A stretch of 44,453 nt of DNA from Phaeodactylibacter luteus (lineage in GTDB: Bacteria; Bacteroidota; Bacteroidia; Chitinophagales; Saprospiraceae): assembly GCF_007993045.1 (NCBI RefSeq), contig NZ_VOOR01000045.1, positions 1 to 44,453 of the forward strand, written 5' to 3'. The position numbers and the translations under genes are program-made. Under the pieces are notes generated by a model. It saw only the letters and a program-made list of their open reading frames with translations. It searched no databases and was not told the DNA's origin. Numbering within the stretch: position 1 is the stretch's first letter; the number at the start of each line of letters is the position of its first letter. Of this stretch, positions 1 through 44,453 are shown in pieces.

Positions 1-14
1 ACCTGACGCCCCTT

Positions 15-2855
15 ATGCTACTCGACCAGATGAAATTTGCGTATCCATGGCGCCCTTATCAGCACCGCATTTTGCAGGACTTGGGCCGTCACCTTACAGA
101 TAAGCGGCTGCACGTGATCGCCCCACCGGGCAGTGGAAAAACTGTGCTAGGGCTCGAGGCCATGCGGCAAATCGGGCAGCCCACACTTATCCTCTCCCCC
201 ACTTTGGCTATCCGTGACCAATGGGCCAGCCGGCTGCAGGAGGACTTTCTGCCCAATGGAGCACCAAGCCCTATTTCCTTTGACCTGTCCGCTCCTGCGG
301 AAGTCACCTTCACTACTTATCAGGCTGTTTACGCCGCCTACAGGAAAGGGGCTCCCGTGAGCTCCCTTTTAAAGCAGGCTGGCGTAAAAACGCTCATTGT
401 GGATGAGTGCCATCACCTACAGAAGGCTTGGTGGAAAAGCCTGATTGAACTCAACCTTGCCCTGGCCCCCCACTTGATTGCACTCACCGCTACTCCCCCT
501 TACGATGTCAGCAGTTACGAATGGCAACGGTACCAAGAACTCTGCGGGCCAGCCGATGAGGAGATCACCACGCCCGAGCTCATCCAGGAAGGCAACCTCT
601 GCCCTCATCAAGATTACATCTGGTTTTCACTTCCAGAAGCAACTGTACAGGCTCCGCTCCGGCAGTTCCACAGTGCTGTAGACGAACTGATTGCCCACCT
701 GAAGTCCAATTACACCTTTCGGCATTTCCTAAAAGCTCATCCTTGGCTTATCGCCCCGGAGTCTTACTTGGAGGAAATATATGATGCTCCGGGCTACTTC
801 TCTGCCCTGCTTATCACCTTGGAAGGCATTGGCGGAGCAGCTCCAGCTGAAACCGTTGGCATTCTAGGAGACAATCATGAGGCCATACCTGAGCTCACAA
901 GGCCTTGGCTCGAAACTTTCCTTAACCAAGCTATTTACCGGGACCCCTACTTTCAGGAGTTCCACGAAAGGGGCTGGTTTAAATCTGTAGTAAGCCGCCT
1001 GCAGGAAGCAGGGGCTATAGACCGCAAGAAAGTATACCTTGAAGAGCCGCCGCAGCTAGAACGGGCTATACAACAAAGCCCCGGCAAACTGGACAGCATC
1101 GGTCAAATCCTGCAGCTTGAGTTTGCAAGCCTGGGCAGCGCCCTGCGCATGCTCATCCTCACCGATTATATCCGGGCAGAGGCCCTCCCCCGTACTGAAC
1201 TCGATGAACGGCCGCTACAACAAATAGGCGTCGCGCCTATTTTTGAGTACCTAAGGCGGCACTATCCGGTCAGGGCCAGTCTTGGTGTATTGACCGGCAG
1301 CATGGCCATCATACCAGAACGGGCCAAAAACCGGCTACGGGAACTGCTCCCGGAGGCAGGACTTTCTCAAGTATCCACGACCTATCACACCCCTGGCTAT
1401 TTGGTTTTTCATATCAGTGGCAAGCAGCAGGCTGCCCTGTTGAAAGGAACGACTCAGCTTTTTGAGGAAGGGCATATCAACGTACTTATCGGCACTAACG
1501 CCTTACTGGGAGAGGGCTGGGACGCACCGGCTGCCAATACGCTAGTACTTGCTACGGTGGTCAAATCATTTGTCAGCTCCAACCAGGCAAGGGGGCGAGT
1601 GATACGCACCTACCCTGCCAGGCCAGAAAAAGCTGCCAACATCTGGCATTTGGCGTGTATCGACCCTTTCCACAAGGCTGGAGGAATGGACTGGCTGAAG
1701 CTCACCCAACGGCTCAAAGCATTCTCAGGGCCAACTTTTGACCCTATGCCAAATATTGAAAATGGCGTGGGCCGTTTCAGGTTGCCTGCCATACCCAATT
1801 CCTTTGAAACCGTGCAGCTAGCCAATCGTGATATGCAAGAACATGCCAGAGACCGGGCTAGGCTGACAAACGACTGGAGCAGCGGTATTGCGAAGGGCCA
1901 CCACATGGCTGAAGCCATCCGTATGCCTATTGCGCGCAGCAGGCGGCACCTCAAACAAAAAACACTCTACCGAAGGCAGGCGGACACTGCGGCCAAAGCT
2001 GCCTTAAAGAAAGCCGCCCAACAAACTCATAAAGCAGTCCTCTTTTCTGCCTTTGGACTGGTAGCGCTAGCTTTCTTGCCCGAGAAAACAGTTGGCCTGC
2101 TGCCGGCTTTAAGCCTATGCTGCTCAGCCGCAGCTCTGGCATCTATCTGGCTTTATTGGCCGAGCTGGAAAGCCATTGTACGCGCAGCCAGCGAATTTGT
2201 CCCCACAAGTCAATGGGCTCCTGCTTTTCGCAAACTCCTATTTGCGTGGGCGAGCTCGGCCATACTGGCAGGCCTAATAGGCGGAGCTGTAGTTGGCTTT
2301 GGGCTGTTGCTGCTGAGCGGGGCTATTGCAATCATGGCTTTCGGGCTCAGGCCGCCGGGAGGCCTTCTCGGAGCTTTATCCCGCCTCGACTGGTCTGCTG
2401 ACCCCCAGAAGGCATTCCAGGCTTGCGCCCAGACCGTATGGGGGGCATTGCTACAACAGGGTGCCTTCACCTCAAGGCCAACACTTCGCTTCCACCTACA
2501 TGACCCGGAAGAGCCCGCCTGCTACCTTGAGGGGGCATGGCTACAGGAAGAGCAATTATTCCTGCAATGCCTAAGCATTTTCCTGAGCCCGGTGGACAAC
2601 CCTCGTTATCTGCTCAAACAGAAAATCCTGGTCGAGGGTGTAGCTGAAAGTGCACAATATTACGCTGTGCCCGACCACTTCGGGCAAAGGCGGCCCGGTG
2701 CCGAACTATTCTTACGACAAGCTAGGAAACACTTCCCAAATGGGCACCTGTCCTTAGTGTACACCCGCACCTATGAAGGGCGGCGTGCATTGCTCGCCGC
2801 ACGTAGCCAAACACTTTCTGACCCCACAGCACATCGCCAGATGGCTTGGCGATAA
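15..2855 (+). CDS. DEAD/DEAH-type SF2 helicase with C-terminal membrane segments
   Basis: This is a superfamily 2 helicase-like ATPase of about 946 residues. A RPYQ motif lies at residues 13-16, a Walker A loop PPGSGKT at 37-43, a Walker B box DECH at 130-133, motif III TAT at 158-160 and a motif VI-like QARGR at 524-528, so both RecA-like domains seem complete. After residue 670 the protein changes character: hydrophobic stretches near 673-691, 695-714 and 739-776 look like three or four membrane spans, followed by a soluble C-terminal region of about 165 residues that I do not recognise. Membrane spans are unusual in such helicases, and the substrate is unknown. The reading frame is open to the left edge, so the true start could lie upstream; the first ATG in the window was used. 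Confidence 0.85.
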   Translation: MLLDQMKFAYPWRPYQHRILQDLGRHLTDKRLHVIAPPGSGKTVLGLEAMRQIGQPTLILSPTLAIRDQWASRLQEDFLPNGAPSPISFDLSAPAEVTFTTYQAVYAAYRKGAPVSSLLKQAGVKTLIVDECHHLQKAWWKSLIELNLALAPHLIALTATPPYDVSSYEWQRYQELCGPADEEITTPELIQEGNLCPHQDYIWFSLPEATVQAPLRQFHSAVDELIAHLKSNYTFRHFLKAHPWLIAPESYLEEIYDAPGYFSALLITLEGIGGAAPAETVGILGDNHEAIPELTRPWLETFLNQAIYRDPYFQEFHERGWFKSVVSRLQEAGAIDRKKVYLEEPPQLERAIQQSPGKLDSIGQILQLEFASLGSALRMLILTDYIRAEALPRTELDERPLQQIGVAPIFEYLRRHYPVRASLGVLTGSMAIIPERAKNRLRELLPEAGLSQVSTTYHTPGYLVFHISGKQQAALLKGTTQLFEEGHINVLIGTNALLGEGWDAPAANTLVLATVVKSFVSSNQARGRVIRTYPARPEKAANIWHLACIDPFHKAGGMDWLKLTQRLKAFSGPTFDPMPNIENGVGRFRLPAIPNSFETVQLANRDMQEHARDRARLTNDWSSGIAKGHHMAEAIRMPIARSRRHLKQKTLYRRQADTAAKAALKKAAQQTHKAVLFSAFGLVALAFLPEKTVGLLPALSLCCSAAALASIWLYWPSWKAIVRAASEFVPTSQWAPAFRKLLFAWASSAILAGLIGGAVVGFGLLLLSGAIAIMAFGLRPPGGLLGALSRLDWSADPQKAFQACAQTVWGALLQQGAFTSRPTLRFHLHDPEEPACYLEGAWLQEEQLFLQCLSIFLSPVDNPRYLLKQKILVEGVAESAQYYAVPDHFGQRRPGAELFLRQARKHFPNGHLSLVYTRTYEGRRALLAARSQTLSDPTAHRQMAWR

Positions 2856-3006
2856 CGCCCTATCTGTGCCAGCCTAAAGCCTCATTGATAAAAGTCACGC
2901 CTGGGCACTGCCAATCCTCAACCCAATCCCCTTTCATTATCAGCAACTTGTAGCTGTAAGCCAAATTTCTTAACGCCCTTTTTTCCGGGGGCTAAACTCC
3001 TCCATA

Positions 3007-3951
3007 ATGAACCCTAACATCGCATTTACCGGACAAGCATTATTGATTGGGTTGGGCATTGGTGTACTGTTGCTCATTGGCCTGATCCTCATTGGGCGCT
3101 ACTACTTCAATACAACTGCTGGAACGCGGCTGACGGAAATGTACCGTGGCAAAAAATGGGATTCCCCATTGACAGCACGCAACAAATACCCGGATGTCGA
3201 CGTCTTCCGGTTCGCCCCAATATTCCTGCGCATTAGCCTTATTGGTGTCCTCGTCCTGATCATAGGCGCATTCAGCTGGACTGTTTACGAAAAGGAAACC
3301 TTTATCCCTGAAGATGCCTTGGCCATGGACTATGACATTGAAATCGAAAAGCCCCGTACTGCAGAGCCGCCGCCACCACCGCCACCACCACCGCCGCCGC
3401 AAATCGAAGCTGTAGCGGAAGTGGATGTAGACGTAGAAGATGACTTCGAATTTGCTGACCAGTCTATCGACGAAGATACTTATGTAGAGGCGCCAGAATA
3501 CGACCCCAACAGTAAGGAGGACGTACCGCCGCCGCCTCCTCCGCCACCACCACCGCCGCCAAAACAAGAGGTAGCTGAAATTTTCAAAGTCGTGGAGGAA
3601 ATGCCCCGGTTCCCCGGCTGTGAAGACTTGGTGGCCAGTGCAGATGAAAAACGGATGTGTGCTAACCGCCGCATGCTAGAGTTTATTTACGAGAATATCC
3701 GCTACCCCTCTGTGGCCCGAGACAATAACATCGAAGGCACGGTGGTCGTCAGCTTCGTAGTAGACGAAAAAGGAGCGATCAGTGTGCCGGAAGTGGTGCG
3801 GGATATCGGCGGAGGCTGCGGCGCTGAAGCCCTCAGGGTGGTAGAGATGATGAACGATCTGCCTGAAAATTGGACCCCCGGGCGGCAGCGTGGCCGGGCA
3901 GTGAAGGTAATGTTCAACCTGCCGGTAAAATTTAAGCTGCAGCTCAACTGA
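3007..3951 (+). CDS. Energy transducer TonB
   Basis: The 314-residue protein ends in a TonB C-terminal domain (about residues 195-314) with the Bacteroidota-type EEMPRFPGC entry and a YPSVARDNNIEGTVVVSF core. TonB passes proton-motive energy from ExbB/ExbD to outer-membrane receptors. The periplasm-spanning linker has two pure proline runs (121-131 and 174-185) separated by a very acidic segment. There are two predicted membrane helices (about 10-30 and 72-92) where a standard TonB has one, which places a roughly 40-residue basic segment between them. No exbB or exbD is adjacent. A strong terminator follows the gene. Confidence 0.9.
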   Translation: MNPNIAFTGQALLIGLGIGVLLLIGLILIGRYYFNTTAGTRLTEMYRGKKWDSPLTARNKYPDVDVFRFAPIFLRISLIGVLVLIIGAFSWTVYEKETFIPEDALAMDYDIEIEKPRTAEPPPPPPPPPPPQIEAVAEVDVDVEDDFEFADQSIDEDTYVEAPEYDPNSKEDVPPPPPPPPPPPPKQEVAEIFKVVEEMPRFPGCEDLVASADEKRMCANRRMLEFIYENIRYPSVARDNNIEGTVVVSFVVDEKGAISVPEVVRDIGGGCGAEALRVVEMMNDLPENWTPGRQRGRAVKVMFNLPVKFKLQLN

Positions 3952-3995
3952 CCTGGCGCATCAAGCCTAATTAAGAGGCATCTGCCTAAAAAGGG

Positions 3996-4032
3996 AAACC
4001 GGCTGCACAGTTAACTTGTGCAGCCGGTTTTT
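3996..4032 (+). terminator. Rho-independent terminator of the tonB gene
   Basis: A perfect 14-bp stem (AAACCGGCTGCACA at 3996-4009 with its complement at 4017-4030) closes a 7-base loop and runs into a T tract. It lies 45 bases after the TonB stop codon. Confidence 0.9.
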
Positions 4033-4055
4033 ATGCTCAACCGGAAACGCAGGGG

Positions 4056-4224
4056 CTAGTGCCTTAAGCCATAAATCTCTGATACTTAAGTTGAAGTTGT
4101 TTTCCGGCTAATCAAGGCGAAGGTTCGCGACTTTAGCCCGAGCTAAAGGAGCGGTTCTTTAACGAAGAGTAGGCGGAAAAGAACGAAACTTGGCGTGTCA
4201 AGGGTTTATGGCTTGAGGCACTAG
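4056..4224. mobile_element. MITE-like palindromic element with CTAG ends
   Basis: The ends are inverted repeats of 22 bases. The left end begins CTAGTGCCTTAAGCCATAAA, and the reverse complement of the right end begins CTAGTGCCTCAAGCCATAAA, with one more mismatch after that. Further in, a left GTTTTCCGGCTAA is matched by a right GGCGGAAAAG, so most of the 169 bp can fold into one imperfect hairpin. It contains no plausible gene and sits between the convergent tonB and dps genes, ending one base before the dps stop codon. No clear target duplication is visible and no second copy lies in the window. Confidence 0.7.
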
Positions 4225-4225
4225 G

Positions 4226-4735
4226 CTATGCCAAATGAGCGCGCACCATCCAAGCCATTTTTTCGTGCACCTCCATCAGAGCGATCAGGAAGTCCTGTGT
4301 ACCTGCGTCATTGCACTCTTCCATGACCATTTCTTGGTCATTGCGCAGAAACTGAATGATAGCTTCATGATCAGCCAACAGGTTTTTCAGCATCTGCTCT
4401 GCATTGCCATTGAAGTGCCCTGTCTCCTCTAAGCGGGCATGCTGACGGAAGGCCTCCATAGAGCCCGGCGCAAAATAGCCGATGCTGCGGATACGCTCTG
4501 CGATGTCGTCGATATGTTCGGCCAAGGCGGTATACTGCTCCTCAAAAAAGGCGTGCAGCTGTTGAAAATGTATGCCAGTGACATTCCAATGGTAATTGCG
4601 CAGCTTGATGTAAAGGATGTGCTCATCCGCCAACAGCTGTTTGAGCGCTTGGGCGACTTGCCCGCGCTGCCCGGTTTCAATGCCAATATTTACATCCACT
4701 TTTTCGTGGGTCAATTGCTTATTTTCGAGGCTCAT
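4226..4735 (-). CDS. dps: Dps family DNA-binding / ferritin-like protein
   Basis: This 169-residue protein has the Dps signature NYHWNVTG followed by the LHAFFEEQY and IDDIAERI segments. The expected inter-subunit ferroxidase ligands are present: H49, H61, E65, D76 and E80. Dps forms dodecamers that oxidise and store iron with peroxide and protect DNA in starvation and oxidative stress. The N-terminal tail is short and not very basic, so strong DNA binding is not assured. It stands alone between the MITE-like element and the photolyase gene, on the same strand as the photolyase and downstream of it by about 90 bases, so co-transcription of two stress-protection genes is possible. Confidence 0.93.
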   Translation of the reverse strand: MSLENKQLTHEKVDVNIGIETGQRGQVAQALKQLLADEHILYIKLRNYHWNVTGIHFQQLHAFFEEQYTALAEHIDDIAERIRSIGYFAPGSMEAFRQHARLEETGHFNGNAEQMLKNLLADHEAIIQFLRNDQEMVMEECNDAGTQDFLIALMEVHEKMAWMVRAHLA

Positions 4736-4828
4736 CTGCTTAGGATTTTTGGATTTCTAAATATTTCCGAAACGCACTATACAACGTGCACTGACCTAGC
4801 TAAGTTTATAAAAAACAGATGGTTAGCC

Positions 4829-6163
4829 TTATTTGGAAACAGACTGAATAGGCGCGGTCAGGCGTTCAAACCAGGCATTGGGGCTACGTTTGTCCTGCTG
4901 CAGCCAGCGCTTGCGGTAGGCCCCATCTTTGTCATAATCCCGGGCCTGTTTTTGAGTATTGAACACCCTGTCTCTGGGGTCATTGCCCACTCCGCCGGCA
5001 TACATCCAATTGCCGTAGTTGCTCGCTACATCGTAATCTATCAGCAAAGCCTCGAACCAGGCCGCCCCTTTGCGCCAATCCTGCTTTAGCTGATGCACAA
5101 GGTAAGAGGCTACATTTTGCCGCCCACGGTTGCTCATAAAGCCAGTATAGAGGAGCTCCCTCATATTGGCATCTACAAAATCGTCACCTGTTGTGCCTGT
5201 CGCCCATTTGTGGAACAGCTTATCGTTATCCCGCCAGCGGACGGCCTTATCCTGTATGCCGCCTGGGAAAAAGATTTTCCGGCCATGTTTCATAGCGATG
5301 TACTTGAAATACTCCCGCCACAGCAGTTCGAACTTCATCCAGTAAGTAGAGCTGTTGCTCTTGCGCTCCGCCTCGTAAGCCTCTACCTCATGCCAGATGG
5401 CTCGGGCAGAAATACACCCGTGCGCTAGCCAAAGGGAAAACTTGGAAGAATAATCTGCCCCTATCAGCCCATTGCGGGTCTCTTTATAGGTTGCAATATG
5501 GTCTGTATCCCAGAGGTAGTGGTCCAACCGGTCATAGGCAGCAAGAGCCCCTCCTTTAAACGGGAGCACTGCACGTTGGTCTGCCTCTGGGCAATCGTAC
5601 CCCAAGCTTGCCATTTCTGGCAGGGGCTCAGAAGCAAACCCAACCGTAGGGATAGCGTTGGGCGGCTCGAGCGCATCAGGGATACGGGCATATTTCTCTA
5701 CCCGTTTGCGGAACTGAGTGAACACCTCTGGCACCTGATCTATGCTGAAAGGCAGATCGTCGGGGGCTGTCAGGAGCAGGCTATGGGAAAAATAGCATTC
5801 CAACTTAGCTTGCAGCGCTTCTTCTGCCTGCAGCTCCTCGTGTGTGTATTCTTTGGAGGCATACACTGCGGAGCAGCCGTACGATTGGGCGATTTGCGGT
5901 AGCATGGTTTCAGGCACGCCTACCTTGAACAACAGCTGACTGCCCTTTTCCTGTAGGTCCTCCTGTAGGTCGGCAAGGCTTTCCAGCAAAAACTTCAAAC
6001 GGTAAGCGCCCATACGGGGAAAACCCCATGGCCCGGGGCGCAGCAGCCGCTCATCGAGGATGTATACAGGGAGGATCTCGTCATGCTGCTGTACGGCTGC
6101 ATTCAAGGCGGGGTTGTCGGTAAGCCGCAGGTCGTTGCGGAACCACATGATGGCTTTGGACAT
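4829..6163 (-). CDS. Cryptochrome/photolyase, DASH type
   Basis: The N-terminal photolyase domain opens with AIMWFRNDLRLTDNPAL. The C-terminal FAD-binding domain has WREYFKYIAMKHG, GFMSNRGRQNVASYLV and VASNYGNWMYAGGVGNDPR, which are typical of the CRY-DASH branch. Members repair UV cyclobutane dimers, chiefly in single-stranded DNA, and act as blue-light flavoproteins. The predicted protein is 444 residues, normal for the group. The ATG at 6163 (MSKAIMWF) was preferred to the ATG 36 bases upstream because the family begins almost directly with the WFRNDLR motif. The assignment to DASH rather than class I photolyase rests on motif resemblance. Confidence 0.9.
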   Translation of the reverse strand: MSKAIMWFRNDLRLTDNPALNAAVQQHDEILPVYILDERLLRPGPWGFPRMGAYRLKFLLESLADLQEDLQEKGSQLLFKVGVPETMLPQIAQSYGCSAVYASKEYTHEELQAEEALQAKLECYFSHSLLLTAPDDLPFSIDQVPEVFTQFRKRVEKYARIPDALEPPNAIPTVGFASEPLPEMASLGYDCPEADQRAVLPFKGGALAAYDRLDHYLWDTDHIATYKETRNGLIGADYSSKFSLWLAHGCISARAIWHEVEAYEAERKSNSSTYWMKFELLWREYFKYIAMKHGRKIFFPGGIQDKAVRWRDNDKLFHKWATGTTGDDFVDANMRELLYTGFMSNRGRQNVASYLVHQLKQDWRKGAAWFEALLIDYDVASNYGNWMYAGGVGNDPRDRVFNTQKQARDYDKDGAYRKRWLQQDKRSPNAWFERLTAPIQSVSK

Positions 6164-6239
6164 GGCAGTGCTATTTTTTTGGTGGGTGTAACAACACATA
6201 GCCTAATTGGTTGTCAGCGCGCTGCCGGGCAAATACGAG

Positions 6240-6431
6240 GGGGGTAAACCCAAGTGCCACAGGTTTCTGAGCCCCACATCGGCATTGGCCTAGCGCTGCG
6301 AAGGGGTGGCCAGCCCGGTAGGGCCGAGCGGATAGCGAGCCCCGTAGCATAGCGGCACCTGCCCATTGGGGCAGGGGCAGGCCCCATCCATGTGGCGGGG
6401 CAGGAAAAAAGCGGCCATCTGTTTTGCACGC
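6240..6431 (-). repeat. Intergenic MITE-like repeat, copy A
   Basis: This copy belongs to the family with GGGCGYAAACC terminal inverted repeats and the inner block GCTATGC..GGGGCTCGCT..CGCTCGGCC, here on the minus strand. The left end reads GGGGGTAAACC. The right end (CCATCTGTTTTGCACGC) is a degenerate version of the other terminus. It fills most of the 375-base gap between the divergent photolyase and glycosyltransferase genes. Short reading frames in it are chance products of the repeat. Confidence 0.75.
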
Positions 6432-6512
6432 TACACAAAGCTGAGCCCCGAAGCCCCTGTTTTGCGCCCTGCCCCAGCAGAGCCCATGACCGAGCTGTTT
6501 GCCATTAATTCC

Positions 6513-6520
6513 TATCTTTG
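6513..6520 (+). promoter_or_regulatory. Putative -7 element before the glycosyltransferase
   Basis: TATCTTTG matches the Bacteroidota -7 consensus TAnnTTTG and would start transcription roughly 12 bases before the ATG at 6539. No good TTG -33 element is seen at the right distance, so this is a weak call. Confidence 0.4.
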
Positions 6521-6538
6521 CGGCACAAAATCCAGACT

Positions 6539-7294
6539 ATGTATAATGGGAAAAAGGTAGTGGTCGTGCTGCCCGCCTACAACGCAGCGCTCACCCTGGA
6601 AAAGACCTACCGGGAGATTCCTTTCAACCTCGTTGATGAAGTTATCCTTTGCGACGACGCCAGCAAGGACAACACCTCTGACCTCGCCCGGCAGATTGGC
6701 ATTCAGCATGTCATCACGCATGAGCAGAACAAAGGCTACGGTGGCAACCAAAAATCGCTTTACAATAAAGCCCTCGAGTTGGGCGGGGATATTGTCATTA
6801 TGCTCCACCCTGACTATCAGTATACGCCAAAGCTTATCCCTGCTATGGTCAATATCATTGGGGATGAGCTGTACCCTGTAGTGCTTGGTTCCCGGATCTT
6901 GGGCAAAGGTGCCTTGGCTGGTGGCATGCCTCTGTACAAGTACATAGCCAACCGCGCGCTTACGCTTACGCAAAACCTACTGATCAACTATAAGCTTTCG
7001 GAGTACCACACCGGCTACCGGGCGTTCAGCCGCGAAGTCTTGGAGGGCATCAACTTCAATGCCAATTCCGACGATTTTGTCTTTGATAATGAAATGCTTT
7101 CGCAGATCATCTATGCAGGCTTTCACATTGCCGAGGTGACCTGCCCGACCAAATATTTTGAGGAAGCCTCTTCCATCAATTTTGCGCGGAGCTCTAAATA
7201 TGGCTTGGGCGTGCTCAGGGTTTCCTTAAGCCACCTCCTGCAGCGCATGGGGCTGGCGAAGTTCCGCATGTACCAAAAGCCCCAAAAAGCCTGA
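6539..7294 (+). CDS. Family 2 glycosyltransferase, DPM1-like
   Basis: The 251-residue protein has a GT-A fold signature: VVVVLPAYNAALTLEKT at the start, DEVILCDDASKDNT for nucleotide-sugar binding and an LHPDYQY motif in the DXD position. A later EYHTGYRAF segment is typical of polyprenyl-phosphate glycosyltransferases. It probably transfers a sugar from a nucleotide donor to a lipid or polysaccharide acceptor in the cytoplasm. No C-terminal membrane helices are seen. The ATG at 6539 is preferred over a TTG 21 bases upstream, which overlaps the putative -7 element. The next gene begins 6 bases after the stop, so the two are likely co-transcribed. Confidence 0.88.
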   Translation: MYNGKKVVVVLPAYNAALTLEKTYREIPFNLVDEVILCDDASKDNTSDLARQIGIQHVITHEQNKGYGGNQKSLYNKALELGGDIVIMLHPDYQYTPKLIPAMVNIIGDELYPVVLGSRILGKGALAGGMPLYKYIANRALTLTQNLLINYKLSEYHTGYRAFSREVLEGINFNANSDDFVFDNEMLSQIIYAGFHIAEVTCPTKYFEEASSINFARSSKYGLGVLRVSLSHLLQRMGLAKFRMYQKPQKA

Positions 7295-7300
7295 CCGGGA

Positions 7301-8086
7301 ATGCACAAACGTGACCTGAAGGATGAGCTGGACCGCCTCGTGCTGCTGTACAACCGGCCGGAGTTTATCGCAGAAGACCCTATTTCCATCCCGCATCAGC
7401 TTTCTACTTTGCAGGATATAGAGATTATGGGGTTTTGGGCTGCTATGCTGGCTTGGGGGCAGCGCAAGACCATCATCCGGAAAGCTCAGGAACTGCTAGA
7501 GCTCATGGACGGGGCACCTTACGAATTCATCACCCAGCACGAGGAAAAAGACCGGCTGCCTTTCCTTCAGTTTAAGCACCGCACTTTCCAGCCCACCGAC
7601 GCGCTGTACTTTCTGGAGTTTTTTCAGCAGTATTACCGTAGCTACTCGTCCTTGGAAGATGCATTTGCCCGCCATCTACAGCCGGGAGATGAGCACGTCG
7701 GGCCAGCGCTTTCTGGCTTCCACCAAACGTTTTTTGGCCTGCCGTATGCCCCTCAGCGCACGCGGAAGCACGTTGCTACGCCAGACCGGAAATCGACCTG
7801 CAAACGGCTGAACATGTTTTTGCGTTGGATGGTGAGAAAGGATGACCAGGGAGTAGATTTTGGGCTTTGGGAACGCATACGCCCAGAACAGCTGTTGGTC
7901 CCTCTTGATGTGCACGTAGAACGGGTAGCCCGCCGGATGGGGCTGCTGTCCCGCAAACAGACCGACTGGCTGGCTGTGCTGGAGCTTACCGCAGCCCTAA
8001 AACAGTTTGACCGGGAGGACCCGGTCAAATATGATTTTGCACTATTTGGGCTGGGGGTATTAGAAAGCAAAGAAGGGCTGGCTTAG
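7301..8086 (+). CDS. TIGR02757 (DUF2400) family protein
   Basis: The 261-residue protein matches the TIGR02757 family, common in Bacteroidota. Its hallmarks are IMGFWAAMLAWGQRKTIIRKA near residue 40, KSTCKRLNMFLRWMVRKD in the second half, and a PLDVHVERVARRMGL segment. The last two recall helix-hairpin-helix DNA glycosylases (an Asp after a Lys-rich helical hairpin), so a DNA-repair-like fold is possible, but no activity is established from the sequence. It directly follows the glycosyltransferase and ends 20 bases before the convergent DUF4783 gene. Confidence 0.85.
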   Translation: MHKRDLKDELDRLVLLYNRPEFIAEDPISIPHQLSTLQDIEIMGFWAAMLAWGQRKTIIRKAQELLELMDGAPYEFITQHEEKDRLPFLQFKHRTFQPTDALYFLEFFQQYYRSYSSLEDAFARHLQPGDEHVGPALSGFHQTFFGLPYAPQRTRKHVATPDRKSTCKRLNMFLRWMVRKDDQGVDFGLWERIRPEQLLVPLDVHVERVARRMGLLSRKQTDWLAVLELTAALKQFDREDPVKYDFALFGLGVLESKEGLA

Positions 8087-8106
8087 CCTAGCCCCCCCTT
8101 TTTTGG

Positions 8107-8490
8107 TTATTCCTCGTCGAAGCGCAATTCTTGTATGAGCTGTTTGTCACCGACCGCTTTCATGTAGATGTAAACGCGGAAGGTTTTGCCACCGGCGAGC
8201 AGATTGCCAATGCAGTACTCTGAATTCTTATTCGGCGCAGTCCCTTTGTGCACAGTGCTAAAGGAAGCGGGAGGGTATTTCTGGAAAAAGCCCGCTACTA
8301 CAGCCTCCGCTTTCGCTTTAGGGTATATCTCGTCTTTGCTGAGGATAGAGACCTCTACCGAGTCATCAAAAAATGCCCCTAAGGCTGCGGCATCCCCTTT
8401 GCTGATCGCACGAGTGATAGCGCCTAGGTCGGCATCGCCCAATTGAGGGGCAACCGGCAACAGGAAAGCAACTAATAATAAGCTTTTCAT
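8107..8490 (-). CDS. DUF4783 secreted protein
   Basis: This 127-residue protein has a hydrophobic signal-peptide-like start (MKSLLLVAFLLPVAP) and then an NTF2-like fold typical of DUF4783: AISKGDAAALGAFFDDSVEVSI, FFQKYPPASFSTVHKG and FRVYIYMKAVGDKQLIQELRF. The family is restricted mostly to Bacteroidota and its function is unknown. It is probably exported to the periplasm or the outer surface. It is convergent with the TIGR02757 gene. The 294 bases upstream (8491-8784) contain nothing I can identify. Confidence 0.82.
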   Translation of the reverse strand: MKSLLLVAFLLPVAPQLGDADLGAITRAISKGDAAALGAFFDDSVEVSILSKDEIYPKAKAEAVVAGFFQKYPPASFSTVHKGTAPNKNSEYCIGNLLAGGKTFRVYIYMKAVGDKQLIQELRFDEE

Positions 8491-8784
8491 AAGGCTTGGT
8501 TTTGGTCTAGTTCATGGATTATGCTTTTGGGACGTGTACTTCCAGCTTCGGCCACAAAAGCTTTGACAATAGGGCGGTACGCTTGTGTGATGGCCTGCCT
8601 AGCCCAAGGGCTTGCTTATTCATGGGCTATCAGGCTTAAGCAAAAAACGAATTTAAGCACAGCCCGCCAACTTATGCCCCTTCTTTAACACCCTTTGGAG
8701 CAGATAAGTACCAATACTTCAACGAGCTGTCTTTCAACGGCAGGCTGCAATTCAAAATTGCACAACAGCCTAAAAATCTAAAGC

Positions 8785-9564
8785 TTACAGCCGCAAAGCC
8801 ACTTTTTCTACCTGCCGCACCCAATGCCAGTCGGTCTCCCGGTCGCAATCCAAGCATAAGTTGTTGATCTCATGCCCGCTCCAAGAATCGATGAGCGACT
8901 GCAACGAGTAGTACACTCCATCCAGCTGCCCGGCATAGGGCAGCCCATCAGCGGTATAAGACCAATAAGGGAGCCCGTGCTCCCGCTCGTGCTGAATGGC
9001 CCCCAGAACCCTCAGCCCGCCGTCGGGCAGGCGGGCTAGGAAATGGCTGCTATAAATGGTATGTACAAAGGCCCATAGGGACTCTCTAAACCCGGGGAAT
9101 ACCGCGAAGTAGGCCGGCTCGGGGTCGTTGCGCCAAAACCCTCTGCAATACCCCAGGCTTTCGCACAGCCAAGGCTTGCCAGCGTGCCGGATGCCAAAGT
9201 AGTTGAAAGTCCGGTTGCAAAGGTAGGACGTGCCCCAGAACGACTCGCGGGCCGCTTTAGCCATTAAAGCGCGCCAGTCGCAAAGATAGCGGTAGCTGTA
9301 ACGGCGGCACAGCTCGTTGTGCTCTCGGAAGAAGGCATCCTGTAAGGCTTTCAGCCAGTAATCGGTCAGCACTGAGCTCCTTGGAGTGACCAGATAAAAG
9401 CGGGAAGTTTCCGGCAGCCAGCCGACCAGTTGGGGGGCAGTAGCGGAAAGGCGCGCTAAGACATCTTGCACGGTGTCATGTACTTGCCCATCGGGCAACT
9501 GCGCACGAAGGGGCAATGCCAGGCAAAGCACGGCAAGCAGGAGCGTAAAACAAGAACATTTCAT
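8785..9564 (-). CDS. Secreted glucosaminidase (FlgJ/LytD-like) domain protein
   Basis: A signal peptide ends at about residue 22 (MKCSCFTLLLAVLCLALPLRAQ). The glucosaminidase domain shows AKAARESFWGTSYLCNR with the likely catalytic glutamate E107, then FNYFGI and later PYWSYTADGLPYAGQLDGVYYSL. Such enzymes cleave the peptidoglycan glycan strand at N-acetylglucosamine, so a role in wall remodelling is likely. The total is 259 residues. Seven or more cysteines after the signal suggest disulfides. The ATG at 9564 is chosen over one 21 bases upstream because it starts directly at the signal peptide. Confidence 0.82.
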   Translation of the reverse strand: MKCSCFTLLLAVLCLALPLRAQLPDGQVHDTVQDVLARLSATAPQLVGWLPETSRFYLVTPRSSVLTDYWLKALQDAFFREHNELCRRYSYRYLCDWRALMAKAARESFWGTSYLCNRTFNYFGIRHAGKPWLCESLGYCRGFWRNDPEPAYFAVFPGFRESLWAFVHTIYSSHFLARLPDGGLRVLGAIQHEREHGLPYWSYTADGLPYAGQLDGVYYSLQSLIDSWSGHEINNLCLDCDRETDWHWVRQVEKVALRL

Positions 9565-9778
9565 GCCAATGGGTTTATGTGCCAATATACGAATCCCGGC
9601 CTGCTTTTGGCAGTACCTGCTTGTGCAGCAGCTGGCCCTTGGGCCTAATTTCCAGGTTTTCCGCTACACGCGCCCCGTGAAACAGGCGGGGGCCGCCAAA
9701 AATCCTTACCTTCGGCTACCCAACCGGGCTTGAGCATAATGCGCCCTCAAGCCCTAACCTAAGCTTTTGCCTTTCACT

Positions 9779-11014
9779 ATGACAAAAAGTTACGAAAACC
9801 TACTTCCTCAAGCCCAGGAATATGTCGCCCAGTTTTATGCCGACCACTTCCCGGAAAATCTCGTTTTCCACGATTTTCATCATACCCGGCAAGTAGCAGA
9901 AGCAGCCTTGGAGCTGGGCGCTGAGGCAGGCGTGGGCGAAGAAGGGCTGCTCGCGCTGCAATTGGCAGCTTGGTTCCATGACTTAGGGTACTACCAACAG
10001 CCAGAAGGGCACGAAGAGCGCAGTGCAGCCCTGGCAGAAGCCTTCCTCCAAGAGCAGGGCGCGCCTCTGGAAATAATTGAAACGGTAAAAGGCTGCATCT
10101 TGGCGACCAGGCTGCCACAGTCGCCACGAACGGAGCTGCAGGCTATACTCTGCGATGCCGACCTCAGCCACCTCGGCAACGAACATTACTGGGACCGGTG
10201 TGGCAGGCTGCGCCAAGAGATGAATATCGCCAGGGAAGTCGTTATGTCTGACCCCGAATGGGTAGAATTTGAAATTGGCTTCCTGATGAACCATAGATAC
10301 CATACCGAAGCCGCACGGGAGCGGTTCAACAAAGGGAAGCACAAACACATCAAACAGCTACATAAGCAAAAGCTGCGCCTGAACCCAAACGCTATGGAAG
10401 CTTTGCCGGAAACAGCACCCCCGCCAAAAAATAAAAAGAAGAAAAAAAAGACAGGCAAGGCTGGCGATCAGCTCAAAGAGCTGAACTTGGGCAGGGGCGT
10501 AGAAACGATGTACCGGACAACTTACCGCACCCATGTCAACCTCAGTTCTATCGCCGACAATAAGGCGAATATCATGCTCTCTATCAATGCCATCATCATT
10601 TCTATTGTAGTCTCTAGCCTGGTCCCTCAGTTCAGTACCAACCCACGCCTGATTTTCCCTACCATCCTGCTCCTGATTGTCTGCTTGTCGGCCTTAGTTT
10701 TCGCCATATTGGCCACCCGGCCTAAAGTCACAGAAGGCAAGGTGACCCGTGCTGACATCAACAACAAACAGGCCAACCTCCTATTTTTCGGGAATTTCTA
10801 CAATATGAACCTCGATGATTTCCACTGGGGCATGATGGAAATGATCAAGGATAGCGACTTCCTTTATAGCGCCATGACGCGCGACCTGTATTACCTCGGC
10901 GTTGTGCTGGGCAAAAAGTACCGCTATCTTCGGATCTGCTATGGCATTTTCATGTACGGGCTTATTGTCTCTGTAGCTGTGTTTGCGTATGTCTTTGCAA
11001 CGGCAGCAACATGA
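9779..11014 (+). CDS. HD phosphohydrolase fused to DUF5706 (Pycsar-effector-like) membrane domain
   Basis: Residues 1 to about 200 form an HD domain: HDFHHTRQVAEAA, then H67-D68 in AAWFHDLGYY, then CDADLSHLG, so the metal-binding His/Asp set is present. A lysine-rich linker (KNKKKKKKTGK) follows. The C-terminal part begins MYRTTYRTHVNLSSIADNKANIMLSINAII, the signature of DUF5706, the membrane domain found in PycTM effectors of cyclic-nucleotide (Pycsar) antiphage systems. It carries three likely membrane helices. No cyclase gene is nearby, so a role in phage defence is only an inference; HD-DUF5706 fusions are widespread in Bacteroidota and may act on nucleotides in housekeeping signalling. 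The ATG at 9779 is preferred to a TTG 12 bases upstream. Confidence 0.85.
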   Translation: MTKSYENLLPQAQEYVAQFYADHFPENLVFHDFHHTRQVAEAALELGAEAGVGEEGLLALQLAAWFHDLGYYQQPEGHEERSAALAEAFLQEQGAPLEIIETVKGCILATRLPQSPRTELQAILCDADLSHLGNEHYWDRCGRLRQEMNIAREVVMSDPEWVEFEIGFLMNHRYHTEAARERFNKGKHKHIKQLHKQKLRLNPNAMEALPETAPPPKNKKKKKKTGKAGDQLKELNLGRGVETMYRTTYRTHVNLSSIADNKANIMLSINAIIISIVVSSLVPQFSTNPRLIFPTILLLIVCLSALVFAILATRPKVTEGKVTRADINNKQANLLFFGNFYNMNLDDFHWGMMEMIKDSDFLYSAMTRDLYYLGVVLGKKYRYLRICYGIFMYGLIVSVAVFAYVFATAAT

Positions 11015-11024
11015 GCATTTCTGC

Positions 11025-11327
11025 TCAGCGTTTGGATATCTTGTTGTAAGTAATGTGCTTCTGCCGGGTTGATTTGAAGCGCCCCACCTCATCGTCGCGC
11101 AGCTTGCTGTGCTTTGTCGGACGGCCTTGCACGCGCTTGCGCCACATTTTCCAACTGCTCAGCTTCATCTGATCTTTCATAATGCGTATGACTTCCGGTT
11201 CCCGGACCCCAAACTGCGCTTCTATGGCATCAAAAGGGGTACGGTCTTCCCAGGCCATTTCCACTATGCGGTCCACATCGCGGTCGGTCAGCTCATATTT
11301 TTGATAGATTTTTTTCACGCTGCCCAT
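11025..11327 (-). CDS. TIGR03643 family small protein
   Basis: This 100-residue basic protein starts MGSVKKIYQKYELTDRDVDRIVEMAWEDRTPFDAI and continues with GVREPEVIRIMKDQMKLSSWKMWRKRVQGR, the TIGR03643 pattern. The helical arrangement resembles a small helix-turn-helix DNA-binding protein, but the role is unknown. It is convergent with the HD-DUF5706 gene, only 10 bases apart. Confidence 0.8.
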   Translation of the reverse strand: MGSVKKIYQKYELTDRDVDRIVEMAWEDRTPFDAIEAQFGVREPEVIRIMKDQMKLSSWKMWRKRVQGRPTKHSKLRDDEVGRFKSTRQKHITYNKISKR

Positions 11328-11432
11328 AGAAAGTGGATTTTATTTAAAATTTGACCCTTAAACAGCCCGTTTGCCTTTGGTGTTGCACGAGCTTTGTCAT
11401 ATTCCTGCCCACTCATTAAAACGGTATAACTC

Positions 11433-11873
11433 ATGCCCGCTCTACTCATCCTGCTATTGTGCTCCTTTGGCGGCCAAGTGCCCATGGCCCCTTCTACAGG
11501 CAGCATCCGTATTAAAGCCCAATGCCCGGAGCCCAATGCCGGCACTCTGTACATCGCCGTATTCCGTCAGGAGCGCTTCCTAGAGGATGGGCAGGAGATC
11601 AGCGGCCGGAGCGCCCGTCTGCCCCTTGCCGACAATGGGCTCAATGTGGAGGGCATACCCGCTGGGGCTTACAGCGTTGCGCTTTTCCAAGATATCAACG
11701 GCAATGGGAAGATGGACAAGAACTACCTCGGCATACCTACAGAGCCGTATGGTTTCTCTAATAACCCTAAAGTAAAGTGGCAGTCGCCCACTTTCGTGGA
11801 AACCGTAGTGGAAGTTGAGGCAGGAGCCGAAAAAGAAATCGAGGTGTGGCTCAAATACTGGAAAGACTTTTAG
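11433..11873 (+). CDS. DUF2141 secreted protein
   Basis: This 146-residue protein has a short hydrophobic leader (MPALLILLLCSFGG) and the DUF2141 core: GTLYIAVFRQERFL, then AYSVALFQDINGNGKMDKNYLGIPTEPYGFSNN. The DxNxNGxxD stretch looks like a calcium-binding loop. The family is exported and of unknown function. Confidence 0.85.
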   Translation: MPALLILLLCSFGGQVPMAPSTGSIRIKAQCPEPNAGTLYIAVFRQERFLEDGQEISGRSARLPLADNGLNVEGIPAGAYSVALFQDINGNGKMDKNYLGIPTEPYGFSNNPKVKWQSPTFVETVVEVEAGAEKEIEVWLKYWKDF

Positions 11874-11887
11874 GGCATACAGGTGGG

Positions 11888-11915
11888 AAAAAAAAACGCG
11901 CTGTATGACAGCGCG
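11888..11915 (-). terminator. Terminator of the tRNA-Val pair
   Basis: On the minus strand an 8-bp stem CGCGCTGT with a 3-base loop is followed by nine T residues (the A run at 11888-11896 on the plus strand). It lies about 10 bases beyond the second tRNA and so ends the tRNA transcript. Confidence 0.85.
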
Positions 11916-11924
11916 CTTCTGAAG

Positions 11925-11999
11925 TGGGCGATGATGGATTCGAACCAACGACCCCCTGCTTGTAAGGCAGGTGCTCTAAACCAACTGAGCTAATCGCCC
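11925..11999 (-). tRNA. tRNA-Val (anticodon UAC), second copy in the transcript
   Basis: On the minus strand the acceptor arm GGGCGAT pairs with ATCGCCC. The D arm is AGCTCAGTTGGTTTAGAGC and the anticodon arm CCTGC-CTTACAA-GCAGG carries anticodon TAC. The T arm contains GGTTCGAATCC. The discriminator base is A and no CCA is encoded. The sequence is identical to the copy 75 bases upstream. Confidence 0.97.
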
Positions 12000-12074
12000 G
12001 TACTCAATATATTAGGACTGCCCGGGCGGGCAGGACAAGTGCAGCGTATCCTTTGATTAGGTTGCTGCTCTTGG

Positions 12075-12149
12075 TGGGCGATGATGGATTCGAACCAACG
12101 ACCCCCTGCTTGTAAGGCAGGTGCTCTAAACCAACTGAGCTAATCGCCC
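12075..12149 (-). tRNA. tRNA-Val (anticodon UAC), first copy in the transcript
   Basis: This is identical to the copy at 11925-11999: GGGCGAT/ATCGCCC acceptor stem, TAC anticodon, discriminator A, no encoded CCA. Both probably come from one promoter just upstream and are cut from a single precursor. Confidence 0.97.
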
Positions 12150-12203
12150 CTGTTTTTGACGGCAGAAAACACATTTGTTTTTGTTATCCGTCAATTGCGA
12201 GTG

Positions 12204-12235
12204 CAAATATACATCGATATTCAAATACCACGCAA
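12204..12235 (-). promoter_or_regulatory. Promoter of the tRNA-Val pair
   Basis: On the minus strand TTG (12235-12233), a 21-base spacer and TATATTTG (12211-12204) match the Bacteroidota -33/-7 pattern. Transcription would begin about 50 bases before the first tRNA. Confidence 0.6.
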
Positions 12236-12524
12236 GTATTTAAACAAAAAAATTGCGGCAAATCCGCGCACCCATTAGCATTCCGTTTTTAAAGCACTGG
12301 AAATAAGCGACTTTCCTGTTTTCCTGAGGAAGATTTTTCGAGCCTGCTTTATACGCTACCCTATGCCAGGAATCCTGTACTTTTGTTTGGGCAGCAGCCT
12401 AAAAGTGGGGCCAGACCGCCCCCAGCCTGTCTTCCTGAAAAGCAGAGCATAGCGCAGCATTATAGCAAAAGGGCAAATGGCTCGTTGCAGGGCATGCCCT
12501 ACTAAACTGTTCCAACTCCCAACC
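12236..12524. other. Intergenic region upstream of the AsmA-like gene
   Basis: The first part (to about 12300) is AT-rich and belongs to the divergent tRNA promoter region. A TACTTTTG (12378-12385) fits a -7 element for the AsmA-like gene, but no TTG is correctly spaced. No gene is supported here; the in-frame extension before 12525 lacks the membrane anchor logic of the real start. Confidence 0.4.
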
Positions 12525-15128
12525 ATGAAAAAGTTTCTCAAACGCATTCTATTGATCATCACCCTGGCCCTGGCTCTTTGCATCGGGGCAGTAGCCCTGA
12601 TCGCTGTTTTCTTCCAGGAGCGCATCGCACAGGCGCTCACCCGCTCCATAAACAGCCAGCTCAATGCAGAACTGACCATAGGCAACTTCGAAATGGGCAT
12701 TTTCCGGTCGTTCCCAGACCTATCAGCCAATTTCGAGGAGGTGGCCTTACAGCCCGATCAGGGGCCAGAGCTGCTCCGTGCAAGAGAAGCTGCATTCCGG
12801 ATTGACCTGATGAGCCTTTTGGGCCCGAGCATAAGGGTTGAAGCCATTACCATCAGCGATGGGAGCCTCAACTTACTGACCGATCAGCGGGGGAGATCTA
12901 ACTATGATATACTCAAAGCAGAAGGGGAAGGAAGCCCTCAGGGAGGAGCAGGAGAAGGCAGCAGCCTGCTGATTGCCCTGGAGCAAGCCCGCTTCGAAAA
13001 TATAGAGCTGAGGTATACCAACCGGCAGCGCCTACAAGCGGTACGAGCCAAAATTGAGGAAGGGGTACTATCTGGGGCCTTTTCCACGAGGCAGTTCGAG
13101 CTGGCCAGCAAAGCCAAGCTCTTCTGCCAAATTGTGGAACAGGATGAAGTAGCCTACCTGCCCGATACCGAAATAGCCTACGAAGCCATCATTGCGGTCA
13201 ACCTCGAGGAAGGCACCTATGAAATGAAGAAGGTTGAAGTAGACATCGCAGGCAACACCTTCCGCCTCGACGGCGCTGTGGAAGAATGGGAAACCGGCAC
13301 CTATTACGATCTCTATGCAACTTCTGAAGATGGCAGCCTCGCCGGCGTGCTTGCGTTGCTGCCTGCTCCTTACGCCAGAAAGATGGCAGGCATCGAAAGC
13401 ACCGGCCGCTTCGCTTTCAACAGCATCATCAAAGGGCAGTCCAATGCCTCACAGTCACCGGAAATCCGGGTGGAGTTCAGCCTTGACGAAGGGCAGCTGA
13501 GCCACGAACAGCTTGCACGCCCCCTGCGCGATGTCTCCTTTCAGGCTAAGCTTACAAATGGCAAATACCGGGACAACAGCTCTTCTGTTTTTACCCTCGA
13601 AGGGTTTAAGGGCTATTTCAACCGGGAACTGATTGAGATGGAGGCCAGCGTGTCCAACTTCGATGCCCCGGAGATTGGCTTCAACCTGAACGGAGTACTG
13701 CCGCTGGAAACCGCTTACAGCTTATTGGGCAACCCCAAAATAACCGGGGGGGACGGAGAAGTGGAGGTCAAAAACATTTCTATAAAAGGCAAGCTTGCAG
13801 ATATGATGGCCCCCTCCCGTATGAGCCGGGTGGAAGCCTCCGGCACCTTAGAATTTGACGACGCAGCGCTCACCGTAGGGGAGGAAACACTCCTGCTCGA
13901 CCGGGGCGAGCTGGCTATTGCCGGCAACAAGCTGTTCATCAATGGGCTGCGCCTTGAAGGGGCTGGCAGCGACATCGCCTTCGAAGGGTCGGTTTTCAAT
14001 GCCCTGCCGGTGCTCCTAGCTGACAGCCTCAACTCCAAAGGGGCACAGCTGGAGTTTGAAGCGAAACTAACGGCCAGGTCTTTAGATATTGACCGGCTGT
14101 TGGCGTTCTCTGCCCTCACACCTGAAGAAGAAGCAGAGCCCGAGCCCCTCAGAGACTCCTTGGCCCGCGAACAATTACAGGGGCGGGAGTCGCTCACCAA
14201 CCTCCTCAAAGGGACGTTCGATGCCCGCATTGAAGCCTTCAATTACCAAAAGATTGAAGGGGAAGATTTTATGGGCAAATTAGGCATTGCCAACGGGGTC
14301 ATGTCTGTCGAAGGTACTGCAAATGCTTTTGCAGGGAAGCTTTTTCTCAACGGCCAGACTTTCTTCGAGAACGAGCCTAGGCTCGAGGCCAGAATTGAAC
14401 TCCAGCAAATCTCCGTAGAGCAGCTCTTCGAGCAAACAGGCAACTTCGGGCAGGATGTGCTAACCCACCGCAACCTGAGCGGGCAGCTGGAGGCTAAACT
14501 CGCTGTATATGCCTTTTGGGACTCTACCGGGCATTTCCTAATGGACCGGCTGAGCGCCATTGCTGGCATAGGCATTACTAATGGCGAGCTCAAAGACCTT
14601 GATATGCTGGAAGATTTCTCTTCTTACGTCGACATCCGGGACCTCAGGCGCATCCGTTTTACAGACATGCAGAACTATCTGGAGATCCGTGACCAAAGGC
14701 TTTTCTTGCCTGCCATGTTCATCCGCAGCAATGCGCTAAACCTAACGGTCAGCGGAGAGCACTCCTTTGAACAGGACATCAGCTATTTCCTCAAGGTAAA
14801 TGCCGGGCAGGTCCTAGCTGACCGCTTCCGCCGCCATGACCCCAACCTGGCACCAAGGCCTGCAAAGCAACGGGGCTGGTTCAATTTATACTTTTCCATT
14901 TTGGGCAATTTGGAAGACTACAACATCAGCTCCGACAAACGGCGAGTTCAGGCAGACTTTGAGCTGGGCGAAGTGCGCAAAAAAGATATCCGCCGGGCAT
15001 TAGAACGAGAATTTGGCCAAGTGCAGCTCATTGAGGAGCCTGATGCTTGGCGGGACGTCAACGATAACGGCAGGCCGGGCAGCCAAGATGATGACTATTT
15101 GGATTTTGAAATCGGGGGGGGGCGATGA
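12525..15128 (+). CDS. AsmA-like family protein
   Basis: The 867-residue protein begins with one N-terminal membrane helix (MKKFLKRILLIITLALALCIGAVALIAVFF) followed by the AsmA N-terminal pattern: NSQLNAELTIGNFEMGIFRSFPDLSANFEEVAL. The long remainder is beta-rich with repeated LEGxxG and FDAR segments, as in AsmA/TamB proteins that form a periplasmic groove and shuttle phospholipids or aid outer-membrane assembly. The ATG at 12525 sits exactly at the membrane anchor; an upstream in-frame ATG would add 16 unlikely residues. It is convergent with bamA and shares a terminator with it. Its last codons are glycine-rich (IGGGR) over a run of eight G bases (15115-15122), a place where sequencing or replication slippage could alter the C-terminus. 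Confidence 0.9.
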   Translation: MKKFLKRILLIITLALALCIGAVALIAVFFQERIAQALTRSINSQLNAELTIGNFEMGIFRSFPDLSANFEEVALQPDQGPELLRAREAAFRIDLMSLLGPSIRVEAITISDGSLNLLTDQRGRSNYDILKAEGEGSPQGGAGEGSSLLIALEQARFENIELRYTNRQRLQAVRAKIEEGVLSGAFSTRQFELASKAKLFCQIVEQDEVAYLPDTEIAYEAIIAVNLEEGTYEMKKVEVDIAGNTFRLDGAVEEWETGTYYDLYATSEDGSLAGVLALLPAPYARKMAGIESTGRFAFNSIIKGQSNASQSPEIRVEFSLDEGQLSHEQLARPLRDVSFQAKLTNGKYRDNSSSVFTLEGFKGYFNRELIEMEASVSNFDAPEIGFNLNGVLPLETAYSLLGNPKITGGDGEVEVKNISIKGKLADMMAPSRMSRVEASGTLEFDDAALTVGEETLLLDRGELAIAGNKLFINGLRLEGAGSDIAFEGSVFNALPVLLADSLNSKGAQLEFEAKLTARSLDIDRLLAFSALTPEEEAEPEPLRDSLAREQLQGRESLTNLLKGTFDARIEAFNYQKIEGEDFMGKLGIANGVMSVEGTANAFAGKLFLNGQTFFENEPRLEARIELQQISVEQLFEQTGNFGQDVLTHRNLSGQLEAKLAVYAFWDSTGHFLMDRLSAIAGIGITNGELKDLDMLEDFSSYVDIRDLRRIRFTDMQNYLEIRDQRLFLPAMFIRSNALNLTVSGEHSFEQDISYFLKVNAGQVLADRFRRHDPNLAPRPAKQRGWFNLYFSILGNLEDYNISSDKRRVQADFELGEVRKKDIRRALEREFGQVQLIEEPDAWRDVNDNGRPGSQDDDYLDFEIGGGR

Positions 15129-15147
15129 CGCCCTGCTTTTGCCCCAC

Positions 15148-15196
15148 AAAAGAACACCCCGTAAGCATTGAGCCTGCGGGGTGTTCTTTTTTTTTT
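15148..15196. terminator. Terminator between convergent asmA-like and bamA genes
   Basis: A 14-bp stem (15148-15161 with 15177-15190) closes a 15-base loop and is followed by a run of ten T residues on the plus strand. It has four T residues after the stem on the minus strand, so it probably serves both genes and is stronger for the plus one. Confidence 0.88.
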
Positions 15197-15213
15197 CTGC
15201 CGCTTACAGGCTG

Positions 15214-17802
15214 TTACTCCGGCTCGAAGCCAAGGATGATGTTGAAATCGCCCAAGCCTTTGAGGGAACGCTCTGCCCCCGGCTTATCAAAGCCGATACC
15301 GTAATCAAAGCCAAGTGTGCCAAACATGGGGAGGAAGACCCTCAAGCCCATGCCCGCCGAACGGCGGAGGTCAAATGGGTTAAACTCTTTGGTAGACTGC
15401 CAGGCGTTGCCGCCCTGAGCAAAAGCCAAGACATAAATCGTGGAGCTGGGGTTGAGGGAGATCGGATAGCGCAGCTCGACGGTGTACTTGTTGTAGACAG
15501 GCGTAGCAAGCTGCTGCCCGTTGGGCCCTATATTCGCAGGCAGGTCGGTGACCTCATACCCCCTCAGCGAGATGATGTTCACTCCTGCAAAGCCAAATTG
15601 CTGGTTGTTGATACCGTCGCCGCCCAGCTGGAAACGCTCAAACGGCGAAGTGCCTATACGCGAATCGTAAAACCCGATGAGGCCAATTTTCGCCTGCGCT
15701 TTGAAAATCAGGTCGCCTACTATAGGGGTGTACCAATCCACATCGAGGCGCCATTTGTGGTATTCCACAAAGCGGAACCGCTCAGATACGGTCTCCGATG
15801 CATAGTCCCGGTCAGGGTTGAACAGAGAGTAAGGCGGAGTCAGCTGTACGGAGAGCGAAACCCGGGCCCCGTCTTTAGGGAAGATAGGGTCGTTTACCGT
15901 AGAGCGGACAATAGTCTGCGTGATGCTGAAGTTGTTGAAATTGCCATTGTCTACACGTTCGCCCTGGTCTGTGCTGAAGTTCTGTGCCCAATCATCGAGC
16001 GACAGCGTCTGTATGTTGAGGGAAGTGCTGGCCACGAAGTTGTCGTCTGGCCACTTCAGGCGAGAGCCCAAGCTTACGGTAGCCTGCTTAATGCTGAGGC
16101 TGCGGTAAGACTCCGTCCCCCTGGCACCGAAGGCAAAGCGGTTGAAAAAGCCTGCCACAGTGAGGGAGTTAGGCTTCTTGCCGCCCAGCCAAGGCTCTGT
16201 AAAAGAGGCATTGTAAGACTGGAAGAAGTCCCCGTTAGTCTGTGCCCGTAAGGAAAGTCGCTGCCCATCCCCCTGAGGGAGAGGCTTCCAAGATTCTTTG
16301 TTGAAGATGTTTCGGAGAGAGAAGTTGTTGAACGAAACCCCAAGGGTGCCGATGACACCCTGTATACCCCCCCAGCCAGCAGACAATTCCAGCTGGTCCG
16401 AAGGTTTTTCCTCCACGGTGTACTCAATGTCAACCGTACCCCGCTGCGGATTGACCGGGGTATTGATGCCCAGTGTCTCTGGGTTAAAGTAGTTGAGGTT
16501 CATCAGTTCGCGCTGAGAACGGATGATGTCCGAGCGGCTGAATTTTTGCCCCGGCTTGGTCCTGATCTGACGGCGGATGACATGCTCATGCGTGCGGTCG
16601 TTGCCCTCAATGACCACCTTGTCGATGGTAGCCTGTGGGCCTTCAAAAATGCGGATTTCCAAGTCAATGGAATCATTCTCCACGGATACTTCTATGGGGT
16701 CGACCTGGAAGAACAAGTAGCCATTGTCCATATAAAGTGTACTCACATCCCGGCCATCTTGGCTAAAGCTGAGGCGGGTCTGCAGAAGCTCCTGATTGTA
16801 GATGTCGCCCTTTTCTATGCTCAACACGCTGGCCAGCGTCTGCTCATCGTAAATAGAGTTCCCCTTCCAGGAAATATTCCGGAAGTAGTACTGATTGCCC
16901 TCGTCTATGGTGATGCGCGTATTGAGGAGGCCATCTGCGTCCCGCCAAAGGGAGTCCTTGACAATTTGGGCATCGCGGTAGCCCAAAGTATTGTAGAAGG
17001 CAATGATAGCATCCTTGTCTTCTTCGTATTCGGCTTTAATGAACTTGGAGGAAGCGAAAAGGCGGCGTTTTTCTTTAGTATCCTCCATCTTTTTGCGGAG
17101 CTTCTTGCCTTTGACATTATTGTTGCCAACAAACTCAATATTCCGGATTTTGACCTTATCGCCCCGGTCGATATCAAAAACAAGGCGTACGGAGTTGGCA
17201 CGGATGGAGTCGGTGATTTCCGTCACGGTGGCACGGGCATCCAAAAAACCTTTGCCGATGAAATACTCCTCAATAGCTTCCCGCGCATTCACCTTGACAT
17301 TCTCCGTCACGATACCGCCCTTGAGCAGGTACTTGTTCACCTCATCGTTGAGGTCATCGTGTACCGACTTTTTGACTCCCCGGTAGGAGTGGCGGGTCAG
17401 GCGGGGGCGCTCCTGCACATGGATTTCCAAGAACACAATATCACCTATGGTTTTCTCTTTTACGACCTGCACATCTGTGAATAGGCGAAGCTTCCAAAGC
17501 GCCTTAATGGCTTTCTGCACATCAGGCCCTGGGATCCGGATCTTATCCCCTACCCGGAAGCCTGCGATGCTGATGATGGCGTTGTCGTCGCTGAAATCAG
17601 CCCCGACCACCTTCACACCGCCAATTTCAAATTCCAACGGCTCGCCATATTCGAGCACGGGGATAGAGTCATTTGCTGTTTGGGCGAAGGCAGCAGCTAA
17701 AGGCGCCATCATCAGGGCCAGCGCTAGTAAGAATGATTGGGGGAGTTGTAGTTGCACAGTATAGCTTTGCGAGTATGGCAATTGGTAACGTAGTCGTTTC
17801 AT
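15214..17802 (-). CDS. bamA: Outer membrane protein assembly factor BamA
   Basis: The 862-residue protein has an N-terminal signal sequence (hydrophobic core SFLLALALMMAPLAAAFAQ), then POTRA repeats such as KIRNIEFVGNNNVKGKKLRKKM, YFRNISWKGNSIYDEQTL and TIDKVVIEGNDRTHEHVIRR. These are followed by a C-terminal 16-strand barrel region (surface antigen/Omp85 family). BamA inserts beta-barrel proteins into the outer membrane. A typical TVEEKPSDQLELSAGWGG motif leads into the barrel. The gene lies 213 bases downstream of uppS on the same strand, the order commonly found in Bacteroidota (uppS then bamA). The ompH/skp gene that often follows is absent here; the convergent asmA-like gene takes its place. 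Confidence 0.95.
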   Translation of the reverse strand: MKRLRYQLPYSQSYTVQLQLPQSFLLALALMMAPLAAAFAQTANDSIPVLEYGEPLEFEIGGVKVVGADFSDDNAIISIAGFRVGDKIRIPGPDVQKAIKALWKLRLFTDVQVVKEKTIGDIVFLEIHVQERPRLTRHSYRGVKKSVHDDLNDEVNKYLLKGGIVTENVKVNAREAIEEYFIGKGFLDARATVTEITDSIRANSVRLVFDIDRGDKVKIRNIEFVGNNNVKGKKLRKKMEDTKEKRRLFASSKFIKAEYEEDKDAIIAFYNTLGYRDAQIVKDSLWRDADGLLNTRITIDEGNQYYFRNISWKGNSIYDEQTLASVLSIEKGDIYNQELLQTRLSFSQDGRDVSTLYMDNGYLFFQVDPIEVSVENDSIDLEIRIFEGPQATIDKVVIEGNDRTHEHVIRRQIRTKPGQKFSRSDIIRSQRELMNLNYFNPETLGINTPVNPQRGTVDIEYTVEEKPSDQLELSAGWGGIQGVIGTLGVSFNNFSLRNIFNKESWKPLPQGDGQRLSLRAQTNGDFFQSYNASFTEPWLGGKKPNSLTVAGFFNRFAFGARGTESYRSLSIKQATVSLGSRLKWPDDNFVASTSLNIQTLSLDDWAQNFSTDQGERVDNGNFNNFSITQTIVRSTVNDPIFPKDGARVSLSVQLTPPYSLFNPDRDYASETVSERFRFVEYHKWRLDVDWYTPIVGDLIFKAQAKIGLIGFYDSRIGTSPFERFQLGGDGINNQQFGFAGVNIISLRGYEVTDLPANIGPNGQQLATPVYNKYTVELRYPISLNPSSTIYVLAFAQGGNAWQSTKEFNPFDLRRSAGMGLRVFLPMFGTLGFDYGIGFDKPGAERSLKGLGDFNIILGFEPE

Positions 17803-18015
17803 GCGTTTCTTTTCCGGTTGTCATAACCTGGATCCTCCTAAAACCATGTGATTCAGGCTCAGGGCTTACGGAACCGGCTGCAAAAATAAGGGAAGTCAGC
17901 AGCATAATGGCATAAACAAGCACCTGATTCGTAAAATTGACGGGATATAGCCCCCTGAGGTTGTATGCAGGGGCAAAAGAATGTGCCATCGGTGCCCACC
18001 TCCTGACAGAAGCCG

Positions 18016-18771
18016 TTACTTGGAGACGAGCTGCTCGCTGGTTTTGCCAAAGCGGCGTTCTCGGTTCTGGAAATCCAAAATGGCCTCGTAAAGGTTCTCC
18101 TTTCTAAACTCAGGCCAGAACACAGGAGTAAAATGCAACTCAGCGTAAGCGATTTGCCACAGCAGGAAGTTGCTGATCCTAGCCTCGCCACTGGTACGGA
18201 TGAGCAGCTCCGGGTCTGGTATACTGCCGGTGCTCAGGCGCTCCCCTATCCTTGTTTCGTCAATATCGCCAGGCTCAAGGTCGCCTTGCTGCACCTGTTG
18301 CGCCAGCTGACGGGCCGCCTCCGCAATTTCCCAGCGCCCGCTGTAGTTGAGGGCTAGGACTAGGGTCATCCGCTTGTTGCCCTTCGTTTTTTCGATCCCC
18401 GCTTCCAGCGCGCGCCGGGTAGCATCGGGCAGGCGGGACAGATCGCCTATGGCCTGCAAGCGGATATTGTTTTTGGAAAGGGTGGAAATTTCCCTGGAGA
18501 GGGTTTCAACGAGCAGGCGCATCAGCGCACTGACCTCCAGCTTAGGGCGGCTCCAGTTTTCTGTAGAGAAAGCATAGAGCGTAAGGTACTCAATGCCCAG
18601 CTCCGCTGCAGCTTCTGTGGTTTCACGCACTGAGGTCACTCCGCTCTTGTGCCCAAAAACCCGAGGCTTGCCATGCTTTTTGGCCCACCGCCCGTTGCCG
18701 TCCATGATGATGGCAATGTGCCGGGGCAATTTCTCCGCATTGATTTGTCCTTTCAAGTCTTGCTGTTCCAC
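18016..18771 (-). CDS. uppS: Undecaprenyl diphosphate synthase (isoprenyl transferase)
   Basis: The 251-residue protein matches the cis-prenyltransferase family: HIAIIMDGNGRWAKK with the catalytic Asp at residue 24, FGHKSGV, YLTLYAFSTENWSRP, ALNYSGRWEI and PDPELLIRTSGEARISNFLLWQIAYAE. It condenses isopentenyl diphosphate units to make the C55 lipid carrier for peptidoglycan and O-antigen. It lies upstream of bamA on the same strand, with a gap of 213 bases in which I see nothing distinctive. Confidence 0.97.
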   Translation of the reverse strand: MEQQDLKGQINAEKLPRHIAIIMDGNGRWAKKHGKPRVFGHKSGVTSVRETTEAAAELGIEYLTLYAFSTENWSRPKLEVSALMRLLVETLSREISTLSKNNIRLQAIGDLSRLPDATRRALEAGIEKTKGNKRMTLVLALNYSGRWEIAEAARQLAQQVQQGDLEPGDIDETRIGERLSTGSIPDPELLIRTSGEARISNFLLWQIAYAELHFTPVFWPEFRKENLYEAILDFQNRERRFGKTSEQLVSK

Positions 18772-18945
18772 TTCGTCACTTTTATTCCGGGCCGGGCTGC
18801 TGAACCTTGATGCCCCTTTGCTGTTTCATCGAGTTAAACCACTAGCGCAGCGCCTTAAGGGAAGGTACAAAGGTAAGGACTTTCCGTTCAATCCCCGGCT
18901 GGAATATTGGTAAAATCTATTGGCCAAGGGCAGGCTTGTATGCCA

Positions 18946-19122
18946 GGCACAAACCAGATCGTCCTTTTGGGGGCCTGCCCCTGCCGCAAGGGCAGGCGCC
19001 GCTATGCTCCGGGGCTCGCTGTCCGCTCGGCCCTATCGGGCTTAAACCCCTGCGCAGCGCTAGGCCGATGCCAGGCTAAAGCCCGAAAAGCTTAAGCGCC
19101 TGCGAAATTCTAATTTACGCCC
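18946..19122 (+). repeat. Intergenic MITE-like repeat, copy B
   Basis: The 177-bp copy runs from GGCACAAACCAGATCG to AATTTACGCCC with the family core between (GCTATGC, GGGGCTCGCT, GCGCAGCGCTAGGCC). It lies in the 465-base gap between the divergent uppS and M3 peptidase genes. It contains no gene. Confidence 0.8.
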
Positions 19123-19175
19123 AGTATAGGCCTTGCGCTGTCCAGCCGGAGCTTCTCCAAGCCTGATGTTCCGCG

Positions 19176-19183
19176 TATATTTG
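19176..19183 (+). promoter_or_regulatory. Putative -7 element of the M3 peptidase gene
   Basis: TATATTTG fits the Bacteroidota -7 consensus, 53 bases before the ATG. The -33 position shows TTC instead of TTG, so the match is partial. Confidence 0.4.
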
Positions 19184-19236
19184 CCCGCAGGGGGCAGTGC
19201 CCCTGCCTATTTCTAAGACCATAACTCTACAACGCT

Positions 19237-20952
19237 ATGTCTGCTGTAAATGCAACCGCCGCTTTCTCCTCCTTTGTTTATGAGCGCCCAGATTTCGAGG
19301 CCTTTGCTAACCGTTTCAACCAATTGCTCGAGCGCTTCCGGAATGCAGCCGATGCCGGAGCCCAGGCCAACGCCCTGCGGGACATCAACGAGATGCGGGG
19401 CAAGTTTTCCACCCTCTACAACATCTGCCATATCCGGCATACCATGAATACCCGAGATGCCTTTTACGAGGCAGAGAACGACTTTTTTGACCAGCATATG
19501 CCTGCATACCAAGGCTTGGTCACTGCTTTTTACCATGAGCTGCTGAACGCCCGCTTCCGCCAAGAGCTGGAAAAAACCTGGGGCCCTCAGCTGTTCCGTT
19601 TGGCCAAACTCAGCCTGAAGACATTTGACGACAGCGTGCTTGAGCTGCTTCAGGAGGAAAATAAGCTGAGCAGCCAATACACCAAAATCAAAGCTGCTGC
19701 AACCATCGAATTCCGGGGGGAAGAACACAACCTCTCCTCCATCTTCAAATATGAAACCGCCGCCGGCCGGCAGGACCGTAAAGAAGCGGCCTACGCCAAA
19801 TGGGGGTTCTTCGAAGCACAAGCCGAAGCCATTGAAAACGTATTTGACCAGCTGGTGAAAGTCCGCCACCGCATCGCGCAACAGCTGGGCTACGAAAATT
19901 TTGTGGGGCTGGCCTACGACCGTATGCAGCGCGCTGATTACACCCCGGAGATGGTGGCCAACTTCCGCAGGCAGGTGCAGGAACAGATTGTGCCCATCAA
20001 CCAAAAGCTATACGAACGGCAACGGCAGCGCCTGGGCCTTGATGCGCTCAAATTCTACGATGAGGACTTGCGCTTCCCTACCGGGAACCCAGCCCCACAG
20101 GGGCCGCCCGATTGGATTGTGGCCCAAGCCCGCACCATGTATGAAGCGCTCTCTCCTGAAACGCATGAGTTTTTCCAATATATGGAGCAAGCAGAGCTCA
20201 TGGACCTGCAAACGCGCCCTGGAAAAGCGACCGGCGGCTACTGCACCTTTATTGACGATTACAAGGCGCCTTTTATTTTTTCCAACTTCAATGGCACAAG
20301 CGGGGATATCGATGTGCTCACACATGAGGCAGGGCATGCTTTCCAAGTGTACAGCAGCCGCAACATCGGTATAGGGGAGTATACCTGGCCAACCACCGAA
20401 GCCTGCGAGATACACTCCATGAGCATGGAGTTCTTTACCTGGCCATGGATGGAGCTCTTCTTTGGGCCTGATACCGCCAAATACCAGTTTGGCCACCTCG
20501 CCGCTGCGCTCAAGTTCTTGCCCTACGGTGTGGCTGTGGATGAGTTCCAGCATGTCGTCTACGAAAATCCAGGCATGAGCCCAGAAGAAAGGAACGCAGC
20601 ATGGCGCGCCATTGAGCGCAAATACCTGCCCCAACGGGACTACGATGGGTATGAGTTCCTAGAAGCGGGCCGCTTTTGGCAAAAGCAGAGCCACATCTTC
20701 AACGTGCCCTTTTATTATATCGATTATACCCTGGCACAGATCTGTGCTTTCCAATTTTGGAAAAAAGACCGGGAAGCGCACGATGAAGCTTGGGCCGACT
20801 ACCTCAGGTTATGCCAAGCGGGCGGCAGCCAGTCTTTCCTTGAGCTGGCCAGCCTGGCCAACCTCCGTTCCCCTTTTGAGGACGGCTGTGTCGAAGCAGT
20901 GGCTGGGGAAATAGAACAATGGCTAGAGCGCGTTGACGACAGTAGCTTTTAA
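19237..20952 (+). CDS. M3 family oligoendopeptidase (PepF-like)
   Basis: The 571-residue zinc metallopeptidase has the motif HEAGH at residues 363-367 (catalytic E364, zinc ligands H363 and H367). A glutamate about 25 residues downstream (TTEACEIHSMSMEFF) supplies the third ligand. The GGYCTFIDDYKAPFIFSNFNGTSGD strand precedes it, as in M3 thimet/PepF enzymes. It has no signal peptide, so it should degrade short peptides in the cytoplasm. The length is normal for the M3B group. It is monocistronic as far as can be seen. Confidence 0.95.
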   Translation: MSAVNATAAFSSFVYERPDFEAFANRFNQLLERFRNAADAGAQANALRDINEMRGKFSTLYNICHIRHTMNTRDAFYEAENDFFDQHMPAYQGLVTAFYHELLNARFRQELEKTWGPQLFRLAKLSLKTFDDSVLELLQEENKLSSQYTKIKAAATIEFRGEEHNLSSIFKYETAAGRQDRKEAAYAKWGFFEAQAEAIENVFDQLVKVRHRIAQQLGYENFVGLAYDRMQRADYTPEMVANFRRQVQEQIVPINQKLYERQRQRLGLDALKFYDEDLRFPTGNPAPQGPPDWIVAQARTMYEALSPETHEFFQYMEQAELMDLQTRPGKATGGYCTFIDDYKAPFIFSNFNGTSGDIDVLTHEAGHAFQVYSSRNIGIGEYTWPTTEACEIHSMSMEFFTWPWMELFFGPDTAKYQFGHLAAALKFLPYGVAVDEFQHVVYENPGMSPEERNAAWRAIERKYLPQRDYDGYEFLEAGRFWQKQSHIFNVPFYYIDYTLAQICAFQFWKKDREAHDEAWADYLRLCQAGGSQSFLELASLANLRSPFEDGCVEAVAGEIEQWLERVDDSSF

Positions 20953-21088
20953 GCCTATTGCCGGGGGCCGGACAGCCGTGCCCCGCCCCCGGCCAAGTGC
21001 ACATCTGGGGCTTGCTCTTGCTGTAAATCAATACTTTACGAACTTGACTTCCTCCCTAAACTTTCATCTAGCCTGCCAGGCTCAAATT

Positions 21089-21302
21089 GGGCGTAAACCA
21101 GAATGCCGGAGGCGTTTGTGCTCTAGCCTGGCATCGGCCTAGCGCTGCGAAGGGGTGGCCAAAGGCCAGACCCGACGCCTGTAGGGCGAGGGGCCGAGCG
21201 GACAGCGAGCCCCGGAGCATAGCGGCCCCTGCCCTTGCGGCAGGGGCAGGCTCCCCCCTAACGGCAGGGGCAAGCTAAAAACAAAAATCTGGCCTGCGCT
21301 CC
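21089..21302 (-). repeat. Intergenic MITE-like repeat, copy C (long form)
   Basis: This copy starts with a textbook GGGCGTAAACCAGAATG terminus and ends ATCTGGCCTGCGCTCC. It carries an extra segment of about 25 bases (ACCCGACGCCTGTAGGGCGA) that is shared only with copy F, which defines a long subtype of 214-221 bp. It lies in the 454-base gap between the convergent M3 peptidase and permease genes. The rest of that gap shows nothing notable. Confidence 0.8.
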
Positions 21303-21406
21303 TCAAATTTAGCAGGCTCGCCAGAACCCAAGCAGGCACACTGCCGCAACAGCCAGCTGCAATCTACTGATTGTCAATACAAAACTACTCCAAACAAGTG
21401 CTAGGC

Positions 21407-22672
21407 TTACCCATCTGAGAGCGTTTCCGATATATCGGTATTGCGGGCCTGTAGTGCAGGCAGGATAGCAGCAGCCAGCCCTATGCCCAGTGCGCCGCCC
21501 AGCAAGTACAACTCCTCCTGTAAAAAGTGTGCCCAAGAGAAATCGTACTGATAGGTTTCCCGCATCTGATCAGCTAACAAATACATGGCGCCGTGGCTGA
21601 GCCCTATGCCCAGCACATAGCCCAGCACCGCCAGCAACAAGCCTTCCAGCACGATAAGCGCCAAGAGCTTGCTGCGGGAAGCGCCCATAACCCGCATGAG
21701 GGCCAGCTCGTACCGCCGCTCTTTCAAAGAATTGTACAGGGAGATGAAAATGCTCAAGCCAGATACAATGATGATGACCATCGCCAGCCAGCGCAGCGCT
21801 TTGGTGCCTGTGCCCATCAGGCTGTACAGCCTGTTGATCTCGATAGCCGGGGTAGCAGCCTGCATCTCTGTATTCTCATTGATGGCACGCTGCATATTCA
21901 GGGCTTGTATGTTGTGCCCCTTAAATTGAATGAGCATAGATGTGATCTGCTTGTCCTGATAATCAAGCAGCCCCTTGGGATAGGGCTCGCCTGCCCCTTC
22001 GCTTTCGTGATCGTGGCCTTCGTGATCGTGGCTTTCGTGATCGTGGCTTTCGTGTACAGCCCAAAGGCTGGAAAAGCGGGTCAGCAGCAGCTGATCGGCC
22101 ACAGCGCCCGTAGGCTCAAGTATGCCTACAATTTTAAATGATTCGGCATCTTCGTGGACAAGGTCTTCATTCTGATCGAAACCGTGGGAGCTTTTGAAAG
22201 TATCGCCTATACTGAGCCCCAGCTTGCTGGCCACGCCAGCCCCAGCGACGACCTCCATTGTCCTTTGCCACATCGCCCCCTCAGCGAGCACTGCACCGTA
22301 GAGCGCTAGAAAAGCCGGCTCAGTACCTACAATGCGGTGCCCACGGTAGCTGTCGCCCAATGAAAGGGGGATGGCACTTTCGATAATTGGATGGCCCGGG
22401 CGCAGGAAGGGGGCGGCATCTGAGATGTTGATATTGCCGGTAGGGGCATCGATATGGTACATGCTGCTTAGGATAAGCTGAAGCGGGCTGCCCTTTGCGC
22501 CCACGACCAGGTCTACCCCGGCGAGGTTTTTGGAGAACTTCTCCTGTAGCTGATCATTGAGCACCAGCAGCAAGGAAATGAGCCCTACGCCCAGCCCAAA
22601 AAGGACTAAGCTGAGCCCCATATTGAGCGGCTTGTTGGTGAGGTTTTTCCAACTCAATCTTAGGATATTCAT
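21407..22672 (-). CDS. FtsX/MacB-type ABC transporter permease with His-rich loop
   Basis: The 421-residue permease has an N-terminal membrane helix (about 18-38), a large periplasmic domain, and three C-terminal helices, with the FtsX region starting KALRWLAMVIIIVSGLSIFISLYNSLKERRYELALMRVMGAS. The segment VDLVVGAKGSPLQLILSSMYHIDAPTGNI is characteristic of permeases related to the zinc-regulated MacB-like transporter of Pseudomonas (PA4065 type). A tandem repeat in the gene encodes a loop at about residues 204-222 made of HESHDHESHDHEGHDHE, likely metal-binding. The start codon overlaps the ATPase stop by four bases (ATGA), so the two are translationally coupled. Confidence 0.9.
   Translation of the reverse strand: MNILRLSWKNLTNKPLNMGLSLVLFGLGVGLISLLLVLNDQLQEKFSKNLAGVDLVVGAKGSPLQLILSSMYHIDAPTGNINISDAAPFLRPGHPIIESAIPLSLGDSYRGHRIVGTEPAFLALYGAVLAEGAMWQRTMEVVAGAGVASKLGLSIGDTFKSSHGFDQNEDLVHEDAESFKIVGILEPTGAVADQLLLTRFSSLWAVHESHDHESHDHEGHDHESEGAGEPYPKGLLDYQDKQITSMLIQFKGHNIQALNMQRAINENTEMQAATPAIEINRLYSLMGTGTKALRWLAMVIIIVSGLSIFISLYNSLKERRYELALMRVMGASRSKLLALIVLEGLLLAVLGYVLGIGLSHGAMYLLADQMRETYQYDFSWAHFLQEELYLLGGALGIGLAAAILPALQARNTDISETLSDG
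22005..22055. repeat. 15-bp tandem repeat inside the permease gene
   Basis: The unit TCGTGATCGTGGCTT is repeated about three and a half times with near-perfect identity. It encodes the HESHD/HEGHD units of the histidine-rich loop, so its copy number would set the number of histidines. Confidence 0.8.
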
Positions 22673-23304
22673 GGCTGTCCGATGGTAATTTGGTTAGGAA
22701 TGCCGCCCTTCAGCCGGGCGTCGTGGGTTACAATAAGCAGGGTAGCATCTACCGCCCGAGCCTGCTCTTCAAGCAGCTCCAGCACCTGCCCGCAGTTGCG
22801 GTCGTCCAGCGCAGAAGTAGGCTCATCAGCCAGGATAATGGCTGGCTGATTGATGATTGCCCGGGCAATAGAAGCCCGCTGCTTTTCGCCTACGCTAAGT
22901 TGTTGAGGGCGTGCGCTGCCCTTGTGCCCCAGTCCGAGGCGCTCCAACAAATTGCGGATGCGGGCTCGGTCGGGCCGCACCCCTGCAAGGTGCTGCGCCA
23001 ATGCCAAGTTATCGGACACGGTCAGGCTCTGCACAAAGTGGGCGGTCTGGAAAATGATACCGATCTGCTGCCCGCGGAAGCGGTCTAAGGCAGCGCTCGA
23101 TAAGCTGCTGAGGGCAGTGCCATTGATCATGACCTCGCCCGCCTGAGGCGCGCGCAGGCCTCCAAGCAGATGGAGCAGGGTAGTTTTGCCACTGCCAGAT
23201 TGCCCCAAGATAAGGCAGTGCTCTCCTTTCTGGCAGTGGATGTCGGGGAAAGACAGGCCCTGCCCAGGAGCATAGGCATAGCTAAGGTTGGTGGTTTTTA
23301 GCAT
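22669..23304 (-). CDS. ABC transporter ATP-binding protein (LolD/MacB type)
   Basis: The 211-residue ATPase has Walker A GQSGSGKT (34-41), the signature LSVGE (136-140), Walker B ILADE (157-161) and a switch histidine in IVTHDARL. It belongs to the MacB/LolD/FtsE group that drives FtsX-like permeases by a mechanical, non-translocating mode. It is the first gene of a two-gene operon with the overlapping permease. No periplasmic adaptor protein is encoded beside it. Confidence 0.93.
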   Translation of the reverse strand: MLKTTNLSYAYAPGQGLSFPDIHCQKGEHCLILGQSGSGKTTLLHLLGGLRAPQAGEVMINGTALSSLSSAALDRFRGQQIGIIFQTAHFVQSLTVSDNLALAQHLAGVRPDRARIRNLLERLGLGHKGSARPQQLSVGEKQRASIARAIINQPAIILADEPTSALDDRNCGQVLELLEEQARAVDATLLIVTHDARLKGGIPNQITIGQP

Positions 23305-23423
23305 GTGAGGTAGTTTCCGGATTTTGTGCCCTCAATATCCGGGTTTTTAATGGGCTGGCAAAAGATAACGGCAGGAGTTGCAGAGTACGACAGCCCGGGC
23401 GGCCTGCCCTGCTTGGCCGAATA

Positions 23424-23454
23424 TTGGAATTTTGGATAAAAAAGGTTAGTATTG
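23424..23454 (+). promoter_or_regulatory. Putative ileS leader promoter (P1)
   Basis: TTG (23424-23426), a 20-base spacer and TAGTATTG (23447-23454) match the Bacteroidota -33/-7 pattern with one mismatch in the -7 box. Transcription would start about 10-15 bases before the leader peptide ATG. Confidence 0.55.
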
Positions 23455-23471
23455 TGGCTCACAAATCAAGA

Positions 23472-23540
23472 ATGAGCGTGCCAACAGCAATACGGATCAG
23501 CTACATTATTATCATCCCCGGCCCACCGCCAGGCTGCTGA
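23472..23540 (+). CDS. Candidate isoleucine-rich leader peptide of ileS
   Basis: A 22-codon reading frame begins MSVPTAIRISYIIIIPG and ends in a proline-rich tail before TGA. Six of 22 codons are isoleucine: ATA, ATC and then four in a row (23505-23516). It stands 96 bases upstream of the isoleucyl-tRNA synthetase gene and is followed by a terminator hairpin, the arrangement of a ribosome-stalling attenuator. It is too short to be found by ordinary gene callers. Chance occurrence cannot be excluded without comparison to relatives, but the four Ile run directly ahead of ileS is hard to dismiss. Confidence 0.65.
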   Translation: MSVPTAIRISYIIIIPGPPPGC

Positions 23541-23565
23541 CTGTTTGCCCTAAAGACACCTCAGG

Positions 23566-23601
23566 AAAGCTCTGGCGAATACAGTTTGCCAGAGCTTTTT
23601 T
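23566..23601 (+). terminator. Candidate attenuator terminator upstream of ileS
   Basis: AAAGCTCTGGC (23566-23576) pairs with GCCAGAGCTTT (23588-23598), extended inward by GAA/TTT to a 5-base loop and followed by six T residues. The upstream segment GCCAGGCT (23528-23535), inside the last leader codons, can pair with AGCTCTGGC (23568-23576) with one bulge, giving a competing antiterminator. Confidence 0.8.
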
Positions 23602-23616
23602 AGTTTCCTATTTTTG
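23586..23616 (+). promoter_or_regulatory. Putative second ileS promoter (P2)
   Basis: TTG (23586-23588), exactly 20 bases, then TATTTTTG (23609-23616) form a good Bacteroidota promoter overlapping the terminator's 3' arm. It would give a transcript starting about 15 bases before the ileS ATG and bypassing the attenuator. Confidence 0.5.
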
Positions 23617-23636
23617 CGCCGTCAAAATACGCAGCG

Positions 23637-26600
23637 ATGTACAAAGAATACAAAGGCCTCAACCTCCCGCAAATTGATCAGGACATCCTGAAGTTCTGGG
23701 AGGAGCACAACATCTTCCAGCAAAGCGTGGAGCAGCGCCCTGCTGAAAACAGCTTCGTTTTCTATGAAGGGCCGCCTTCCGCCAACGGCAAACCAGGCAT
23801 CCACCACGTTATGGCCCGTACGGTGAAGGACCTTTTCTGCCGCTTCCACAGCATGAAAGGGCAGCGCGTAGAACGCAAAGGGGGCTGGGACACCCACGGC
23901 CTGCCTATTGAGCTCAACGTGGAAAAAGAGCTCGGCATCACCAAAGAGGACATCGGCTCTAAAATCTCGGTAGATGAGTACAACGCCAAATGCCGGGAAA
24001 CCGTCATGCGGTACAAAGATATGTGGGACAACATCACCCGCAAAATGGGCTATTGGGTAGACCTCGACAACCCCTATATCACTTTCGAGAACAACTATAT
24101 CGAAACGGTTTGGTGGCTGCTGCAGCAGCTTTACCAAAAGGGGCTGCTGTACAAGGGCTTCACCATTCAGCCGTTCTCCCCCGCTGCCGGCACCGGGCTA
24201 AGCTCTCATGAGCTGAATATGCCGGGCACGTACAAGGATATCAAAGACATCTCCGCCGTTGCCCAGTTCAAGATCAAAGGCACAGCGGACGAGTACTTCC
24301 TCGCCTGGACGACCACTCCGTGGACACTGCCCTCCAACACCGCGCTGGCGGTGGGCAAAGACATCACTTACGTAAAAGTGCGCGCCTACAACCGCTACAC
24401 CGGGCAGCTGGGCACTGTCATCCTCGCCAAGGACCGCCTCAGCCACTACTTCACTGAGGCCAAGCCTGAACTACAGCCGGAAGAAGTGAAAGCAGGCAAT
24501 AAGCCTATCCCTTACCTTGAAGTGCTGGGCGAGGTGAAAGGGCACGAGCTTGAAGGCATGGAGTACGAACAGCTGATGGGCTATGTACAGCCTGAAAAAA
24601 CTGCTTTCAAAGTCTTGATCGGCGATTTCGTCTCTACCGATGACGGCACTGGCATTGTGCACATCGCCCCTACCTTTGGCGCAGATGACTTCAGGGTGGC
24701 CGCCAAATACGGTATCCCGCCGCTTTTGGTGAAAGATGAAGAGGGCAACAGTGGCCCCCTCGTAGACCGTCAGGGGCGCTTCGTGAAAGAGGTCACCGAC
24801 TTTGCAGGGCGCTACGTGAAAGACTACGGGCAGGAGGAAGAACGGCCTGTAGATGCCGATATCGTCATCAAGCTCAAAGAAGAGAACAAGCTGTTCCATT
24901 CCGAAAAGTACCTGCACTCCTACCCCCACTGCTGGCGCACCGACCGCCCTGTGCTCTACTACCCGCTCGACAGCTGGTTCGTCAAAGCTACTGCTGCCAA
25001 AGAGCGGATGTACGAGCTCAACAAGACCATCAACTGGAAGCCGGCTGCGACTGGAGAGAACCGCTTTGGCAAGTGGCTGGAGAACCTGCAGGACTGGAAC
25101 CTCTCCCGCTCTCGCTACTGGGGCATCCCGCTCCCGATCTGGCGTACGGAAGATGCTAAATCAGAGAAATGCATCGGCTCCGTAGAAGAGCTGCGGCAAG
25201 AGATTGAAAAAGCCAATCAGGCGCTTGGGCTGCAACAACAGGCCCCCAAGGACCTCCACAGGCCCTATATCGATGAGGTAGTACTGGTGAGCGAGGACGG
25301 GCAGCCTATGAAGCGGGAAACGGATCTGATCGACGTTTGGTTCGACTCCGGCTCTATGCCCTACGCGCAGTGGCACTACCCTTTCGAAAACAAGGAGGTC
25401 TTCGAGCGCAAGTTCCCGGCCAACTTCATCGCCGAAGGGGTAGATCAAACCCGGGGCTGGTTTTACACCCTGCACGCGATCGCGACCATGGTGTTCGATA
25501 GCGTAGCTTTCAAAAACGTAGTATCCAACGGGCTGGTCTTGGATGCAGATGGCAATAAAATGTCCAAAAGCAAGGGCAATGTCATCGACCCCTTCGGAGC
25601 TATTGAGCAATATGGGGCCGATGCCGTGCGGTGGTACATGATGGCCAACGCCAACCCTTGGGACAACCTGAAATTCGACCTCAACGGCGTAGGCGAGGTG
25701 CAGCGCAAGTTCTTTGGCACCCTGTACAATACCTACTCTTTCTTTTCGCTGTATGCGAATATCGACCAATTTGACAATGCTGCCCCTCAAGTCCCCCTGA
25801 AAACGCGCCCGGAGATTGATCAGTGGATCATCAGCCTGCTCAACAGCCTGGTGAAGGATACGGAAGCAGACTATGCCAACTATGAACCTACACAGGCTGC
25901 GCGCAAGATTCAGAGCTTCGTGACCGACAACCTCAGCAACTGGTACGTCCGCCTTTGCCGCCGCCGCTTCTGGAAGCCTGCTCAACAGCAGAACGGGCAG
26001 GCAGCTGGCATGGATGCCGATAAACTGGCGGCCTATCAAACGCTGTACGAGTGCCTCCTAACCGTCTCTAAGCTGATCGCACCGGTATCGCCCTTCTTTG
26101 CCGACTGGCTGTACCAGAACCTCAACTCAGCGACCAAGCTGGAAAGCCATGCCTCTGTGCACCTCGCCGATTTCCCTTCCGTTTCCGGCAGCGCCATTGA
26201 TAAAGCACTGGAACAGCGGATGGACTACGCTCAGCGCATTTCCTCTCTTGTCTTCGCTTTGCGCAAAAAGGAAGACCTGAGGGTGCGCCAGCCTTTGCAA
26301 AAAATCATGCTGCCCGTGCTCGACCCCTCCTTTAGAGCGCAGGTGGAGCAGGTGAGCGAGCTGATTGCATCGGAAGTGAACGTAAAAGCTATCGAGTACC
26401 TGGACGACACCTCGGGCGTACTGAAAAAGCGCATCAAGCCCAACTTCAAAACGCTCGGCCGCCGGCTGGGCAAGGATATGAAGCTGGCAGCGGGGGCTAT
26501 CGCGAAGTTCTCCCAAGAGGATATCGCCAACCTGGAAAAAGCCGGCACCTACACCCTCAATGCCAATGGCAACAGCTATGAGCTTACCCTGGAAGACTTC

Positions 26601-26948
26601 GAGATCACAGCAGAAGATATCCCTGGCCTGCTCGTTGCCAACGATGGCCCTCTGACTGTCGCTTTGGATGTAACCCTGACCCCTGAGCTCGAAGCGGAAG
26701 GTATGGCGCGGGATATCGTCAACCGCATTCAGAATATCCGTAAGGACAGCAATTTTGAGGTGACCGATCGTATCGCTGTACAACTGCAGGGCCACGATGC
26801 GCTGAACAGTGCAGTACGCCATTTCGGTGATTACATCAAAGCGGAAACGCTCGCCAACAGCCTTGACCTCCGGCCGGAAGTGCCCGGCGGGCAAGAGATT
26901 GAGTTGCCAGGCGGCGTGAACGTTCAGATACTGGTCAGCCGGGTTTAA
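23637..26948 (+). CDS. ileS: Isoleucyl-tRNA synthetase, type 2 (GXHH variant)
   Basis: The 1103-residue class I synthetase charges tRNA-Ile. The KMSKS loop is intact (641-645). A CP1 editing domain follows the DTHGLPIELNVEKELGI segment, and a long C-terminal anticodon-binding region completes it. Length and motifs fit the eukaryote-like IleRS2 group common in Bacteroidota. The first signature motif reads G54-I55-H56-H57 (GKPGIHHVM) instead of HXGH, that is, the first and third residues are swapped. This swap has been reported to give IleRS2 extreme mupirocin resistance. No second ileS is seen in the window. The gene is preceded by the leader peptide and terminator and followed by its own terminator. 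Confidence 0.97.
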   Translation: MYKEYKGLNLPQIDQDILKFWEEHNIFQQSVEQRPAENSFVFYEGPPSANGKPGIHHVMARTVKDLFCRFHSMKGQRVERKGGWDTHGLPIELNVEKELGITKEDIGSKISVDEYNAKCRETVMRYKDMWDNITRKMGYWVDLDNPYITFENNYIETVWWLLQQLYQKGLLYKGFTIQPFSPAAGTGLSSHELNMPGTYKDIKDISAVAQFKIKGTADEYFLAWTTTPWTLPSNTALAVGKDITYVKVRAYNRYTGQLGTVILAKDRLSHYFTEAKPELQPEEVKAGNKPIPYLEVLGEVKGHELEGMEYEQLMGYVQPEKTAFKVLIGDFVSTDDGTGIVHIAPTFGADDFRVAAKYGIPPLLVKDEEGNSGPLVDRQGRFVKEVTDFAGRYVKDYGQEEERPVDADIVIKLKEENKLFHSEKYLHSYPHCWRTDRPVLYYPLDSWFVKATAAKERMYELNKTINWKPAATGENRFGKWLENLQDWNLSRSRYWGIPLPIWRTEDAKSEKCIGSVEELRQEIEKANQALGLQQQAPKDLHRPYIDEVVLVSEDGQPMKRETDLIDVWFDSGSMPYAQWHYPFENKEVFERKFPANFIAEGVDQTRGWFYTLHAIATMVFDSVAFKNVVSNGLVLDADGNKMSKSKGNVIDPFGAIEQYGADAVRWYMMANANPWDNLKFDLNGVGEVQRKFFGTLYNTYSFFSLYANIDQFDNAAPQVPLKTRPEIDQWIISLLNSLVKDTEADYANYEPTQAARKIQSFVTDNLSNWYVRLCRRRFWKPAQQQNGQAAGMDADKLAAYQTLYECLLTVSKLIAPVSPFFADWLYQNLNSATKLESHASVHLADFPSVSGSAIDKALEQRMDYAQRISSLVFALRKKEDLRVRQPLQKIMLPVLDPSFRAQVEQVSELIASEVNVKAIEYLDDTSGVLKKRIKPNFKTLGRRLGKDMKLAAGAIAKFSQEDIANLEKAGTYTLNANGNSYELTLEDFEITAEDIPGLLVANDGPLTVALDVTLTPELEAEGMARDIVNRIQNIRKDSNFEVTDRIAVQLQGHDALNSAVRHFGDYIKAETLANSLDLRPEVPGGQEIELPGGVNVQILVSRV

Positions 26949-26974
26949 CCCCCGCGCGAGGCTGTCCCTTTTGG

Positions 26975-27013
26975 AAAAGGCGGTGCTGTTGAAACCACGC
27001 ACCGCCTTTTTTT
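26975..27013 (+). terminator. Rho-independent terminator of ileS
   Basis: A 12-bp stem (AAAAGGCGGTGC at 26975-26986 with its complement at 26999-27010) has a 12-base loop and a run of seven T residues. It lies 26 bases beyond the ileS stop. Confidence 0.9.
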
Positions 27014-27091
27014 CATAGCTGCCCCCCTGCCAAACTTGATTGGAACTACTATTAGATTTTACAATTATAGACTGTCTTAAGAAGCATAAGT

Positions 27092-27169
27092 CTACAGTAC
27101 GCCGTTCGTCCCTGCCTCTTTGAGGATGCTCAGTTTGTCCTGGGCAGTGAATTTGCGTTTCTTTGCCAT
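27092..27169 (-). pseudogene. Remnant of an IS3-type transposase OrfA
   Basis: Twenty-five residues starting MAKKRKFTAQDKLSILKEAG and ending NGVL before a stop resemble the N-terminal helix of IS3-family OrfA proteins (KKRKFTxExKLxIvKEAxxNGV). The helix-turn-helix and the catalytic part are gone, so this is only a fragment. It marks the left border of the AT-rich island. Confidence 0.6.
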
Positions 27170-27272
27170 GTTCAAAATTACAGTTTTTGAACCATAATCC
27201 GTTCCGATGTATTGGGGGGGGCAAAACAGCAGCTGGCCTTCTTACTCTTCTTCTAATGAAGTTTCTTTTACC

Positions 27273-27456
27273 GGGCGCAAACCAGATTGTCGTTTTTCTG
27301 GATGGGGCCTGCCCCTGCCAACGGGCAGGTGCCGCTATGCTGCGGGGCTCGCTGTCCGCTCGGCCCTAACGGGCTTGCCACCCCTTCGCAGCGCTAGGCC
27401 AATGCCAGGCTAAAGCTAGAAAAACATAAACACCTGCGACATTTTGGTTTACGCCC
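27273..27456 (+). repeat. Intergenic MITE-like repeat, copy D
   Basis: This 184-bp copy has both termini well preserved: GGGCGCAAACCAGATTG at the left and TTGGTTTACGCCC at the right. The right terminus overlaps the end of the Fic gene: the GGGGCGTAA of the repeat on the minus strand encodes the last Gly-Ala and the stop codon of Fic. It lies between the convergent ileS and fic genes. Confidence 0.85.
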
Positions 27457-28510
27457 CTTTTACCAAATAAATCGTAGCCTTGCCGTCACCAATTTTTTCA
27501 ATTACTCCTTCTCGATGTAAGTAAAGCATATCCTTTTTGATCGTATGAATGGATTCTTGTTTCATGAATTCAGCAACATCACTCGTTTTCACAGGTTCGT
27601 TTTTTCGAATGAAGGCCATGACTATTCTTTGCCGCTCATTTAGATAAGGGCCTTTGCTTTTATATCTCGAATATTTCTCTTCCAGTTTCTGGATTAGGAT
27701 TTCCAAGCTTTCTAGAAAGAAAATCATCCATTTATCAATAATTTCATTTTCTGAATACCGATGTTTTTGAGCATCCATTAGTACTTGATAATAGCGTTGC
27801 TTTTCTTTTTCAATTTGGTTTTCAAAAGAGACGTATTGAATAAACGGATAATCGTTTTTCATTAGGAGTAGGGTAGTAAGTAATCTAGACAATCTCCCAT
27901 TACCATCTTGAAAAGGGTGAATGGATAAGAATTCATAGACAAAGGCTCCAATAATGATCAAAGGATGGATTTCATTGGACTGAAGATTATCATTGGCCCA
28001 GATAATCAAATCATCCATTTCCTTTTTAACAAGATAAGGTTCTGAGGTATTGAACATTATTCGCTGCTCACCTCCCGGATATGTTGCCACTACCTTATTT
28101 GATAACTGTTTATAATCCCCCTTATGCGTTTGATCTTTACCACTGTATTTCAAGAGTTGATTATGCAGATTGAAGATATTAGATTCATTAAGATCTATTC
28201 CAGAATAGTTTTCCAGGATGATTTCTAATACATCATAGTAACCAAAAACTTCTTGTTCGTCTCTGGTCTCAAGTTTATTGATTTTGATATTTGCCAATAA
28301 GGTCTCTACTTCTTCATTGGTCAGTGTAGCCCCTTCAATTCTAGTTGAAGATCCGATACTTTGGATAGTAGCAATTTTTCGTAGTTCTCTTAGGTATCTA
28401 TTTTCCTCTTTTTCAATAGCCAACCACTTCCCCTTGAAAGAATCAATGAGCCCAATCTTGTTGATTATTTTTTGGGTTGTAGGGAAATCAAACCTTAGCT
28501 TTTTATCCAT
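27449..28510 (-). CDS. Fic family protein (class II, self-inhibited)
   Basis: The 353-residue protein has the Fic active site HPFQDGNGRLSR with catalytic H198, and upstream an inhibitory helix motif S55-T-R-I-E59-G60 ([S/T]xxxE[G/N]) in the N-terminal region, which defines a class II Fic enzyme. A winged-helix region (ERQRIVMAFIRKNEPVKTSDVAEFM) closes the C-terminus. Such proteins usually transfer AMP to hydroxyl side chains of target proteins, with the Glu of the inhibitory helix blocking ATP. The gene is AT-rich, unlike the backbone. It has its own good promoter, and its final codons lie in repeat copy D. Confidence 0.93.
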   Translation of the reverse strand: MDKKLRFDFPTTQKIINKIGLIDSFKGKWLAIEKEENRYLRELRKIATIQSIGSSTRIEGATLTNEEVETLLANIKINKLETRDEQEVFGYYDVLEIILENYSGIDLNESNIFNLHNQLLKYSGKDQTHKGDYKQLSNKVVATYPGGEQRIMFNTSEPYLVKKEMDDLIIWANDNLQSNEIHPLIIIGAFVYEFLSIHPFQDGNGRLSRLLTTLLLMKNDYPFIQYVSFENQIEKEKQRYYQVLMDAQKHRYSENEIIDKWMIFFLESLEILIQKLEEKYSRYKSKGPYLNERQRIVMAFIRKNEPVKTSDVAEFMKQESIHTIKKDMLYLHREGVIEKIGDGKATIYLVKGA

Positions 28511-28529
28511 TACTTATCCGAATTTTATC

Positions 28530-28560
28530 CAAAAGTAAGTGTTTTTTGGGGACGGGCCAA
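28530..28560 (-). promoter_or_regulatory. Promoter of the fic gene
   Basis: On the minus strand TTG (28560-28558), exactly 20 bases, then TACTTTTG (28537-28530) match the Bacteroidota promoter. The start would be about 14 bases before the fic ATG. Confidence 0.65.
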
Positions 28561-28574
28561 GGCAAGGCGGTCTT

Positions 28575-28618
28575 TATTTTATCTGTATTTTATCTGTATT
28601 TTATCTGTATTTTATCTG
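28575..28618. repeat. Tandem 11-bp repeat, four units
   Basis: TATTTTATCTG occurs four times in a row without a mismatch, in the gap between the TPR gene and the fic promoter. Confidence 0.9.
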
Positions 28619-28630
28619 ATTGACAGGCTT

Positions 28631-28700
28631 GCCTGCAACGGTTGGGCTAAACGCAGTAGCGACCAAATGGGAGCTATTGGCGTTTTAGCCTTTGTTAGGC
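28631..28700 (-). repeat. attC-like imperfect palindrome after the TPR gene
   Basis: On the minus strand it starts GCCTAAC, matching the integron R'' box RYYYAAC, and ends CGTTGCAGGC, a degenerate R' box. The inner arms GGCTAAAACGC and GCGTTTAGCC pair with one bulge, and there is a short spacer. It encodes the last residues and stop codon of the TPR protein. Length (70 bp) and layout fit a cassette attachment site, but no integron integrase is in view. Confidence 0.55.
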
Positions 28701-30262
28701 ACAGATTTTCCTTTTTTGTAAGTTTCAATAATTTTCTTTTTCAAAATATCTACTTCCAAGAATCCACTATTTTCAGGAATTTGGCTTACTGCCTCCATTA
28801 TCGGTTCTACATATTCAGACTTAGCAAATATTTCTTCTCTTGCATAATTCAATATTGCTATCCAATTTAATTCACTGTTGCCGATTTGTTTAGTTTTTTC
28901 TATTGCTTCCATATAAAGCCTTCTACCTCCTTCTTCGTTACCACTACGAAACATAATTAACCCTCTTGTTGCTCCTATACATATCCTAGTTGAACTTTCG
29001 ATTCGTTCGTAGTTACTAATTCTTCCCAATGCTGCTAAAGCTTCGATAGTATTATTTTTTTGAGCATATGCATAAGCGAGATTGTTCAAAATTAAAGGGT
29101 CGTGTGGATGACTCATTTCCCCTGCCTTTAAAAACATTATTGATTTATCTTGGTCTCCTAAGATTGTACTTGCTAAATTTGAAGCAAATATCAATGGGCG
29201 TTTTGAAAAAGGCATATCCAAAAACCATTTAGCTGCATTTTCTAACGAATCATCAAACTTTTGTTTTTGAAAGCTATCTAATGCAATTGCCTCATAATTA
29301 TTTTCTACCCGAAATTCTTCTGGATTTAAATCAAATCTACTATCTTTTGTAGACGCCCATTCTATTTGAGCAAGTGTGTTATCATTCGGATTAATTAAAG
29401 CTTTATCAAAGAAAGTCTTACTTTTTTTATTACTACCATTTAACAACTCTACCGTCGCTATCCCACTCGCTAGTTCTGTAAAAGAAAAAGGAGCTACCTT
29501 GTTTGAAGAAATCATTTGCATTCCTTTCTTAATGAATTTTGAATGCTTATTTAATATCGTCGAAACGGCTATTTCTGCTGATAATAACCAAGGATCATAT
29601 TTGGTTATAGGGTTTTTTGTCAGAATTCGATATATATGCTGTAAATGATCATTATTATCTGAAGCATAATGAGTATATAGTCTTGTTGCTGACCTTAGAA
29701 CAAATCTATTATTGGGAGAAAGATTTAAAGCAATATTTATAAAGTGAAGAGCCTTCTGTTCTTGCCCAAGGATTGAGTAATAACGAGAAAGTTCAACATA
29801 GGCTATTGAGTTTGAGGGGGCTTTTTTTATTACTTTTTTTAGACTTCTTATCTTCTGATGAAGCGGTTCAGGATTAATAGAAGAAAGGATAGTTTCTATG
29901 TCAGAGTTGATTAATGCTGATTTAGCATCTTTTTTATTCTGGGAGGGATTAATCACTCTTTCAGCCAAAGATACCTGCGAATAACTAGCGTTATTTTTGT
30001 TGCGTAGGATATATTTGGCTGCTTTAATTACACTTTTATTATCTAATTGATTGTTTACAATTGCTGCACTTAAAAGATCAGATGCAAATGTTACTCCGCT
30101 GTTTAACTCCCAATCAATAATATACTCTTCTATTGAGGTAGGTGATCGTTGCTCTCTCCTCTCAAGCTGGAATGAGTCCAATTCTCCTAATACTGTTGTT
30201 TTCCCAAAACTTCTCCAGTTTGGTACAACTCTTCTATCTTCTGTACTAAATAAGTTTGCCAA
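28685..30262 (-). CDS. TPR-like repeat protein paired with a protein kinase
   Basis: I do not recognise a named family for this 525-residue protein. It is largely helical with tetratricopeptide-like units, for example SIAYVELSRYYSILGQEQKALHFINIALNLSPNN and PLILNNLAYAYAQKNNTIEALAALGRI. The N-terminus (MANLFSTEDRRVVPNWRSFGKTTVLGELDS) is conserved-looking, with no signal peptide or membrane helix. It starts 4 bases after the kinase stop, so the two are one operon and likely partners (substrate, scaffold or sensor). Composition is AT-rich. Its last codons lie in the attC-like element. Confidence 0.7.
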   Translation of the reverse strand: MANLFSTEDRRVVPNWRSFGKTTVLGELDSFQLERREQRSPTSIEEYIIDWELNSGVTFASDLLSAAIVNNQLDNKSVIKAAKYILRNKNNASYSQVSLAERVINPSQNKKDAKSALINSDIETILSSINPEPLHQKIRSLKKVIKKAPSNSIAYVELSRYYSILGQEQKALHFINIALNLSPNNRFVLRSATRLYTHYASDNNDHLQHIYRILTKNPITKYDPWLLSAEIAVSTILNKHSKFIKKGMQMISSNKVAPFSFTELASGIATVELLNGSNKKSKTFFDKALINPNDNTLAQIEWASTKDSRFDLNPEEFRVENNYEAIALDSFQKQKFDDSLENAAKWFLDMPFSKRPLIFASNLASTILGDQDKSIMFLKAGEMSHPHDPLILNNLAYAYAQKNNTIEALAALGRISNYERIESSTRICIGATRGLIMFRSGNEEGGRRLYMEAIEKTKQIGNSELNWIAILNYAREEIFAKSEYVEPIMEAVSQIPENSGFLEVDILKKKIIETYKKGKSVPNKG

Positions 30263-30266
30263 ATGA

Positions 30267-31319
30267 TTAATTGTTTACAGCTATTTCAGCTTTTCTTTTT
30301 AAATAATCTAAGCGTGAAATAAACCTTTCTAAGTTAAAATTACTTCCAATTGAAGTTATTGTTTTCGGATGTCCTCTTTTTTCGGGAAACGGGTTGCACA
30401 AATATTCAACAAGCTTTTTCAATTCTACTCTATCCTTATATTCTTTAATATTCTCCTCAAATTCGTCTAAAGCAGATGAGAATCCATTTTCTAAGTAAGG
30501 TATTAATTCTTCATAAGTTCCATTCCATACTTCCCAGCTAAAATTATGAGGAATATTCTTTCTTAATAAAGCTGACATGCTTATTCCCGAAAAATAGAAC
30601 GTGACTAAACTTCCCAACAAATAACAATCAGTTGCGAAGACTCTCTTTTTCCAATCCTTTTCGTAATAACCATACATTATTTCAGGAGGTGCATAGGTAT
30701 TGTCACCTGAAAATACCATCTTGTTATAAGGTCCATCGATATCTCTACAGATTGAACGACCTAGATCACCAATTTTACTTTCCTTAGACAGATATACTAA
30801 GACATTAGATGGTTTTAAGTCTTGATGAGTTACTTCAACCGCATGAAGTTGTTTCAATCCAATCGCAATGTCATGTAAAGATTTTAATCGCCAAGCATAG
30901 TCTAGTTTTTTAGAAAAATCTAATTTCTTTCTAACATCTCCATCTGCTAAATCAAAAATCAAATAAGGTACAATAGAAATAGCATAACCTGGAATCATTT
31001 CCTCATCTGCAACCTTAACAAATGCAACCTTAGTTACATATTTATTTTTGCAATGTTCAGAAAGATCTCTTTCATAACGATATGCAGTTAACATGTCATT
31101 CATGACATCAACAACTTTTCTGTTTGGATCAGATATTGTCAAAAATTTTGAGAAATCAAACGCTTTCAAAAAACAAGTTTCTCCGTCTTTTTCGACCAAA
31201 TAGCAAACCGAGAAAAAAGACCCTGTCTGATTATCTGTTTTCTTAATTTTCTCTTTTACAAACCATCCAGAAGATAGGGTTCGATTTAATAAATTATGAG
31301 CAGCATTTTCTGTGTTCAT
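30267..31319 (-). CDS. Eukaryotic-like serine/threonine protein kinase
   Basis: This 350-residue cytoplasmic kinase has the ATP lysine K52 (CFLKAF), a catalytic loop HQDLKPSN (H165, D167, K169, N172; HQD in place of HRD), a metal-binding DLG (D185) in place of DFG and an APPE segment, so all catalytic residues needed for phosphotransfer are present. It has no membrane helix, PASTA or other sensor domain. It is immediately upstream of the TPR gene. Neighbours are a restriction-modification pair and a Fic gene in an AT-rich island, a setting typical of defence genes, but no known defence system with this exact pair comes to mind. Confidence 0.88.
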   Translation of the reverse strand: MNTENAAHNLLNRTLSSGWFVKEKIKKTDNQTGSFFSVCYLVEKDGETCFLKAFDFSKFLTISDPNRKVVDVMNDMLTAYRYERDLSEHCKNKYVTKVAFVKVADEEMIPGYAISIVPYLIFDLADGDVRKKLDFSKKLDYAWRLKSLHDIAIGLKQLHAVEVTHQDLKPSNVLVYLSKESKIGDLGRSICRDIDGPYNKMVFSGDNTYAPPEIMYGYYEKDWKKRVFATDCYLLGSLVTFYFSGISMSALLRKNIPHNFSWEVWNGTYEELIPYLENGFSSALDEFEENIKEYKDRVELKKLVEYLCNPFPEKRGHPKTITSIGSNFNLERFISRLDYLKRKAEIAVNN

Positions 31320-31347
31320 GGATTACTTATTTTCCTTTTTTATTTGT

Positions 31348-31414
31348 GCCTAACGGTTAGTATATGAAGCGTAGCATCCCGATAGGTGCTATGATTTTAC
31401 ATACATTGTTAGCC
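31348..31414 (-). repeat. attC-like imperfect palindrome after the methyltransferase gene
   Basis: On the minus strand it opens GGCTAACAATGTATG and closes CATATACTAACCGTTAGGC. The end GTTAGGC is a perfect R' box (GTTRRRY), and the start differs from RYYYAAC by one base. Arms ATAGCACC and GATGCTAC flank a short spacer. It codes the last eight residues and stop codon of the methyltransferase. It is nearly the same length (67 bp) as the element after the TPR gene. Confidence 0.55.
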
Positions 31415-32372
31415 GCTTTTGTTCTTCTAATGCTAGTGTCAATTGTTCAGGAATGCTATAATCTTTTGGTTTTGAAGTCAGTTGGGATTCATCCGAAGCA
31501 ATTCTTGATTTCATTTCAGCATTCGAAATGCTATCAGGTAATGGAATATTTGAGAGTAGTGCTTCATATACTGCATTCCTATTTGATTCTTTTCCTCCAA
31601 CGTGATAAAAATGTTCCTTTGTTGTTACGAAACAATCTTTCCAAACATCAAAAACATAGTCGTTTATTCGATACTTATTACTGAGCCAAGTTGAAAGAAT
31701 GAAATTTGCTCCAGATTCAGTTAATCCATTTTTCAGTAAAATTTCATCCTCTTCTGACCAAGAATCAAAATAATCAACGTGTCTTCCTATATATGGTGGG
31801 TCTGAATAAACAAAATCATTTGGCTGAATTTCTTCCAATGTACTTTTGAAGTCTTGATTTTTAAAAGTGTAATCTCCACTTTCAATAATTTGACTTATGT
31901 TTTCAACTTGATTAGTGATTTTAGTTACAAGGGCTTGAGCAAATCTGTTTGGCTTTTTGCAAAAAGGGACATTAAAACCGCCCTTTTTATTAAAACGCAT
32001 CATTCCATTAAAGCAAGAACGACTTAAAAAAAGAAAGTCAAGAGGATTTCCGTTTGTATTAAATCTATTTCTTAATTCATAGTAATGCTCCCCTTCAGAT
32101 TTTAAGAGCTTTTCACCTTCAGTAATTAAATGTTGCTTAACTAGTCTACTTGTAATTTCTTTATTTTTCAGAGCATTGTAGAAATTAATTAAATGAGGAT
32201 TACTATCACACATTAAAGCTTTCTTAGGTCGAACATTAAAGGCAACAACACCTGTACCCATAAATGGCTCAACCCATCTGTCATATTCTATTTCTTCTAC
32301 GTTTGAAGAAATCCATTCAACAAGTTTAGTTTTTATTCCTTGTGACTTTATTGGTGGTACAAATACTTTCAT
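31389..32372 (-). CDS. DNA adenine-N6 methyltransferase, M.EcoRV-like
   Basis: The 327-residue Dam-type (D12 class) methyltransferase begins with [19 protein letters not shown], close to M.EcoRV. The SAM-binding segment [13 protein letters not shown] follows at about 36-50, and the catalytic DPPY lies at 191-194 ([14 protein letters not shown]). It should methylate the first adenine of GATATC and so protect the host from the adjacent nuclease. The ATG overlaps the nuclease stop by four bases. The C-terminus is longer than I recall for M.EcoRV, with the last residues encoded by the attC-like element. Confidence 0.93.
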
Positions 32373-33277
32373 TTTTTTGGTTTTCTTTTTGCTCCTTTAG
32401 CGACAACTTTATCAACTAAATCAGTTCGTCCTTTAAATTCAAGAAAGTCCCAAATGTTGGTTACTTTAACAGTCTTACCATCTTTAATCATTGTGGCAGT
32501 TCCATAATTCATCCAATATTCATCAAACCAATCTTCTCCGAGTTTGCTAAATACTCCGTTACCGTTTTTTAAATCTTCTATATCTTTTATTGAACCAATA
32601 TTAGCAGTATTACCTGAGCCTTGACTATCGCTTGCTATCTTCCATTTTGGAGCTGCAAAAAAGTCAAAATCTTTAATGACTGAGGTTATTGATTTAAGGT
32701 TTTCAACTTTAGTAACTTCTCGTTCTCCTATTGGGTCGTTCCCATTTCCGTATTCTTCTTCAAGTTCGTTCACTTGAAAAATTTCTGTTTCGGCTAAATC
32801 ATCAAAATCGGCTCTTGTGTAAATAATTCCTAAACAATAATGACCTGAATACTGGTTGTACGGAAACTGAATGTTTTTATCCTTATCACGTTCTTTGAAA
32901 TATGCTCCGTGACTACCAAGCGTAAAACCTGCTGATTTGTTATTTCTCCTAAATGTCGTTTTTAAATCAAGAGCAAATTTGATTTCGTCATTTTCCTTAT
33001 GAACAAAAGTTAAGTCAGGATACCAATTTTGGTGTTCTGCAAGTATTATTTTATAGCCTGAATTGTCTGCGAATCTCAAAATTTCAGGAAAAATGTGAAT
33101 TTCTAAAATTTTGGAAACGATTTTAGTGTCTGACGAAATGGTGTAAATGTTCTTGTAAACATCTATAAATCCTTTTATAGTCCATTCACCTGTTTCTGTC
33201 GAAACATACTTCTGTAATTCGTCTACAAATCCAGCTAAGGATTTCTCAAATTCTTCTATATATTGCTTTTTGTTCAT
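32369..33277 (-). CDS. Type II restriction endonuclease, EcoRV family
   Basis: The 302-residue protein has the EcoRV catalytic set with identical spacing: D88 (YPDLTF), D104 and K106 (LDLKTTF), counted from the ATG at 33277. The sequence-reading R-loop [13 protein letters not shown] is nearly that of EcoRV. The segments [10 protein letters not shown] and [18 protein letters not shown] also fit. It should cleave GATATC to blunt ends. It is about 55 residues longer than EcoRV, mostly in an insertion at about 155-200 and in the C-terminus. The ATG at 33277 is preferred to a TTG at 33298 that would lie inside the -7 element. It is the first gene of the restriction-modification operon; no separate controller gene is seen. 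Confidence 0.93.
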
Positions 33278-33295
33278 TTGCTTTTTTAGTATTCC

Positions 33296-33303
33296 CAAAG
33301 GTA
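33296..33303 (-). promoter_or_regulatory. Putative -7 element of the restriction-modification operon
   Basis: On the minus strand TACCTTTG matches TAnnTTTG, about 19 bases before the ATG at 33277. No TTG is found at the usual distance. Confidence 0.45.
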
Positions 33304-33521
33304 CAATTTTTCAAACTGTATTTTGGGGTTGTTGAATTGCGGCCAACTCGCTAATACACGCACTTCCCCCCCCAATTCGTCGTTCTTTTTCCCACTTTGC
33401 CTAGGCTGAGCCTACCTGCTTGCAGGGCCCGGTGCGCCGCGCTACAGCTCAGACAATGCTACAATATACAAAAAGGCCACAATGCTGCCTACTTGCCAAT
33501 AGAAAAAAAACAGCCTGCCGG

Positions 33522-33575
33522 CAGGGCAGTGCGGCTGCCCGGCAGGGAAGTGCGGCTGCCCGGTGGGGAAGTGCC
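33522..33575. repeat. GC-rich 21-bp tandem repeat
   Basis: The unit CAGGGAAGTGCGGCTGCCCGG occurs about two and a half times with one or two differences per unit. It lies beside the truncated repeat copy E, in the 431-base gap between the restriction gene and the XRE regulator gene. Apart from these two repeats the gap shows nothing I can name. Confidence 0.75.
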
Positions 33576-33585
33576 CCCCCCCTTG

Positions 33586-33693
33586 GCACCGGCCTAGCGC
33601 TGCGGAGGGGTGGCAAGCCCGATAGGGCCGAGCGAAGAGCGAGCCCCGCAGCATAGCGGCGCCTGCCGTTAGGCAGGGGCAGGCCCCCATCCT
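33586..33693 (-). repeat. Intergenic MITE-like repeat, copy E (truncated)
   Basis: Only the core of the family is present (GGCCTAGCGCTGCGGAGGGG, then the GGGCCGAGCG and GCATAGCGGC blocks). Neither GGGCGYAAACC terminus can be found. It lies just downstream of the XRE regulator gene and close to the right border of the AT-rich island. Confidence 0.75.
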
Positions 33694-33708
33694 TGCGGCA
33701 AGCCTGAT

Positions 33709-33915
33709 TTAAGCCCGATCTTCTTCCTCTAGCTCGAAAAGGGCATTGACAGGCAAGCCGAAGATAGCCGACAGCCGCAGTGCCAGTACTGTGGAGGGGA
33801 TGTATTTCCCAGATTCTATAGCGTTGATGGTCTGACGGCTCACTTTGGCCTTCTCCGCAAGCGCTGCCTGAGTGAGGTTGTGGCGTGCCCGCTCTACTTT
33901 CAGGTTATTCCTCAT
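33709..33915 (-). CDS. XRE-family HTH transcriptional regulator
   Basis: The 68-residue protein is a single helix-turn-helix domain: MRNNLKVERARHNLTQAALAEKAKVSRQTINAIESGKYIPSTVLALRLSAIFGLPVNALF. This is the small XRE type that usually controls an adjacent membrane protein gene. The ATG at 33915 was chosen because the domain begins directly there; an upstream extension in frame would only read through the neighbouring gene. It overlaps the end of the upstream membrane protein gene by 11 bases, so the pair forms an operon that probably regulates itself through the palindrome at 34404-34419. Confidence 0.92.
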   Translation of the reverse strand: MRNNLKVERARHNLTQAALAEKAKVSRQTINAIESGKYIPSTVLALRLSAIFGLPVNALFELEEEDRA

Positions 33916-34387
33916 GAGCCATCTGTTTTTGAGCACGGTGCATGATCCAATGGAAGCGCACCACAAAAAACAAGAGCAAGGTAAACATATTGACCACGAT
34001 GACCCAAAAGAAAGGGAAACCATACACCAGCACAATGGCCAAAAGCAGTATGCCATAGTTCACGTACGTTGCCCATACCAGTGATTCCAGGCGGATGCGC
34101 TGCACGAATTCGTCTTCTTGCCGGGCTACTGAGAAGGCGACCATGCCCGCGCTTATGATCAACAGCAGGCTGACCAGCTCATCGTACACGTTGTTCTCCA
34201 CCCAAGTAAAAAACTTGCGGCCCTCGAATATGCCATCTTCTGACGCAAGGCTGAACACGGTCCAGTCTAAGAAAGCCGGAGTGGGCTCCCATATCAGGTA
34301 TGCCAGCCCCAAGGCTAGAGAGGGGATGAGCAGCGCCCAGCCAACCCGCTTGAATTGGTAAGGCAGTAGGAAAGTCTTTGTCCACAT
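33905..34387 (-). CDS. Four-helix membrane protein partnered with an XRE regulator
   Basis: The 160-residue protein has four hydrophobic stretches: VGWALLIPSLALGLAYLIW, then LVSLLLIISAGMVAFSVA, then WATYVNYGILLLAIVLVYGFPFFWVIVVNMFTLLLFFVV (two helices). The family is unnamed to me; membrane proteins of this size often sit with small XRE regulators in Bacteroidota and Firmicutes. The ATG at 34387 (MWTKTFLLPYQF) is preferred over one 84 bases upstream because the promoter and palindrome occupy that stretch. Confidence 0.8.
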   Translation of the reverse strand: MWTKTFLLPYQFKRVGWALLIPSLALGLAYLIWEPTPAFLDWTVFSLASEDGIFEGRKFFTWVENNVYDELVSLLLIISAGMVAFSVARQEDEFVQRIRLESLVWATYVNYGILLLAIVLVYGFPFFWVIVVNMFTLLLFFVVRFHWIMHRAQKQMAHEE

Positions 34388-34398
34388 ATTTTTTCTTT

Positions 34399-34429
34399 CA
34401 AAAGTAAAGCAAACTTTACAAAAAATCAA
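34399..34429 (-). promoter_or_regulatory. Promoter with overlapping palindromic operator for the XRE operon
   Basis: On the minus strand TTG (34429-34427), 20 bases and TACTTTTG (34406-34399) form a consensus promoter. A perfect inverted repeat GTAAAG-TTTG-CTTTAC (34404-34419) overlaps the -7 element. A second copy of the half site TTTGTAAA lies about 20 bases upstream. The position is ideal for repression by the operon's own XRE protein. Confidence 0.65.
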
Positions 34430-34493
34430 CTTTAATTTACAAAAAGTCATTTCAACATTACATAGCTTCATTAGTGTTTATTTTACACGAAGC

Positions 34494-34524
34494 TTGCCAT
34501 ACTGCTGTGGGTTTGCTACATTTG
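34494..34524 (+). promoter_or_regulatory. Promoter of gpmI
   Basis: TTG (34494-34496), exactly 20 bases, and TACATTTG (34517-34524) match the Bacteroidota promoter. The predicted start falls at or next to the gpmI ATG (34530), so the transcript may be leaderless. Confidence 0.65.
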
Positions 34525-34529
34525 TTGGC

Positions 34530-36059
34530 ATGAAGACCACACGTGCATTACTCGTTATCTTAGATGGCTGGGGCCACGGCCCTGATCCGGCAGTCAGCGC
34601 CATTGCCCAGGCTGAGACGCCTTTCACGGATAGCCTTTACGAAAAGTACCCCAACGCGGAGCTCGTCACTTACGGTGAAGAAGTAGGCTTGCCGGACGGG
34701 CAAATGGGCAACTCCGAAGTGGGGCATTTGAATATCGGCGCAGGGCGGGTTGTTTACCAAGAGCTGGCCCGTATCAACAAGGCCATACGCGAAGGGGCCC
34801 TCGCCAAAAACGGGGCCTTTGTAGCTGCTATGCAGTATGCCAAAGACAAGGGCAAAGCCCTTCACCTGATGGGCTTGACCTCTGACGGCGGGGTGCATGC
34901 CCACCACCGCCACTTGATGGCGCTTTGCGACGCTGCCAAAGCCTTCGGGCTGGAGCGGGTGTACATCCACGCATTTACGGATGGGCGGGATACTGACCCT
35001 AAGAGCGGCAAAGGATACCTTCAGGAGGTCTTGAACCATATACATGACGGGCCTGTGAAGCTGGCCTCGGTAGTAGGCCGCTACTATGCTATGGACCGTG
35101 ACAACCGCTGGGAGCGCACCCGGGTAGCTTATGACCTTTTGGTAAAAGGCAAAGGCGATGCCACAACTGATGCCCTGCAGGCTATTCAGGAACGGTACGA
35201 CAGCGGAGAGACCGACGAGTTCCTGCAGCCCTTGGTTTGTGTAGATGAAGCTGGCGCACCGGTGGGCTGTATTCAGCCGGAAGATGCGGTGCTCTTCTTT
35301 AATTTCCGGACAGACCGCCCCCGGCAGCTGACCATTGCCCTGACTCAGGAAGACAAGCCCGAGCACGGCATGGAGGCGTTACCGCTGTACTACGTCACAA
35401 TGACCCGCTACGATGAGTCCTATAAAGGGCTGCACGTGATGTACACCAAGGACGACATCTCCAACACGCTGGGCGAAGTACTGGAGCGCGCAGGCAAGAC
35501 GCAGACCCGGATAGCCGAAACGGAAAAATACCCCCACGTCACCTTTTTCTTCAATGGCGGGCGGGAGAAAGCGTTCGAAGGGGAGCACCGCATCCTGATC
35601 CCTTCCCCCAAAGTAGCCACCTACGATCTGCAGCCCGAGATGAGCGCACAGGGAGTAACCGATGCCATCATCGAAGACTTGGAAAACAGGCAGCCCGATT
35701 TTATTTGCCTCAATTACGCCAACGCGGACATGGTAGGCCATACTGGGGATTTTGAAGCGGCCAAAAAGGCTGCTGCTACAGTTGACCAATGCCTGCAACG
35801 GCTCATCAGCAAAGCCCTGCCGATGGGGTACGAGGCTATTGTGATTGCCGACCACGGCAACTCTGACTTCATGATCAATGCAGATGGCTCGCCGCATACC
35901 GCGCATACGACCAACCCGGTGCCAGTATTCTACCTGGCAGCAGATACGCACGGCAGAAAGCTGAAAAATGGGAAGCTGGGCGATATTGCGCCTACTATAC
36001 TCCAAATCCTAGGCTTGCCAAAGCCTGAAGAAATGGACGGCGCTTCCTTGTTTGAATAG
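34530..36059 (+). CDS. gpmI: 2,3-bisphosphoglycerate-independent phosphoglycerate mutase
   Basis: The 509-residue enzyme interconverts 3- and 2-phosphoglycerate in glycolysis and gluconeogenesis. It belongs to the alkaline phosphatase superfamily, with metal ligand D12 (LLVILDGWG), phosphorylated serine S62 (MGNSEVGHLNIGAG), FTDGRDT, FFFNGGREKAFEGE, NYANADMVGHTG, and the final DHGNSD and HTAHTTNPVPVF metal sites. The length is normal. The start ATG at 34530 is 36 bases inside the longest frame; the upstream part would overlap the promoter. Genes on either side are on the opposite strand. Confidence 0.97.
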   Translation: MKTTRALLVILDGWGHGPDPAVSAIAQAETPFTDSLYEKYPNAELVTYGEEVGLPDGQMGNSEVGHLNIGAGRVVYQELARINKAIREGALAKNGAFVAAMQYAKDKGKALHLMGLTSDGGVHAHHRHLMALCDAAKAFGLERVYIHAFTDGRDTDPKSGKGYLQEVLNHIHDGPVKLASVVGRYYAMDRDNRWERTRVAYDLLVKGKGDATTDALQAIQERYDSGETDEFLQPLVCVDEAGAPVGCIQPEDAVLFFNFRTDRPRQLTIALTQEDKPEHGMEALPLYYVTMTRYDESYKGLHVMYTKDDISNTLGEVLERAGKTQTRIAETEKYPHVTFFFNGGREKAFEGEHRILIPSPKVATYDLQPEMSAQGVTDAIIEDLENRQPDFICLNYANADMVGHTGDFEAAKKAAATVDQCLQRLISKALPMGYEAIVIADHGNSDFMINADGSPHTAHTTNPVPVFYLAADTHGRKLKNGKLGDIAPTILQILGLPKPEEMDGASLFE

Positions 36060-36078
36060 AACAGGGCACCGCCCGGGC

Positions 36079-36118
36079 AAAAAGCCTCTTCGCCATAGTT
36101 TCGGCGAAGAGGCTTTTT
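36079..36118. terminator. Bidirectional terminator between gpmI and the small membrane protein gene
   Basis: A 16-bp stem (36079-36094 with 36103-36118) with an 8-base loop has T runs on both strands. It lies between the convergent gpmI and the gene at 36158. Confidence 0.9.
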
Positions 36119-36157
36119 TCATACCCCCCTACCCCATTCCACAGCTGGAGCGGGGCG

Positions 36158-36337
36158 TTAATAGAAGTACGTTTTCAGGTAAGCCCAGATGCTGTGCCGG
36201 TTCATCAAGAAATAAACAGCCAGGCCGATGCCTAGGAATAAAAAGACAAGGCGGGTATTGCGCACAGTCTCCTGGTACTTTTCCCTTCGGCTTTTGATGT
36301 TGCGTTTGCGGCTTTGGTAGCCCATAATAAGCTTCAT
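36158..36337 (-). CDS. Small single-span membrane protein
   Basis: Fifty-nine residues with a basic N-terminal half (MGYQSRKRNIKSRREKYQETVRN), one hydrophobic helix (TRLVFLFLGIGLAVYFLM) and a short tail. It resembles the small unnamed proteins often found beside rsgA or other translation genes in Bacteroidota. The positive charges before the helix predict an inside N-terminus. It follows rsgA on the same strand by about 50 bases. The ATG at 36337 is a guess; 36355 is the alternative. Confidence 0.6.
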   Translation of the reverse strand: MKLIMGYQSRKRNIKSRREKYQETVRNTRLVFLFLGIGLAVYFLMNRHSIWAYLKTYFY

Positions 36338-36386
36338 TTTGAGATTGTGGCCCAAAGATATCTCTTTTTCGTAAGGAGGTGGCAGC

Positions 36387-37340
36387 TCAGACCCCTTTGT
36401 GCCGTTCCCAATAGTTTTGGTCTTCTACCTCTTCAAGCAGGGTGAGGTAGTTCATATAACGCAGGTCGCTCAGCGCTTCGCTCTCGACAGCTTCCTTTAC
36501 AGCGCAGCCCGGTTCGTTACGGTGCAAGCAGTTGCCCCCAAATTTGCAATTTTCCGAATACTCGAAAAACTCCCGGAAATTGTGGGCGACATCCATCGGC
36601 TCGAGGTGGATAAAGGAAAGCGATTTGATCCCTGGGGTATCGATCAGGGCACCGCCATCTGCGAGCGGGTGCATTTCTGCAAAAGTGGTCGTATGCTGCC
36701 CTTTGCCGGAGTAGTCGCTCAGCTCTTGGGTACGCAGCTCCAGGCCTGGCTCAATAGCATTGACCAAAGTAGACTTGCCTACGCCAGACTGCCCGCTGAT
36801 CAGGGAGACTTTCCCCCTAAGCAGGCTTTTGAGCTCTTCTACCCCCTCCCCTCCTGTAGCGGAGACGAGCAGTGCCCGGTAGCCGATACTTTCGTAAATA
36901 CCGCGCAAGTACTCAAATACGCCACGGTGGCCCGCATCGTACAAATCGGCCTTATTGAACACAATGACAGTAGGGATGCTGTAGGGCTCTGTCATTAGCA
37001 GGAAACGGTCGATAAAACCTTGCTTGAGGTCGGGCTGCACAATGGTCACAATGACCACTGCCTGGTCAATATTGCTGGCCAGCAGATGGAGGTCATGCTT
37101 CCGGCGGGGAGACTGCCGGACTACATAGTTGCGGCGCGGGAGGATATTGCGGATGGTGCCGGTCTCTTCATTTTCATTAGGCTCCACCTCTACCTCGTCC
37201 CCAACGGCTACGGGGTTGGTGACTTTTTGCCCCTCGAGGCGGAATTTGCCTACGATGCGGCAGTCCATTACAGTGCCTTTATCCTGAAGCTGCACCTGAT
37301 ACCAGCTTCCCGTAGACTTGATGACCGTTCCTTTTTCCAA
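36387..37340 (-). CDS. rsgA: Ribosome small subunit-dependent GTPase A
   Basis: The 317-residue circularly permuted GTPase helps late maturation of the 30S subunit. It has an OB fold (GTVIKSTGSWYQVQL), G4 motif FNKAD, G1 motif SGQSGVGKST, G3 region DTPGIKSL and a zinc site in NCKFGGNCLHRNEPGC. The longest frame starts 35 codons earlier, but that extension is not conserved-looking. The family starts right at LEKGTVIKSTGSWY, where the codon is TTG (37340-37338), so a TTG start is proposed. Confidence 0.93.
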   Translation of the reverse strand: MEKGTVIKSTGSWYQVQLQDKGTVMDCRIVGKFRLEGQKVTNPVAVGDEVEVEPNENEETGTIRNILPRRNYVVRQSPRRKHDLHLLASNIDQAVVIVTIVQPDLKQGFIDRFLLMTEPYSIPTVIVFNKADLYDAGHRGVFEYLRGIYESIGYRALLVSATGGEGVEELKSLLRGKVSLISGQSGVGKSTLVNAIEPGLELRTQELSDYSGKGQHTTTFAEMHPLADGGALIDTPGIKSLSFIHLEPMDVAHNFREFFEYSENCKFGGNCLHRNEPGCAVKEAVESEALSDLRYMNYLTLLEEVEDQNYWERHKGV

Positions 37341-37473
37341 AATCGATAATGCTGTTATAATTGTCTGGCAATAATGCCAAGAAGTTGCCCCTTGGCCAAG
37401 CGGCCTATGCCGCCCTTCCCAAAGTGCGCCATGGCAGCCCCACAAAGGTAAACAACTGCAGCTGCAACCGGCG

Positions 37474-37629
37474 CTAAAGTGCGCACTTGCCTACACCTAC
37501 AAAGATGGCTATCCAAATCAGCCCTTTGATCAGAAAGAACATAAAACCAGCAAAACCCAGCCTTTTCAGCCAAAGCATGCCCTTGTTACTTGTTTTGCCT
37601 TCCTGCTGCTTTTCGCCTGAGTCTACCAT
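37474..37629 (-). CDS. Tiny membrane protein, 51 residues
   Basis: The frame encodes MVDSGEKQQEGKTSNKGMLW, then a hydrophobic stretch (LGFAGFMFFLIKGLIWIAIFVGV) and a short GKCAL tail. A basic WLKRLG motif precedes the single helix, and FFLIKGLxW is a pattern seen in very small unnamed Bacteroidota proteins. It is on the same strand as rsgA and acc and falls below usual length cutoffs. The evidence is the coherent membrane-protein architecture and position, not a known family. Confidence 0.55.
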   Translation of the reverse strand: MVDSGEKQQEGKTSNKGMLWLKRLGFAGFMFFLIKGLIWIAIFVGVGKCAL

Positions 37630-37687
37630 AATGCATTTTTGGGATACAACAACGGATAGCTGCTGTTGGGTTTACCAGTTGCCTCAC

Positions 37688-37733
37688 GAAAAAAGGGGCT
37701 GCCCCCCTCATACTTGGGGCAGCCCCTTTTTTC
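37688..37733 (-). terminator. Terminator of the acyl-CoA carboxylase gene
   Basis: An 18-bp stem GAAAAAAGGGGCTGCCCC (37688-37705) pairs with 37716-37733, with a run of T residues after the G+C part on both strands. It begins 2 bases beyond the stop codon on the minus strand. Confidence 0.9.
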
Positions 37734-37734
37734 A

Positions 37735-39369
37735 TCAAGTCTGCAGCACCCCAGGGTTAAAGCGTTCGACCTCAGCATTGCTTGCTGCTTCTATGCCCAT
37801 GGAAATGACCCTGCGGGTCTCCAGCGGATCGATGATGGCATCTACCCAGAGCCGGGATGCAGCGTAATAGGGCGTAGTCTGCTCATCATACCGCCCCTGT
37901 ATTTCTTTGAGCAGGCTATCCTGATCCTGAGCGGTCGGCTCCTCCCCTTTCGCCTTGAGCGAGGCGACCTGTATCTGCATCAGTACTTTAGCCGCCTGCG
38001 TGCCCCCCATCACCGCTATCTTAGCAGTTGGCCAGGCTACGATCAGGCGGGGGTCATAAGCTTTGCCGCACATAGCATAGTTGCCTGCCCCGTAGGAATT
38101 GCCCATGACCACACTAAATTTGGGGACGGTGGAGTTGGAAACCGCATTGACCATTTTAGCGCCATCTTTAATGATGCCGCCGTGCTCTGAGCGGGTGCCC
38201 ACCATAAAGCCGGTGACGTCGTGCAAAAATACAAGAGGGATCTTTTTCTGGTTGCAGTTCATGATGAAGCGGGCGGCCTTGTCTGCCGAATCTGAATAAA
38301 TGACACCGCCAAACTGCATTTCCCCTTTAGCATTCTTGACCACCTCCCTGTTGTTGGCGACAATGCCCACAGACCAGCCATCGATGCGGGCGTAAGCGCA
38401 AATGATGGTCTTGCCATAGCCTTTCTTGTACTCCGTCAGCTTGGAGCCGTCCACCAACCGCTTAAGCACCTCTATGGTCTTGTAGGGCTTGGCATTGCCC
38501 TCCGGCATCAATTGGTAAATCTCAGCGGGGTCGTGCTCAGGCGGGGCGGGGGCCGCCCGGTCGAAGCCTGCTTTAGGGAAGTGGCCGATTTTATCTACCA
38601 GGTCGCGGATGGTATCAAGGCAGGTAGGGTCATCGGGCATTTTATAATCTGTGACGCCGGAGATTTCCGATTGTGTCGTGGCCCCGCCCAGCGTTTCCTG
38701 ATCTACGGTTTCGCCTATGGCCGCTTTGACAAGGTAGGGCCCTGCCAGAAAAATGGAGCCGGTCCCCTCCACAATGAGGGCTTCGTCAGACATGATAGGG
38801 AGGTAAGCGCCCCCAGCTACACAACTGCCCATAATGGCAGCAATCTGTGGTATGCCCATGCTCGACATACGGGCGTTGTTCCGGAAAATGCGCCCGAAGT
38901 GTTCTTTGTCCGGAAAGATTTCGTCCTGCATAGGCAGGTATACACCGGCACTGTCGACCAGGTAAATGATGGGCAGCCGGTTTTCCATAGCGATTTCCTG
39001 AGCGCGGAGGTTCTTTTTGCCCGTAATGGGGAACCACGCCCCCGCCTTGACTGTGGCATCGTTGGCCACGATCATGCACTGCCGCCCTTTGATGTAGCCT
39101 ATCCCAGCCACAACGCCCCCTGCAGGGCAGCCGCCGTGCTCTTCGTACATCCCATAACCTGCGAAAGCGCCAATTTCCAAGAAAGGCGTCTCATCATCAA
39201 TCAGGTAGGCTATGCGCTCCCGGGCAGTCATTTTGCCCTTTTTGTGCAGCTTTTCAATCTTGCGCTCCCCCCCGCCTTTATAAATTTTTTCCAAGCGGTG
39301 CTGCATACGGGAGAGCAGCAGCTTCATCGCATCTTCGTTTTTGCTTTGCTCTAAGTTGATTTTGGCCAT
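37735..39369 (-). CDS. Acyl-CoA carboxylase beta subunit (methylcrotonyl-CoA carboxylase-like)
   Basis: The 544-residue carboxyltransferase subunit shows the two crotonase-like halves: GKMTARERIAYLIDD, GGVVAGIGYIKGRQCMIVANDATVKAGAWFP, AGGAYLPIMSDEALIVEGTGSIFLAGP in the N-half; GWSVGIVANN, FLHDVTGFMVGTRSEHGGIIKDGAKM and GNSYGAGNYAMCGKAYDPRLIVAWPTAKIAVMGG in the C-half. It moves CO2 from biotin to an acyl-CoA. The sequence looks closest to methylcrotonyl-CoA carboxylase beta (leucine breakdown), but the substrate cannot be fixed without an alignment. No biotin-carrying alpha subunit is next to it. It follows htrA by 28 bases on the same strand. Confidence 0.93.
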   Translation of the reverse strand: MAKINLEQSKNEDAMKLLLSRMQHRLEKIYKGGGERKIEKLHKKGKMTARERIAYLIDDETPFLEIGAFAGYGMYEEHGGCPAGGVVAGIGYIKGRQCMIVANDATVKAGAWFPITGKKNLRAQEIAMENRLPIIYLVDSAGVYLPMQDEIFPDKEHFGRIFRNNARMSSMGIPQIAAIMGSCVAGGAYLPIMSDEALIVEGTGSIFLAGPYLVKAAIGETVDQETLGGATTQSEISGVTDYKMPDDPTCLDTIRDLVDKIGHFPKAGFDRAAPAPPEHDPAEIYQLMPEGNAKPYKTIEVLKRLVDGSKLTEYKKGYGKTIICAYARIDGWSVGIVANNREVVKNAKGEMQFGGVIYSDSADKAARFIMNCNQKKIPLVFLHDVTGFMVGTRSEHGGIIKDGAKMVNAVSNSTVPKFSVVMGNSYGAGNYAMCGKAYDPRLIVAWPTAKIAVMGGTQAAKVLMQIQVASLKAKGEEPTAQDQDSLLKEIQGRYDEQTTPYYAASRLWVDAIIDPLETRRVISMGIEAASNAEVERFNPGVLQT

Positions 39370-39397
39370 ATTATTTGGTTAGTTATTCGGTTCTTTT

Positions 39398-40822
39398 TTA
39401 GTCTACAGGAAAAGCGTAGTAGTACTCGCCAGCATACCCTTCGTAAATCCCCTCCAACATGACTTTCCCGGAGGATTGCTCGAGCAGGGCGACCAGCTCA
39501 TCCACGCTGTTCACTGCCCGGTTGTCCACTTTCGTGATGACAAACCCAGGGTCCATATTGGTCCTTTCAATTCGGCTGCCCCTGTAAATGCTGATCACTT
39601 TGACCCCTTCGGCTTTCAGCCGGCGGCTCTCCTGCCGGCTCAGCTCGCGCACCTCAAAACCCAGTTCGAGCAGGATATCCGCATTTTGGCTCGTGACCAA
39701 GGCTGTGCTGTTGCTCTTATTCTTGAGCACCACTTCTTTCACCGTCCGGGCTTTATCGCGGATGATTTCTACCTGAATGGCATTGCCCGGGCGATACCGG
39801 CCCAGCTGCTCCTGCATTTCAGGCAGGGTTTTGGTTTTGACCCCATTAATGCCGATGATGACATCCCCCTTCTCCAGGCCGGCATCATCCGCCCCGCTGC
39901 CGGGGGTCACCCGGTTGATGTATACGCCCTCTACATTTTCAAGGCCCAGCTTTTTGGCCAGCTCATTGGTCATTTCGTCAATAAAAACACCAAGGATGCC
40001 CCGCTGGACAACGCCATAATCGCGCAGGTCGCGCACCACTTTCCGCACCAGGTTGATCGGCACCGCAAAGGAGTACCCCTCATAACGCCCCGAACGGGTG
40101 ATGATAGCCGTATTGATGCCGATAAGCTCGCCATTAGTATTGGCCAGAGCGCCTCCGCTATTGCCCGGATTGACTGCTGCATCGGTCTGAATAAACGACT
40201 CTATCCGGTCTTGGCCTTCCAGGATATCAATGCTCCGCCCTTTGGCGCTGACGATGCCGCTTGTCACCGTAGACTCCAGGTTGAAAGGGTTCCCTATGGC
40301 CAGCACCCATTCTCCTACACGGAGGGAATCTGAGTTGCCGAACTCCAGGGCCGGCAGCCCTTGCGCCTTGATTTTGATCAGTGCCAGGTCTGTAGACGGG
40401 TCTGTGCCAATCAATTCAGCTTCGTACTCCCGTTTATCATTGAGGGTAACCTCAATCTCATCACTATCTTCGATAACATGATTGTTCGTTACAATGTAGC
40501 CGTCTTCTGAAATGATGACCCCCGACCCGGATGCAGAACCCACCGCCGGGCTCCCCCACAAGTCAAAGTTGCCACTGCTCTGAACGGTCTTGATGTTGAC
40601 GACTGCCGGGATGACCCGGTCTGCTGCTGCGGAGAAATCCGTTGGGGCAGAAGACAGGAAAGACCGCTGCTTGCTCACGTCCATAGGGTCAAAATTGGTA
40701 TACCGGGCTGATACGGTTTCGCGGATCACCACCTCGCGGTGAGGCTCAAAATAACGATAAGCCGCTATGGCCAGGGCTGCGCTCAGCAGAGAGCTAATGA
40801 GAATGGCAAGGTACTGCTTCAT
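39398..40822 (-). CDS. HtrA/Deg family periplasmic serine protease
   Basis: The 474-residue DegP/DegQ-like protease has an N-terminal membrane anchor or signal (YLAILISSLLSAALAIAA) and a trypsin-like domain with catalytic H115 (TNNHV), D145 (STDLAL) and S222 (GNSGGAL). Two PDZ domains follow (about 285-370 and 390-474), the second less well conserved. It degrades or refolds damaged envelope proteins. The ATG at 40822 (MKQYLAIL) is preferred over one 18 bases upstream. It probably shares a transcript with the downstream carboxylase gene. Confidence 0.95.
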   Translation of the reverse strand: MKQYLAILISSLLSAALAIAAYRYFEPHREVVIRETVSARYTNFDPMDVSKQRSFLSSAPTDFSAAADRVIPAVVNIKTVQSSGNFDLWGSPAVGSASGSGVIISEDGYIVTNNHVIEDSDEIEVTLNDKREYEAELIGTDPSTDLALIKIKAQGLPALEFGNSDSLRVGEWVLAIGNPFNLESTVTSGIVSAKGRSIDILEGQDRIESFIQTDAAVNPGNSGGALANTNGELIGINTAIITRSGRYEGYSFAVPINLVRKVVRDLRDYGVVQRGILGVFIDEMTNELAKKLGLENVEGVYINRVTPGSGADDAGLEKGDVIIGINGVKTKTLPEMQEQLGRYRPGNAIQVEIIRDKARTVKEVVLKNKSNSTALVTSQNADILLELGFEVRELSRQESRRLKAEGVKVISIYRGSRIERTNMDPGFVITKVDNRAVNSVDELVALLEQSSGKVMLEGIYEGYAGEYYYAFPVD

Positions 40823-41021
40823 AAAGGTTGGATCGGTCAAATACTGAAAATGGGCTTTTGCCTTATCCAGAACGAATCTCTAAAGTACTAAATTTTTCAG
40901 ATGCGGTTTTGTTCCTAAAATGAGGCAGGGCCCTCCTGCCTGCTGCTGAAGGGCCCCGCCAACTGATCACAACGCACGAAAACCTTTTTGGCTCTATGCC
41001 AATATCATGCGGCCTCTAATC

Positions 41022-41242
41022 GGCGCAAACCGGATTGCCGTTTTTTTACCTGCCCCCTCCGCAAGGATAGGGGCCTGCCCCTGCCCGAAGGCAGGTGCCG
41101 CTATGCTCCGGGGCTCGCTGTCCGCTCGGCCCCTCGCCTTACAGGCGTCGGGTCTGGCCTTCAGCCACCCCTGCGCAGCGCTAGGCCAATGCCAGCCTAA
41201 AGCCCGGAATTCATGAACGCCTGCGGCAATTTGGTTTACGCT
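41022..41242 (+). repeat. Intergenic MITE-like repeat, copy F (long form)
   Basis: This 221-bp copy runs from GGCGCAAACCGGATTGCCG to TTTGGTTTACGCTC and includes the long-form insertion shared with copy C (CGCCTTACAGGCGTCGGGTC). It ends 4 bases before the stop codon of the secreted protein gene. The preceding stretch (40823-41021) has only a GGGCCCT/AGGGCCC inverted repeat (40928-40957) without a T tract. Confidence 0.85.
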
Positions 41243-41246
41243 CCCT

Positions 41247-44200
41247 CTAATCAATCACCATCATTTTCCGGGCAACCGAAAAACTGCCGGTCTTCACGGT
41301 ATAAGCCAGCACGCCTTTAGCAGGAAAAGCTCCTGCATCTATGGCTATCGCATTGTATCCTGCTACACCATTGATGTGGTATACCTTCAAGACTTTGCCT
41401 GTGATATCGCTGACCGTCACGGTTGCGCTCGCCGCTTCCGGCAGGTCAAAGCCGATCACCGTCTCGCCCCTGAATGGATTGGGCTGGTTCTGATATACTT
41501 CAAACCCCGCTGCTGCTGTGCCGTTTGAGAATTCGATAGCTACATCCTGGAAGCTGCCGTCTTTGCCGTATGCTTCGGCCTTGGCAATGGCGGAGCTTAC
41601 GCCTAGTATTTCGCTCAGCTGCGCATCTTCAGTTGCACGGATCATCAGGGTGAACAGTACGCCTTCTGTTGCTTCGCCGTTCCAGCTCGTTGTGATCAGG
41701 CCTTCGCTTGCGTGGGCAAAGCCGAAGTGTTCTTCGGATGCGACGCCGCCCTTGATGCCCAATAGCTCCGCAGCACTGCTCAAAGCCAGGGTAGCCTGAT
41801 AACCTTCAATGCCGGCAAGGCCCGGAGCAGAAACCACCACACTGTACTCCTCGCCAGCCCGCAGGCTCGCGTCTGCTGCCCTCAGTACGAAGGTAGCTGT
41901 AGACCGCTCCTCTATCCCTCCTACGAGGCTGCTTGCTACAGCATCCCCGCTCACATCGCCTATTTTCACCGCAATGAAGTCAGCCGCTGTCACGCCAGAC
42001 AAAGGCAGGTTGTTCAGGTTGATCCCTTCCGGGAAAGGCGCTAGCCATGGGTTAGCAGGATTGGGGAAAACATAGCTGGCATCCACAAAACGCCAGCTGT
42101 CGTTGTTGGAGAACTCCGTATCGACAGACAGGATGAGCTTGCGCAGCTGTATCATGTCTAGTGTCGTAATACTACGGGAGTTGTTCACATCTGCAGCAAT
42201 CAGCTGATAAGGGGAAGCCAACGGCTGAATGCCTAAAATATGCTTGCTGATGAGGACCAGGTCAAAAGTAGAGACCCCATTGAGGTAATCGCCATCGCGC
42301 TGCGGCGTAAGGGTATAGTCTAGCCCGGGCTGAAGCCCTTCAAAAGCATATTGCCCGGCGGCAGAGGTCACTGCTGTTGTGCTGCCCTGGCCGGAAATGC
42401 TCACGGTCACATTTTCGACTGGCTGCTGCCCGCGGGTATGCACCGCACCGGCTGCCGATGGGGCACCGCTGCCGCAAATCCCCTGATTGTCCTGTACGAG
42501 CAGGTAGGTTTCGCAGAAATCTCCATTGCCGGCGCCATCATAGGCCCATATTTCAATGACCAGCGTGCCCAAGTCTGCACAAGTCAGGGCCAGCCCATCC
42601 TGATCAGGGTCATTCGGTTCGCCTGCACGGTTGATGGCATACTTGACGGGGCCGGTACAGTCTGTAATGGCAGAAGCGATGAAATCGCTAGCCCAAATTT
42701 CGGCCATCCCTTCGCCTGCATCAGGGAGGTTGTCGCCATTTTGGTCCACTGGCATCAGCTCTACCGCTATGCCATTAATACATACCGGGGCTGGGGCTTT
42801 GCAGTCAATCACCTCAAATGGCAGCTGGGCCTGTGCACTGTTGCCGCAGCCATCGCGCACGACCACCCGGAAGGCGTGTGCACCAATAGGGTAAGTGCCG
42901 CTGATGCTGTAGTTGGGATAGCCACCGGAGAGCGCGCTCGCCGGCAATTCCGTGAAGGTGCCAGCGTTGAACGCATTCAGGAACACGCGGATGCTGAGGT
43001 CGCCCGGTGTGCAGTCTTCTGTGACGGCAAATGGATAGACTACGCTAGCCGAGCAGGTGGTGTTATTCAGGGAACAAAAAGGGCTTGCCTGAACAAACGA
43101 TACGGCAGGGGCAGTATCGTCGTACACTTTGATGATCTGTGTATACTGGTAGAAGCCCGGCCGGCTGGCTGCAGTGTAGTTGTCCGTGCTGTAGTAGCGG
43201 CTGGAAATGCCACAGGCGTTAGGGCCGGGCAGCCCTCCTAGTTCATTTTGGTCTGCATCATAAAAGATAGTCCCATTTTCCCGGGCCAGCAGCCATAGGT
43301 TGCGGTTGCCAGGTGTACCGTCACAGTCTTCGTCCCGGCCAATTATCAGAGGGCTGCTCTCGCCATCGTACTCGCACCAGTTGATGACCTTCCAAGTGCG
43401 GAAAATTTTGTAGCACTCCTGCCCGCTGGCAGAAAACTGCTCATCGGTACTGCTTACCGCCAGCAGGTCGCACCCTATCTCATTGTAGGCTACTTCAGCC
43501 GGGGCAGCTTCTTCTCCACACGCATAGTCGGTATCTGCGGGGAAGAAGATTTCGTAATTGTGCACCTCCTGAATATTGATGACCTGTACACAGGTATTCT
43601 GACTGAGGTTGCCGTGCACGTCCGCCACCCGGAAAACCCGGGTGATGCTGCCAGCCCGGCATTCTAGGCTAGCATTGGCTGCTACTTGCTGTACCGAAGC
43701 GATGCCGCAGTTGTCCGCACCGGAAGCCATGCCGAACAATCCTTCCAGCTGAGCAGGATCGGCAGGGTCAAAACCATGAGGCAGATCATCGCAGCCCACG
43801 TTCACATTAGCCGGAGCCTCACAGAACGGCCTGATTTTATCCTCAGGCGTCACGCTCAGCCAACAGGTATTCTGATTGCCATGCTGATCGGTAACCACTA
43901 GGGTTACGCTAACGGTGACGCCTACATCACAGCAGAAAAAATCTACATAACTGCCGGTTGGGCTAGCTCCGCTGCCACAAGTATTGGCCGCTGCATTGAA
44001 ATTGTCCCGGAAAATAGCCACGTCCACAGGCCCGCAATTGTCCCAAGAGCCTTCGTCCACATCTTCTGCAAAAACCCGGGCTGCTGCTGGCTGGCCAGGC
44101 ATGATATTGCCGCCGCCGATGCTCACGTTCAGCTGATCATCACATACTGCTACTGGCTCGATATTGTCCACCACCTCAAAGGGGCAGTACAGGGTTGTGG

Positions 44201-44453
44201 CATTGCCGCAGTCGTCTGAAGCAATATAACGGAAGAAGTGCTGCCCGAAAGGGATACCGCTCACAAACCGGCTTGCGCCGGGCTGAATGGTTCGCACCAC
44301 GACTGTATCATAAGCCAACTGGCCTGTAGGCAGCCCGTACTGATTGTATATCTCTTCTTCAGTGACGGTCACAATCTGAGTAAGTACGGCAACTCCGGAG
44401 CAGTTGTCAGAAACAGTAGGCATAGGCACCGCCATAGCTGCTGTGCAAGCAAA
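41247..44453 (-). CDS. Large secreted multi-domain protein with T9SS sorting domain (5' end outside window)
   Basis: The frame is open through the right edge, so this is the C-terminal 1068 residues of a longer protein. It contains several HYR/Ig-like repeats marked by DNCG or DCTGP motifs (SGADNCGIASVQ, DDCGNATTL, RDGCGNSAQ), then a carboxypeptidase-regulatory-like segment (GQYAFEGLQPGLDYTLTP) and a dockerin-like DVNNSRSITTLDMIQLRKLIL. It ends with a type A type IX secretion sorting domain, YQNQPNPFRGETVIGFDLPE to SVARKMMVID. It should be exported by the Por/T9SS machinery and anchored or released at the surface; the repeats suggest adhesion or polymer binding. Confidence 0.93.
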   Translation of the reverse strand, partial: FACTAAMAVPMPTVSDNCSGVAVLTQIVTVTEEEIYNQYGLPTGQLAYDTVVVRTIQPGASRFVSGIPFGQHFFRYIASDDCGNATTLYCPFEVVDNIEPVAVCDDQLNVSIGGGNIMPGQPAAARVFAEDVDEGSWDNCGPVDVAIFRDNFNAAANTCGSGASPTGSYVDFFCCDVGVTVSVTLVVTDQHGNQNTCWLSVTPEDKIRPFCEAPANVNVGCDDLPHGFDPADPAQLEGLFGMASGADNCGIASVQQVAANASLECRAGSITRVFRVADVHGNLSQNTCVQVINIQEVHNYEIFFPADTDYACGEEAAPAEVAYNEIGCDLLAVSSTDEQFSASGQECYKIFRTWKVINWCEYDGESSPLIIGRDEDCDGTPGNRNLWLLARENGTIFYDADQNELGGLPGPNACGISSRYYSTDNYTAASRPGFYQYTQIIKVYDDTAPAVSFVQASPFCSLNNTTCSASVVYPFAVTEDCTPGDLSIRVFLNAFNAGTFTELPASALSGGYPNYSISGTYPIGAHAFRVVVRDGCGNSAQAQLPFEVIDCKAPAPVCINGIAVELMPVDQNGDNLPDAGEGMAEIWASDFIASAITDCTGPVKYAINRAGEPNDPDQDGLALTCADLGTLVIEIWAYDGAGNGDFCETYLLVQDNQGICGSGAPSAAGAVHTRGQQPVENVTVSISGQGSTTAVTSAAGQYAFEGLQPGLDYTLTPQRDGDYLNGVSTFDLVLISKHILGIQPLASPYQLIAADVNNSRSITTLDMIQLRKLILSVDTEFSNNDSWRFVDASYVFPNPANPWLAPFPEGINLNNLPLSGVTAADFIAVKIGDVSGDAVASSLVGGIEERSTATFVLRAADASLRAGEEYSVVVSAPGLAGIEGYQATLALSSAAELLGIKGGVASEEHFGFAHASEGLITTSWNGEATEGVLFTLMIRATEDAQLSEILGVSSAIAKAEAYGKDGSFQDVAIEFSNGTAAAGFEVYQNQPNPFRGETVIGFDLPEAASATVTVSDITGKVLKVYHINGVAGYNAIAIDAGAFPAKGVLAYTVKTGSFSVARKMMVID

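Follow-up and report, generated by a model that had tools for sequence, protein, structure and literature searches.

The window, i.e. the whole 44,453-nt stretch of Phaeodactylibacter luteus DNA analysed here, carries the gene for isoleucyl-tRNA synthetase (ileS), identified by a match to the TIGR00392 equivalog (1006.9 bits; cut-off 621.4), and a divergently oriented gene for an ABC-transporter ATPase upstream of it (Table 1). Its product also matches the MupA and MupB models, with scores that fall far short of the cut-offs, and mupirocin may therefore be a poor agent for isoleucine starvation here. Phaeodactylibacter xiamenensis KD52 (L180), with an IleS that is 87% identical, is the closest cultured relative among the named loci compared. 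The region between both genes holds a leader ORF of 22 sense codons, which begins with ATG at 23472 and ends with a TGA stop codon at 23538-23540. Two of its six Ile codons stand singly at 23490 and 23496 and four follow consecutively at 23505-23516; an initial annotation that had been made from the sequence alone had already proposed this ORF at 23472-23540, with six Ile codons and the run of four. Downstream lies a terminator hairpin of 18 pairs (23563-23601, -24.0 kcal/mol) with T6 closing its 3' arm; the same annotation had given it as 23566-23601, and while the hairpin is indeed present, its 5' start had been placed three bases off. As the upstream neighbour is divergent from ileS, the hairpin cannot be the terminator of a preceding gene in the window, and this explanation was ruled out there.

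The leader RNA can pair in two further ways. The 5' part of segment 2 pairs with 23568-23570 and 23572-23577 in the 5' arm of the terminator and forms an antiterminator duplex of -16.3 kcal/mol; an antiterminator strand at 23528-23535 had been annotated before, and we locate it at 23527-23535. The 3' part of segment 2 (23536-23548) pairs with segment 1, into which the first two Ile codons fall, with a duplex energy of -15.7 kcal/mol (protector hairpin, 1:2). Segment 2 as a whole (23527-23548) includes the leader stop codon, and segment 1 would be masked by a ribosome stalled at 23505. Neither the 1:2 pairing nor a promoter before the leader nor the promoter-like box after the terminator (23609-23616) had been part of the initial annotation. 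The overall folding energy of the leader in the window is unexceptional (z -1.57, 12 of 200 shuffles being as good), and the case for the element is a comparative one.

Table 1. Features of the ileS region in the P. luteus window
Feature	Coordinates	Strand	Description
ABC-transporter ATPase, upstream neighbour	22669-23304	-	PF00005; divergent from ileS
P1, promoter-like, before leader	23424-23454	+	TTG 23424-23426, 20 nt, TAGTATTG 23447-23454
Leader ORF	23472-23540	+	MSVPTAIRISYIIIIPGPPPGC; Ile codons 23490, 23496, 23505-23516
Segment 1	23487-23501	+	GCAATACGGATCAGC; pairs with 23536-23548 (protector hairpin, 1:2)
Segment 2, antiterminator 5' strand	23527-23535	+	CGCCAGGCT
Segment 2, protector hairpin 3' strand	23536-23548	+	GCTGACTGTTTGC
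Segment 3	23563-23580	+	terminator 5' arm; 23568-23570 and 23572-23577 = antiterminator 3' strand
Segment 4	23584-23601	+	terminator 3' arm, ends in T6
P2, promoter-like, terminator-ileS gap	23609-23616	+	TATTTTTG, exact TAnnTTTG
ileS, isoleucine--tRNA ligase	23637-26948	+	TIGR00392 equivalog, PF00133

In Firmicutes, ileS is a target of T-box control. The same has been described for several Actinobacteria according to a passage in PMC1262725, and a T-box or another ligand-binding riboswitch in front of ileS was therefore weighed as an explanation of the structured leader. When the window was scanned with Rfam, nothing except tRNA reached its gathering score; the four matches within 23400-23700, with E values of 3.5-8.4, each stayed far short of the gathering score of the family in question, and no T-box was among them. 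Covariance-model matches that would place the element in the T-box (ileS type) or in the Bacteroid-trp RNA family (RF01692) were absent from the Rfam scans, and control of ileS by a riboswitch appears hardly credible here.

Occurrence in the family and conservation of the competing helices

For the family of P. luteus, ileS upstream DNA was obtained from 126 of the 266 genomes with an ileS match and examined with a strict detector, which accepts an ORF of 7-32 aa with at least five Ile in nine codons, at most 700 nt from ileS, followed by a hairpin with a T-run at most 90 nt from the ORF stop. A leader was detected in 59/126 genomes, but in 0/126 reverse-complemented upstreams and in 0/126 sequences in each of three dinucleotide shuffles. 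With a looser rule (at least four Ile) the numbers were 64/126 and, for the reverse complements, 0/126, and inclusion of one leader that an insertion has moved 854 nt away from ileS (G005) led to 65/126 genomes, representing 38 of 72 genera. Chance as the source of this pattern is rejected by the reverse-strand and shuffle controls. The count of 65/126 is a lower bound, as another genome (G008) has its leader approximately 950 nt upstream of ileS; at least two of the 67 genomes (of 126) that are negative under the strict rule, G005 and G008, thus carry a leader farther upstream. Of 19 positive genera with at least two members 18 were uniform, and 15 genera with at least two members had no leader. 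Altogether 72 leaders were found, of which 70 were used after a duplicate and a wrongly called ORF had been removed; the genome with the wrong ORF (G396) retains a correct leader besides it. The core III-x-III, with x mostly being Ser, was observed in 30/70 leaders, for example as MKTFQHIIISIIITSLPCNLR in Flavilitoribacter nigricans (L185), and the core of P. xiamenensis, MYQAAIIIISIITTPAHPPGC, is slightly off this pattern.

Among the named loci, the strict rule led to a leader in 25/77, and to none in the 31 loci L228 and L230-L259, which are mostly of the Bacteroides/Prevotella types. Outside the family, the looser rule gave 0/27 for loci of the class (the best 27 among 233 matching genomes of the class) and 0/14 for loci of the order. 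Among the Bacteroidota loci examined, the ileS-linked element was found in one family only, and there only in a part of the members. A role of the leader as compensation for lost isoleucine synthesis was considered and is unsupported, since leaders occur more often where ilvC is present (40/48 against 37/71; Fisher p 0.0005, phylogeny uncorrected).

In many relatives the motif CAATCTG, which can pair with CAGATTG in the 5' arm of the terminator, occurs at or near the leader stop codon, and thereafter comes TGCTAAT or a variant of it, complementary to ATTAGCA within the Ile run. The leader RNA is composed of four segments in a trp-like order, with the Ile codons in segment 1, the surroundings of the stop codon in segment 2 and the two terminator arms as segments 3 and 4. 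The Ser codon of IIISIII is plausibly retained through the 1:2 pairing. In a genome-swap test with all 70 leaders, native antiterminators had a mean energy of -15.3 kcal/mol compared to -12.1 kcal/mol for permuted ones, and native 1:2 helices a mean of -11.3 kcal/mol compared to -8.9 kcal/mol, with 0/5000 permutations as good in either case; both results persisted in 33 diverse leaders with less than 70% identity. An alignment of 61 rows (nine atypical leaders excluded, 45 rows diverse) showed 97.4% pairing and 71 double-change cells for the terminator, and for the antiterminator core 74.2% pairing (68.0% in shuffles) and 31 double-change cells (15.5 in shuffles). In a second alignment (A1), whose 26 rows were hand-picked from diverse, typical leaders so that its percentages flatter the structures, pairing amounted to 98.1% for the terminator, 83.4% for the antiterminator and 81.8% for 1:2, with 37, 11 (shuffle mean 4.1) and 12 (shuffle mean 3.7) double-change cells, respectively. 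The double-change counts of A1 were matched by 0/500 shuffles for each of the three helices, and the percentage paired of 1:2 was equalled in 12/500; the column support for the 1:2 helix is moderate. All three helices (1:2, 2:3 and 3:4) are thus supported by compensatory change, 1:2 and 2:3 also by the swaps.

The effect of a ribosome was simulated by folding transcripts cut before the 3' arm of the terminator, with a 30-nt stretch kept unpaired as the ribosome footprint. Antiterminator-side pairing was favoured (P>0.5) in 67/70 leaders with the ribosome in the middle of the Ile run, in 16/70 with the ribosome at the stop codon and in 32/70 with the ribosome absent. For the window the values were 0.60 (stalled), 0.30 (at the stop) and 0.59 (no ribosome), so the direction is right, yet the antiterminator is preferred even in the untranslated RNA, and the 1:2 helix guards less well here (0.59) than it does in some of the relatives (for example 0.01 in G019). 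When terminator arms were swapped, pairing in the stalled state was still favoured in 161/210 cases (mean 0.63 vs 0.74 native) because terminator arms resemble one another throughout the family; taken by itself, the fold test is therefore unspecific, and the argument rests on permutation and covariation.

From the leader ORF with its cognate codons, the intrinsic terminator before the gene, the antiterminator 2:3 that excludes this terminator (swaps, covariation and folding) and the 1:2 helix that competes with 2:3 (swaps, with moderate column support and a weak guard in the window), we consider it very probable that a ribosome-mediated transcription attenuator of the trp type adjusts ileS expression to the supply of charged Ile-tRNA. 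The initial annotation had read the locus as attenuation of the trp/ilv/pheST type applied to ileS and had named a search for the Ile-rich ORF and the paired structure in relatives as a check; ORF, terminator and antiterminator turned out to be conserved and covarying, which supports this reading. Conservation of the ORF would also be expected if it had another role, be it as an arrest peptide, as a trans-acting peptide or small RNA, or by coupling its translation to that of ileS or allowing reinitiation there, and a trans role has been reported for the leader peptide peTrpL (PMC7298713). However, the RNA pairings are kept among leaders whose peptides differ widely in their ends, and the leader stop is separated from ileS by 96 nt in the window and by up to several hundred nt in other leaders, with the terminator intervening, which makes such an action very unlikely.

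Promoter-like sites and proposed mechanism

The box of the promoter-like site P1 upstream of the leader ORF has one mismatch to TAnnTTTG, known as the -7 box of Bacteroidota promoters. Exact TAnnTTTG was found at most 60 nt upstream of the leader ORF in 41/70 leaders, compared to 0-4 of 67-69 sequences for each of five control windows placed farther upstream; 28 of these 41 pre-leader sites have TTG exactly 20 nt ahead. Transcripts from P1 would start at approximately 23460, about a dozen bases upstream of the leader ORF.

A second promoter-like box, P2, was detected 20 nt upstream of ileS in the window, and a TTG in the terminator arm (23586-23588) sits 20 nt before it, at the position of a putative -33 element. 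Between terminator and ileS, exact TAnnTTTG is present in 54/70 leaders compared to 4.0 expected from base-shuffled segments. TTG inside the 3' arm of the terminator at a distance of 18-22 nt from the P2 box was found in 20/70 leaders, and where TTG and box are both near the hairpin, their spacing is 19-21 nt in 18/23. A dependence of P2 on the arm TTG was rejected, since a near-hairpin box occurs in 23/42 leaders with this TTG and in 15/28 without; as the box is no commoner with the arm TTG, a double use of the terminator arm is suggestive only. Family genomes without a detected leader have a box of the same type at most 60 nt from ileS in 35/62 cases. The P2 box also bears on the possibility that ileS transcripts begin only downstream of 23601. 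The layout is likely that of an attenuated upstream promoter on top of a basal one, and as the P2 box is located between terminator and ileS, probably just a portion of ileS transcription is subject to attenuation.

P2 may even render attenuation minor. The attenuator would then be real but of little physiological weight, with most ileS mRNA originating from P2 and a short leader RNA that is mostly terminated, as could be argued from the excess of boxes behind the terminator, the position of P2 in the window with its TTG at 20-nt spacing and the boxes of the leaderless genomes. That 38 genera have kept the leader, the terminator and the competing pairs would be hard to understand without a regulatory payoff, and we regard a merely marginal attenuator as unlikely.

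For the attenuator, the following course of events can be proposed. RNA polymerase would start at P1 and a ribosome would begin the leader ORF on the emerging transcript. With ample Ile-tRNA the ribosome would reach the stop codon and cover segment 2, and the terminator (3:4) would form. With Ile-tRNA in short supply it would stall on the Ile run and cover segment 1, and the freed segment 2 would pair with the 5' arm of the terminator (2:3), allowing the polymerase to read through into ileS. P2, located past the terminator, would provide a minimum of ileS transcript beyond the reach of attenuation. Transcription from both promoters, translation of the leader, stalling, termination or read-through and the response to isoleucine are steps that we infer from the sequences and their comparison.

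Related leaders and comparison with known systems

A covariance model of the ileS leader gave a good score in the P. luteus genome only for the ileS leader itself (52.1 bits; next 27). Matches were obtained in 52/119 family genomes, 47 of them preceding ileS, including one (G322) whose ORF has only three Ile; in one genome (G020) the contig ends at the match, and in four (G016, G291, G297, G308) the match does not precede ileS. Across the phylum the model matched 17/395 genomes, P. luteus included. Of the remaining 16, five were examined; three contain Ile-rich leaders and two do not, and these three leaders precede genes for a class IV aminotransferase and an IlvD-family protein (Pfam families verified for L331). 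With the L331 aminotransferase as query, 6/23 genomes of relatives gave a match, mostly a distant one. In one relative, a 227-bp copy of the cassette with 97% identity stands before a Fic gene that has been inserted upstream of ileS, and in two others genes for VapB-type antitoxins stand behind the terminator, one of them with a PIN-domain partner. A two-promoter attenuator whose terminator 3' arm also holds the -33 element of P2, and which may be copied as a cassette before foreign genes, is a tentative idea that we rate as rather doubtful.

In the densest nine-codon window of the 70 ileS leaders Ile accounts for 64.8% of the residues (the detector selected for Ile), and Val occurs somewhere in 16/70. 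Codon variability per position was set aside, as it is circular at positions 1 and 2 for a set of leaders chosen by Ile. Upstream of IlvD-family genes (PF00920) of the same family of genomes, 10/20 regions showed a short ORF rich in Ile/Val/Leu followed by a terminator (the detector selected these residues); PF00920 also covers 6-phosphogluconate dehydratase, so not every such gene need be ilvD. Val is present in 13/13 of these leader peptides, the leaders are arranged in tandem in three genomes, and the weakest one (G315) has a hairpin of -12.2. In the P. luteus genome, none of these leaders was found upstream of IlvD-family genes. For valS, a leader was found in 0/18 upstream regions of the family, two of them shortened by contig ends; one detector match (G010) was rejected, as by eye it resembles the end of an ordinary protein gene. 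The result for valS speaks against a general device of synthetase genes.

To our knowledge, the isoleucyl-tRNA synthetase gene is known mainly as a T-box target, and attenuation in Bacteroidota seems to be little studied. T-boxes bind tRNA directly through RNA and have no leader ORF. The proposed mechanism, ribosome-mediated attenuation of the trp type, is a classic one; its use on ileS is unreported in the open-licence literature searched, where we found no report of a leader attenuator of ileS, and the 2010 survey by Lopatovskaya and colleagues on attenuation of aminoacyl-tRNA operons could include one. If the mechanism is true, isoleucyl-tRNA synthetase joins the synthetase genes proposed to be governed by ribosome stalling. 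The ileS leaders together with the Ile/Val leaders of IlvD-family genes suggest a wider sensing of branched-chain amino acids via leader peptides in the same family, and a nested promoter, if true, would be a compact means of pairing a constant base level of this essential enzyme with extra output in an emergency.

Among the known leader-peptide attenuators, pheST of E. coli is an attenuated synthetase operon, ilvL of E. coli is the ilv leader, and the Bacteroid-trp RNA (RF01692) is presumably an attenuator with Trp codons. Leader attenuators of synthetase genes are described for trpS and leuS of Streptomyces in a passage that also names pheST (PMC1262725), for cysS of Rhodobacterales as the uORFC-8-2 motif (excerpt of PMC8632094) and for hisZ and hisS* of bacilli (excerpt of PMC2965389). 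The leaders of pheST, trpS, leuS, cysS and hisZ/hisS* share with the ileS element an ORF of cognate codons and attenuator structures; the ileS element differs from them in synthetase and phylum and in its second promoter-like box after the terminator. The ileS T-boxes of Actinobacteria (PMC1262725) and Firmicutes have in common with the ileS leader the gene and the signal, uncharged tRNA-Ile. Within Bacteroidetes, Table 1 of PMC2864571 gives the Bacteroid-trp RNA as a likely cis-regulatory RNA that is not a switch; it belongs to another amino acid and operon than the ileS leader, and RF01692 is unmatched here. Candidates for leader-peptide attenuation were also proposed for Flavobacterium psychrophilum (PMC9723704), which share phylum and proposed mechanism with the ileS leader, and the passage in question places them before amino-acid biosynthesis operons and names no synthetase. 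The ilv leaders, such as that of ilvB of Corynebacterium with its enrichment of Ile, Leu and Val codons (excerpts of PMC11109978 and PMC10272879), resemble the ileS leader in their branched-chain codons and in terminator and antiterminator; they control biosynthesis, whereas the ileS leader contains nearly only Ile and precedes a synthetase.

Co-occurrence with ilvC and rearrangements around the ileS leader

Across 119 Saprospiraceae genomes, ilvC was more common where the ileS leader, the proposed Ile-responsive attenuator, is present (40/48) than where it is not (37/71; p 0.0005, not corrected for phylogeny). Two loci, L325 (genome G321) and L285 (G377), carry a duplication of the ileS regulatory region. 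At the former, a Fic gene is flanked by a 227-bp repeat with 97% identity, the first copy of which stops at most 9 bases from the Fic gene start, and at the latter a 156-bp repeat (96%) lies on both sides of another gene. At three further loci, inserted genes separate the terminator from ileS, namely a VapB antitoxin and its PIN-domain partner (L184, G005), a VapB antitoxin alone (L207, G004) and a Uma2 gene (L323, G311).

Other features of the window

The gene block downstream of ileS is possibly a restriction-modification or defence island.

Coordinates of further features in the window
Feature	Position	Strand	Content
Gene block downstream of ileS	27449-33298	minus	Fic protein, TPR protein, protein kinase, D12-class adenine methyltransferase, EcoRV-type restriction endonuclease
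tRNA-Val (anticodon TAC), two tandem genes	11924-11999 and 12072-12149	minus

Leaders before IlvD-family genes

In 10 of the 20 family genomes checked (L343-L361), an Ile- and Val-rich leader ORF followed by a terminator was detected upstream of a PF00920 (IlvD family) gene; in G021, G339 and G359 such leaders stand in tandem. No such leader was found upstream of the PF00920 gene of P. luteus itself (L342). Outside the family, a covariance-model search with the ileS leader led to three loci, L331, L333 and L334 (genomes G627, G609 and G781), each having an Ile-rich leader ORF with a terminator; G781 carries two leader copies in tandem, one being MKTNMNIIIISIIIRSFE. The leaders of these three loci matched no Rfam family. 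Behind them lies a class IV aminotransferase gene together with one of the IlvD family, probably ilvE-ilvD.
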